DNA from: Cytophagales bacterium
GTDB lineage: Bacteria; Bacteroidota; Bacteroidia; Cytophagales; CCMP332
Length of the DNA: 35,507 nt
Assembly (NCBI GenBank): GCA_028279065.1
Contig: JANQSY010000116.1
Coordinates: 1-35,507, forward strand
Reading direction: 5' to 3'
The notes under the pieces are model-generated. The model did no database searches and was not told the DNA's origin. It saw nothing but the letters and a program-made list of their open reading frames with translations. Both the position numbers and the translations under genes were made by a program. The stretch's first letter is position 1; each line of letters opens with the position of its first letter. Shown here piece after piece: positions 1-35,507 of this stretch.

Positions 1-564
1 CGGAATGGCCAGCCCTACGCCAATACTTTTAACTGCCTCCACCCCACTACTTTCAAGGGTGATCAATCCTCCGGTATCAAAATGGTGTGGCCAGACACGT
101 ATCTCAGATACATCATCCAAGTCCTCGAATAGCTCTTCAAGTGCCTTTTGAGCGTTGCTTCGATTATTGCCAAAGACCACAAACTCCTCTGGGTGCGGCT
201 GGTTGTATGTATAGCTATCATCAAAAGAGAAAGGAAGTTCATAATTGAACTTAAAGCTGTACTTTTTGGTAAATCCTACTTTTTCCGAAGAGCTTTCCAG
301 CCATTTCAGGACCTCGCCATGGCTCTTTCCGTTTAACTCAAGGTCAGAAATGATGCGCTCTCCAGGCTCCACCCATTCGAGCTTAAAATCCGGATAGTTC
401 AATGAAAGTGCAATGTTTCCCGCAGGGTTCAAGGTTCGGGTTGTCAAAGCCAGGAATTCATGATCCCAGATTAGGTTTGCCTGGCTGTCATCAGGTAGAT
501 TTTCAAGGAAGGAATTTCCTGCAGCCGCTAAATACTGGGCGGCTCGGTGAAGAGTTTCAATCAT
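1..564 (-). CDS. Uncharacterised protein, last gene of the egt operon (3' end outside window)
   Basis: The reading frame is open for 188 codons from an ATG at 564 down to the window edge, so only the N-terminal part is visible. It starts 10 bases after the DUF427 stop codon and is very likely co-transcribed with egtB, egtD and the DUF427 gene. No signal peptide or membrane segment is seen. The most distinctive motif is V-W-P-H-H-F-D-T-G near residue 150; a W-P-x-H-F-D motif occurs in other bacterial proteins of unknown function, but I cannot name the family with certainty. I do not assign a function. Its position suggests a role connected with ergothioneine or thiol metabolism, which is inference only. 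Confidence 0.8.
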   Translation of the reverse strand, partial: MIETLHRAAQYLAAAGNSFLENLPDDSQANLIWDHEFLALTTRTLNPAGNIALSLNYPDFKLEWVEPGERIISDLELNGKSHGEVLKWLESSSEKVGFTKKYSFKFNYELPFSFDDSYTYNQPHPEEFVVFGNNRSNAQKALEELFEDLDDVSEIRVWPHHFDTGGLITLESSGVEAVKSIGVGLAIP

Positions 565-574
565 AGACCCTAAT

Positions 575-853
575 TTAAACTACTTCCACCCCTTTCCAAA
601 AGGCAACACGTCCTTCAATGCTCTTGGCAAGTTCGGATGCCTTGGGGTAATACCATGCTGCGTCACTATTCACATCTCCCTCCACATTCACATTATAATA
701 TGAAGCAGTACCTTTCCAATGGCAGCTGCTATGGGTATTTGAATCTTCAAAATAATCCCTATTGAGTGAATCAGCCGGGAAGTAATGGTTTCCCTCTATG
801 ATAATCGTGTCATCGCTTTCAGCTAATACCTTTCCTTTCCAGATCGCTTTCAT
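575..853 (-). CDS. DUF427 domain-containing protein
   Basis: A 92-residue cytosolic protein that is a single DUF427 domain. Family hallmarks are the opening A-x-W-x-G-x-V-L-A-E-S-D-D-T, the central E-G-N-H-Y-F-P-x-x-S, the C-H-W-K-G-T-A-S-Y-Y segment, and A-A-W-Y-Y-P near residues 65-70. The biochemical function of DUF427 proteins is not established to my knowledge. Its ATG overlaps the egtD stop codon (ATGA, 850-853), so the two are probably translationally coupled. Length is normal for the family. Confidence 0.93.
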   Translation of the reverse strand: MKAIWKGKVLAESDDTIIIEGNHYFPADSLNRDYFEDSNTHSSCHWKGTASYYNVNVEGDVNSDAAWYYPKASELAKSIEGRVAFWKGVEVV

Positions 854-1797
854 TGTTCTTCTTTTTCAAATATGATGTCAGTAAAAAATCTATTTGAATC
901 AAAAAACGTTTCAACTATCCTCAGGTTTTGTCGGCTGGCGACCCTTTTGATCTCTTCAAGTGTAAACTTTCTGGAAATCTCGGTGTGGATCTTTTCACCC
1001 TTTTGAAATGAATACTCTTTACCAATGGCTTTGATATAAACTTTCTGATCAACCTTGCTTTCCAAATAACTTCTAGCTACTCCTGTATCTTCATCGTATT
1101 CAGGAGAATGATCAAAAAGGGCGAGATTGAAATTTCCCCCAAGCTCATTATTGATCCTTTCAAGCAGGTTCAGATTGAAATCCCTTGTAAACCCTTTGGA
1201 ATCATCATAGGCAGGAAGCACAACAGATTTTGGCTTTTTTAGATCAAAGCCGATTACCAGTTTATCGCCTGTCCGCAACAAGCTTCTAAGCTTCCCAATG
1301 AAATCCTCGCTTTGAGCCGGGTCAAGGTTTCCTATGTTTGATCCCAGGAAAAGGATGATCTTCTTACGGTCAGATTGGATTTCCTTAAGAGCCTGGAAAT
1401 ATTCGCCCCTGATCCCATTTACCCTGACCTGAGGCATGGTAGCCTTTATTTTATCCTCAAGTTTGTCCAGGGCATTTTGGGAAATATCTATGGGTTTAAA
1501 ATCATAACTATGACCATTCAATACCTTGAGCAGCTCAATGGTCTTCGTGCCATCACCTGCCCCCAATTCAAACACATCAACCCCATGGGAATTGACCTGA
1601 AGGTTTTCAAGAATACGGTTGCTTTGATCAGTCCAGATCTCAAGTTCAGCCCTTGAAAGGTAATACTCCGGAGTGTTCATGATCTCCACGAAGAGGGCAT
1701 CACCTCTTTTATCGTAGAAATATCTGCTCGGGAGATGTTTGTTCTTCGCCCCAAGTCCTTCGTCCACGTCCCTCTTAAAAGATTCTATGTGACTCAT
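850..1797 (-). CDS. egtD: L-histidine N-alpha-methyltransferase (EgtD)
   Basis: Trimethylates histidine to hercynine with S-adenosylmethionine, the first step of ergothioneine synthesis. The SAM-binding loop E-L-G-A-G-D-G-T-K-T lies at about residues 77-86. Residues matching the histidine pocket of the mycobacterial enzyme are visible: P-E-Y-Y near 43-46, G-S-N-I-G-N with Asn157, Tyr197 in A-Y-D-D-S-K-G, and Glu273/Ser275 in T-E-I-S. The frame extends upstream to 1827. I choose the ATG at 1797 because it gives an ATGA overlap with the egtB stop (1794-1797) and begins M-S-H-I-E-S-F, leaving a normal 315-residue protein. The downstream DUF427 gene also overlaps by ATGA. Substrate specificity is inferred from the motifs and from the adjacent egtB. 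Confidence 0.96.
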   Translation of the reverse strand: MSHIESFKRDVDEGLGAKNKHLPSRYFYDKRGDALFVEIMNTPEYYLSRAELEIWTDQSNRILENLQVNSHGVDVFELGAGDGTKTIELLKVLNGHSYDFKPIDISQNALDKLEDKIKATMPQVRVNGIRGEYFQALKEIQSDRKKIILFLGSNIGNLDPAQSEDFIGKLRSLLRTGDKLVIGFDLKKPKSVVLPAYDDSKGFTRDFNLNLLERINNELGGNFNLALFDHSPEYDEDTGVARSYLESKVDQKVYIKAIGKEYSFQKGEKIHTEISRKFTLEEIKRVASRQNLRIVETFFDSNRFFTDIIFEKEEQ

Positions 1798-2960
1798 TTT
1801 ACTAGTCTGATCCCCGCGTACTGCCATTGTAGATGGGGATGAAAAAAATTTCTATATGTTTTCCTGGAGTGATCTTTGGAAGTAGCAACAGAAGCTCCCC
1901 GCAACACCATCTGATTGACCATAAACTTTCCATTGTATTCCCCCACTGCTCCCTTTGCTTTCTTGAAGCCTGGATAGGGTAAATATGCACTTTGGGTCCA
2001 CTCCCACCTTTCTCCCCATTTCATTTGATCAGAAGCCAATTCCCATTCATATTCTGTAGGGAGCCTTAATCCTTTCCAGGAAGCAAAGGCATTTGCTTCA
2101 TAATAGCTGATATGGGCCAGAATATGATCTGGATTTACCTCCCTGAGTCCACCCAAGGTGAATTGATTCCATTTTCTACCGATCTTATGCCAATAGAGTG
2201 GGGAGCCTATACCCTCCTCATTGACCCATGCCCAGCCCTCATCCAACCAAAGGTTAAAATCCTTGTAACCTCCGGATTCAATGAATTCAATGTATTCCCC
2301 ATTGCTTACAAGACTGTTTCTTATGGAAAACGCATTGACCAATGCCCGGTGTTTGCTCAATTCATTATCAAAACAAAAACCATTACCCTCAAAACCGACC
2401 TCAAAAATCGTCTCTTCAAAATTGATCCAGGATCCCTTGCTACTACCATTCTCCAACAAAGCTCCTCCTTCCTGATAGACAGGAAATACAGGATTATGAC
2501 CTAAAATGTATTTCAGGTCTGTTATTAATAGTTCCTGATGTTGCTGTTCATGGTTCAGGCCCAATTCAAGGAGGTCATTGAATTTTTCTTCCGGTTCCTG
2601 GTTACTGAAGAACTCCCCAATGTGACGGTCGACGTACTCTCGATATGCCAAAACCTCATCAATTTCAGGGCGAGTCAGATTTCCCCGTTCCGCTCTTAAT
2701 ACCCTCTCGCCTACATTATTGTAATAGCTGTTGAAAAGAAACCCGAAGTCCGGATCGAACTCCTTATACCCACGCAGACCCGGTTTTAATATGAATTGCT
2801 CGAAAAACCAGGTTGTATGAGCTAAATGCCATTTTGGTGGACTGATATAAACAACTGGCTGTGGTATATAATCCTCCCTTTTAAGCGGTTTGCAAATCTC
2901 CTCGGTTCTGGACCTTATTGCTTTATATCGACTTAAATCAATCTTGGTTTGGATATCCAT
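1794..2960 (-). CDS. egtB: Ergothioneine sulfoxide synthase (EgtB)
   Basis: Non-haem iron enzyme joining hercynine to a thiol donor (cysteine or gamma-glutamylcysteine) with O2. It has an N-terminal DinB-like domain (about residues 10-160) and a C-terminal formylglycine-generating-enzyme-like (FGE-sulfatase) domain (about 180-388). The probable iron ligands are His48 in W-H-L-A-H and His137/His141 in N-H-E-Q-Q-H. The C-terminus has the family ending V-L-R-G-A-S-V-A-T, then Y-R-N-F-F-H-P and A-G-I-R-L-V. It is the first gene of the operon, with egtD overlapping by 4 bases. No egtA or egtC is visible, and no neighbouring PLP lyase (EgtE) is seen in the window. The thiol donor cannot be read from the sequence with confidence. 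Length (388 aa) is normal for the family. Confidence 0.95.
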   Translation of the reverse strand: MDIQTKIDLSRYKAIRSRTEEICKPLKREDYIPQPVVYISPPKWHLAHTTWFFEQFILKPGLRGYKEFDPDFGFLFNSYYNNVGERVLRAERGNLTRPEIDEVLAYREYVDRHIGEFFSNQEPEEKFNDLLELGLNHEQQHQELLITDLKYILGHNPVFPVYQEGGALLENGSSKGSWINFEETIFEVGFEGNGFCFDNELSKHRALVNAFSIRNSLVSNGEYIEFIESGGYKDFNLWLDEGWAWVNEEGIGSPLYWHKIGRKWNQFTLGGLREVNPDHILAHISYYEANAFASWKGLRLPTEYEWELASDQMKWGERWEWTQSAYLPYPGFKKAKGAVGEYNGKFMVNQMVLRGASVATSKDHSRKTYRNFFHPHLQWQYAGIRLVK

Positions 2961-3044
2961 GGGTCGGTGTAAAGGTCACCTTTTAATCGTCTTAAAAAAA
3001 GTCAAGCTTACGTCAAATCAAACAAAGACGGGTTAGCAAGGGAT

Positions 3045-5498
3045 CTATTCCTCTTTTAAAAGCACTATGGGACTTATTTTTTGGGCTCTTAGCAAATAAA
3101 CCAGGCTGAGAAGTATTGAAATCGCAATGATGATCACACCGGCCTTCATGAAATCAATGACGCTGATAAATACAGGATCCTGAAATTCCATCAGCCATGG
3201 TTGAATAATCCAATAACTAATGGGGGCACCAAGTAGAATTGCGGGTATTACCACCCAGAAAAATTCCTTGAACAACAACTTGCTGATGTTGGAAAGTGAG
3301 CCCCCCATGATCTTTCGAATTGCGATCTCTTTGGTCCTTTGCTCAAGAGAGAAGATCAGTATGGCCAGCAATCCAAGTGATGCGATGGACATTGCCAATG
3401 AAGAAAAGAAATAGAGTGCTTTTCCGAACATCTCATCTTCTTGAAAGGATCCACGTATATTTTCCTCCACAACGCTGTAATCAAATGGGATTCTTGGTGA
3501 GTGGGATTGCCAGGTCATTTTCAGATTTGCCAAAAGATCCTGTTCCTCATCGGTTCCGATCTTTTTGGTTTTTATAGCAATGAAATAGATATCACCATCA
3601 TACATTCCTGATTCGATGTGGAACATTGCCATAGGCTCCACCGGGGCATTCGCTCCCCAAAAGCTGAAATCCTTGACAACTCCAACGATCTCAAATTCCT
3701 GTTCACCAGGATAGATCAGTTTCTTGCCCACTGCCTCCTGCGGACTATCCCATTCCAGAGCCTTGACCGCAGCCTCGTTCAACACCACCTTGTCAAGCTC
3801 GGACGGGCCCCTTCCTGAAAAATTCCTTCCCTGAATAATTTCCAATCCAAGTGTCTTTTGGTACATATCATCAACCTTGAGGAAATTCAAAGGGACCGTA
3901 AGCCTTTGATCATCCTTTTTGATGAACTGATCCCCCCCTCTTACTTCCGGAGGAACCCCAGAGCAAAGGGATGCACTTTGGACCTGGGGGTTGTTCTTGA
4001 TATCATTAAGCAGGGCTTCGCGACTTTTTGACCATTCCAATTTGTTAATGCTTATCAGGTTTTCACGGCTAAATCCCAGATCCTTTCCAAGGGTATAGTC
4101 GAGTTGCTTGAAAACCAGAATGGTCGTTGATATAAGGGTCATGGTGATCATGAACTGAAAAATGATGAAGCCATTTCTCACCCAAAGATTTCCTCTTGGA
4201 CTGATATGCGTTCCTTTCAAAACGTCTATAGGTTTAAACGCACTCAGAACAAATGCGGGATAGACCCCGCTGATCAGAGTTAAGATGATTATCCCTGAAA
4301 TGACGATCAGGAGGTTTTGTGGGATCCCGAGAAAATCCAGGCTTAGCGTCTCACCAAAGAAAGTGTTAATAGGGCCCAATGCTTCCAGCAACAACAGCAC
4401 ACCAAGTGATACAGCCAGTAGGCAGAATGCAAGCGATTCTAGCAGATAGGAAGATGCGATCCGCCATCTGGCAGCACCAAGTAATCTCAGAAGCCCACTG
4501 GTCTTTGCCCTGCTGTTCACCTGAGAAGTTTTCAGGTTGACATAATTAAGACAGGACAATAGCAAGACGAAGATCGCAGCACCGATCAATGTGGTGACTA
4601 CTTGCTTGTTGCCTGTGGAGTTCAGCCGGTTGTAAACATTTTCAGATCCTAAATGTATGTTTGAAAATGCCTGTGCGTATAACTTCCATTCCTTTCCAGA
4701 AGCCTCATATTCCTTGAATGTAAGGCCCATGATCCTCTTTAATGTTGGCTCAGCATGTACCGCTGGGATGGTAGATAGTTTTTCCTTTACTGTTTCTATG
4801 GAAGCACCCGGAGCTAACAAACCAAATGTCTCATAAGTGGTCCAGATCCAACTCCATTCATGGGTTTTAAATCTTGGTATACTTGTCAATGTGGTAATGA
4901 AATCAAACTGGATGTATGAATTTTCTGGTACGGATTCCAATACCCCGGTGACCACCATGGATTGTTCTTCACCATCTTTTTGAAAGACCAGGGCCTTCCC
5001 AATCGGATCCTCGGTTCCAAAGTATTTACTAGCCGAGGCCGGGCTCAGCACTATACTAAAAGGTTCATCAAGGCAGGTTCCTTGATCACCTCTATGAAGA
5101 GGGAAACTGAATACCTCCAGAAAATTCTCCTCCACTGCCAGTACCTCATCATTATCATATTGAAACGAACTGGGGTCCGAAGGATTACTGATCAGATATT
5201 GGCCAGGGGTATGAACCCTGGTGATCTTTTCAAATTCAGGAACTTCCTCCTTTAGAGCTACGGCAACCCCAGGCCCTGTTGAGGAAAACTGATTCTTGTT
5301 ATCATCCCCCCAAATGAAAGTCTGATTGATCCTATAGATCCTTTCAGAGTTCGTATGGAATTGATCGTGGGTCAATTCCGAATATACAAATGCGAAGATC
5401 AGTATTGAGGTGCCGATACCCAGCGTAAGGGCTAGCAGATTGAGTAATGTGAATCCCTTTTGATTCAACGCTCTTCTGAGCAGTAGTTTCGTTTCCAT
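3045..5498 (-). CDS. FtsX-type ABC transporter permease (MacB-like), no ATPase partner nearby
   Basis: An 817-residue inner-membrane protein of the large Bacteroidota FtsX permease family. It has a first membrane segment at about 15-40, a MacB-type periplasmic domain following S-E-R-I-Y-R-I-N-Q, a cluster of membrane helices in the middle, a second periplasmic domain, and a C-terminal FtsX domain with E-Q-R-T-K-E-I-A-I-R-K-I-M-G-G and S-P-I-V-L-L-K-E-E at the end. These proteins usually work with a MacB/LolD-type ATPase in export or lipoprotein-related transport; none is encoded in the window, so the substrate is unknown. The N-terminus is somewhat shorter than the common M-x-x-N-Y-x-K-x-A-x-R-N form but starts at a good ATG. 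Confidence 0.93.
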   Translation of the reverse strand: METKLLLRRALNQKGFTLLNLLALTLGIGTSILIFAFVYSELTHDQFHTNSERIYRINQTFIWGDDNKNQFSSTGPGVAVALKEEVPEFEKITRVHTPGQYLISNPSDPSSFQYDNDEVLAVEENFLEVFSFPLHRGDQGTCLDEPFSIVLSPASASKYFGTEDPIGKALVFQKDGEEQSMVVTGVLESVPENSYIQFDFITTLTSIPRFKTHEWSWIWTTYETFGLLAPGASIETVKEKLSTIPAVHAEPTLKRIMGLTFKEYEASGKEWKLYAQAFSNIHLGSENVYNRLNSTGNKQVVTTLIGAAIFVLLLSCLNYVNLKTSQVNSRAKTSGLLRLLGAARWRIASSYLLESLAFCLLAVSLGVLLLLEALGPINTFFGETLSLDFLGIPQNLLIVISGIIILTLISGVYPAFVLSAFKPIDVLKGTHISPRGNLWVRNGFIIFQFMITMTLISTTILVFKQLDYTLGKDLGFSRENLISINKLEWSKSREALLNDIKNNPQVQSASLCSGVPPEVRGGDQFIKKDDQRLTVPLNFLKVDDMYQKTLGLEIIQGRNFSGRGPSELDKVVLNEAAVKALEWDSPQEAVGKKLIYPGEQEFEIVGVVKDFSFWGANAPVEPMAMFHIESGMYDGDIYFIAIKTKKIGTDEEQDLLANLKMTWQSHSPRIPFDYSVVEENIRGSFQEDEMFGKALYFFSSLAMSIASLGLLAILIFSLEQRTKEIAIRKIMGGSLSNISKLLFKEFFWVVIPAILLGAPISYWIIQPWLMEFQDPVFISVIDFMKAGVIIIAISILLSLVYLLRAQKISPIVLLKEE

Positions 5499-5599
5499 AG
5501 GCCTGCTTCCTCCAATGTCATGCCACTAATAAAATCTTGAAAAGGAGTCGTTTGGGCGGGTTTATGATTTGAAACCGTGCACGTAAATGGACGAAATGA

Positions 5600-6700
5600 T
5601 TAAACCGAGCCTTCTGACTGAACATTATTCAGCCAGATGATCAGAAGTTGGTAACCCAGAGAAAGAAGCACCGCCCCCAAGAAAAGGCCAATGATCCCGA
5701 AAGAAATGAAACCTCCAATAGCTCCCAAAAAAACCACTAGCATAGGAACCGGTGCCCCCCTACCAAGAAAAATGGGCTTTAATATGTTGTCTAGCGGTGA
5801 AATAAGTATCATCCATATCATTAGTATGACAGCGCCTGTTGTGGACATGGTATAAAAACCATAAATAACCACAGGGACGATCACAGGGATGGTGCCTATT
5901 TGAATGATGCCAAGAAAAAGACCGATCAATGCCCATAAGGCTGCCCCGGGAATCCCAGCAACAAACAATCCAACCGCCAACAGGCCCGATTGGATCAATG
6001 AAACTCCAATAATTCCCTTTCCCACACTTCTGATTGTGGTCTCTGCATCGTGGATCAGTTTTGAACCCTGTTCTCCAGCCAGCTTATTACCAAGCCTTTT
6101 CGCGAAAATGCTCCCTGATCTTGAGTTTGCCAGCACAAAGCCGGAAATGAGGATGGAGAAAACAAATTGCAGAATGCCTACACCGGCTTTGCCTGCGGTG
6201 GAGATCAACCACTCACCTGCAGATCTCAATTGAGGCCTGTATTGATCCAGGAACTCACTAAGATTGGATGAGGCATGTGACCAGGATCCGTAAAGATAAT
6301 CTCCGACAACAGGCCATTCCTTAACATCTTCAGATGGAGGCGGGATGTAGGTTTCATTGCTTGTAAGATACTGCCTTACTGCCTGCACACCATCCACCAG
6401 GGAATCTGTTAAAAAGGCACCAGGGACAACAAGGATCAGAATAAGTCCAAAAGTGGTGAGCGTAGCAGCAAGCTTGACCCGGTTACCCATTCTATTGCAA
6501 ACCCAAACGAAAAACGGGTGGATCATTACCCCTATGATCACCCCCCAAACCACGATCAGCACAAATGGCTTAATGATCATGAAGCAGAGCAAGATCAATA
6601 AGAGTACCAGACCAACCTTTATTACGATCTCGATGATGTTCTGAAGCGAGATCATTTTATGTCCGTTCTGTTGGTTCTGCTCTGGGTTTTGCTGAGACAT
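5600..6700 (-). CDS. AI-2E family transporter
   Basis: An integral membrane protein of the AI-2E family (formerly UPF0118/PerM-like), about 366 residues. A polar Gln/Asn-rich N-terminus is followed by two closely spaced hydrophobic segments (about 25-70), a soluble central part, and a cluster of C-terminal helices containing W-A-L-I-G-L-F-L-G-I-I-Q-I-G and S-P-L-D-N-I-L-K-P-I-F-L-G-R-G, both typical of the family. Members have been linked to AI-2 export or Na+/H+ exchange; substrate cannot be told here. I use the ATG at 6700 instead of the TTG two codons upstream. The neighbours on both sides appear to be separate transcription units. Confidence 0.93.
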   Translation of the reverse strand: MSQQNPEQNQQNGHKMISLQNIIEIVIKVGLVLLLILLCFMIIKPFVLIVVWGVIIGVMIHPFFVWVCNRMGNRVKLAATLTTFGLILILVVPGAFLTDSLVDGVQAVRQYLTSNETYIPPPSEDVKEWPVVGDYLYGSWSHASSNLSEFLDQYRPQLRSAGEWLISTAGKAGVGILQFVFSILISGFVLANSRSGSIFAKRLGNKLAGEQGSKLIHDAETTIRSVGKGIIGVSLIQSGLLAVGLFVAGIPGAALWALIGLFLGIIQIGTIPVIVPVVIYGFYTMSTTGAVILMIWMILISPLDNILKPIFLGRGAPVPMLVVFLGAIGGFISFGIIGLFLGAVLLSLGYQLLIIWLNNVQSEGSV

Positions 6701-6839
6701 GCTCAAAAATTAATAAGAAAAAGATAGGTCAGTTCGGGAAGAAGCATCTTCCTCCATCTTTTGTATTGTCTTCGAACAACTTGCTAAATTGAACGCCTGC
6801 CGTTATAAGAAAAAATCTATTCGTTTTAATCCGTTCAGG
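6701..6839. other. Intergenic gap, the longest in the window (139 bases)
   Basis: The gap between the substrate-binding protein gene and the AI-2E gene, which are both on the minus strand. It holds one short hairpin (GGAAGA-AGCA-TCTTCC, 6737-6752) without an adjacent T tract, so I do not call it a terminator. No convincing open frame or RNA gene was seen. Confidence 0.5.
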
Positions 6840-7643
6840 TTATTTAACCTGAAGCAACCATGTTCCATCCTCAAACCACTTCCTTTCCAATCTTTGTAGC
6901 AGACCTGAAAGTTCCAGGTTCATTAAATAATTCTCAACAAGGTTGATCAATTGTGGGTCATCAGGGGGAAGTGCAACACCCAGAGGTTCAATTGTAAGTG
7001 GATTTTCAAGGGTAACAAGCCCTTTGTCCTGATGCATCAGTACAGAGTAAGCGCAAATGGAATAATCGGCAACCAGGACATCCACCTTTCCATCAATAAC
7101 GAGATCGATCCCCTCATCATAATTGGCGACCTTGGTCAGGGTCGTATTAGGAAGGTATCCATTAACAAAATCTTCGCTGGTTGAGCTGGCCAATGCAGCG
7201 ACCCTGATCCCGCTGGTATTCAACTCCTCCGTGTTCTTGGTCTTTGAATAAATATCCGACTTTGTAAGGATGGACTTCCCGGTCAACATATGAGGTGCTA
7301 CAAACGCAACCTTTGTATTCCGCAGTGGTGTCACCGTCATTCCTGACATTACCATATCAACGTTCCCTTTTTCGAGCTCGCCCAAAAGCTCTGAGAATGA
7401 GAATTGCTTTATCTCCAGTTCTACCTCCAAAGCCTCAGCCAAGTACTTCGCAAGGTCAACCTCATACCCTATCAACTCATCGGATTTGGACATCACTGCG
7501 AACGGAGGTTGGGTACCTGTCATTCCAACAGTTAGTTTGCCTGCATTAAGAATTCTCTTAACGTGCTTTTGAGCCTGAACTTCATTTACAAACCCGGCAG
7601 TGATTAGCATTAAAGCCAGGAAAAGGGTTATTGCGGATTTCAT
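6840..7643 (-). CDS. Periplasmic amino-acid-type substrate-binding protein (SBP_bac_3)
   Basis: A 267-residue exported protein with a signal peptide (about residues 1-24, cleavage after V-Q-A). The remainder is a family 3 solute-binding domain: L-x-V-G-M-T-G-T-Q-P-P-F near the start, G-Y-E-V-D-L-A-K-Y-L-A-E-A-L, then D-M-V-M-S-G-M-T-V-T-P-L-R-N. No permease or ATPase gene is near, so it is a solitary binding protein. It could serve a transporter encoded elsewhere or a sensor. It is divergent from the trans-3-hydroxyproline dehydratase gene, with 71 bases between starts. That makes an imino-acid ligand conceivable, but this is inference. Confidence 0.93.
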   Translation of the reverse strand: MKSAITLFLALMLITAGFVNEVQAQKHVKRILNAGKLTVGMTGTQPPFAVMSKSDELIGYEVDLAKYLAEALEVELEIKQFSFSELLGELEKGNVDMVMSGMTVTPLRNTKVAFVAPHMLTGKSILTKSDIYSKTKNTEELNTSGIRVAALASSTSEDFVNGYLPNTTLTKVANYDEGIDLVIDGKVDVLVADYSICAYSVLMHQDKGLVTLENPLTIEPLGVALPPDDPQLINLVENYLMNLELSGLLQRLERKWFEDGTWLLQVK

Positions 7644-7714
7644 AAACTTTTTTTTGCCTAAAATAATGTAGATGGCTGAACTTGGATAGGTTTAAGACCG
7701 GAAAAAAGCTATTA

Positions 7715-8710
7715 ATGGAAATCAAGATCAAAACCCGGGATTATCATACCGCTGGAGAGCCTCTTCGAATCATCGAATCAGGCTTTCCCGAAATCTCAGG
7801 AAAGAAGATCCTGGAGATCAGGAGTTTGCTTTCCAAAGATCATGACCACCTTCGAAAAACGATCATCAATGAGCCAAGAGGCCATTATGATATGTATGCC
7901 TGTCTTCCTACTCCTCCGGAACGTCCGGACTCAAAGTTTGGAATGGTATTCCTCCATAATGAGGGTTACAGCACCATGTGTGGTCATGCGGTGATAGCAA
8001 TGGGCAAATACTACCTTGACAAAAAGGAGATTGGTCTCGCTGAATTAGAAACGGGGATCAAAGCGGATACCCCTGCCGGGCAGGTGGTGATCTTCGGTAG
8101 GGAAAAGAGTGATACGAGTATTGAGATCGGCTTCAGGAATGTTCCATCCTTTGTGGAAAGTCTTGACAACCTCATCATGGTAAAAGACAGGCAGATCACT
8201 TTTGACCTGGCCTATGGTGGGGCTTACTATGCACTTGTAGATGCTGATGATCTTAAGCTTTCATTGAAGCCTGAAAATTCCCATAATATCCGGACCCTTG
8301 GAATGGATATAAAAAGGGAAATAGAAGAGCAGTTCCCGATCAATCATCCTCTGGAAAAGGACCTATCTTTTCTCTATGGTGTCATTTTCGTTTCATACGG
8401 TTCAGATGTGTCCCGGTCAAAAAATGTTTGTGTATTCGCAGATGGTCAGATCGACAGATCTCCAACGGGGACAGGTGTTTCGGCAAGAGCTGCGGTACAT
8501 TTTGAAAGAAAGCAGATCGGCATATCAGATGAAATAGTTGTTTGCAGCATTATAGATACCTGCTTCATGGTCCGAGTGGTAGAAACCGAGATATTCCAAG
8601 GCCAGAAAGCCGTGATCCCCGAGGTTTGGGGAACGGCATATTATACAGGAACACATGAATTTGCGGTCGACCCGAACGATCCAATTGGGCCCGGCTTTAT
8701 GATCAGATAA
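7715..8710 (+). CDS. Trans-3-hydroxy-L-proline dehydratase (proline racemase family)
   Basis: Predicted to dehydrate trans-3-hydroxy-L-proline to 1-pyrroline-2-carboxylate. It belongs to the proline racemase family but has the Cys/Thr pair that marks the dehydratase branch: Cys89 in M-C-G-H-A-V-I-A and Thr251 in D-R-S-P-T-G-T-G, where racemases and epimerases have a second Cys. Further stretches resemble the human dehydratase L3HYPDH: I-N-H-P followed by L-x-F-L-Y-G, N-V-C-V-F-A-D-x-Q-I-D-R-S-P-T, and A-x-Y-T-G-T near the end. I choose the ATG at 7715, which starts M-E-I-K-I-K-T-R-D-Y-H-T-A-G-E and gives 331 residues. An upstream in-frame ATG at 7682 is possible. The 3' end overlaps the convergent response-regulator gene by 8 bases. 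The reductase needed to make proline is not in the window. Confidence 0.88.
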   Translation: MEIKIKTRDYHTAGEPLRIIESGFPEISGKKILEIRSLLSKDHDHLRKTIINEPRGHYDMYACLPTPPERPDSKFGMVFLHNEGYSTMCGHAVIAMGKYYLDKKEIGLAELETGIKADTPAGQVVIFGREKSDTSIEIGFRNVPSFVESLDNLIMVKDRQITFDLAYGGAYYALVDADDLKLSLKPENSHNIRTLGMDIKREIEEQFPINHPLEKDLSFLYGVIFVSYGSDVSRSKNVCVFADGQIDRSPTGTGVSARAAVHFERKQIGISDEIVVCSIIDTCFMVRVVETEIFQGQKAVIPEVWGTAYYTGTHEFAVDPNDPIGPGFMIR

Positions 8711-9371
8711 TACCCTTTTTAATAGCTATTTTGACAAGGGATGCCTTGCTGTGAACATGCATTTTCTTGTACACATTCTTGATATGGGTTTTAACTGTAT
8801 GGGGACTTATGATCAAGATCTCAGCAGTTTGAGTGTAGGATTTTCCATTCACCAGTAATTTAATGATCTCAAGTTCCCTTTCCGAAAGGTCAAATCCAGG
8901 TTTTGAGGAAGGCTTGTCCCGGTTTTTTTCAGGACTCTGGATTCCGGCAATGATCTTCCTCGCGATCTTGGCTGTCATTGGTGCTCCACCGGCAATGAGT
9001 TCCGCAACGCTGCTGACTATAACCTCGGGAGGTTCATCTTTTAGCAAATAGCCAGATGCTCCTGACCTTAAGGAATCCATTATTCTTTCCTCATCCTCAA
9101 AAACCGTGATCATCATGACCTCGATGTCTGGATGACTCTCTTTTAGGGCTAATGTGGCATCAATACCCGTGATCCCTGGTAGCTCTATATCCATCAGCAC
9201 TACAGAAGGAAGGTCATGGCCATTATCGTTCCTTTCTTCAATTTCCGAAAGAAATTGCTCACCGGAAGGGGAACAGAAAAGAACCTCTATCTCCTCGAAG
9301 AAGCTAAAATTTAGTAAAAACCTCCTCTGAAGCGAGGGATTGTCCTCCACCAATGCAATTTTGGTCACCAT
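8703..9371 (-). CDS. NarL/FixJ-type response regulator
   Basis: A 222-residue regulator with an N-terminal receiver domain (about 3-125) and a C-terminal LuxR-type helix-turn-helix (about 155-218). The acidic pair Glu9-Asp10, phospho-acceptor Asp61 (V-L-M-D-I-E-L-P-G) and conserved Lys111 (Y-L-L-K-D-E) are all present. The DNA-binding part shows L-S-E-R-E-L-E-I-I-K-L-L, then I-S-P-H-T-V-K-T-H-I-K-N-V-Y-K-K-M. It lies 65 bases downstream of the sensor kinase on the same strand, its obvious partner. The gap between them carries a palindrome (9419-9434) and a promoter-like sequence, so the regulator probably has its own autoregulated promoter. Confidence 0.96.
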   Translation of the reverse strand: MVTKIALVEDNPSLQRRFLLNFSFFEEIEVLFCSPSGEQFLSEIEERNDNGHDLPSVVLMDIELPGITGIDATLALKESHPDIEVMMITVFEDEERIMDSLRSGASGYLLKDEPPEVIVSSVAELIAGGAPMTAKIARKIIAGIQSPEKNRDKPSSKPGFDLSERELEIIKLLVNGKSYTQTAEILIISPHTVKTHIKNVYKKMHVHSKASLVKIAIKKGII

Positions 9372-9388
9372 TTGTTAGATCTGGGCAG

Positions 9389-9419
9389 CAAAAAGACAAT
9401 TCTCATTTCACTATTCAAT
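9389..9419 (-). promoter_or_regulatory. Candidate promoter of the response-regulator gene
   Basis: Reading on the minus strand: ATTG (9419-9416), 19 bases, then TCTTTTTG (9396-9389). This fits the Bacteroidota -33/-7 pattern TTTG-N19/21-TAnnTTTG with one mismatch in each element. The operator palindrome ends in the ATTG. The ATG follows 17 bases after the -7 element. Inference from pattern only. Confidence 0.55.
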
Positions 9420-9434
9420 ACCCCAAACGGGGTA
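9419..9434. promoter_or_regulatory. Palindromic candidate operator TACCCC-N4-GGGGTA, copy 1
   Basis: TACCCCAAACGGGGTA has perfect 6-base arms and a 4-base spacer. It is centred about 55 bases upstream of the response-regulator ATG and abuts the candidate -33 element, a position suited to an activator. A near-identical element lies at 15792-15807 in the same relation to another promoter. A dyad of this size suits a dimeric NarL-type regulator, and the neighbouring one is the natural candidate. Confidence 0.7.
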
Positions 9435-9436
9435 AA

Positions 9437-12394
9437 CTAAGTTTTTATCAGGATCTTGGTTCCATTATCAGGAGAGCTCTCAATTCTCAGTTTCCCTCCC
9501 AACTTTTCAATTCTATTACGGATATTTTTCAGGCCAAACTTCTGAGGGCTAGCCCCCTCTTTCTTTGGGTCAAAGCCTTTTCCATCATCACATACCTGGA
9601 TCTCAAGAGAATTTGTCCCATGCGAATGGATCCTAAAAGAGGCATTATCAGCTTTTGAGTGCTTCAATATGTTTTGAGTTATTTCCTTGATGATCTGCTT
9701 TAAGTTGAAAGCAATATTGGGTCCCACCTTTCCCTTTCCCTTGATGTCATCCTCAAACTCCAGTTTAAGCCTGGAGTACTGGGTCAATTTTTGGATATCA
9801 TGTTTCAGTTCGGCAAAAAACTCCTCATGACTTACCGATCCCTTATTCAGTGTCCAAATGGTATCCCTTAGATTGGAAATACTCTCTTCCGCATCACCCT
9901 TCAGAGATTCAAGCAAGTGGAGGGCTTTTTCATCTTTTTTTAAAGAGTCAATCCTTTCTGTCAACTTGATCCCTGAGATTATTGAGGTAAGCTGTGCTCC
10001 TACATGGTCATGAAGATTGCTGGAGATTCTTTCCCTCTCATCTTGGATCCTTTGCTTAAGTTCCAGTTCTCTCAGCTTTCGCTTAAGATTTATCCTTGAA
10101 AAATATCTCACAATTAGTGTTACGAAAACCAATAAACAAAAGCCAGCCGCGATCAAAAACAAAGTTGAACGGTACCAGGGAGGAAGAACCACAAAAGGGA
10201 TCTGGACGATCCGGGATTCAATTCCTAGTGTGTTCTTCGATTGGGCTTCCAATTCATAGTTTCCTTCAAAAAGACCCTGATAAGTTATCGCGGACTGGAA
10301 CGACCACTCCGACCACTCCTCGTCAAATCCCTTTAGTCTATATCTGTATTGATTTTGGGTCTCGTTTTCAAAACTGAGGCATGCAAACTCAGCCTTGATG
10401 CTGTTTTTTGGATAGTTTACCTCAGGAGGGTTCTTGGATATGCTTCCCCAAACAGGACTCCAATTCTTTACGAAGATCGTGTCACGAATCTGCAATGATC
10501 GCAGGATCATTTCTGGCATGTTTTGATCTGTCGGTGCTTTTGGGTCATAACCGATCAGGCCATCCGTTGTTCCTAGAAAGATTTTTCCAAACTCATTTTC
10601 AACGCCCATCCAAATTCCACTTGAGACGAACCCTTTCAATTCAGGAAGATCAAGATACTTATACCCTTTATCCCATTGATAAGCTTTAAGGCTCATGAAG
10701 GGGGTATTTCCATAAAAAAGATAGATTATCGGATCCAGGTAACTTTGAAAAATGTAGGGTACCATCAAGGTATCATACAAAAAATCAGGATGTCTTTGAA
10801 AGCGATTCCCATCGAATCGATATACACCCTCAAGACTGGAAAACAAAAGACCATTTCTGGTTCGATTGATCTTTATCTCGCTGGTTGGAAGGCCATTCTC
10901 CTCCATGTATTTATTCAACCTGATCCTATTTCCCCATTTTATCCTATAAAGTGGGTTTTGAGTCGAGCCCAACCACAGAGTGCCATCCTCCTCTTCTTCG
11001 ATGAATCTTACAAATTCTCCTACCAGATCGTTGTGGTTTTGGAAATCATGAACCTTACCATCTGAAAACCTGAAGGACTTCAATCCTTTCGTGGAGCATA
11101 TATAGATCTTACCTTCAAATACTCTGGACCTGAAGATCTTATAAGCATAATCTGGAAAGAGCTTTTCCAGGTCTTTTTTCAGAAAGGAGTACCTGAAGAT
11201 TCCTTTGGTTGAGGCGATCAGCATATCTTCACCAAGGTCCAAAAGTTTGAATGCTTCGAAGTTGGGGTCAAGAAGTGGCTTGAAATTTTCTTCCCCATTA
11301 TGGAAATAAACACCCTCATGGGTACTGACGAAAACATGATCATCCTTGATCAGGATATCATTGACTATACCAGGTAATCCTTTTCTGTCGTCAAAAAACC
11401 GAAAGGGTTGTTGGAATCTGAGTTTGGAGATCCCTCTATCCGTTGAGACCCATAGATTTCCTTCCATGTCTTCAAAACAAAAGTGAACCCTTCTACTTAC
11501 CAGGCCTTCCTCTTCCCCAATGGTCTGCAGTAGTTGACCGTTTTTATCGATGATGTAAAGCCCTATATCTGTACCCACCACGATCTTGCCGTCTGAAACG
11601 GGATAAATAGTATTAACATAATCCTTTTCAAAGACCACCTGAATCTCTTTGTCTATCCGAGTGGTTTCAACGCCGTCATCAAGGTAAAGACTCATTTGTG
11701 TCATTAGTATCAAATCATTCCCTGACCTTTCTGAAGAGGTCAACCGCTCATCCTTAGAAAGGACTATTCTTTTGGGCAGTTCGATCTGGTTTTCATCATC
11801 AAGGTTTAGCAAATCTTTGGAATCCCTAAGGGAGCATACCACTCTGTCCTGCCATAGGAACATCGATAGGAAATTATCTTCCGACCTTATGGATTTGAAC
11901 TCCTTGGAATTTTCATCCCAAATCAGGATCAAAGAGTTTGAAAAGAAATAAACCTTGTTTTTAAGGGCTATTTGGCCTCGAAAAAATGGAAGTATACCGA
12001 GGTCCTTTGGCAGGAATTCTTTCAGCGAGTTGAACTTAAAGTTTTCCTTATAGTCTCTGGTGATCAAGCCCAGGTCGCCTGCACCCGAGTTGTAGATATT
12101 CCCACTTTGAGAGATCCCCACCCTGCGGATCATACCCTTCGTAGAATTCGGAATAGTCAGCCAGGTGGTACCATCATAGATGATGAGTCCATTTCCATTC
12201 CCAAAGTACATTCTTCCTTCATGATCCTGGGTTATTCCCCATACCTGAGAATGAGCCTTATAGTCTTTTGGATGATAATTCTGGATCTCAGGAAGGCCAA
12301 AAAAGAACAGATCGGTCTTTTCTTGCCCTATGCAATAGGCAAAGGCCGAACCCAGGATCAGGGCGAGGGTAGCTATAGCTCGGTAGAAGCCCAT
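9437..12394 (-). CDS. Sensor histidine kinase with periplasmic beta-propeller (Reg_prop) and Y_Y_Y domain
   Basis: A 985-residue membrane sensor. A signal sequence (about 1-23) is followed by many propeller repeats, for example V-W-G-I-T-Q-D-H-E-G-R-M-Y-F-G and G-N-L-W-V-S-T-D-R-G-I-S-K-L. Next come a Y_Y_Y domain (Y-R-Y-R-L-K-G-F-D-E-E-W-S), one membrane helix (about 740-762), a HisKA_3 dimerisation domain with E-R-E-R-I-S-S-N-L-H-D-H (phospho-His about 795), and a HATPase domain. The HATPase shows Asn about 908 in I-T-Q-N-I-L-K-H-S, D-D-G-K-G-F-D and F-G-L-K-N-I-R-N-R. It lacks a fused receiver or DNA-binding domain, so it is a classical kinase acting on the adjacent regulator, not a hybrid. 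The ligand is unknown. A terminator separates it from the upstream propeller operon. Confidence 0.95.
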   Translation of the reverse strand: MGFYRAIATLALILGSAFAYCIGQEKTDLFFFGLPEIQNYHPKDYKAHSQVWGITQDHEGRMYFGNGNGLIIYDGTTWLTIPNSTKGMIRRVGISQSGNIYNSGAGDLGLITRDYKENFKFNSLKEFLPKDLGILPFFRGQIALKNKVYFFSNSLILIWDENSKEFKSIRSEDNFLSMFLWQDRVVCSLRDSKDLLNLDDENQIELPKRIVLSKDERLTSSERSGNDLILMTQMSLYLDDGVETTRIDKEIQVVFEKDYVNTIYPVSDGKIVVGTDIGLYIIDKNGQLLQTIGEEEGLVSRRVHFCFEDMEGNLWVSTDRGISKLRFQQPFRFFDDRKGLPGIVNDILIKDDHVFVSTHEGVYFHNGEENFKPLLDPNFEAFKLLDLGEDMLIASTKGIFRYSFLKKDLEKLFPDYAYKIFRSRVFEGKIYICSTKGLKSFRFSDGKVHDFQNHNDLVGEFVRFIEEEEDGTLWLGSTQNPLYRIKWGNRIRLNKYMEENGLPTSEIKINRTRNGLLFSSLEGVYRFDGNRFQRHPDFLYDTLMVPYIFQSYLDPIIYLFYGNTPFMSLKAYQWDKGYKYLDLPELKGFVSSGIWMGVENEFGKIFLGTTDGLIGYDPKAPTDQNMPEMILRSLQIRDTIFVKNWSPVWGSISKNPPEVNYPKNSIKAEFACLSFENETQNQYRYRLKGFDEEWSEWSFQSAITYQGLFEGNYELEAQSKNTLGIESRIVQIPFVVLPPWYRSTLFLIAAGFCLLVFVTLIVRYFSRINLKRKLRELELKQRIQDERERISSNLHDHVGAQLTSIISGIKLTERIDSLKKDEKALHLLESLKGDAEESISNLRDTIWTLNKGSVSHEEFFAELKHDIQKLTQYSRLKLEFEDDIKGKGKVGPNIAFNLKQIIKEITQNILKHSKADNASFRIHSHGTNSLEIQVCDDGKGFDPKKEGASPQKFGLKNIRNRIEKLGGKLRIESSPDNGTKILIKT

Positions 12395-12433
12395 TCAGAT
12401 CTAGAATCAATTTGGAGTTTTTTTTCATAAAAG

Positions 12434-12462
12434 AAAAGGCCCCGCAAAATGCAAGACCTTTT
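12434..12462. terminator. Rho-independent terminator, probably bidirectional
   Basis: On the minus strand AAAAGGTCTTGCA-TTT-TGCGGGGCCTTTT forms a 13-pair stem with three G-U pairs and a 3-base loop, followed by further T-rich sequence. It lies 42 bases after the stop of the PQQ-propeller gene and 40 bases before the kinase start. It would end the three-gene exported operon before the kinase gene. On the plus strand it is also followed by T residues. Confidence 0.75.
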
Positions 12463-12503
12463 TCCGACTAATTGCTATATGAAAAGGCAATCTACCAAAG
12501 CGG

Positions 12504-14156
12504 TTAATGCGTTGCCAGCTTGGAAATAGTCTTTTTCTCGTATACAAATCCATGTTCACCATCCTTTGATAGCATGGTACTGGCGCCTTTTTTAGCATTG
12601 TATCGAGTGTGACTACAGGTCTCTAAATCAAATGCCGCCACATCAGCATTTTCAGCACGCAATAGTATTGTCCTTCCTACAAGTCCTTTGTATTCGGCCT
12701 TCTTGAACTTACTGGAAGCCATAAGGGAACCATCGGACGTCTTGTGCTTTGCCACACCCTTCTCGCCAACGACTATGATGTCCCCATTGTAATCAAGGAT
12801 CTCAGCTGCCAGACCGATACCATCATCTTTCAAAGGGATCTCGTAATTATCCTTGCCAGAAACAAGGTCCAGATTATAAAGGGCCTTGCCGCTGCAAACC
12901 ATTAGGTTTTTATCCTCCACAAGGATATTGGTTATACCCTTCTTAAATTTTTCAGAATCGTAGACCAGACTGCCATCTTTGGTATCGAAGGCCTGTACAC
13001 CGTAGGGTTTCACATTTGGATACCATAGACGCCATTCTCTTGTAATAGTGTAGGTCCCATCGGTATTTCTTTCTTTTTTTTCAATATATGCCTGGGCTTC
13101 AACAGTTCCTCCTTGCTGGATCACCACCCTTCCATTGGCTACATACATATGGGGAATAGCCTTTGCTTCCTTTATTTCTGGGCTCGTCCAAAGCAGCTTT
13201 CCTGAATTAAGATCATACTTCTGGATCTTTTGCTTTTTGGCATTTTCAAAATTTACTATGTAAAGGTCATTGCCTGCGATCACCGGACCGGAAACTGCTC
13301 CATAGACACCAAATTTCTTCGCTCCTTGTGGGGGTTTGATCACATTTACTGTATAGTCATAAGCAGCGGACCACAGATTGCTTCCGGAGGCATAATCATA
13401 AACCTGAAGGCCATTGAGGAACAGATAGACCTTACCATCTCTGACATCGATATCTATGAGAGATTCCTTGGTCCAGACCTTTTTCTCAGCGACTCCCATG
13501 TACGAGTTCTCCCATAGAATATCACCTGTCTTCATGTCGATCCGGGTGATCTGATTCTTGAATCCTGCAAACAATGCCGATAGGAATTTCGGCTTGTAAT
13601 TCACCAAAACAACCGAACCATCATCCATGGCTACATACTCACCCACCGAGCCCTTGAATCTTGAAGTCGCCCATAGCTCCTCTCCCGATCTGGCCTCGAC
13701 CATGACGAATTGATCCTTGAGCGAGATCGCAAAGGCATGCATTTCCGGAATGTAGATCATATTATCCTCTCCTACTTCCTGGTATTTATCGGTGTTCCAA
13801 AGGAGTTCTCCTGACAAGGCATCCACGCAAGCTATCTGGTCCTTACCCAACTTCCTGTCAAAAAGAAAAAGGGTCCTTGCCTTCCATAGTGGAATAAGTT
13901 CGTCCACTTTTCTAAGTTTCGGGGCCATATCCTTGTACTTGGCTGTCCAAAGGACCTTACCGTCCTTATTGCTTAAAACGGTGATCTGCTTATCGGATGC
14001 TCCGAAACAGTACTCCTCTCCGAAGTCATCAAGACCTCGGAAAAGATCACTCTGATGGTCGAGCTTGGCCGTCCAGACCGTTTTCATATCCTCCTGGCCG
14101 ATTGCGGTATGTGCCAGAAAAAGGACTGTTGCGAATAGGTAAATCAACTTTTTCAT
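12504..14156 (-). CDS. Exported PQQ-like (BamB-type) beta-propeller protein
   Basis: A 550-residue protein with a signal peptide (M-K-K-L-I-Y-L-F-A-T-V-L-F-L-A-H-T-A-I-G-Q, cleavage about 20) and repeated blades of the PQQ/quinoprotein type: G-K-V-L-W-T-A-K-Y, G-E-L-L-W-N-T-D-K-Y, G-D-I-L-W-E-N-S-Y and G-K-L-L-W-T-S-P-E. No membrane anchor or lipobox is seen. It is last in a three-gene operon of exported proteins, starting 17 bases after the 120-residue protein. No dehydrogenase active-site features were recognised, so a binding or scaffold role is more likely than PQQ enzyme activity. Function unknown. Confidence 0.9.
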   Translation of the reverse strand: MKKLIYLFATVLFLAHTAIGQEDMKTVWTAKLDHQSDLFRGLDDFGEEYCFGASDKQITVLSNKDGKVLWTAKYKDMAPKLRKVDELIPLWKARTLFLFDRKLGKDQIACVDALSGELLWNTDKYQEVGEDNMIYIPEMHAFAISLKDQFVMVEARSGEELWATSRFKGSVGEYVAMDDGSVVLVNYKPKFLSALFAGFKNQITRIDMKTGDILWENSYMGVAEKKVWTKESLIDIDVRDGKVYLFLNGLQVYDYASGSNLWSAAYDYTVNVIKPPQGAKKFGVYGAVSGPVIAGNDLYIVNFENAKKQKIQKYDLNSGKLLWTSPEIKEAKAIPHMYVANGRVVIQQGGTVEAQAYIEKKERNTDGTYTITREWRLWYPNVKPYGVQAFDTKDGSLVYDSEKFKKGITNILVEDKNLMVCSGKALYNLDLVSGKDNYEIPLKDDGIGLAAEILDYNGDIIVVGEKGVAKHKTSDGSLMASSKFKKAEYKGLVGRTILLRAENADVAAFDLETCSHTRYNAKKGASTMLSKDGEHGFVYEKKTISKLATH

Positions 14157-14173
14157 AACTCTACATTTTGGTT

Positions 14174-14536
14174 TTAATCAATGTTTATCTTGTATCTGAT
14201 CTTCTCTGATTTATACTTGGGGACCTTGAAGGTTTTGTATTTGAAATTCCTGAGAGCGTATTGGAGATAGCGGTTGTAATCCACATTCAAGCCTTCTTTA
14301 CGAATGGTGAAAATGGTCTGCAACTCTCCCTTGTCCCCCACAGTTATATCATACTCGTACTCACCTGTGATCCCATATTTTTCTACCGTTTTGGCCAATT
14401 TTCCATCGACAAAACTTTGATCCAGTTCCTTGGTTACAGCGGTCATTATTTCCTCATTTGTGGTAAGGAGTGGCTTCTTTTGAGCATAGCTTAGAGTTGT
14501 AGTAAAAATCAAAAAACATAATGCTAAATATCTCAT
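14174..14536 (-). CDS. Small exported protein of unknown function
   Basis: A 120-residue protein with a clear signal peptide (M-R-Y-L-A-L-C-F-L-I-F-T-T-T-L-S-Y-A-Q) and a mature domain of about 100 residues rich in Lys and Tyr. It ends N-F-K-Y-K-T-F-K-V-P-K-Y-K-S-E-K-I-R-Y-K-I-N-I-D. I do not recognise the family. The ATG at 14536 is preferred to the TTG two codons upstream because it starts the signal peptide directly. It sits between two propeller genes, 6 bases after the first and 17 before the next, so it is almost certainly co-transcribed with them. Confidence 0.85.
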   Translation of the reverse strand: MRYLALCFLIFTTTLSYAQKKPLLTTNEEIMTAVTKELDQSFVDGKLAKTVEKYGITGEYEYDITVGDKGELQTIFTIRKEGLNVDYNRYLQYALRNFKYKTFKVPKYKSEKIRYKINID

Positions 14537-14542
14537 TATCAA

Positions 14543-15730
14543 TTATTTAAAATTCCAATATCCTAATTGATTTCCATAGGCCATGATCAGGGTTTCCCCA
14601 TCGGGCAAAAACACCAGTGAAGACCGGTTAAGAGTTGCGGCTTCACCGAACCTCAGATCCATACTGTAGGAATAGAGATTCCTGCCTGATTCATAATCAT
14701 GAACATTGATGACCATTGGAGCAGGTACTTTTCCTGTATTGATGGTGACCACTCCCATGTACTTGTTACCGTAATCGGTTTTGAAATCGGGGTTTTCCAT
14801 CAGGGATGGAAAAATGGTCCTGGTTACCTCTCCAGTCTCCGCTATTACCTTTTGGATATACCCCTGCCTGGTGGCTCCGGCTCCTGCTGCTGAGGTTTGG
14901 ACTTTGGTGTGGGGAAGAGAGTATACATACAGGTATTTCTTATCCCTGCTGTATTCCAGGTGATAGATAATATCAAAGATGTCATCAGCAGAGTAAATCC
15001 TTTTGCCCGAGGCCAGATCGTAAAATGAGACCATATGATTGTATTTGAGGGCGTTTTTTTGGGCTTTTTTGTCATTTCTGATCCGCGGTATTTTCCCAAG
15101 ATCCTCCTTGGTAGGCTGATGGGTGACGGCTATTAGTTTATTCCTGGGATCTACTTCAACAGAGTAGCCCACGACATCAAGCTGTATGCTTTTGTTTATG
15201 GCATCTATATCCACCTCTTCTTCCTCTCCCAGCCCCTGTCCGCCTTGGATATCGAAGAAGTATACCTTATCAAATTTTAGGATCACCAGATATTTGCCAT
15301 CGGGTGTCCAGCAGGCATCCTGAACTTTTTCGCTTCTGAAGACGATCTGCTCAGCGTCTACATTGATGACCTCCGTTCTTACCGGCCTATCCTTGTTTGG
15401 TGCCCAATCGGCGAAGTGTCGTTTTTGAAGTTTTATGAAGCGGTCATCCTTGGGATTGTATTCAAGTGTTGGGCCTGCATAATATCCAGGCAACTTTATC
15501 TCCTTGATCAGTTCTTCCTTGGCACAATCCCATAAATACAAGGGCCCCTGCCCCGTTCCAATAGCCATGGTATTGCTATCCCTGGCCATGACCATTTCAG
15601 AGATCCCCCACATCCTGTTGCCCGGGATCGGGACTTTCCTGATGTTGATCGACTGTGTTTGAGAGAAGGACTCAGCCTGGACTAAAACCAGTAGAACACA
15701 AGTAATTGATCTGAATAGATAGAAGTTCAT
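14543..15730 (-). CDS. Exported WD40-like beta-propeller protein, first gene of operon
   Basis: A 395-residue protein with a signal peptide (cleavage about residue 23, S-F-S-Q). The repeats resemble WD40/lactonase-type propellers: A-I-G-T-G-Q-G-P-L-Y-L-W-D-C-A, A-C-W-T-P-D-G-K-Y-L-V-I-L, and V-F-L-P-D-G-E-T-L-I-M-A-Y-G-N-Q-L-G-Y-W near the C-terminus. No enzymatic motif is recognised. It heads the operon with the 120-residue protein and the PQQ-like propeller. Its upstream region carries the second copy of the CCCC-N4-GGGG palindrome and a matching promoter, linking it to the adjacent two-component system. Confidence 0.88.
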   Translation of the reverse strand: MNFYLFRSITCVLLVLVQAESFSQTQSINIRKVPIPGNRMWGISEMVMARDSNTMAIGTGQGPLYLWDCAKEELIKEIKLPGYYAGPTLEYNPKDDRFIKLQKRHFADWAPNKDRPVRTEVINVDAEQIVFRSEKVQDACWTPDGKYLVILKFDKVYFFDIQGGQGLGEEEEVDIDAINKSIQLDVVGYSVEVDPRNKLIAVTHQPTKEDLGKIPRIRNDKKAQKNALKYNHMVSFYDLASGKRIYSADDIFDIIYHLEYSRDKKYLYVYSLPHTKVQTSAAGAGATRQGYIQKVIAETGEVTRTIFPSLMENPDFKTDYGNKYMGVVTINTGKVPAPMVINVHDYESGRNLYSYSMDLRFGEAATLNRSSLVFLPDGETLIMAYGNQLGYWNFK

Positions 15731-15760
15731 GGTTTGGTAGATTTCAGTTCAATTCCAAAC

Positions 15761-15792
15761 CAAAACTGAGAGCAGAGCTGCTCTAGGGCAAT
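15761..15792 (-). promoter_or_regulatory. Candidate promoter of the exported propeller operon
   Basis: On the minus strand: ATTG (15792-15789), 20 bases, then CAGTTTTG (15768-15761). This fits TTTG-N19/21-TAnnTTTG with one mismatch per element. The layout copies the response-regulator promoter: operator directly abutting ATTG, and the -7 element a short distance before the ATG (30 bases here). Confidence 0.55.
15769..15784. promoter_or_regulatory. Dyad AGAGCAG-AG-CTGCTCT inside the promoter spacer
   Basis: A perfect 7-base inverted repeat with a 2-base centre that fills 16 of the 20 bases between the candidate -33 and -7 elements. It may be a binding site for a second regulator, or chance. 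The response-regulator promoter lacks it. Confidence 0.4.
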
Positions 15793-15807
15793 CCCCCAGA
15801 TGGGGTA
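15792..15807. promoter_or_regulatory. Palindromic candidate operator, copy 2
   Basis: Minus strand TACCCCATCTGGGGGA matches copy 1 (TACCCCGTTTGGGGTA) in both C4/G4 arms and the 4-base spacing, with one outer position differing. It is centred about 70 bases upstream of the first propeller ATG. It abuts the candidate -33 element exactly as copy 1 does, and begins 15 bases past the end of the upstream DUF2461 gene. Confidence 0.65.
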
Positions 15808-15821
15808 TTTAGGTCAAAATC

Positions 15822-16490
15822 CTACTTTATGGCCTCTGAGAGGAATGTATTCAAGGGTTGGGCGGCTTTCATTGTTTCCAGAACCTCTTTGGGAAAGGAA
15901 GCATCCAGAATGGATTTAGGAGGAAGCTTGCGGAAATAATAAAAAGACTTGTTTGCGATCAACGGGATTTCAGATTCAATCTCGGCATGTACAGGGTCCA
16001 ATCTTTTGTTCTTTTCCCCAAGGATCTCACCAAAAACAGAGGTGAAGGATTTATCCGAGATCAATTTCTTAAACCGATCGCTTTCCTTAACGATCTTATT
16101 CCGAACCGATTTGAGTTGATCCTTTTCAAGCATATGGCTACCGGAATACAAGCGGACATCTTCTGCAGAAATCTGCAGGTATAATCCCGGTCTTATCTTG
16201 TCCTTTTTTCCTCCTTCGGAGATCAGGGCGGAAACATGGGTCTTATAAGGCGATTTGTCTTTGGAGAAGCGCACATCCCTGTGTATCCTAAAAATGAAAT
16301 CTTTGGGCCCCATATCCTTGATCCCAGGCATCAGACCTTTTAGTTCTTCCTTAAGCTGATTTACCAGTTCCTCAAAGGGATTTTGAACAGAATCCTGGTA
16401 ACGCTTTTTGTTCTCAGTAAACCATTCCCGGTTATTGTTATTAGCGAGTTCTTTCAAAAAGATTAGGAAATCCTTGGATACTTCTGCCAT
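15822..16490 (-). CDS. DUF2461 domain-containing protein
   Basis: A 222-residue cytosolic protein of the DUF2461 (TIGR02453) family. The N-terminus F-L-K-E-L-A-N-N-N-N-R-E-W-F-T-E-N-K, the middle F-R-I-H-R-D-V-R-F-S-K-D-K-S-P-Y-K-T-H, and P-G-L-Y-L-Q-I-S are diagnostic. Length is normal. The molecular function of the family is not established. It is divergent from the cytochrome/copper lipoprotein gene, with 84 bases between starts. Its stop is followed at once by the candidate operator of the propeller operon, which has its own promoter. Confidence 0.95.
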   Translation of the reverse strand: MAEVSKDFLIFLKELANNNNREWFTENKKRYQDSVQNPFEELVNQLKEELKGLMPGIKDMGPKDFIFRIHRDVRFSKDKSPYKTHVSALISEGGKKDKIRPGLYLQISAEDVRLYSGSHMLEKDQLKSVRNKIVKESDRFKKLISDKSFTSVFGEILGEKNKRLDPVHAEIESEIPLIANKSFYYFRKLPPKSILDASFPKEVLETMKAAQPLNTFLSEAIK

Positions 16491-16574
16491 AGCTGAGCTT
16501 TTAGAAATTTGATCTGCTTTCCAATGTAAAAATTAAAGCTAATCTTTTCGAGCCATTCTTCGTTTCTTTGAAGT

Positions 16575-17939
16575 ATGAAAAAAGGACTTTACTTCCTCAT
16601 TTCTGGACTTTTCCTGCTTTACTCTTGCAACCCCGAACCCAGTTCAACCGATCCTCCCCCTCCACCCACTGACGAGAGCACATGGGCTACCATCCAAAAC
16701 TCAATATTCAAACAGAATTGTGTATCCTGCCACCAGCCCGGGAATGCATTTGCAACCCAATCCGGACTTGTCCTGACAGCTGACGAGGCTTACAACCAGC
16801 TGATAAATATTCCTCCAAAGAATCAGGCAGCAAAGAATGATGGATTGGTAAGGGTTGGCACAACCGGACTTCCTTCCTTGGTGAATTCCTATCTATGGGA
16901 AAAGATCAATGCCGCGAACTTTGAGCATTTTTATTCTGACCATCCGGAATATGGAGAGCTTATGCCGCTTAATCTTCCTCCCCTGACCAACGGTGAGATC
17001 GAATATATCCGCCAGTGGATCATTGAAGGGGCTCCTGAGACGGGTGATGTGGTAAGCAGGAATATCCTCAATGACAGCACAAGATTTCTTTTTCCCGGAG
17101 ATGAATTTACAGCCCCTAACCCTCCTTCCCAAGGGGTTCAGGTCCACCTTGATCAATTTGATGTCAATCCAAATTTTGAAAGGGAGCTATTCAAATACCA
17201 GGATCTTAACAATCCGGAGGACCTTTATGTGAACCGGATCGAGATCATTATGCGCCAGGGAAGCCATCACTTTATTCTATATGACTTTACCCCTGGATCG
17301 GCTCTTCCGCCCAAAGGCGTGATCAGAGACCTTAGAAATCCGGATGGGTCCAATAACATTAACACGCTCCTGACCATGATCAACCAAGTGTTTTTCTTTG
17401 GCACACAGCTCAGGATCACCGACTATCGATTCCCATCAGGAGTGGCGCTTAAGGTTGATGCTAATAAGGCCCTTGACCTCAATTCACATTACGCCAACTA
17501 TACCAGCGATACCATTCCCGGGGAGGTCTATGTGAATTTACATAGCATACCCAGATCCGAGGTGCAGCATACAGCCAAGAATCTCTTTTTGAACAACACG
17601 GATTTCACACTTCCAGCCAACCAGGTCACCACGTTAAGTAAGACGTTTAAATTCTTTGATGAGCGAAAAGTTTTCATGTTGACATCTCATGCTCATCAGC
17701 AAATGCTGGATTTCAAGATCTACATCAGTGGCGGGGCAAGAGATGGTGAGTTGGTCTACTATACCGACGATTGGGAACATCCACCATTGATGAAGTATGA
17801 TCCTCCCATAAGCCTGAAGTTTGGTGAAGGTTTGGTTGCTGAGGCCACCTACAACAACAACACATCAGAAGATAAAGGCTTCGGGTTCCTCAGCACCGAT
17901 GAGATGATGATCATCTTTGGGGCGTACTACAATGAGTAG
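16575..17939 (+). CDS. Lipoprotein with haem c site and copper type II monooxygenase-like domain
   Basis: A 454-residue predicted lipoprotein: lipobox L-L-Y-S-C (Cys18), then a Pro-rich linker. A single haem c motif C-V-S-C-H (49-53) follows, with M-P-L at 130 as a possible axial Met. The C-terminal half (about 185-454) resembles the PHM/DBM-type copper monooxygenase fold. Candidate copper ligands are His231-His232 (Q-G-S-H-H-F-I), His305 (L-N-S-H-Y-A-N), His372/His374 (T-S-H-A-H) and Met444 (T-D-E-M-M-I-I-F-G-A-Y-Y). A haem domain could pass electrons to the copper centre. Substrate unknown. The copper assignment rests on motif reading and needs structural confirmation; the haem site is certain. 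Confidence 0.85.
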   Translation: MKKGLYFLISGLFLLYSCNPEPSSTDPPPPPTDESTWATIQNSIFKQNCVSCHQPGNAFATQSGLVLTADEAYNQLINIPPKNQAAKNDGLVRVGTTGLPSLVNSYLWEKINAANFEHFYSDHPEYGELMPLNLPPLTNGEIEYIRQWIIEGAPETGDVVSRNILNDSTRFLFPGDEFTAPNPPSQGVQVHLDQFDVNPNFERELFKYQDLNNPEDLYVNRIEIIMRQGSHHFILYDFTPGSALPPKGVIRDLRNPDGSNNINTLLTMINQVFFFGTQLRITDYRFPSGVALKVDANKALDLNSHYANYTSDTIPGEVYVNLHSIPRSEVQHTAKNLFLNNTDFTLPANQVTTLSKTFKFFDERKVFMLTSHAHQQMLDFKIYISGGARDGELVYYTDDWEHPPLMKYDPPISLKFGEGLVAEATYNNNTSEDKGFGFLSTDEMMIIFGAYYNE

Positions 17940-17940
17940 C

Positions 17941-17989
17941 TGAAAGTTGACAGTGGATAGTTCTAGATTCTGTCAATTATCAACTTTCA
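17941..17989. repeat. Intergenic inverted repeat between convergent genes
   Basis: TGAAAGTTGA (17941-17950) pairs with TCAACTTTCA (17980-17989), and an inner TTGACAG/CTGTCAA pair is also present. Motifs of the type GTTGACAG/AGTTGAAAG recur in intergenic regions of many Bacteroidota, as far as I recall, so this may be one copy of a dispersed element. It overlaps the TGA of the minus-strand lipoprotein gene. There is no T tract, so terminator function is uncertain. Confidence 0.55.
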
Positions 17990-18433
17990 ACTATTTCCAT
18001 TTAATTGTTTCAGAATATCTGCCTGATTAACATAGATCTGAATAAACGAGATCTTCTCATCCCTGAACCTAACTCTGACATGTAGGGGGAAGCGCAGCCA
18101 GCGGTCCTTAGCTCCATGGTGGAATTCTGCTTCGTAATAGTAGAAGACCTCTTCTCCCACCTGAAATGATTCTTCATTGTTTCGGTGAGCCAGATCAAAT
18201 GCTTTGTGAAAGCTCCTCCAGGAGTCGATCAATTCATCTCGATTCAGGCTGTCGCTGATCTTAGGTCCCACGAATAGCAGGTCAGGATGAAGCAAATTCT
18301 CAAGGGACTTATAGTCTTGGGAAAAGGAAGCCTCAAAATAGGCTTTCATCAGGCCCTGCTTTGCATCTTCACCATGGCTACAAGCCATTAGTGAGATGAA
18401 GACCGTGATCAGGATTTTTGCAAAGAGTTTCAT
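17987..18433 (-). CDS. SnoaL/NTF2-like lipoprotein
   Basis: A 148-residue protein with a lipoprotein signal (L-M-A-C, Cys18) and one NTF2-like domain: L-M-K-A-Y-F-E-A-S-F-S-Q-D-Y-K-S-L-E-N-L-L-H-P-D-L-L-F-V-G-P, and C-terminal strands V-R-F-R-D-E-K-I-S-F-I-Q-I-Y-V-N. Such domains bind small ligands or act as small enzymes; the fold gives no specific function. It is divergent from the outer-membrane barrel gene, and its stop codon lies inside an intergenic inverted repeat shared with the convergent haem/copper gene. Confidence 0.87.
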   Translation of the reverse strand: MKLFAKILITVFISLMACSHGEDAKQGLMKAYFEASFSQDYKSLENLLHPDLLFVGPKISDSLNRDELIDSWRSFHKAFDLAHRNNEESFQVGEEVFYYYEAEFHHGAKDRWLRFPLHVRVRFRDEKISFIQIYVNQADILKQLNGNS

Positions 18434-18500
18434 AAAGTATCAAATACGGCGGTTCTTGTATCTTTATGATGTTGAGCCAGGGATTAACCTTAAAGAAATT

Positions 18501-19124
18501 GTGAAATATCTATTAATCATAATCCTTTTTATCCTACCTGGATGCCTTTTTGGCCAGGATGGTGGTGTAAAACCAGAAATTTCTCAAGATCGTCTCAGGC
18601 AAACGTCTATAGGTCTCAGAGCTGTTCCGATCTACTATGAGGATGGTACCGGTTCATCGGTTTTTGGATTTGGTATAAGTCCCAATATTGGGTTTTTCCT
18701 TTCAAAGCATTTCTCAATTGAGAGCAGTATTTTCTTCTATTATACCGATAACCTCAGCTATACCGATCAGATCTCGGGAGAGGAAGAGAAATCCTCCAGT
18801 ACAAGTTTCGGCTTGTTGCTGAGCGGCCGATACCATGTTTTCCCGGGAAAACGGACTGCCTTTTTTGCTGAGCTGGGAGTCGGTTCCGCGGTGATCACCT
18901 ATTGTGCAAAGGAATCCGATCCTGTCTATGATCCGAGTGAGCTAAACGCTGGTTGCCTGGTTCTTTCTACGGGCATCGGTATGCTTTATTCCTTCTCTCC
19001 CAGATTCGATCTGGAAGTTTTGGTTCCCTATATAATCGTATGGAACGTGACCAACGGAAAGAATTCAGACTATCCCTATAATGGTCTTGCAGGGCCGACG
19101 ATCGGGCTGAGATATAGGTTTTAA
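18501..19124 (+). CDS. Outer-membrane beta-barrel protein (porin-like, unassigned)
   Basis: The frame is open from 18396, but that start would overlap the divergent lipoprotein gene. The GTG at 18501 starts directly at a signal peptide (M-K-Y-L-L-I-I-I-L-F-I-L-P-G-C-L-F-G-Q), giving 207 residues. The mature part has alternating amphipathic strands such as F-G-F-G-I-S-P-N-I-G-F-F-L-S and S-I-E-S-S-I-F-F-Y-Y. It ends P-T-I-G-L-R-Y-R-F with a terminal Phe, as expected of a barrel. No ligand can be inferred. The LPGC sequence could be read as a weak lipobox, but a signal peptidase I site after F-G-Q is more likely. Confidence 0.8.
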   Translation: MKYLLIIILFILPGCLFGQDGGVKPEISQDRLRQTSIGLRAVPIYYEDGTGSSVFGFGISPNIGFFLSKHFSIESSIFFYYTDNLSYTDQISGEEEKSSSTSFGLLLSGRYHVFPGKRTAFFAELGVGSAVITYCAKESDPVYDPSELNAGCLVLSTGIGMLYSFSPRFDLEVLVPYIIVWNVTNGKNSDYPYNGLAGPTIGLRYRF

Positions 19125-19136
19125 TTCCTTGAGCTT

Positions 19137-19589
19137 ATGGCTTTGACAAGAAAAGAGCGTTTAGAATTTTGCAGCATTTGCGTAAGGCGAAAAATGGACC
19201 TGAAAAGGGGATTACTTTGTTCCCTTACCAATGAATTCGCAGACTTTGAAGAGAATTGTCCTGATTTTGAACCGGATCTTAAAGCAGAAGAACAGCTCAT
19301 TCGGAGAGACATGAAATTAACTGGAGATGGATTTGCCGGAGACCCAATGGATTTCAAAAAAAACAAGGAACAAGGTTATATCGTCTTTGGCCTTGGGTTG
19401 CTTTTCTCCCTTTTCCTGTCATTTTTGGGAGCCGCTGCTGGAATAGTATATTTTGTTGGTTTGGGAGCAATTGTTGTAGGGATCAGACAATACATGAGAG
19501 GGGCAGAGCAGGAAAAAAAGTACAATGAATTCATTGAGAAAAGAAAGAAGAGGGAGGAGGATCTGGGAAAAGAAAATCAAGGCCTTTAA
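19137..19589 (+). CDS. Small membrane protein with N-terminal four-cysteine motif
   Basis: 150 residues, 12 bases after the barrel gene. The N-terminus has Cys12, Cys15, Cys28 and Cys41 in F-C-S-I-C-V-R-R-K-M, L-L-C-S-L-T-N-E and E-N-C-P-D-F-E, which looks like a small zinc-binding ribbon. The same arrangement occurs, in my recollection, in short uncharacterised Bacteroidota proteins. Two adjacent hydrophobic segments (about 79-117) form a membrane hairpin, followed by a highly charged Lys/Glu tail. No signal peptide, so the zinc-like end is probably cytosolic. Function unknown. Confidence 0.85.
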   Translation: MALTRKERLEFCSICVRRKMDLKRGLLCSLTNEFADFEENCPDFEPDLKAEEQLIRRDMKLTGDGFAGDPMDFKKNKEQGYIVFGLGLLFSLFLSFLGAAAGIVYFVGLGAIVVGIRQYMRGAEQEKKYNEFIEKRKKREEDLGKENQGL

Positions 19590-19609
19590 AATGTGGAATC
19601 TACCCAACT

Positions 19610-20116
19610 ATGCATCAGCCACCTCTCTATTTTATACATCAACCGCCCTTTTATTCCTACTCCTTTCAAAGTAGTCAAGGACTTAATCCTTATGAGCTAA
19701 AAAGAAGGGTCGCAATCCTTCAAGAAAAGTTTGGTGGTGAGATCCAAGAAATCACTCAAGGCAATTGGGTTTACAAATTCACCCCAAATACGAGACTTTC
19801 CTTGAAGCCTTTCATTTGTAAAGTTTTATATAACCAAGAGAATTCAATGTTAAGAATTGCTTTTGAAGCCAAGGGCTACTTTAAGGCATTCCACTTTTTC
19901 CATTTCTCGATTCTTTTTGGAACGTTTCTGTTTACAATTTGGATTTGGCTCTATTCAGGTCTTTTGATAGTAGGGATCTTCCCTTTTTTCGTAATCCTAT
20001 TATTCTTTGCCATAAGAATGCAACAGCTTAATTTTCTTGCTGATGCCAGGTCAACCACGATCCCAACTTTAAAAAAGGATCTCCTACAGGGATTTACGGT
20101 TGTTGCAGAACCATAA
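19610..20116 (+). CDS. Small membrane protein, unknown
   Basis: 168 residues. The N-terminus repeats H-Q-P-P-x-Y/F. A soluble region of about 80 residues (L-K-R-R-V-A-I-L-Q-E-K-F-G-G-E-I-Q-E) is followed by two strongly hydrophobic segments (about 94-139) and a short basic tail. I recognise no family. It lies 20 bases after the four-cysteine gene and 2 bases before the next frame, so it looks co-transcribed with both. This stretch appears more A+T rich than the surrounding genes. Confidence 0.7.
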   Translation: MHQPPLYFIHQPPFYSYSFQSSQGLNPYELKRRVAILQEKFGGEIQEITQGNWVYKFTPNTRLSLKPFICKVLYNQENSMLRIAFEAKGYFKAFHFFHFSILFGTFLFTIWIWLYSGLLIVGIFPFFVILLFFAIRMQQLNFLADARSTTIPTLKKDLLQGFTVVAEP

Positions 20117-20118
20117 GC

Positions 20119-20511
20119 TTGAGAACCTCCAAACCAATAATTGAACAATACTCCTATTTAGCCAAAAAAAGGCCTTGGCTTGTTGTTTTGGTTTTCCTAA
20201 CCCTCCTGCCGATAACAATCTATTTTTTATTTAACCCCTTTTTTCAGCACGGGTCGAGCATTCATCTTGTTCTTATAACTGGCTCAATAGGAATTATTCA
20301 ACTTATTGGATTTATCCATCTCGGCCACATTCATTTGAAGAAGCCGGTGTTTTTTCCTTTCTGTCTTCTTTTGAGTGTAACAGTATTAGGCATGTCGCTA
20401 AGAATACTTCATATTCCATTCCCAAAATGGATTACTTTAATTGGATTAATCGGCACTTTGAGTATTATTCTTATCAATAGAATTAAGGGAAGAGGCCTTC
20501 AGAATGAATAA
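20119..20511 (+). CDS. Small multi-pass membrane protein, unknown
   Basis: 130 residues with about four membrane segments. The only usable start near the previous stop is TTG at 20119, two bases after the TAA, suggesting coupled translation; there is no better ATG before the first membrane helix. The segment R-I-L-H-I-P-F-P-K-W-I-T-L-I-G-L-I-G is reminiscent of the K/R-x-x-H-x-P-x-x-x helix found in GldL and many small Bacteroidota membrane proteins, but no homology is claimed. Function unknown. Confidence 0.6.
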   Translation: MRTSKPIIEQYSYLAKKRPWLVVLVFLTLLPITIYFLFNPFFQHGSSIHLVLITGSIGIIQLIGFIHLGHIHLKKPVFFPFCLLLSVTVLGMSLRILHIPFPKWITLIGLIGTLSIILINRIKGRGLQNE

Positions 20512-20544
20512 AGTGTTCAATACCCCTATGAAAAATTATAGTCT

Positions 20545-21636
20545 CTAATTTACCCTTAACTTAACCGAATATTTTTGGTCTTTACCTAATAGCTGAACAA
20601 AGTAAATTCCCTCCTTTAACGCAAGATATTTTTGTTCTCCTTCACTGATCAAAAACTCCTCCACCCTCCTTCCTACCCTATCAAATATCTGGACAAGAAA
20701 TTCAACTTGTAATTCTGCACCCTTAACTCTGAACTGTCCATCTTGATAAGTGAACTGGGCCTCCTCCTTCTCTTCAAATTCATTCAAAAAGGTCGTACTT
20801 GTGTCTCCAGGTATAGTACTATCCCCCCAGATCAACTCGGCATAGGCAGGGTGGTCGATAAATGGATTCCGGTTGTTCTGGATCCCATAGACCTCATTGT
20901 TTCGGTCGTTCTCTTTGACGCTTACCGTATCAGCTCTATGCCAGTCCATCAACATATCAGCGGCCCAGTTGGTGAAGTCATCTCCGCTTAGCATATCGCT
21001 GTTCCAGTTCGAGATCTGGCTATAATACCGGGTTAGCATATAGAAGTAAGTCCTGGCAAAATCACCTTTGTACTCATCGATCGGTTCAAAAACGGTCCCA
21101 GAGTAGCCAGAGACGGAGGACGAACCCCTTTTGCTTCCATTCTGTGAGGTCCAGTTGGGATTATTGGTTTCGCCATAAGCAAGATTCCCCCTTTGCCCAT
21201 TGGTATAGCCATCTGTTGGGTATAAGTGAAAGAGGTCGGTATTCATTGGACTTTGGTCTCCAAACCAACTCCGAGGAAATGAGTGCTCACGGTTATAGCA
21301 ATCCCCTTCCCCCGAATAATTCCCGCATTGATCTGTGAAAAAGTTATAGGCATAGTGCGGTATTCCTGCAGGATCATCTGAATACATATCCCATACCGTG
21401 CTATCGGGCTTTCGGTCAGTATTCCAGAAATGGTTCCATAAGCTGGAATAGCTCTGAACCTGATGCCCATCTATGATCTTGGAGAGCTCAAATCTCAATG
21501 TATCCCCATCCAACCCCATAGCGGGATCGTAATAACCCGGAGGGATCTGCCCCAAAAGGTTTGAATATGGAGCAGTCAGAAAAAGGGTCGTAATCAGTAT
21601 CTTTCGTAATGACCTCATTGGGCTTTGCAGCTTCAT
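20545..21636 (-). CDS. Secreted endonuclease I with type IX secretion tail
   Basis: Extracellular nuclease of the endonuclease I family. Active-site blocks are clear: C-Y-N-R-E-H-S-F-P-R-S-W-F-G, D-L-F-H-L-Y-P-T-D-G-Y-T-N-G-Q-R-G-N, and K-G-D-F-A-R-T-Y-F-Y-M. The last 60 or so residues (V-Q-I-F-D-R-V-G-R-R-V, then L-K-E-G-I-Y-F-V-Q-L-L) form a C-terminal sorting domain of the type IX system. The frame is open to 21834, but that would overlap the upstream gene and place a signal peptide internally. The ATG at 21636 (or 21618) puts the signal peptide R-S-L-R-K-I-L-I-T-T-L-F-L at the start. Likely role: degradation of external DNA for nutrients. Confidence 0.92.
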   Translation of the reverse strand: MKLQSPMRSLRKILITTLFLTAPYSNLLGQIPPGYYDPAMGLDGDTLRFELSKIIDGHQVQSYSSLWNHFWNTDRKPDSTVWDMYSDDPAGIPHYAYNFFTDQCGNYSGEGDCYNREHSFPRSWFGDQSPMNTDLFHLYPTDGYTNGQRGNLAYGETNNPNWTSQNGSKRGSSSVSGYSGTVFEPIDEYKGDFARTYFYMLTRYYSQISNWNSDMLSGDDFTNWAADMLMDWHRADTVSVKENDRNNEVYGIQNNRNPFIDHPAYAELIWGDSTIPGDTSTTFLNEFEEKEEAQFTYQDGQFRVKGAELQVEFLVQIFDRVGRRVEEFLISEGEQKYLALKEGIYFVQLLGKDQKYSVKLRVN

Positions 21637-21742
21637 TTGATTGGATTGCTCAAAGGAAGAAAAAAATCCTATCCCCGGGAAAAAGAAGCTCTTGTATATG
21701 AAGAAGAACAGAATTTTCTCTGGCTGGATTAAGCCTTGTGGA

Positions 21743-22534
21743 TCACTTTTTTCTGTTGACACCAAACCTCCAGGAAACCCCAGCCGAGCCTCCGAGGCCT
21801 TGCAGATCTCCTGAGATCCCCAGGTAAGAACCAATAAGATCGAGTTGAAGTGAGTTGTTGATCAGATACGCCATGCCCACATTCATCCCGAACCCCTGAG
21901 ATTCAAAATATAGATTCCCAAAAGCTTCAATGAAGACCGAAACCTTATCCGATATTCCCCTTGAAAGGTTCAAAGTTCCAGCCCCATAAGGCTCTGCTCC
22001 TAGTTCGTCCCACACGAGACCAAGGTTTGAACTAAGGAGGAACCAATTGGAAACAGGAGTATTAAAAAGGAGGAAAATCCGGGGAGCAGGTTCATCGATC
22101 CGGTATTCCGGAGGACCGATCTCCTGAACCCTGAAATCGGCCTGAATACCAAGAGAAGGCTTTTTTTCTTTTCCATCCAATAAATTGAAACGCAATCCCA
22201 AATTCATCACCTCCAGGCCTCCGAATTGGTTTTCAACTCCCATCGATGTTTCGGTTTGCCATCTCACCACAAAAGCCGCCCTGAATTCCAGCCTTTCGAT
22301 AATGCCATACCTTGCCACCAAGGAAACGTTTGGTCCATAGGTGCGATAATCCAGACTAACATGATCTACATCGAAATAGCTCAAACCGCTTTGGATCTGA
22401 GCCATTCCCTGCCCTACCGTAGTGGCAGCATCGGTATTCCCCGGCCTGTCAGAGCGAAGAACTTCAGACAATTGTCCATAGGAAGGGATGTACGTCCAGA
22501 TCAGGGCAAGCATGATCAGGCCAAACCGGAGCAT
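21743..22534 (-). CDS. Outer-membrane channel, phenol_MetA_deg-like family
   Basis: About 263 residues with a signal peptide (M-L-R-F-G-L-I-M-L-A-L-I-W-T-Y-I-P-S-Y-G-Q). The mature protein starts with the family-like L-R-S-D-R-P-G-N-T-D-A-A-T-T-V-G-Q-G-M-A-Q-I-Q-S-G. Alternating beta strands follow to a C-terminal S-W-R-F, as in barrels annotated as putative MetA-pathway phenol degradation proteins. That name is historical and the substrate is unknown. I use the ATG at 22534; a TTG two codons upstream is also possible. It is 106 bases upstream of the endonuclease start. Confidence 0.82.
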   Translation of the reverse strand: MLRFGLIMLALIWTYIPSYGQLSEVLRSDRPGNTDAATTVGQGMAQIQSGLSYFDVDHVSLDYRTYGPNVSLVARYGIIERLEFRAAFVVRWQTETSMGVENQFGGLEVMNLGLRFNLLDGKEKKPSLGIQADFRVQEIGPPEYRIDEPAPRIFLLFNTPVSNWFLLSSNLGLVWDELGAEPYGAGTLNLSRGISDKVSVFIEAFGNLYFESQGFGMNVGMAYLINNSLQLDLIGSYLGISGDLQGLGGSAGVSWRFGVNRKK

Positions 22535-22563
22535 GCACAAAGTAAAAGGAAAAGATCTATTCC

Positions 22564-23331
22564 TTAGGCGGCGGATTTCACTTGACCGATGTCAACGACT
22601 TTGGTAGGTTTCAGTTTGATCACCCTTAGGGCTGCCATCAGTTTGATGAAATAATAGGTCGGATCGATCTCATGCCAGCGGTAGCCGAAATTCGGACTAT
22701 CGGCATGCTTATGGTGATTGTTGTGATAGCTCTCACCCAGCATTAGAAAATCAAATGGAAGGAAGTTTTTGGAGGTGTCCCCTACCTCAAAATTTCTGTA
22801 CCCATATAGGTGAGCAAACCAATTGATGATGGCGCCATGCACAGGGGAAAGGAACATCTGAATTGGTAAGAGCAACCACATCCACCACTCTGTGGCAAAC
22901 TGGTAATAAAACCCAACGTACAGTAAGCCCCAGAAGATCCTGGATGGCCATGACCTTGCAAAACGATCGAACCAGTTCCATTCCGGAACATTTTCTGTAA
23001 AGCGAGCATCAACCTCGGTTTTCTTGCTTGCGATCCCCGTGTAGATCTTCTTGGTCTTCCACATCATCGCAAACAGGTTCCTGTCATACTTTGGGCTATG
23101 AGGATCATTGGGCTTGTCTGCATAGGCATGATGCATTCTATGCATTATCCCATAACCATAAGGGCTCAGGTAATTTGATCCTTGAAACAACCATGAAAAG
23201 AAGAAAAAGAACTTCTCAGCGGTCTTGGACATGGTAAACTGTTGGTGGGAAGAATACCTATGATGAAAAAAGGTTTGAAACAGCAGACTCAGGTACCAAT
23301 GGCAGATAAAAAAAATGAGTATCTCTTTCAA
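22564..23331 (-). CDS. Fatty-acid (acyl-CoA/acyl-lipid) desaturase
   Basis: A 255-residue membrane di-iron desaturase. The three histidine boxes are present: H-H-R-Y-S-S-H (about 23-29), H-R-M-H-H-A-Y-A-D (about 64-72) and H-N-N-H-H-K-H near 212. Hydrophobic segments flank them. It introduces a double bond into fatty acyl chains to adjust membrane fluidity; position and substrate form are not evident. It is about 29 bases upstream of the outer-membrane channel gene. The 77-base gap to the sigma-factor gene has a single half-site GGGGTACTG but no palindrome. Confidence 0.93.
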   Translation of the reverse strand: MKEILIFFICHWYLSLLFQTFFHHRYSSHQQFTMSKTAEKFFFFFSWLFQGSNYLSPYGYGIMHRMHHAYADKPNDPHSPKYDRNLFAMMWKTKKIYTGIASKKTEVDARFTENVPEWNWFDRFARSWPSRIFWGLLYVGFYYQFATEWWMWLLLPIQMFLSPVHGAIINWFAHLYGYRNFEVGDTSKNFLPFDFLMLGESYHNNHHKHADSPNFGYRWHEIDPTYYFIKLMAALRVIKLKPTKVVDIGQVKSAA

Positions 23332-23408
23332 TTATTTATAGTTTTTGGGTTAAAAATCTTTTGTACTACACTATGAAGACTCCAGTACCCCATTCCTGTG
23401 ACAAAAAA

Positions 23409-24017
23409 CTATAATTTTTTTAGTTCGGGGTTCAAAAAAAAGAACAACTCGTGCATTTTGCCCTGGGAGGCTTCTTTGATCTTTGCCACCAGTTCCTCGG
23501 ATTTATGAAAAGCAATTTCCTCACCTTTTTTGATCTCGTCACCTATTTTGGCCTTGGCTCTACTCAAGATCTGCCTGCAATTTTCGGCTTTCTTACCTAG
23601 TATTTCCTGAATAACCTCATATTCGAGGTTGAAGACCTCCTTGAGTATGAAAACGCCCTTTTCTATGGGCTTAAGTTTTTTGTTCAAATAGGAAACCCCT
23701 CTTTTGAATTGACTATCCTGATCCAGAAAATCAAAGTCCATTTCAAAGTGATAATGATTCCGGGAGAAGTAGTCCTGAAACTTTTCAAGATTATCCCTTT
23801 TAACTTTTAGATTCCTTAGATGGGTCTGGCAATTATTGATCAGAGATCTGAAAAGATAAGACTTCGGGTTTTCGATCTTTTCGCTATCTGTTCGAAACCA
23901 TTTTTCTACAGTGTCCTGTACAATATCCTGGGCATCTTCAAATGAGCCTACCATCCTTTCTGCAGTAGCCTGAAGCCCTGGAAGGTACTTATGTATGTAT
24001 TGCCTCAGTTCCGACAA
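23409..24017 (-). CDS. ECF-type RNA polymerase sigma factor, ECF41-like without SnoaL domain
   Basis: 202 residues. Region 2: A-Q-D-I-V-Q-D-T-V-E-K-W-F and N-P-K-S-Y-L-F-R-S-L-I-N-N-C. Region 4: K-G-V-F-I-L-K-E-V-F-N-L-E-Y-E-V-I-Q-E-I-L-G-K-K-A-E-N-C-R-Q-I-L-S-R-A, very like the ECF41/SigJ class. Those proteins normally carry a C-terminal SnoaL-like extension that modulates activity. Here the protein stops just where that extension would begin (S-Q-G-K-M-H-E-L-F-F-F-L-N-P-E-L). No anti-sigma gene is adjacent and the downstream DNA shows no remnant of the missing domain. It is 21 bases after the bestrophin gene on the same strand. Confidence 0.9.
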   Translation of the reverse strand: MSELRQYIHKYLPGLQATAERMVGSFEDAQDIVQDTVEKWFRTDSEKIENPKSYLFRSLINNCQTHLRNLKVKRDNLEKFQDYFSRNHYHFEMDFDFLDQDSQFKRGVSYLNKKLKPIEKGVFILKEVFNLEYEVIQEILGKKAENCRQILSRAKAKIGDEIKKGEEIAFHKSEELVAKIKEASQGKMHELFFFLNPELKKL

Positions 24018-24038
24018 GAGATCAACTTTCCTGCAAAT

Positions 24039-24986
24039 TTAACGAATGTATGTTCCATAGAACCGGGTTCTTTCCGGAAGTATGGGTTCCGGTATGTCTT
24101 TTTCATCCAGGTGCTGGAGCAGGTCGATCTCTATATTCCTGCAAATGGTTGTCATCGGGGTATCAGCAGCCCTGTTCTCAAAGGGATCTTCCGTCACCTG
24201 ACCTGATTGATCCAGGATATAGAAAATGAAGGAGATCGCAAGACTGGTGGGAACCACTCCGAGGTCCATCATTTCAACAAGGGAGAATGGAAGGATGCAA
24301 ACAAATACCCATAAAAACAGACGAGTAAAGAAGTTGTAATAGTACGGGAATACAGTGAATTTGATCCTTTCGGCCCTACCCTGAAGATTGTAGAGCTCAG
24401 TAAGGATGCGATTGATCTCAATATGCTGGAAGTCATTTATGATCTCCTTGTCCAGGGCCAGCTTTGTCCTCTTTCCCATCTCCTGGATTAATTTCTGCGG
24501 AAAGTTTTTTATCGAGCCTAACGCATCCTTTAAGCCATCAGGAAGGTATTTATCAATGTAGGTGTAGTCTTTTATTCCCCTAAGGTGATTGGCAAGGGAA
24601 TAAAACCAGGCTATCTCAAGGTAGACCAGTTCCTTTATCATTCTATTTATCTCCTCCTCTCCATGTTCCTCATTCCCCTTTACTCCGAAGAATGTTGTGA
24701 TCTCCATGGAATAAGACCGGCTGGAATTCACTATCCCTCCCCATATTTTTCTGGCCTCCCACCAACGGTCGTAGGCAGAATTATTCCTGAAGCCAAGGAA
24801 GATCGCAAGGGCTCCACCAAGGATGCTCACGGGAAGAATTGGAAGGGCAAGGTTGGTGTATCCAAGATAATCATGTAGGTACCAGGCCCCTAATGCCACC
24901 AGTATGAATAAACTGATATTCAGCTTATGGTAATAGAAGACCCCAAATGCCGCCAACACGGGGTTTTTTGAAAACTTTATCAGCAT
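24039..24986 (-). CDS. Bestrophin-family anion channel
   Basis: 315 residues. The bestrophin signature G-F-R-N-N-S-A-Y-D-R-W-W-E-A-R-K-I-W-G lies at about 66-84. Membrane helices occur near the N-terminus (about 25-65) and at about 210-260. The tail ends in a short charged segment. Bacterial homologues form pentameric ion channels; ion selectivity (chloride or cation) cannot be decided from sequence alone. It is 39 bases downstream of the Na+/Ca2+ antiporter gene and 21 upstream of the sigma-factor gene, forming a probable ion-homeostasis operon. Confidence 0.94.
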   Translation of the reverse strand: MLIKFSKNPVLAAFGVFYYHKLNISLFILVALGAWYLHDYLGYTNLALPILPVSILGGALAIFLGFRNNSAYDRWWEARKIWGGIVNSSRSYSMEITTFFGVKGNEEHGEEEINRMIKELVYLEIAWFYSLANHLRGIKDYTYIDKYLPDGLKDALGSIKNFPQKLIQEMGKRTKLALDKEIINDFQHIEINRILTELYNLQGRAERIKFTVFPYYYNFFTRLFLWVFVCILPFSLVEMMDLGVVPTSLAISFIFYILDQSGQVTEDPFENRAADTPMTTICRNIEIDLLQHLDEKDIPEPILPERTRFYGTYIR

Positions 24987-25025
24987 ATGATATAGACAGC
25001 TTTTGTGCTAAATGTAAATTCTTGA

Positions 25026-26009
25026 TCAGGCAATGGTAATTACCAGCCAGGTAAGGTATGCAACATATAGTCCAACAAAAAGAATCCCATGGGTTCTTTC
25101 TATCGAGCTGGTTTTGCTGAATGGAAGGACAATGAAGATCAGGCAGGTAGCGAAGATCACCACCAGGATATCTCCATTGAAGTTCGGAGTAAATTTTAGG
25201 GGATTGATCAAAGCACTGATCCCAAGGATCCAAAGTATGTTGAAAATATTAGAACCGATGATATTCCCCAGTGCTATCTCAGTATCCCTTTTGAATGCCG
25301 CCACAGCACTGGTAACCAATTCGGGAAGAGAGGTACCGATCGCAATTATGGTAAGCCCAATGAACTTTTCGTCGAGATTAAAAAAATGAGCCATTTCAAT
25401 AGCACCATCCACCGTCCACTCCCCACCCACAAAGAGTCCTGCAATCCCTGCCAGAATATAGATTAGGGATTTCAATGGGGAAATTGCATGGATCTCCATA
25501 TCTGAATGGAGTGCGAGATCTTTATCCTCCTTGGAAACCGATATAATATATCCTAAAAACAGGGCAAAGAAGAAAAGAAGAATACCCCCATCTACCCTAC
25601 TGAGATACATGTTTCCCTCGGTGGAGTAACCAAAAATGGCAATGTTGCCAAGAAAACCCATCAGTGTTATCGCCGCTAAAGAGAATGGGATCTCGGAAAA
25701 AATAACGCTTTTCTTAATAGCGATGGGGTAGATTATTGCCGATGTACCAAGGATCAAAAGGAGGTTGGAAATATTACTGCCTACAATATTCCCTATCGCA
25801 ATATCCGGACTGCCCGAAAAACTGGCAAAAACATTTATGATCAGTTCAGGAAGAGAAGTTCCAAAAGAAACAATTGTAAGGCCAATGATCATGGGGGAAA
25901 GACCATAGCGCTTTGCTACGGCGGAAGATCCTTCCACCAGCCAATCGGCTCCTTTGAGCAAGAGAAAAAATCCTGGTAGAAAAAGAATGTATGGCCAATA
26001 AGCCTCCAT
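25026..26009 (-). CDS. Na+/Ca2+ antiporter (CaCA family, YrbG-like)
   Basis: 327 residues with about ten membrane helices. The two alpha repeats are clear: G-T-S-L-P-E-L-I-I-N-V followed by G-N-I-V-G-S-N-I-S-N, and G-T-S-L-P-E-L-V-T-S-A followed by G-N-I-I-G-S-N-I-F-N. These hold the acidic residues that bind cations. It exchanges cytosolic Ca2+ for Na+ (K+ dependence not determinable). It is the first gene of a probable operon with the bestrophin-like channel and the sigma factor, and a strong hairpin separates it from the DUF2911 gene upstream. Confidence 0.95.
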   Translation of the reverse strand: MEAYWPYILFLPGFFLLLKGADWLVEGSSAVAKRYGLSPMIIGLTIVSFGTSLPELIINVFASFSGSPDIAIGNIVGSNISNLLLILGTSAIIYPIAIKKSVIFSEIPFSLAAITLMGFLGNIAIFGYSTEGNMYLSRVDGGILLFFFALFLGYIISVSKEDKDLALHSDMEIHAISPLKSLIYILAGIAGLFVGGEWTVDGAIEMAHFFNLDEKFIGLTIIAIGTSLPELVTSAVAAFKRDTEIALGNIIGSNIFNILWILGISALINPLKFTPNFNGDILVVIFATCLIFIVLPFSKTSSIERTHGILFVGLYVAYLTWLVITIA

Positions 26010-26043
26010 ATACTAGGTCTCGAACAAGGGGTGAAAATACATA

Positions 26044-26076
26044 AAAGGGTGATTTAATTGCTTAGAATCACCCTTT
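26044..26076. terminator. Strong hairpin terminator after the DUF2911 gene
   Basis: AAAGGGTGATT (26044-26054) pairs perfectly with AATCACCCTTT (26066-26076), an 11-base stem with an 11-base loop. On the minus strand it follows the DUF2911 stop by about 25 bases and runs into a T-rich tail. It insulates that gene from the antiporter gene. A-rich flanks could make it work in both directions. Confidence 0.75.
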
Positions 26077-26100
26077 AGATTAATTGATAATCCGAATAAT

Positions 26101-26634
26101 TTATTGACCCGGTTTGGACTGCTTTACCTGGACCTGTACAGCTTTCTTTTCCCAGCTAAGAGTGATCAATCCGGTCTTAGAAACCTCAAACTTCATACTC
26201 TCCTGCATTGGAACCTCCATAGGCTTCACTTTAATCCTTAGGGCATCCTGCTTTTGATCATATTTGTAGGCACCCCACTGATCTGGATTATTGTTGAAAA
26301 TAACCACCCATTCATCTTTCCCAGGAATGGTGAAAAAGGCGTACTTTCCAGCCCCCAGCGCCTGGCCATTCACAGTTACAGGTTTATTGAATTCTATGGT
26401 GGTGGCATTGTCCGCTCCGGTCCGCCATACCTTGTCATATGGAACCAGGTCTCCCCATACTGTCCTTCCCCGAACCGAAGGTGAACTGTACTTGATATCG
26501 ATGTTCAGATCATCGACTTGGTTGGACGCAGCGGCCTTTGGACTCTTCTTGTTTTGTCCATAGCTGAACCCTACCGAAAGGATTATTAGAAGAAGGATGG
26601 TATTTGTTACAACGTTTCGCATCAGTTTTTGCAT
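26101..26634 (-). CDS. Exported DUF2911 domain-containing protein
   Basis: About 177 residues with a signal peptide (V-V-T-N-T-I-L-L-L-I-I-L-S-V-G-F-S-Y-G-Q). The mature part is a DUF2911 domain: I-K-Y-S-S-P-S-V-R-G-R-T-V-W-G-D-L-V-P-Y-D-K-V-W-R-T-G-A-D-N-A-T, then G-K-Y-A-F-F-T-I-P-G and W-G-A-Y-K-Y-D. The family is common in Bacteroidota and has no known activity. The frame extends to a GTG at 26652; the ATG at 26634 (or 26622) gives a better-placed signal peptide. It is monocistronic by context and is followed by a strong terminator. Confidence 0.92.
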   Translation of the reverse strand: MQKLMRNVVTNTILLLIILSVGFSYGQNKKSPKAAASNQVDDLNIDIKYSSPSVRGRTVWGDLVPYDKVWRTGADNATTIEFNKPVTVNGQALGAGKYAFFTIPGKDEWVVIFNNNPDQWGAYKYDQKQDALRIKVKPMEVPMQESMKFEVSKTGLITLSWEKKAVQVQVKQSKPGQ

Positions 26635-26809
26635 TAAGGTAATAAATCCCACGAACCCAGATTTGCAATCTTGATTACATGTTGGCTCAATTATATGAAG
26701 AAGCCATATTAAATCATATTCAGAGCCTTTTCATTGGGAAGTAAAACAAAAATGGTTTTAGGCTTTTTACTTATCCTCCTATAACTCAAATTTGGCAAAA
26801 TTTAAGTCT

Positions 26810-27700
26810 ATGATTGATTGGAATGGTGTTTTTCCTGCCGTGACTACCAAATTCACTGAGGACGGAAAACTCGACCTTGTTGGCTTTGGGGCCAACATTG
26901 AAAAACAGATAGAAGCCGGCGTAAAAGGTGTTATTCTCGGAGGGACTCTAGGTGAATCCTCGGTGCTCGAAGACATCGAGAAGAAGGAGCTCCTTCAGAT
27001 GGCCTCAGAGATCTGTGATGGAAGGGTGCCTGTAATCATGAACATCGCTGAATCCAAGACCTCAAAAGCTGTTGAGGCAGCTCAGCAGGCTTTGGATCAG
27101 GGTGCAGAAGGGCTGATGCTCCTTCCACCATTAAGGTACCGGCCTGATGACCGTGAGATGCTGGCATTTTTCAGGGCGATCTCTGAAAACACTCCCCTGC
27201 CCATAATGATCTATAACAACCCGGTGGATTACGGAAACTTGGTCGCCCTTGACCATTTCGATGAAATGATGGGGCTTGAAAATATTCAGGCGGTAAAAGA
27301 GTCTACCAGGGACACAGGAAATGTTACCAGAATGTTGAATCGGTTTGGCGAGAGGTACAAGATACTATGTGGAGTGGACACCCTCGCCCTGGAGAGTTTT
27401 GCTCTTGGTGCACATGGCTGGGTGGCTGGCCTGGTCTGCGCCTTTCCTGTTGAAACGGTCAAACTTTTCAACCTGGTTATTGAGGGAAAACTCCTGGAAG
27501 CTGCTGAATTGAACAAATGGTTCTTTCCACTGCTTGAACTGGACATTCACCCAAAGTTGGTTCAATACATTAAGCTCGCAGAATCAATGGTTGGAATGGG
27601 CTCGGAGTTTGTCAGACCACCAAGACTGGTCCTTGAGGGAAAAGAACGGGAAAGAATAATGGGGATCATTCAGGAACAACTTAAACATCGTCCTGGCTAA
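26810..27700 (+). CDS. 1-Pyrroline-4-hydroxy-2-carboxylate deaminase (DHDPS/NAL superfamily)
   Basis: Converts the imine formed from cis-4-hydroxy-D-proline to 2-oxoglutarate semialdehyde and ammonia. It is a TIM barrel of the dihydrodipicolinate synthase family (about 296 residues). G-G-T-L-G-E lies at 44-49, Tyr135 in I-Y-N-N-P, and the Schiff-base Lys163 in A-V-K-E-S-T. The specific function is assigned from operon context: the next genes are the semialdehyde dehydrogenase, 4-hydroxyproline epimerase and D-hydroxyproline dehydrogenase. I prefer the ATG at 26810 to an upstream TTG at 26792. Its TAA overlaps the ATG of the next gene (TAATG). Confidence 0.88.
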   Translation: MIDWNGVFPAVTTKFTEDGKLDLVGFGANIEKQIEAGVKGVILGGTLGESSVLEDIEKKELLQMASEICDGRVPVIMNIAESKTSKAVEAAQQALDQGAEGLMLLPPLRYRPDDREMLAFFRAISENTPLPIMIYNNPVDYGNLVALDHFDEMMGLENIQAVKESTRDTGNVTRMLNRFGERYKILCGVDTLALESFALGAHGWVAGLVCAFPVETVKLFNLVIEGKLLEAAELNKWFFPLLELDIHPKLVQYIKLAESMVGMGSEFVRPPRLVLEGKERERIMGIIQEQLKHRPG

Positions 27701-29256
27701 TGGAGACTTTGACCGGAAAAAACCTGATCGGGAATACCTGGAGTTCAAGAGGGAATGCCGTGCTGAGCCCAATCAATCCTGCAACAGGATCTGCATCTGA
27801 AACAGAGTTTTTTGTGGCTTCGCCTGAAGAGATCGATTCAGCAGGAGAACTTGCGTCCAGGGCCGCGCTTGATCCTAATTTTCTGGATCTCAGAAAAAGA
27901 TCGGCTTTCATCTATGAGATCGCTGACCAGATAGAGCAGCTTGGAGATCAGTTGGTTGAAGCCGCCTGCTTTGAAACCGGTTTACCAGAGGCAAGGATAA
28001 TGGGAGAGAAAGGCAGGACGGTCTTTCAGCTTCGGCAATTTGCTCAGCATATGTTGGCAGGGTTTCATTTGGATCTCTCCTGGGATCAAGCTGAAACAGA
28101 ACGAGTCCCGATCCCAAAGCCGGATATCCGTAAAATGAACATCCCGGTCGGGCCAGTGGCTGTGTTCAGTGCTGGAAATTTCCCCCTAGCCTTTTCAACA
28201 GCTGGCGGAGATACAGCATCAGCTCTAGCTGCAGGTTGTCCAGTAATTTTGAAAGGACATGAAGGTCATTTGATGACCAATGAGATCGTTTCACAGGCAA
28301 TCCTTAAAGCCGCGGAAAAGTGTTCAATGCCTGATGGTGTATTCTCTTTTGTTAATGGTGGTTATGATGTAGGAGAACAACTGGTAAAGGATCCTAATAT
28401 CAGTTCGATAGCTTTTACCGGTTCAACTACTGGAGGAAAAGCGTTGATAGCTTATGCCCGAGAAAGAGATGAACCCATTCCGGTATTCTGCGAAATGGGA
28501 AGCATAAATCCTGTATTGGTGAGTTCTTCCTATCAGGAAAACCATTTGGATGACCTTCCCGAGATCTTGGCTGGATCCATCTTTCTTGGAACAGGGCAGT
28601 TCTGTACAAACCCTGGCTTGCTTTTGTTGGAAAAAGGAAGCAAGACTTCCGATTTTGTAGAAAAACTATCCAAGAGCTTAGGGGCTCAAAACCCCACACC
28701 CATGCTCAGCTCAAAGATCTTTGAGGGCTTTTCCACTCGAGTTAAACAACTAACTGGAGAAGAACCCTCCCCTAAAAACCATTCATCCGGTTTCTTGCTA
28801 AGTGTATCAGGGGAGCAATTTTTGCAGGATAAGAAACTACAGGAAGAAGTCTTCGGTCCATTTAGCCTGGCGGTGATCATTGAGAATCAAGAAGAACTTC
28901 AGCAGATATTGAGTTCACTTGAAGGTCAATTGACAGGGTCCCTTTATATTGAAGAGGATGAACTTCATGAAAAGGGGGCCTATTGGTCAGTGTTAACCAG
29001 AAGAGTTGGGAGGATCATTTATAATGGAGTGCCAACCGGAGTTGAGGTTTGTCCTTCCATGAATCATGGAGGGCCGTGGCCTGCAAGCTCCGATCAAAGA
29101 TTCACCTCCGTTGGATTTGATGCCATAAGAAGGTTCTTGAGACCGGTTTCCTTCCAGGATTTTCCTGAAAAGCATCTCCCATTTGAACTTTCCAGGGAAG
29201 GGCTTAGTTCCTTTCCTCATCGGTTGAACGGGCAACTGATTGTTCCAAATGGCTAG
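27700..29256 (+). CDS. 2-Oxoglutarate semialdehyde (2,5-dioxovalerate) dehydrogenase
   Basis: A 518-residue aldehyde dehydrogenase that oxidises 2-oxoglutarate semialdehyde to 2-oxoglutarate with NAD(P)+. Catalytic residues are visible: Asn160 (S-A-G-N-F-P-L-A-F), cofactor Lys185, Glu265 (C-E-M-G-S-I-N-P) and nucleophile Cys302 (G-Q-F-C-T-N-P-G). The C-E-M-G-S and G-Q-F-C-T-N-P variants are typical of the hydroxyproline/pentose-type NADP-linked group. It overlaps the deaminase gene by one base at the start and the epimerase gene by 8 bases at the end, so it is part of a translationally coupled operon. Confidence 0.93.
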   Translation: METLTGKNLIGNTWSSRGNAVLSPINPATGSASETEFFVASPEEIDSAGELASRAALDPNFLDLRKRSAFIYEIADQIEQLGDQLVEAACFETGLPEARIMGEKGRTVFQLRQFAQHMLAGFHLDLSWDQAETERVPIPKPDIRKMNIPVGPVAVFSAGNFPLAFSTAGGDTASALAAGCPVILKGHEGHLMTNEIVSQAILKAAEKCSMPDGVFSFVNGGYDVGEQLVKDPNISSIAFTGSTTGGKALIAYARERDEPIPVFCEMGSINPVLVSSSYQENHLDDLPEILAGSIFLGTGQFCTNPGLLLLEKGSKTSDFVEKLSKSLGAQNPTPMLSSKIFEGFSTRVKQLTGEEPSPKNHSSGFLLSVSGEQFLQDKKLQEEVFGPFSLAVIIENQEELQQILSSLEGQLTGSLYIEEDELHEKGAYWSVLTRRVGRIIYNGVPTGVEVCPSMNHGGPWPASSDQRFTSVGFDAIRRFLRPVSFQDFPEKHLPFELSREGLSSFPHRLNGQLIVPNG

Positions 29257-30250
29257 TTTTCAATTCCAATGCATTGATGGGCATACCTGTGGGAACCCGG
29301 TCCGGTTGGTGGTAAAGGGGCATCCTGAACTAAAAAGCGGCTCCATAGCTGAAAAGCGTCTTGAGTTCATCAGGGATCATGATTGGATAAGGACCGGATT
29401 GATGTTCGAACCCCGCGGGCATGATATGATGTCAGGAAGTTTTCTTTTTCCTCCAGAAAATCCGGAAAACGATTTTTCGATCTTGTTCATAGAGACCAGT
29501 GGCTGCCTTCCCATGTGTGGGCATGGAACCATAGGGACGGTCACATTTGCTTTGGAGGAAGGCTTGCTACAACCAAAGGTCCCGGGAAAGCTATCGATTG
29601 AGGCTCCAGCGGGAATCATTGAAGTGGAATACAAGGAAGAAGGGAACAAGGTCCTTGAGGTGATAATAAAGAACGTTCCTGCTTTCCTTTTTAAAGAAGG
29701 AATTGAAGTAGAAACCGATTCTCTGGGTCGGATAAAGATGGATATTTCATACGGTGGGAATTTTTACGGAATTATCGAACCTCAGGGAAAATTCAGTTCC
29801 CTGGATGATTTTGATTCTCTGCAGTTGATCGGTTTTTCTCGTGAAATAAGGAGCAAGATAAATGATCTCGTCAAACCCATCCATCCGGAAGATGACAGGA
29901 TTCAAGGCCTAAGTCATATCATGTGGGCCGAATCTCCTGAGAGCAGCTCATCCAACTACCGAAATGCTGTTTTTTACGGGGAAAAGGCAATAGACAGATC
30001 TCCTTGTGGTACCGGAACCTCTGCGCGGATGGCACAACTCTTTGCAAAAGGTCATCTAAAAGAAAATGAGGAGTTTATTCATGAAAGCATCATAGGATCA
30101 ACCTTTACGGGTAAGATCCTAAATACAAGCCAAGTTGGACCTTATTTGGCAGTTCACCCACAGATCTCCGGTTGGGCAAGGGTCACAGGCCACAATAGTA
30201 TATCCATAGATCAGGATGACCCCTTCTGGAAAGGGTTTCAGGTAAGATGA
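29249..30250 (+). CDS. 4-Hydroxyproline 2-epimerase (proline racemase family)
   Basis: Interconverts trans-4-hydroxy-L-proline and cis-4-hydroxy-D-proline. It is 333 residues and has both catalytic cysteines: Cys90 in P-M-C-G-H-G-T-I-G and Cys253 in D-R-S-P-C-G-T-G-T-S-A-R. This Cys/Cys pair separates it from the Cys/Thr paralogue at 7715-8710. Family blocks include G-H-T-C-G-N-P-V-R near the start and Y-G-G-N-F-Y. The ATG at 29249 is preferred; an upstream TTG at 29240 is in frame. Its stop overlaps the next gene as ATGA. Confidence 0.93.
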   Translation: MASFQFQCIDGHTCGNPVRLVVKGHPELKSGSIAEKRLEFIRDHDWIRTGLMFEPRGHDMMSGSFLFPPENPENDFSILFIETSGCLPMCGHGTIGTVTFALEEGLLQPKVPGKLSIEAPAGIIEVEYKEEGNKVLEVIIKNVPAFLFKEGIEVETDSLGRIKMDISYGGNFYGIIEPQGKFSSLDDFDSLQLIGFSREIRSKINDLVKPIHPEDDRIQGLSHIMWAESPESSSSNYRNAVFYGEKAIDRSPCGTGTSARMAQLFAKGHLKENEEFIHESIIGSTFTGKILNTSQVGPYLAVHPQISGWARVTGHNSISIDQDDPFWKGFQVR

Positions 30251-31506
30251 ACTCCAAAAAATTTGATGTCGCCATAGTTGGGGCGGGGATAATCGGACTC
30301 TGTTCAGCCCATTACCTCCAGAAGAAAGGTTATAGTGTCAGAGTGGTCGAGGCCAGCAAAAAGCTGGAAGGATGCTCTCATGGAAATGCGGGTCATATCT
30401 GCGAAAGCCATATCATCCCCTTGGCAAATTCTGGGGTTTTCAAAAAGTCAATCCTTTGGCTTCTGAATAGCAGCAGCCCATTTTACATAAGGCCAAGAAT
30501 GAACAGGGATCTTATCTCCTGGGGAAGAAAGTTTATTGGTTCATCCTTTGAAAAATCTCACAAGAAGAAGATCGAGTTCCTTGCAAGGTTTGGTAAGGAA
30601 AGCCTTCAATCTTACCTGGAGCTATTCCATGAGATTGGATTTAGCAGCGTGAACCGGAAAGGGATTATCACACTTTGTAATTCCGAAGAAGGCCTTGAGG
30701 AAGAAAAGGAAATGGCTTCTCTAAATCGGGAATTTGGAATCATTCCTACTCATTTAAAAGGATCAGACCTAAAATCGATTGAGCCTAAGATCAACCTGAA
30801 TGCCAAGGGTGGGGTTCTGTATAAAAATGATCTTTCTGTTGATCCAACAAGGCTAATAGATGAATTATGCGACCACCTTCTGGGACAGGGAGTGGAAATC
30901 GAATTTAATACCAGGGTTGAAGAATTGGTTATTGAGAATGGAAAAGCAACGGCATTGAAGACAAACAGAGGATCCTTTGATGCGGACCGCTTTTTGGTCT
31001 GTACCGGAGCATGGGCTCCCGAACTATGGAACAAGCTAGGATCAAGGATATTAATGCAACCCGCAAAGGGCTATTCCCTGGAGATCCCAAATCGAGGTCA
31101 AGTCAGGTCATCATCTCTGATCTTTTCAGAAAAGAAGGTGGTTCTGACCCCTATGGGTGACAGGATCCGGATCGCGGGGACCCTGGAGCTGGGAGGCTTT
31201 GATGATAAGATCCGAAGGAACAGGGTAAAAGGAATTCTTTCAGGAATGAGAGAGTTTGCTCCCGACTTATACAATGAAAAGCTTGAAGAGGAGGATGTTT
31301 GGTATGGATACAGACCGACAAGCCCGGATGGCCTTCCTTATATAGGCCAGCATGATAAGATCCCAAACCTTTTTATCAATGCAGGACATGCGATGCTGGG
31401 TCTGGCCCTGGGGGCCGCAAGTGGCGAAATGATAGCCGGGATTATTAATGGTGATGATCCGGAGTTGAGCAGCCCGGTTGTGGACCCTCTCAGGTTCAGT
31501 CGATGA
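30247..31506 (+). CDS. FAD-dependent D-hydroxyproline dehydrogenase (DadA-like)
   Basis: A 419-residue flavoprotein predicted to oxidise cis-4-hydroxy-D-proline to 1-pyrroline-4-hydroxy-2-carboxylate. The FAD-binding motif V-A-I-V-G-A-G-I-I-G-L-C-S-A lies at 8-21. The C-terminal D-amino-acid oxidase region shows Y-G-Y-R-P-T-S-P-D-G-L-P-Y-I-G and N-A-G-H-A-M-L-G-L-A-L-G-A-A-S-G. It starts in an ATGA overlap with the epimerase. It appears to be the single-subunit type; no partner subunits are seen. The substrate is inferred from the operon. Its 3' end overlaps the convergent zinc-finger gene by 11 bases. Confidence 0.92.
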   Translation: MNSKKFDVAIVGAGIIGLCSAHYLQKKGYSVRVVEASKKLEGCSHGNAGHICESHIIPLANSGVFKKSILWLLNSSSPFYIRPRMNRDLISWGRKFIGSSFEKSHKKKIEFLARFGKESLQSYLELFHEIGFSSVNRKGIITLCNSEEGLEEEKEMASLNREFGIIPTHLKGSDLKSIEPKINLNAKGGVLYKNDLSVDPTRLIDELCDHLLGQGVEIEFNTRVEELVIENGKATALKTNRGSFDADRFLVCTGAWAPELWNKLGSRILMQPAKGYSLEIPNRGQVRSSSLIFSEKKVVLTPMGDRIRIAGTLELGGFDDKIRRNRVKGILSGMREFAPDLYNEKLEEEDVWYGYRPTSPDGLPYIGQHDKIPNLFINAGHAMLGLALGAASGEMIAGIINGDDPELSSPVVDPLRFSR

Positions 31507-32170
31507 TCCTTTTCTTGACCTCCAGTTTGCCTATGCCTTTACAAGCATCGCAGAGACGGTATTCCAGTTTGCTTCCCCTGCATTTTTGACAAGTGATATG
31601 GCCGACCTCATGGCATGTGGTACAAGTGATATATCTTCTGCCAAAACTTGTTCGAAGAACCTCGATCCCTTCGCCAAGACAGGTAGGACAGACCTCTTCG
31701 CCCCTTCCCTTGCAACGGCTGCATGGCACCTCCCTTTTCCCATCCCCCCCGCATATATGGCAATCCTGCATAGAGACTAAAAAGCCCTCATCATCGCATT
31801 CAGCGCATTCGTCGATCTCATCGATCTTACCCTTCACATAGGCAAGTGATTCATTTGTTTCACCAACGAATTCGCCTTTATTGTCTGTCAGTTCAAGGTA
31901 CTTTTCAAGAAATGATTGGCTGAGGCGATAGTTTTTCAGCTCCATCAAGGTTTCCCCATAGTAATAACAGAACTCATCCGGAATGATGACCTTAAGGCTC
32001 AGGATCTTTCGAAAGATCACATCCGCTTCCTTATAGTTTCCCCTATTCATATTCCCCACCGCTTCATCCATCAACCGATTGACCATGGCCGAATCCGAAT
32101 TCAGGGTCAGCCCTGCTCTGGCCTCTAAACTCAATGAGAAGAAAAGAAGGATGACTAAAAGTTGCCTCAA
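31496..32170 (-). CDS. Exported DnaJ-type zinc-finger protein with helical N-terminal domain
   Basis: About 224 residues. The frame is open to 32254, but the upstream part is unlike a leader and overlaps the divergent Maf start. TTG at 32170 begins a good signal peptide (M-R-Q-L-L-V-I-L-L-F-F-S-L-S-L-E-A-R-A). A TPR-like helical region follows (A-V-G-N-M-N-R-G-N-Y-K-E-A-D-V-I-F-R-K-I-L). The C-terminal third carries seven C-x-x-C motifs, several as C-x-x-C-x-G-x-G, arranged like the DnaJ cysteine-rich domain. No J domain is present. A periplasmic zinc- or thiol-linked scaffolding role is possible; function unknown. Confidence 0.8.
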   Translation of the reverse strand: MRQLLVILLFFSLSLEARAGLTLNSDSAMVNRLMDEAVGNMNRGNYKEADVIFRKILSLKVIIPDEFCYYYGETLMELKNYRLSQSFLEKYLELTDNKGEFVGETNESLAYVKGKIDEIDECAECDDEGFLVSMQDCHICGGDGKREVPCSRCKGRGEEVCPTCLGEGIEVLRTSFGRRYITCTTCHEVGHITCQKCRGSKLEYRLCDACKGIGKLEVKKRIID

Positions 32171-32236
32171 TACTTTTTGGTTAAAAAAATCCGGTTTGCC
32201 TGCTGTAAAGACAACAAAAGGCCGAATATTGTTCCA

Positions 32237-32806
32237 ATGATAATCGGCGACCAAATTAAGCTAATACTTGGCTCCTCTTCCCCCAGGAGATCCGAAATTC
32301 TTCGTATGAGCGGTTTGGAATTTGAACAACGCAAATACCCTTTTAGGGAAGAACCGCCGGCTTTGGATCCCATTGACGTTCCTGAATTCCTTGCCAGGGA
32401 CAAATCGATACAGGTCAATGATCTTCAGGACGATGAGGTTCTTCTAACAGCCGACACCCTGGTTTCTTTGGATGGAAGGATCATTGGAAAACCAGGGGAC
32501 AAAGCAGAAGCCTACACCATTCTGGAGCGATTATCGGGAAGAACACATGAGGTGATAACGGGTGTGGCATTGAGGAGATCCGAAAACCTTAAAAGTTTCA
32601 GGACAAAAACAGAGGTCAGCTTTGATACAATTAGCCCAAACGAGATCAAAGAGTACATCGAAAGGTTCAATCCCCTGGATAAAGCTGGTGCTTATGGAAT
32701 CCAGGAAGGAATTGGCCTGACCCATATTGGGAGGATCAATGGATGCTTTTTCAATGTCATGGGCCTTCCGATGAGGGATCTGTTCAGGGCACTTAAGGAG
32801 TTCTAG
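32237..32806 (+). CDS. maf: Maf-like nucleoside triphosphate pyrophosphatase
   Basis: A 189-residue cytosolic enzyme that hydrolyses nucleoside triphosphates, in this family often dTTP/UTP or modified pyrimidines, to monophosphates. Signatures: L-G-S-S-S-P-R-R-S-E-I-L near the N-terminus, T-A-D-T-L-V-S-L-D-G-R-I-I-G-K-P, and D-K-A-G-A-Y-G-I-Q-E-G-I-G. The ATG at 32237 is chosen because it sits directly before the conserved start and gives normal length; an upstream TTG at 32162 would add 25 unlikely residues. The stop overlaps the convergent gpsA stop within the palindrome CTAG. Confidence 0.95.
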   Translation: MIIGDQIKLILGSSSPRRSEILRMSGLEFEQRKYPFREEPPALDPIDVPEFLARDKSIQVNDLQDDEVLLTADTLVSLDGRIIGKPGDKAEAYTILERLSGRTHEVITGVALRRSENLKSFRTKTEVSFDTISPNEIKEYIERFNPLDKAGAYGIQEGIGLTHIGRINGCFFNVMGLPMRDLFRALKEF

Positions 32807-33810
32807 CTAAGTCTTTCCTTGAGTATCTGGACCTCTATTGCAGGAGAGATCTTTTCATACAAGACATGATAAACAAAATTCACCACAGGTAGATCAAGCC
32901 CAAGTTCTTCGCCCATTTTATGAATGCTTTTCACACCATAGTAACCTTCTGCGATCTGATTCATTTCCATCATTGCAGAACGAACGCTATAACCTCGGCC
33001 GACCATGGTACCCAGGGTTCGGTTTCTGGAAAACTGCGAATAGGCCGTGACCAGGATATCACCAAGGTAAGCCGAATCAACAAGGTTCCTTTCTTTGGGT
33101 TGGACCTTTGAAAGGAAATAGGTGATCTCGTCGACAGCATTCGAAACCAGGACCGCCTGGAAGTTATCTCCAAAATTTTGGGCATGAACAATCCCGGATG
33201 CTATAGCTACTATGTTCTTCATAACCGCAGCATATTCAACCCCAAGTAAGTCAGGATTTGTCTTGCAGGCTATGAAAAAACCCGAGAGAAGATCCGCGAT
33301 GGATTCTGTGAGCTCTTTGTTCGGGCCCGCAGCCGTCAAATAAGATTGTTTTTCAAGAGCAACCTCTTCGGCATGGCATGGCCCGGCAATTACCGCCTGG
33401 TCCCGATAGGGTATTTCGAATACCCGATTTAGATATTCGGAAACCGTTAGGTCCATTTCAGGGATCATTCCCTTAACTGCTGAGGCATGATACTTTCCCT
33501 GCAGTTCCTGTTTTGGTATGGATTCGAAAACCTCATGAACAAATGCGGAAGGAACTGCAATGATCACCAGTTCAGCTCCCTTCAGTGCTTTGGAAATATT
33601 TGAAGTGGGTTTGATCTTGGAAAGAGGGAACTTCACATCTCTGAGGTGCTTTGGATTGAATTTGAGGGCCTTAAGCTGTTTGACTGCCTCTGGATCCCTG
33701 AACCACCACTTGATTTTGGCATTGGACTGGGAAGAAAGGATCTTCACGAGTGCGGTGCCCCAACTGCCACTCCCAATGACGGAGACGTTCTTTATTTCTG
33801 GTTTAGCCAA
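32803..33810 (-). CDS. gpsA: Glycerol-3-phosphate dehydrogenase, NAD(P)-dependent
   Basis: Reduces dihydroxyacetone phosphate to sn-glycerol 3-phosphate, the backbone for phospholipids. 335 residues. N-terminal Rossmann motif V-I-G-S-G-S-W-G-T-A-L (about 10-20), then V-K-G-M and A-G-P-C-H-A-E-E-V-A, and the C-terminal catalytic block E-Y-A-A-V-M-K-N-I-V-A-I-A-S-G, followed by R-N-R-T-L-G. It begins 5 bases after the efflux adaptor gene on the same strand, so it is probably transcribed with the efflux genes, though the functions are unrelated. It overlaps maf by 4 bases at the 3' end. Confidence 0.96.
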   Translation of the reverse strand: MAKPEIKNVSVIGSGSWGTALVKILSSQSNAKIKWWFRDPEAVKQLKALKFNPKHLRDVKFPLSKIKPTSNISKALKGAELVIIAVPSAFVHEVFESIPKQELQGKYHASAVKGMIPEMDLTVSEYLNRVFEIPYRDQAVIAGPCHAEEVALEKQSYLTAAGPNKELTESIADLLSGFFIACKTNPDLLGVEYAAVMKNIVAIASGIVHAQNFGDNFQAVLVSNAVDEITYFLSKVQPKERNLVDSAYLGDILVTAYSQFSRNRTLGTMVGRGYSVRSAMMEMNQIAEGYYGVKSIHKMGEELGLDLPVVNFVYHVLYEKISPAIEVQILKERLS

Positions 33811-33815
33811 TGTTC

Positions 33816-35231
33816 TTAATCATCGGATGATTTTCTTCTTCTTCGACGTCCTCCCTCCTTGTCTTCCTCCTGAATGATCACTTTATCCCCATCCTCAAGC
33901 TTTTTAGAGATAGCTAGATACGGTCCGGAGACCAATTGATACCCCTCTTTCAACCCTTCAATTATCTCGATATGATTGAAGTCGCTTATTCCTGTCTCAA
34001 CCGGGACCATTCTCACCGTAGACTCTTGAGGAGAATAAACAAACACAACCTCTTCGGTTTTTTCTTCATCCCCACTTTTTGCTTTGGATCTTTTTGGCTT
34101 TTCTCCATCCTCATCATCTCCGTCTTCCTCATCCCCATTCTTCCTTTTATCACCTCCTGATTGATCACGGGTTGTTACCGAAATTAACGGTGCTACAATT
34201 ATGTCCGATTTCCGGTTAGTGATGATATCAACAGAGGCGGTCATTCCAGGTTTAAAAGGGAAAGGATTTTCATCAGTGATCAAATGCTCATAGGAGCTGT
34301 TCAGGATCTTGATCCTGACCTCAAATTCGGTTATTGCATCCGAGCTGTTGGTCTGCTCCACTGTTGGGGAGTTGGCTATCAAGGTGACTATTCCAAGGAA
34401 CTTCTCATCTTTTCCCGAATATGCATCAACTTCTATCTCTGCCGTATCACCGAGGGAGATCCTTATGATATCGTTTTCATTAACATCCACTCTCACCTCC
34501 ATATTACTAAGATCAGCCATTCGGAATAGTTCCGTTCCCATCATCTGAGAGGTTCCCAATACCCTTTCCCCTTTCTCAACCGTGAGTTTGGAAATGATCC
34601 CGTCTTCTGGGGCCACAATTGTGGTCTTCCTTAAGTTTTCCCTTGCATTTTTAACACCGGCCTGGGCATTGATATAGGTATATCTGGCCGCATCCACATT
34701 CTTTTTGTCCCCTTCCAGGTTTTGTTCGGCCACCTTGTAATCTGCCTCAGCCTGCTCATACTCCGAAACCGCCAGAACCTTTTGTTCAAAAAGATCTTTT
34801 GACCGTTTGAAATTCTGCTCGGCCTGATAAAATCTCGCCTTGCTCTGCGCAAGATTCGCTTCAGCCTGGGAAAGCCTAGCCCTGGCATTGTTTGCATTGG
34901 CCTCAGCCTGGTCTACCGCAAATACATAGTTATCAGGACGGATCTTGACAAGGACATCATCAAGAGAAACAGAGTCCCCCTCCTTAATATTTAACTCTAT
35001 GATCTCCCCGGAAACTTCCGGGCTTACCTTGATCTCAACTTCCGGTTGTACTTTGCCCGAGGCACCTACCTTTTCGACTATGGTCCCTTTTTCGATCTTG
35101 GCCAGCTCAACTTCAGTGGATTTTCCCCCTCCGAACCATCCCATTTGTTTACCAACAACAGCAAGAATAACCAATACGATGGCCAACCCGCCCAAATACA
35201 CCAGCAGGCGGTTAGTAGAAATTTTCTTCAT
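33816..35231 (-). CDS. Periplasmic adaptor (membrane fusion) protein of an efflux system
   Basis: A 471-residue adaptor of the HlyD/MacA type. An N-terminal membrane anchor (about 8-27) is followed by a biotinyl-lipoyl-like domain (S-P-E-V-S-G-E-I-I-E-L-N-I-K-E-G-D-S-V) and a long coiled-coil hairpin of Ala/Gln/Asn heptads (about 105-190). The second half-lipoyl motif and beta-barrel domain come next (I-V-A-P-E-D-G-I-I-S-K-L-T-V-E-K-G-E). An unusual insert of about 40 residues (355-394), almost all Asp, Glu, Lys, Gly, interrupts the C-terminal domain, and the end is an Arg-rich tail. It follows the TolC-type gene by 12 bases; the matching inner-membrane transporter is not in the window. Confidence 0.94.
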   Translation of the reverse strand: MKKISTNRLLVYLGGLAIVLVILAVVGKQMGWFGGGKSTEVELAKIEKGTIVEKVGASGKVQPEVEIKVSPEVSGEIIELNIKEGDSVSLDDVLVKIRPDNYVFAVDQAEANANNARARLSQAEANLAQSKARFYQAEQNFKRSKDLFEQKVLAVSEYEQAEADYKVAEQNLEGDKKNVDAARYTYINAQAGVKNARENLRKTTIVAPEDGIISKLTVEKGERVLGTSQMMGTELFRMADLSNMEVRVDVNENDIIRISLGDTAEIEVDAYSGKDEKFLGIVTLIANSPTVEQTNSSDAITEFEVRIKILNSSYEHLITDENPFPFKPGMTASVDIITNRKSDIIVAPLISVTTRDQSGGDKRKNGDEEDGDDEDGEKPKRSKAKSGDEEKTEEVVFVYSPQESTVRMVPVETGISDFNHIEIIEGLKEGYQLVSGPYLAISKKLEDGDKVIIQEEDKEGGRRRRRKSSDD

Positions 35232-35243
35232 TCTAATGAAATA

Positions 35244-35400
35244 CTAATACAGGGGCTTACCCTGATAAAAGTCCAGGATTTTTCTTTTAAATATCAAATC
35301 ATATTTTGACCTGACAAAATCTGATTTGGCAGCATTCAGATTATTTGCCTGAACCTGGTAGTCTACAGAGTTGGCTGCGCCCAGGGTATATTCCCATAAT
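35244..35400 (-). pseudogene. C-terminal fragment of a TolC-family outer-membrane efflux protein
   Basis: The frame read on the minus strand ends E-Y-T-L-G-A-A-N-S-V-D-Y-Q-V-Q, then A-A-K-S-D-F-V-R-S-K-Y-D-L-I-F-K-R-K-I-L-D-F-Y-Q-G-K-P-L-Y and a TAG at 35244-35246. This is the typical C-terminus of TolC-family proteins. Upstream of about 35400 the same frame no longer looks like TolC and meets a TGA at 35478-35480; the other two frames are also closed between there and the edge. The gene is therefore either broken, or the last 100 bases are a join to other DNA. The gene is directly upstream of the adaptor gene, as expected for a real efflux operon. Confidence 0.7.
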
Positions 35401-35404
35401 ATAC
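35386..35404. repeat. Short inverted repeat at the TolC break point
   Basis: GTATATT (35386-35392) and AATATAC (35398-35404) are perfect 7-base inverted arms around CCCAT. They lie exactly where TolC similarity is lost. They could mark a fold-back chimera in the assembly, a rearrangement end, or chance. Confidence 0.5.
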
Positions 35405-35507
35405 GCTGAGAATGAAACAGTAAAGGATCATTAAATACGCGAGGAAGGAATATACTTAAAATGGCTATGATGAGCCATCACTTGATAAGAAAGTGTATAC
35501 GACAACG

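Follow-up and report, generated by a model that had tools for sequence, protein, structure and literature searches.

The DNA-binding domain of Escherichia coli NarL co-crystallises as a dimer with an engineered ‘7-2-7’ site used in binding assays, 5'-TACCCCTAAAGGGGTA-3', and 7-2-7 sites are found at -40/-49 (napF) and -38/-47 (yeaR), both of them activated by NarL (PMC4549865). Sensors with a Reg_prop propeller are the second point of comparison. They include the hybrid two-component systems of Bacteroides, and combine periplasmic Reg_prop blades, a Y_Y_Y domain, one transmembrane helix and a kinase core. Propeller sensors are common in Bacteroidota, and their targets are mostly unknown. Promoters of these bacteria have a -33 element, TTTG (PMC7366714), and a -7 box that occupies positions -12 to -5 (PMC9723704). 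In a literature search that covered few subscription journals, nothing combined Bacteroidetes, NarL and 7-2-7.

Here, we describe a propeller two-component system from a Cytophagales bacterium in which sensor and regulator are encoded by separate genes, and for which a predicted operator, promoter geometry and target list can now be given. It lies in a stretch of DNA of 35,507 nucleotides, all of which we call ‘the window’. The system is of a known kind. Its regulon appears to be new, and the sequences support a NarL operator that has been built, unchanged, into Bacteroidota promoters.

Components of the system

The response regulator combines a REC domain (PF00072, E 3e-16) that has the phospho-acceptor aspartate with a C-terminal GerE/LuxR-type helix-turn-helix (PF00196, E 4e-17), the composition of the NarL/FixJ group. 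Residues D61, T89 and K111 are present, and the match to E. coli NarL (1a04) takes in almost the full protein (E 2.4e-20). The transmembrane helix of the kinase was read from the sequence, and this protein ends after HATPase_c. It resembles the Reg_prop sensors of Bacteroides in its blades, Y_Y_Y domain, single helix and kinase core, but the output here is a separate GerE (NarL-type) regulator rather than a fused AraC-type domain, and polysaccharide-utilisation genes are not found nearby. The departure from the E. coli NarXL system is of another sort: the sensor is a Reg_prop/Y_Y_Y kinase and not NarX or NarQ, and the predicted targets are exported propeller-type and type IX secretion (T9SS) proteins instead of genes for nitrate respiration. 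Among the targets found there were neither nitrate-respiration nor polysaccharide-utilisation genes.

The exported operon contains three genes (Table 1). The product of the first, judged by the look of its repeats, is probably a WD40-like propeller. A terminator lies between the operon and the kinase gene, and the latter is without an operator of the kind described below; because the operon ends in this terminator, the kinase gene probably has a promoter of its own, free of this operator.

In the model that we favour, the kinase would sense a periplasmic signal and phosphorylate the NarL-type regulator encoded alongside it. A dimer of the regulator would then bind TACCCC-N4-GGGGTA, a 7-2-7 inverted repeat that has its centre near -43 and is fused to the -33 element, and would activate three transcription units, each from a promoter of the phylum's primary sigma factor. 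The first is the regulator gene, where a promoter internal to the kinase–regulator pair would create positive feedback; the second is the exported propeller operon; and the third is a gene for a T9SS-exported, propeller-like protein located elsewhere in the genome. We consider it likely that the regulator activates its own gene, the operon and this relocated T9SS gene in the class II manner.

Table 1. Features of the system, by position in the window unless a contig is named
Feature	Position	Strand	Remarks
NarL-type response regulator (REC + GerE), 222 aa	8703..9371	(-)	Proposed binder and autoregulated target
Sensor kinase, 985 aa	9437..12394	(-)	Exported Reg_prop/Y_Y_Y sensor part, HisKA_3, HATPase_c
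Operon gene 1, exported 395-aa protein	14543..15730	(-)	No Pfam model above cut-off
Operon gene 2, exported 122-aa protein	14174..14542	(-)	No family; likely ATG start 14536
Operon gene 3, exported 550-aa PQQ-type beta-propeller	12504..14156	(-)	
Operon intrinsic terminator	12434..12462	(-)	Stem kept in congener with changed sequence
Operon 3' UTR segment	12463..12503	(-)	Kept in congener; contains TTTGGTAGAT (12490-12499)
Leader element ATCTACCAAA	15733..15742	(-)	Directly 5' of the operon's first ATG
Related leader element ATCTAACAAA	9371..9380	(-)	Overlaps regulator ATG; one base off
Regulator-gene module TACCCCGTTTGGGGTATTG	9434..9416	(-)	Then 19 bases, TCTTTTTG (9396..9389), 17 bases, ATG 9371
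Operon module TACCCCATCTGGGGGATTG	15807..15789	(-)	Then 20 bases, CAGTTTTG (15768..15761), 30 bases, ATG 15730
Regulator-gene operator	9419..9434	(-)	Perfect palindrome TACCCC-GTTT-GGGGTA; NarL 7-2-7 geometry
-33-like ATTG, regulator promoter	9416..9419	(-)	A common to ATTG and palindrome end
-7-like box TCTTTTTG, regulator promoter	9389..9396	(-)	19 bases 3' of ATTG
Propeller-operon operator	15792..15807	(-)	TACCCC-ATCT-GGGGGA, one base short of a perfect palindrome
-33-like ATTG, operon promoter	15789..15792	(-)	
-7-like box CAGTTTTG, operon promoter	15761..15768	(-)	20 bases 3' of ATTG
Third operator copy	G000:C145:23274-23292		Perfect palindrome, ATTG-N20-CATTATTG; ATG 64 bases after ATTG

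Operator and promoter geometry

The original prediction described two matching operator–promoter modules, one before the regulator gene and one before the operon, and stated that the window holds no further full copy of the palindrome. Re-read on the minus strand for order, spacing and sequence, the modules proved correct base for base, and a search for TACCCCN4GGGGTA at zero or one mismatch found these two places and no others in the window. With up to three mismatches allowed, the window contains nine sites against 10.9 expected from shuffles, and since this count is no different from that of the shuffles, the signal lies in the exactness of the palindrome. The operator of the regulator gene sits between the stop codon of the kinase and the start codon of the regulator, and the regulator gene probably has an additional promoter under its own control.

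The twelve specified bases of the window palindrome, TACCCC-N4-GGGGTA, are those of the E. coli site TACCCCTAAAGGGGTA (PMC4549865). The palindrome thus has inverted TAC heptamers, two bases apart, in the high-affinity form of the 7-2-7 sequence. The geometry of the inverted repeat is that of the E. coli NarL operators (the engineered narG -89/-89 site, napF and yeaR), and the centre is near -43, as at yeaR and napF; the promoter here, in contrast, has the -33/-7 form of Bacteroidota, and its -33 element is fused to the operator. The 7-2-7 site, known from Proteobacteria, is thereby indicated to be in unchanged use in Bacteroidota, joined to the -33 element of that phylum. In NarL, K188 and K192 are the recognition-helix positions that contact bases. 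In RcsB, the base-contacting positions are K180 and S184 (PMC5829831). The window regulator has K194 and K198 at these places, and is the only GerE protein of the genome with lysine at both presumed contact positions (0 of the 5 others).

Counted from a -7 box at -12 to -5, the palindromes are centred at -42.5 (regulator gene) and -43.5 (operon and third gene). These values fall within the class II arrangement, which we took to mean that the operator has its centre near -41 to -45 and that a -7 box, TANNTTTG, follows it at a fixed distance: the offsets in the window are 19 and 20 bases, the start sites are predicted ones, and the -7 box of each window promoter is one base off TANNTTTG. The fixed distance between operator and -7 box favours activation over repression. 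Repression of the regulator gene and the operon by an operator that covers the edge of the -33 element is the reverse of this reading. Autorepression is common among regulators, and because the operator overlaps ATTG, a dimer sitting on it could keep RNA polymerase out. The operator-to--7 distance, however, is held at 19-21 bases across the order, a constancy required by an activator but not by a repressor; the imperfect -7 boxes in the window also speak against repression, and at napF and yeaR sites in this position serve NarL for activation (PMC4549865). We judge repression improbable.

It is scarcely credible that the palindrome is not a site for a protein but a repeat element, or a hairpin or terminator that acts in the transcript. 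The copy before the regulator gene does fold as a 6-bp RNA hairpin, but it is without a run of Ts and was passed over in the terminator prediction, no such fold forms in the operon copy, and the genome has only three copies. Lying upstream of the -7 boxes at a fixed distance, the palindrome would not be transcribed from them.

The predicted regulon in genome, genus and order

The whole genome (3,588,544 bases in 191 contigs) contains three matches to TACCCCN4GGGGNATTG, where 0.015 are expected from base composition and the reversed control pattern has none. All three lie on the coding strand, 44-64 bases 5' of a start codon. Sites with two mismatches are about as common genome-wide as those of the reversed control and were left out of the counts. 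The original prediction was to fail if the palindrome were scattered through the genome; instead, there are three copies only, and each is close to a promoter. The gene behind the third copy encodes a protein of 432 aa that has a T9SS tail and weakly matches a sortilin-like propeller. In the congener, the orthologous gene is an extra one, of 439 aa, within the propeller operon, and so the T9SS gene, which has its own operator on another contig here, is served there by the operator of the operon. Because the ortholog sits in the congener's operon, operator control of the T9SS gene has been kept, whichever arrangement is the older. Nothing but the motif led to this gene, which hence is an independent test; it is the strongest single point in favour of the regulon.

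Comparison within the genus involved two genomes, that of the window and the congener G002. The regulators are 76% identical and their recognition helices are the same; the kinases are 50% identical, and the first operon proteins 71%. Both window sites are kept in place in the congener, as the comparison of promoters called for by the original prediction revealed. The congener's regulator gene has the operator TACCTCCATTGGGGTA, in a site, TACCTCCATTGGGGTATTG, that again separates the kinase stop from the regulator start; its operon has the operator TACCCCAATTGGGGGA, in a module, TACCCCAATTGGGGGATTG-N20-GACATTTG, whose -7 spacing is that of the window. The palindrome-ATTG block is nearly unchanged, and most of the flanking promoter DNA aligns poorly, a short block 5' of the operon ATG excepted. 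At the congener's regulator promoter, no clear -7 box stands where the spacing would place it. Further afield, no exact site occurs in the family-level relative G001, which is without the operon protein and without any clear ortholog of the kinase, and among 148 genomes of the order the kinase of the congener alone is clearly orthologous. Orthologs of protein P0005, sought in GTDB contigs, gave a single match (JANQHS010000393.1); a structure predicted for P0005 from a two-row alignment had a mean pLDDT of 42 and was discarded. The congener has a candidate further target: a site, TACCCTATCTGGGGTATTC-N20-AAGTTTTG (L116:738-756, plus strand), lies 43 bases 5' of the gene for a 248-aa lipoprotein. 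Palindromes of the form TACCCA-N4-TGGGTA, followed by TTG, occur in the three genomes of the family (L117:8990-9005, L134:4340-4355 and L009:1501-1519), and may serve a different NarL-type regulator as its operator.

Were the window palindrome bound by a different NarL-type regulator, alone or with its neighbour, the regulon would not be private to this system. A paralogous pair (C190, L067:1477-3164, minus strand) offers an example: the L067 regulator is a close relative (E 1.3e-39) beside a second Y_Y_Y-type (Reg_prop) kinase, and its recognition helix, TIRTHIKN, resembles the TVKTHIKN of the window regulator. Yet the sites flank the window regulator and the operon, positions that they retain in the congener, no such palindrome occurs within 3 kb around L067, and the pair of lysines at the contact positions is peculiar to the window regulator and missing from L067. 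We regard binding by another regulator as unlikely, and the gene product encoded beside the operators as the better candidate.

The module recurs across the order, before genes for LytTR regulators, lipoproteins and exported proteins. A search of 390 genomes with the pattern gave about 33 matches, as against five for the reversed control, and the order-wide form (L075-L097) is TACCCC-N4-GGGGTATTG-N20/21-TANNTTTG. Counting as a -7 box any match of at least 5/6 at an offset of 19-21, we found one at 16 of the 19 intergenic sites outside the genus, in each case at 20 or 21; shuffles gave a mean of 0.45 and a maximum of four. A NarL-type (GerE) regulator is encoded within 9 kb of 11 of 18 intergenic loci, where 1.23 are expected from the density of such regulators in those genomes (P 2e-9), or, counted by genus, of 7/10 against 1.15 expected (P 9e-6). 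Control sites located in coding sequence had neither (0/6 with a -7 box, 0/6 with a NarL-type regulator nearby). The neighbouring regulators are usually accompanied by a HisKA_3 kinase, and one locus (L105) repeats the arrangement of the window, its site being placed after the kinase stop and before the regulator start. They are not orthologs of the window regulator, and the recognition helix at L105 is different. Palindrome, ATTG fusion and spacing are alike in the order and in the window, whereas the kinases are of other types (7TMR-DISM at L106), and the targets include stand-alone LytTR genes and lipoproteins. This association with regulators and -7 boxes, the identity with the NarL site, and a third target whose ortholog is in the congener's operon together support the predicted regulon. 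With operator and geometry defined, NarL-type regulons of the phylum become searchable by sequence.

Modules at 1501-1519 of loci L079, L083, L085, L086, L092 and L095 lie 5' of short, stand-alone LytTR genes (93-116 aa). These six loci belong to another family of the order and mostly adjoin a NarL-type regulator and kinase. Despite these six sites, it is very improbable that the motif is that of a LytTR-type protein or of some other factor common in the order, with NarL-type neighbours a coincidence: all six loci hold a NarL-type regulator too, further loci have the regulator without the LytTR, and the motif is in sequence a NarL site. As binder, LytTR was rejected, there being no match to such a protein in the window genome or the congener at E 0.001. 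With a NarL-type regulator at each of the six loci and no such LytTR in the window genus, the six genes look instead like targets, and a cascade from regulator to LytTR is possible there. Clusters of two or three module copies surround a 7TMR-DISM kinase/NarL-type regulator pair at L106 (8216, 9940 and 18450) and L108 (7949 and 10206), where they precede families of lipoproteins in what may be a driver role.

Complementarity in the operon 3' UTR

The element TTTGGTAGAT in the 3' UTR of the operon is the exact complement, in both genomes, of the leader element ATCTACCAAA; the set of complementary coordinates also includes L135:8229-8238 (minus strand). From this, the conserved, terminator-ended 3' UTR might be imagined as a feedback RNA that pairs with the starts of operon gene 1 and the T9SS gene and dampens the output of the regulon, but we think this doubtful. 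A second DNA element, common to the leaders of the regulon, could be the plainer explanation. The complementarity was noticed after the fact, in two genomes, and is to be weighed accordingly. An Rfam search gave no match. A ranking of RNA duplexes that tolerated loops did not discriminate and was replaced by a ranking of contiguous helices. By this measure, when the 41-base segment was compared with 360 gene starts sampled from the window genome, the regulator gene was unremarkable (rank 233), the first gene of the operon ranked fourth (11 nt, kept in the congener), and the T9SS gene ranked first, with 13 nt over the start codon. The operon of the congener ranked first of 44.
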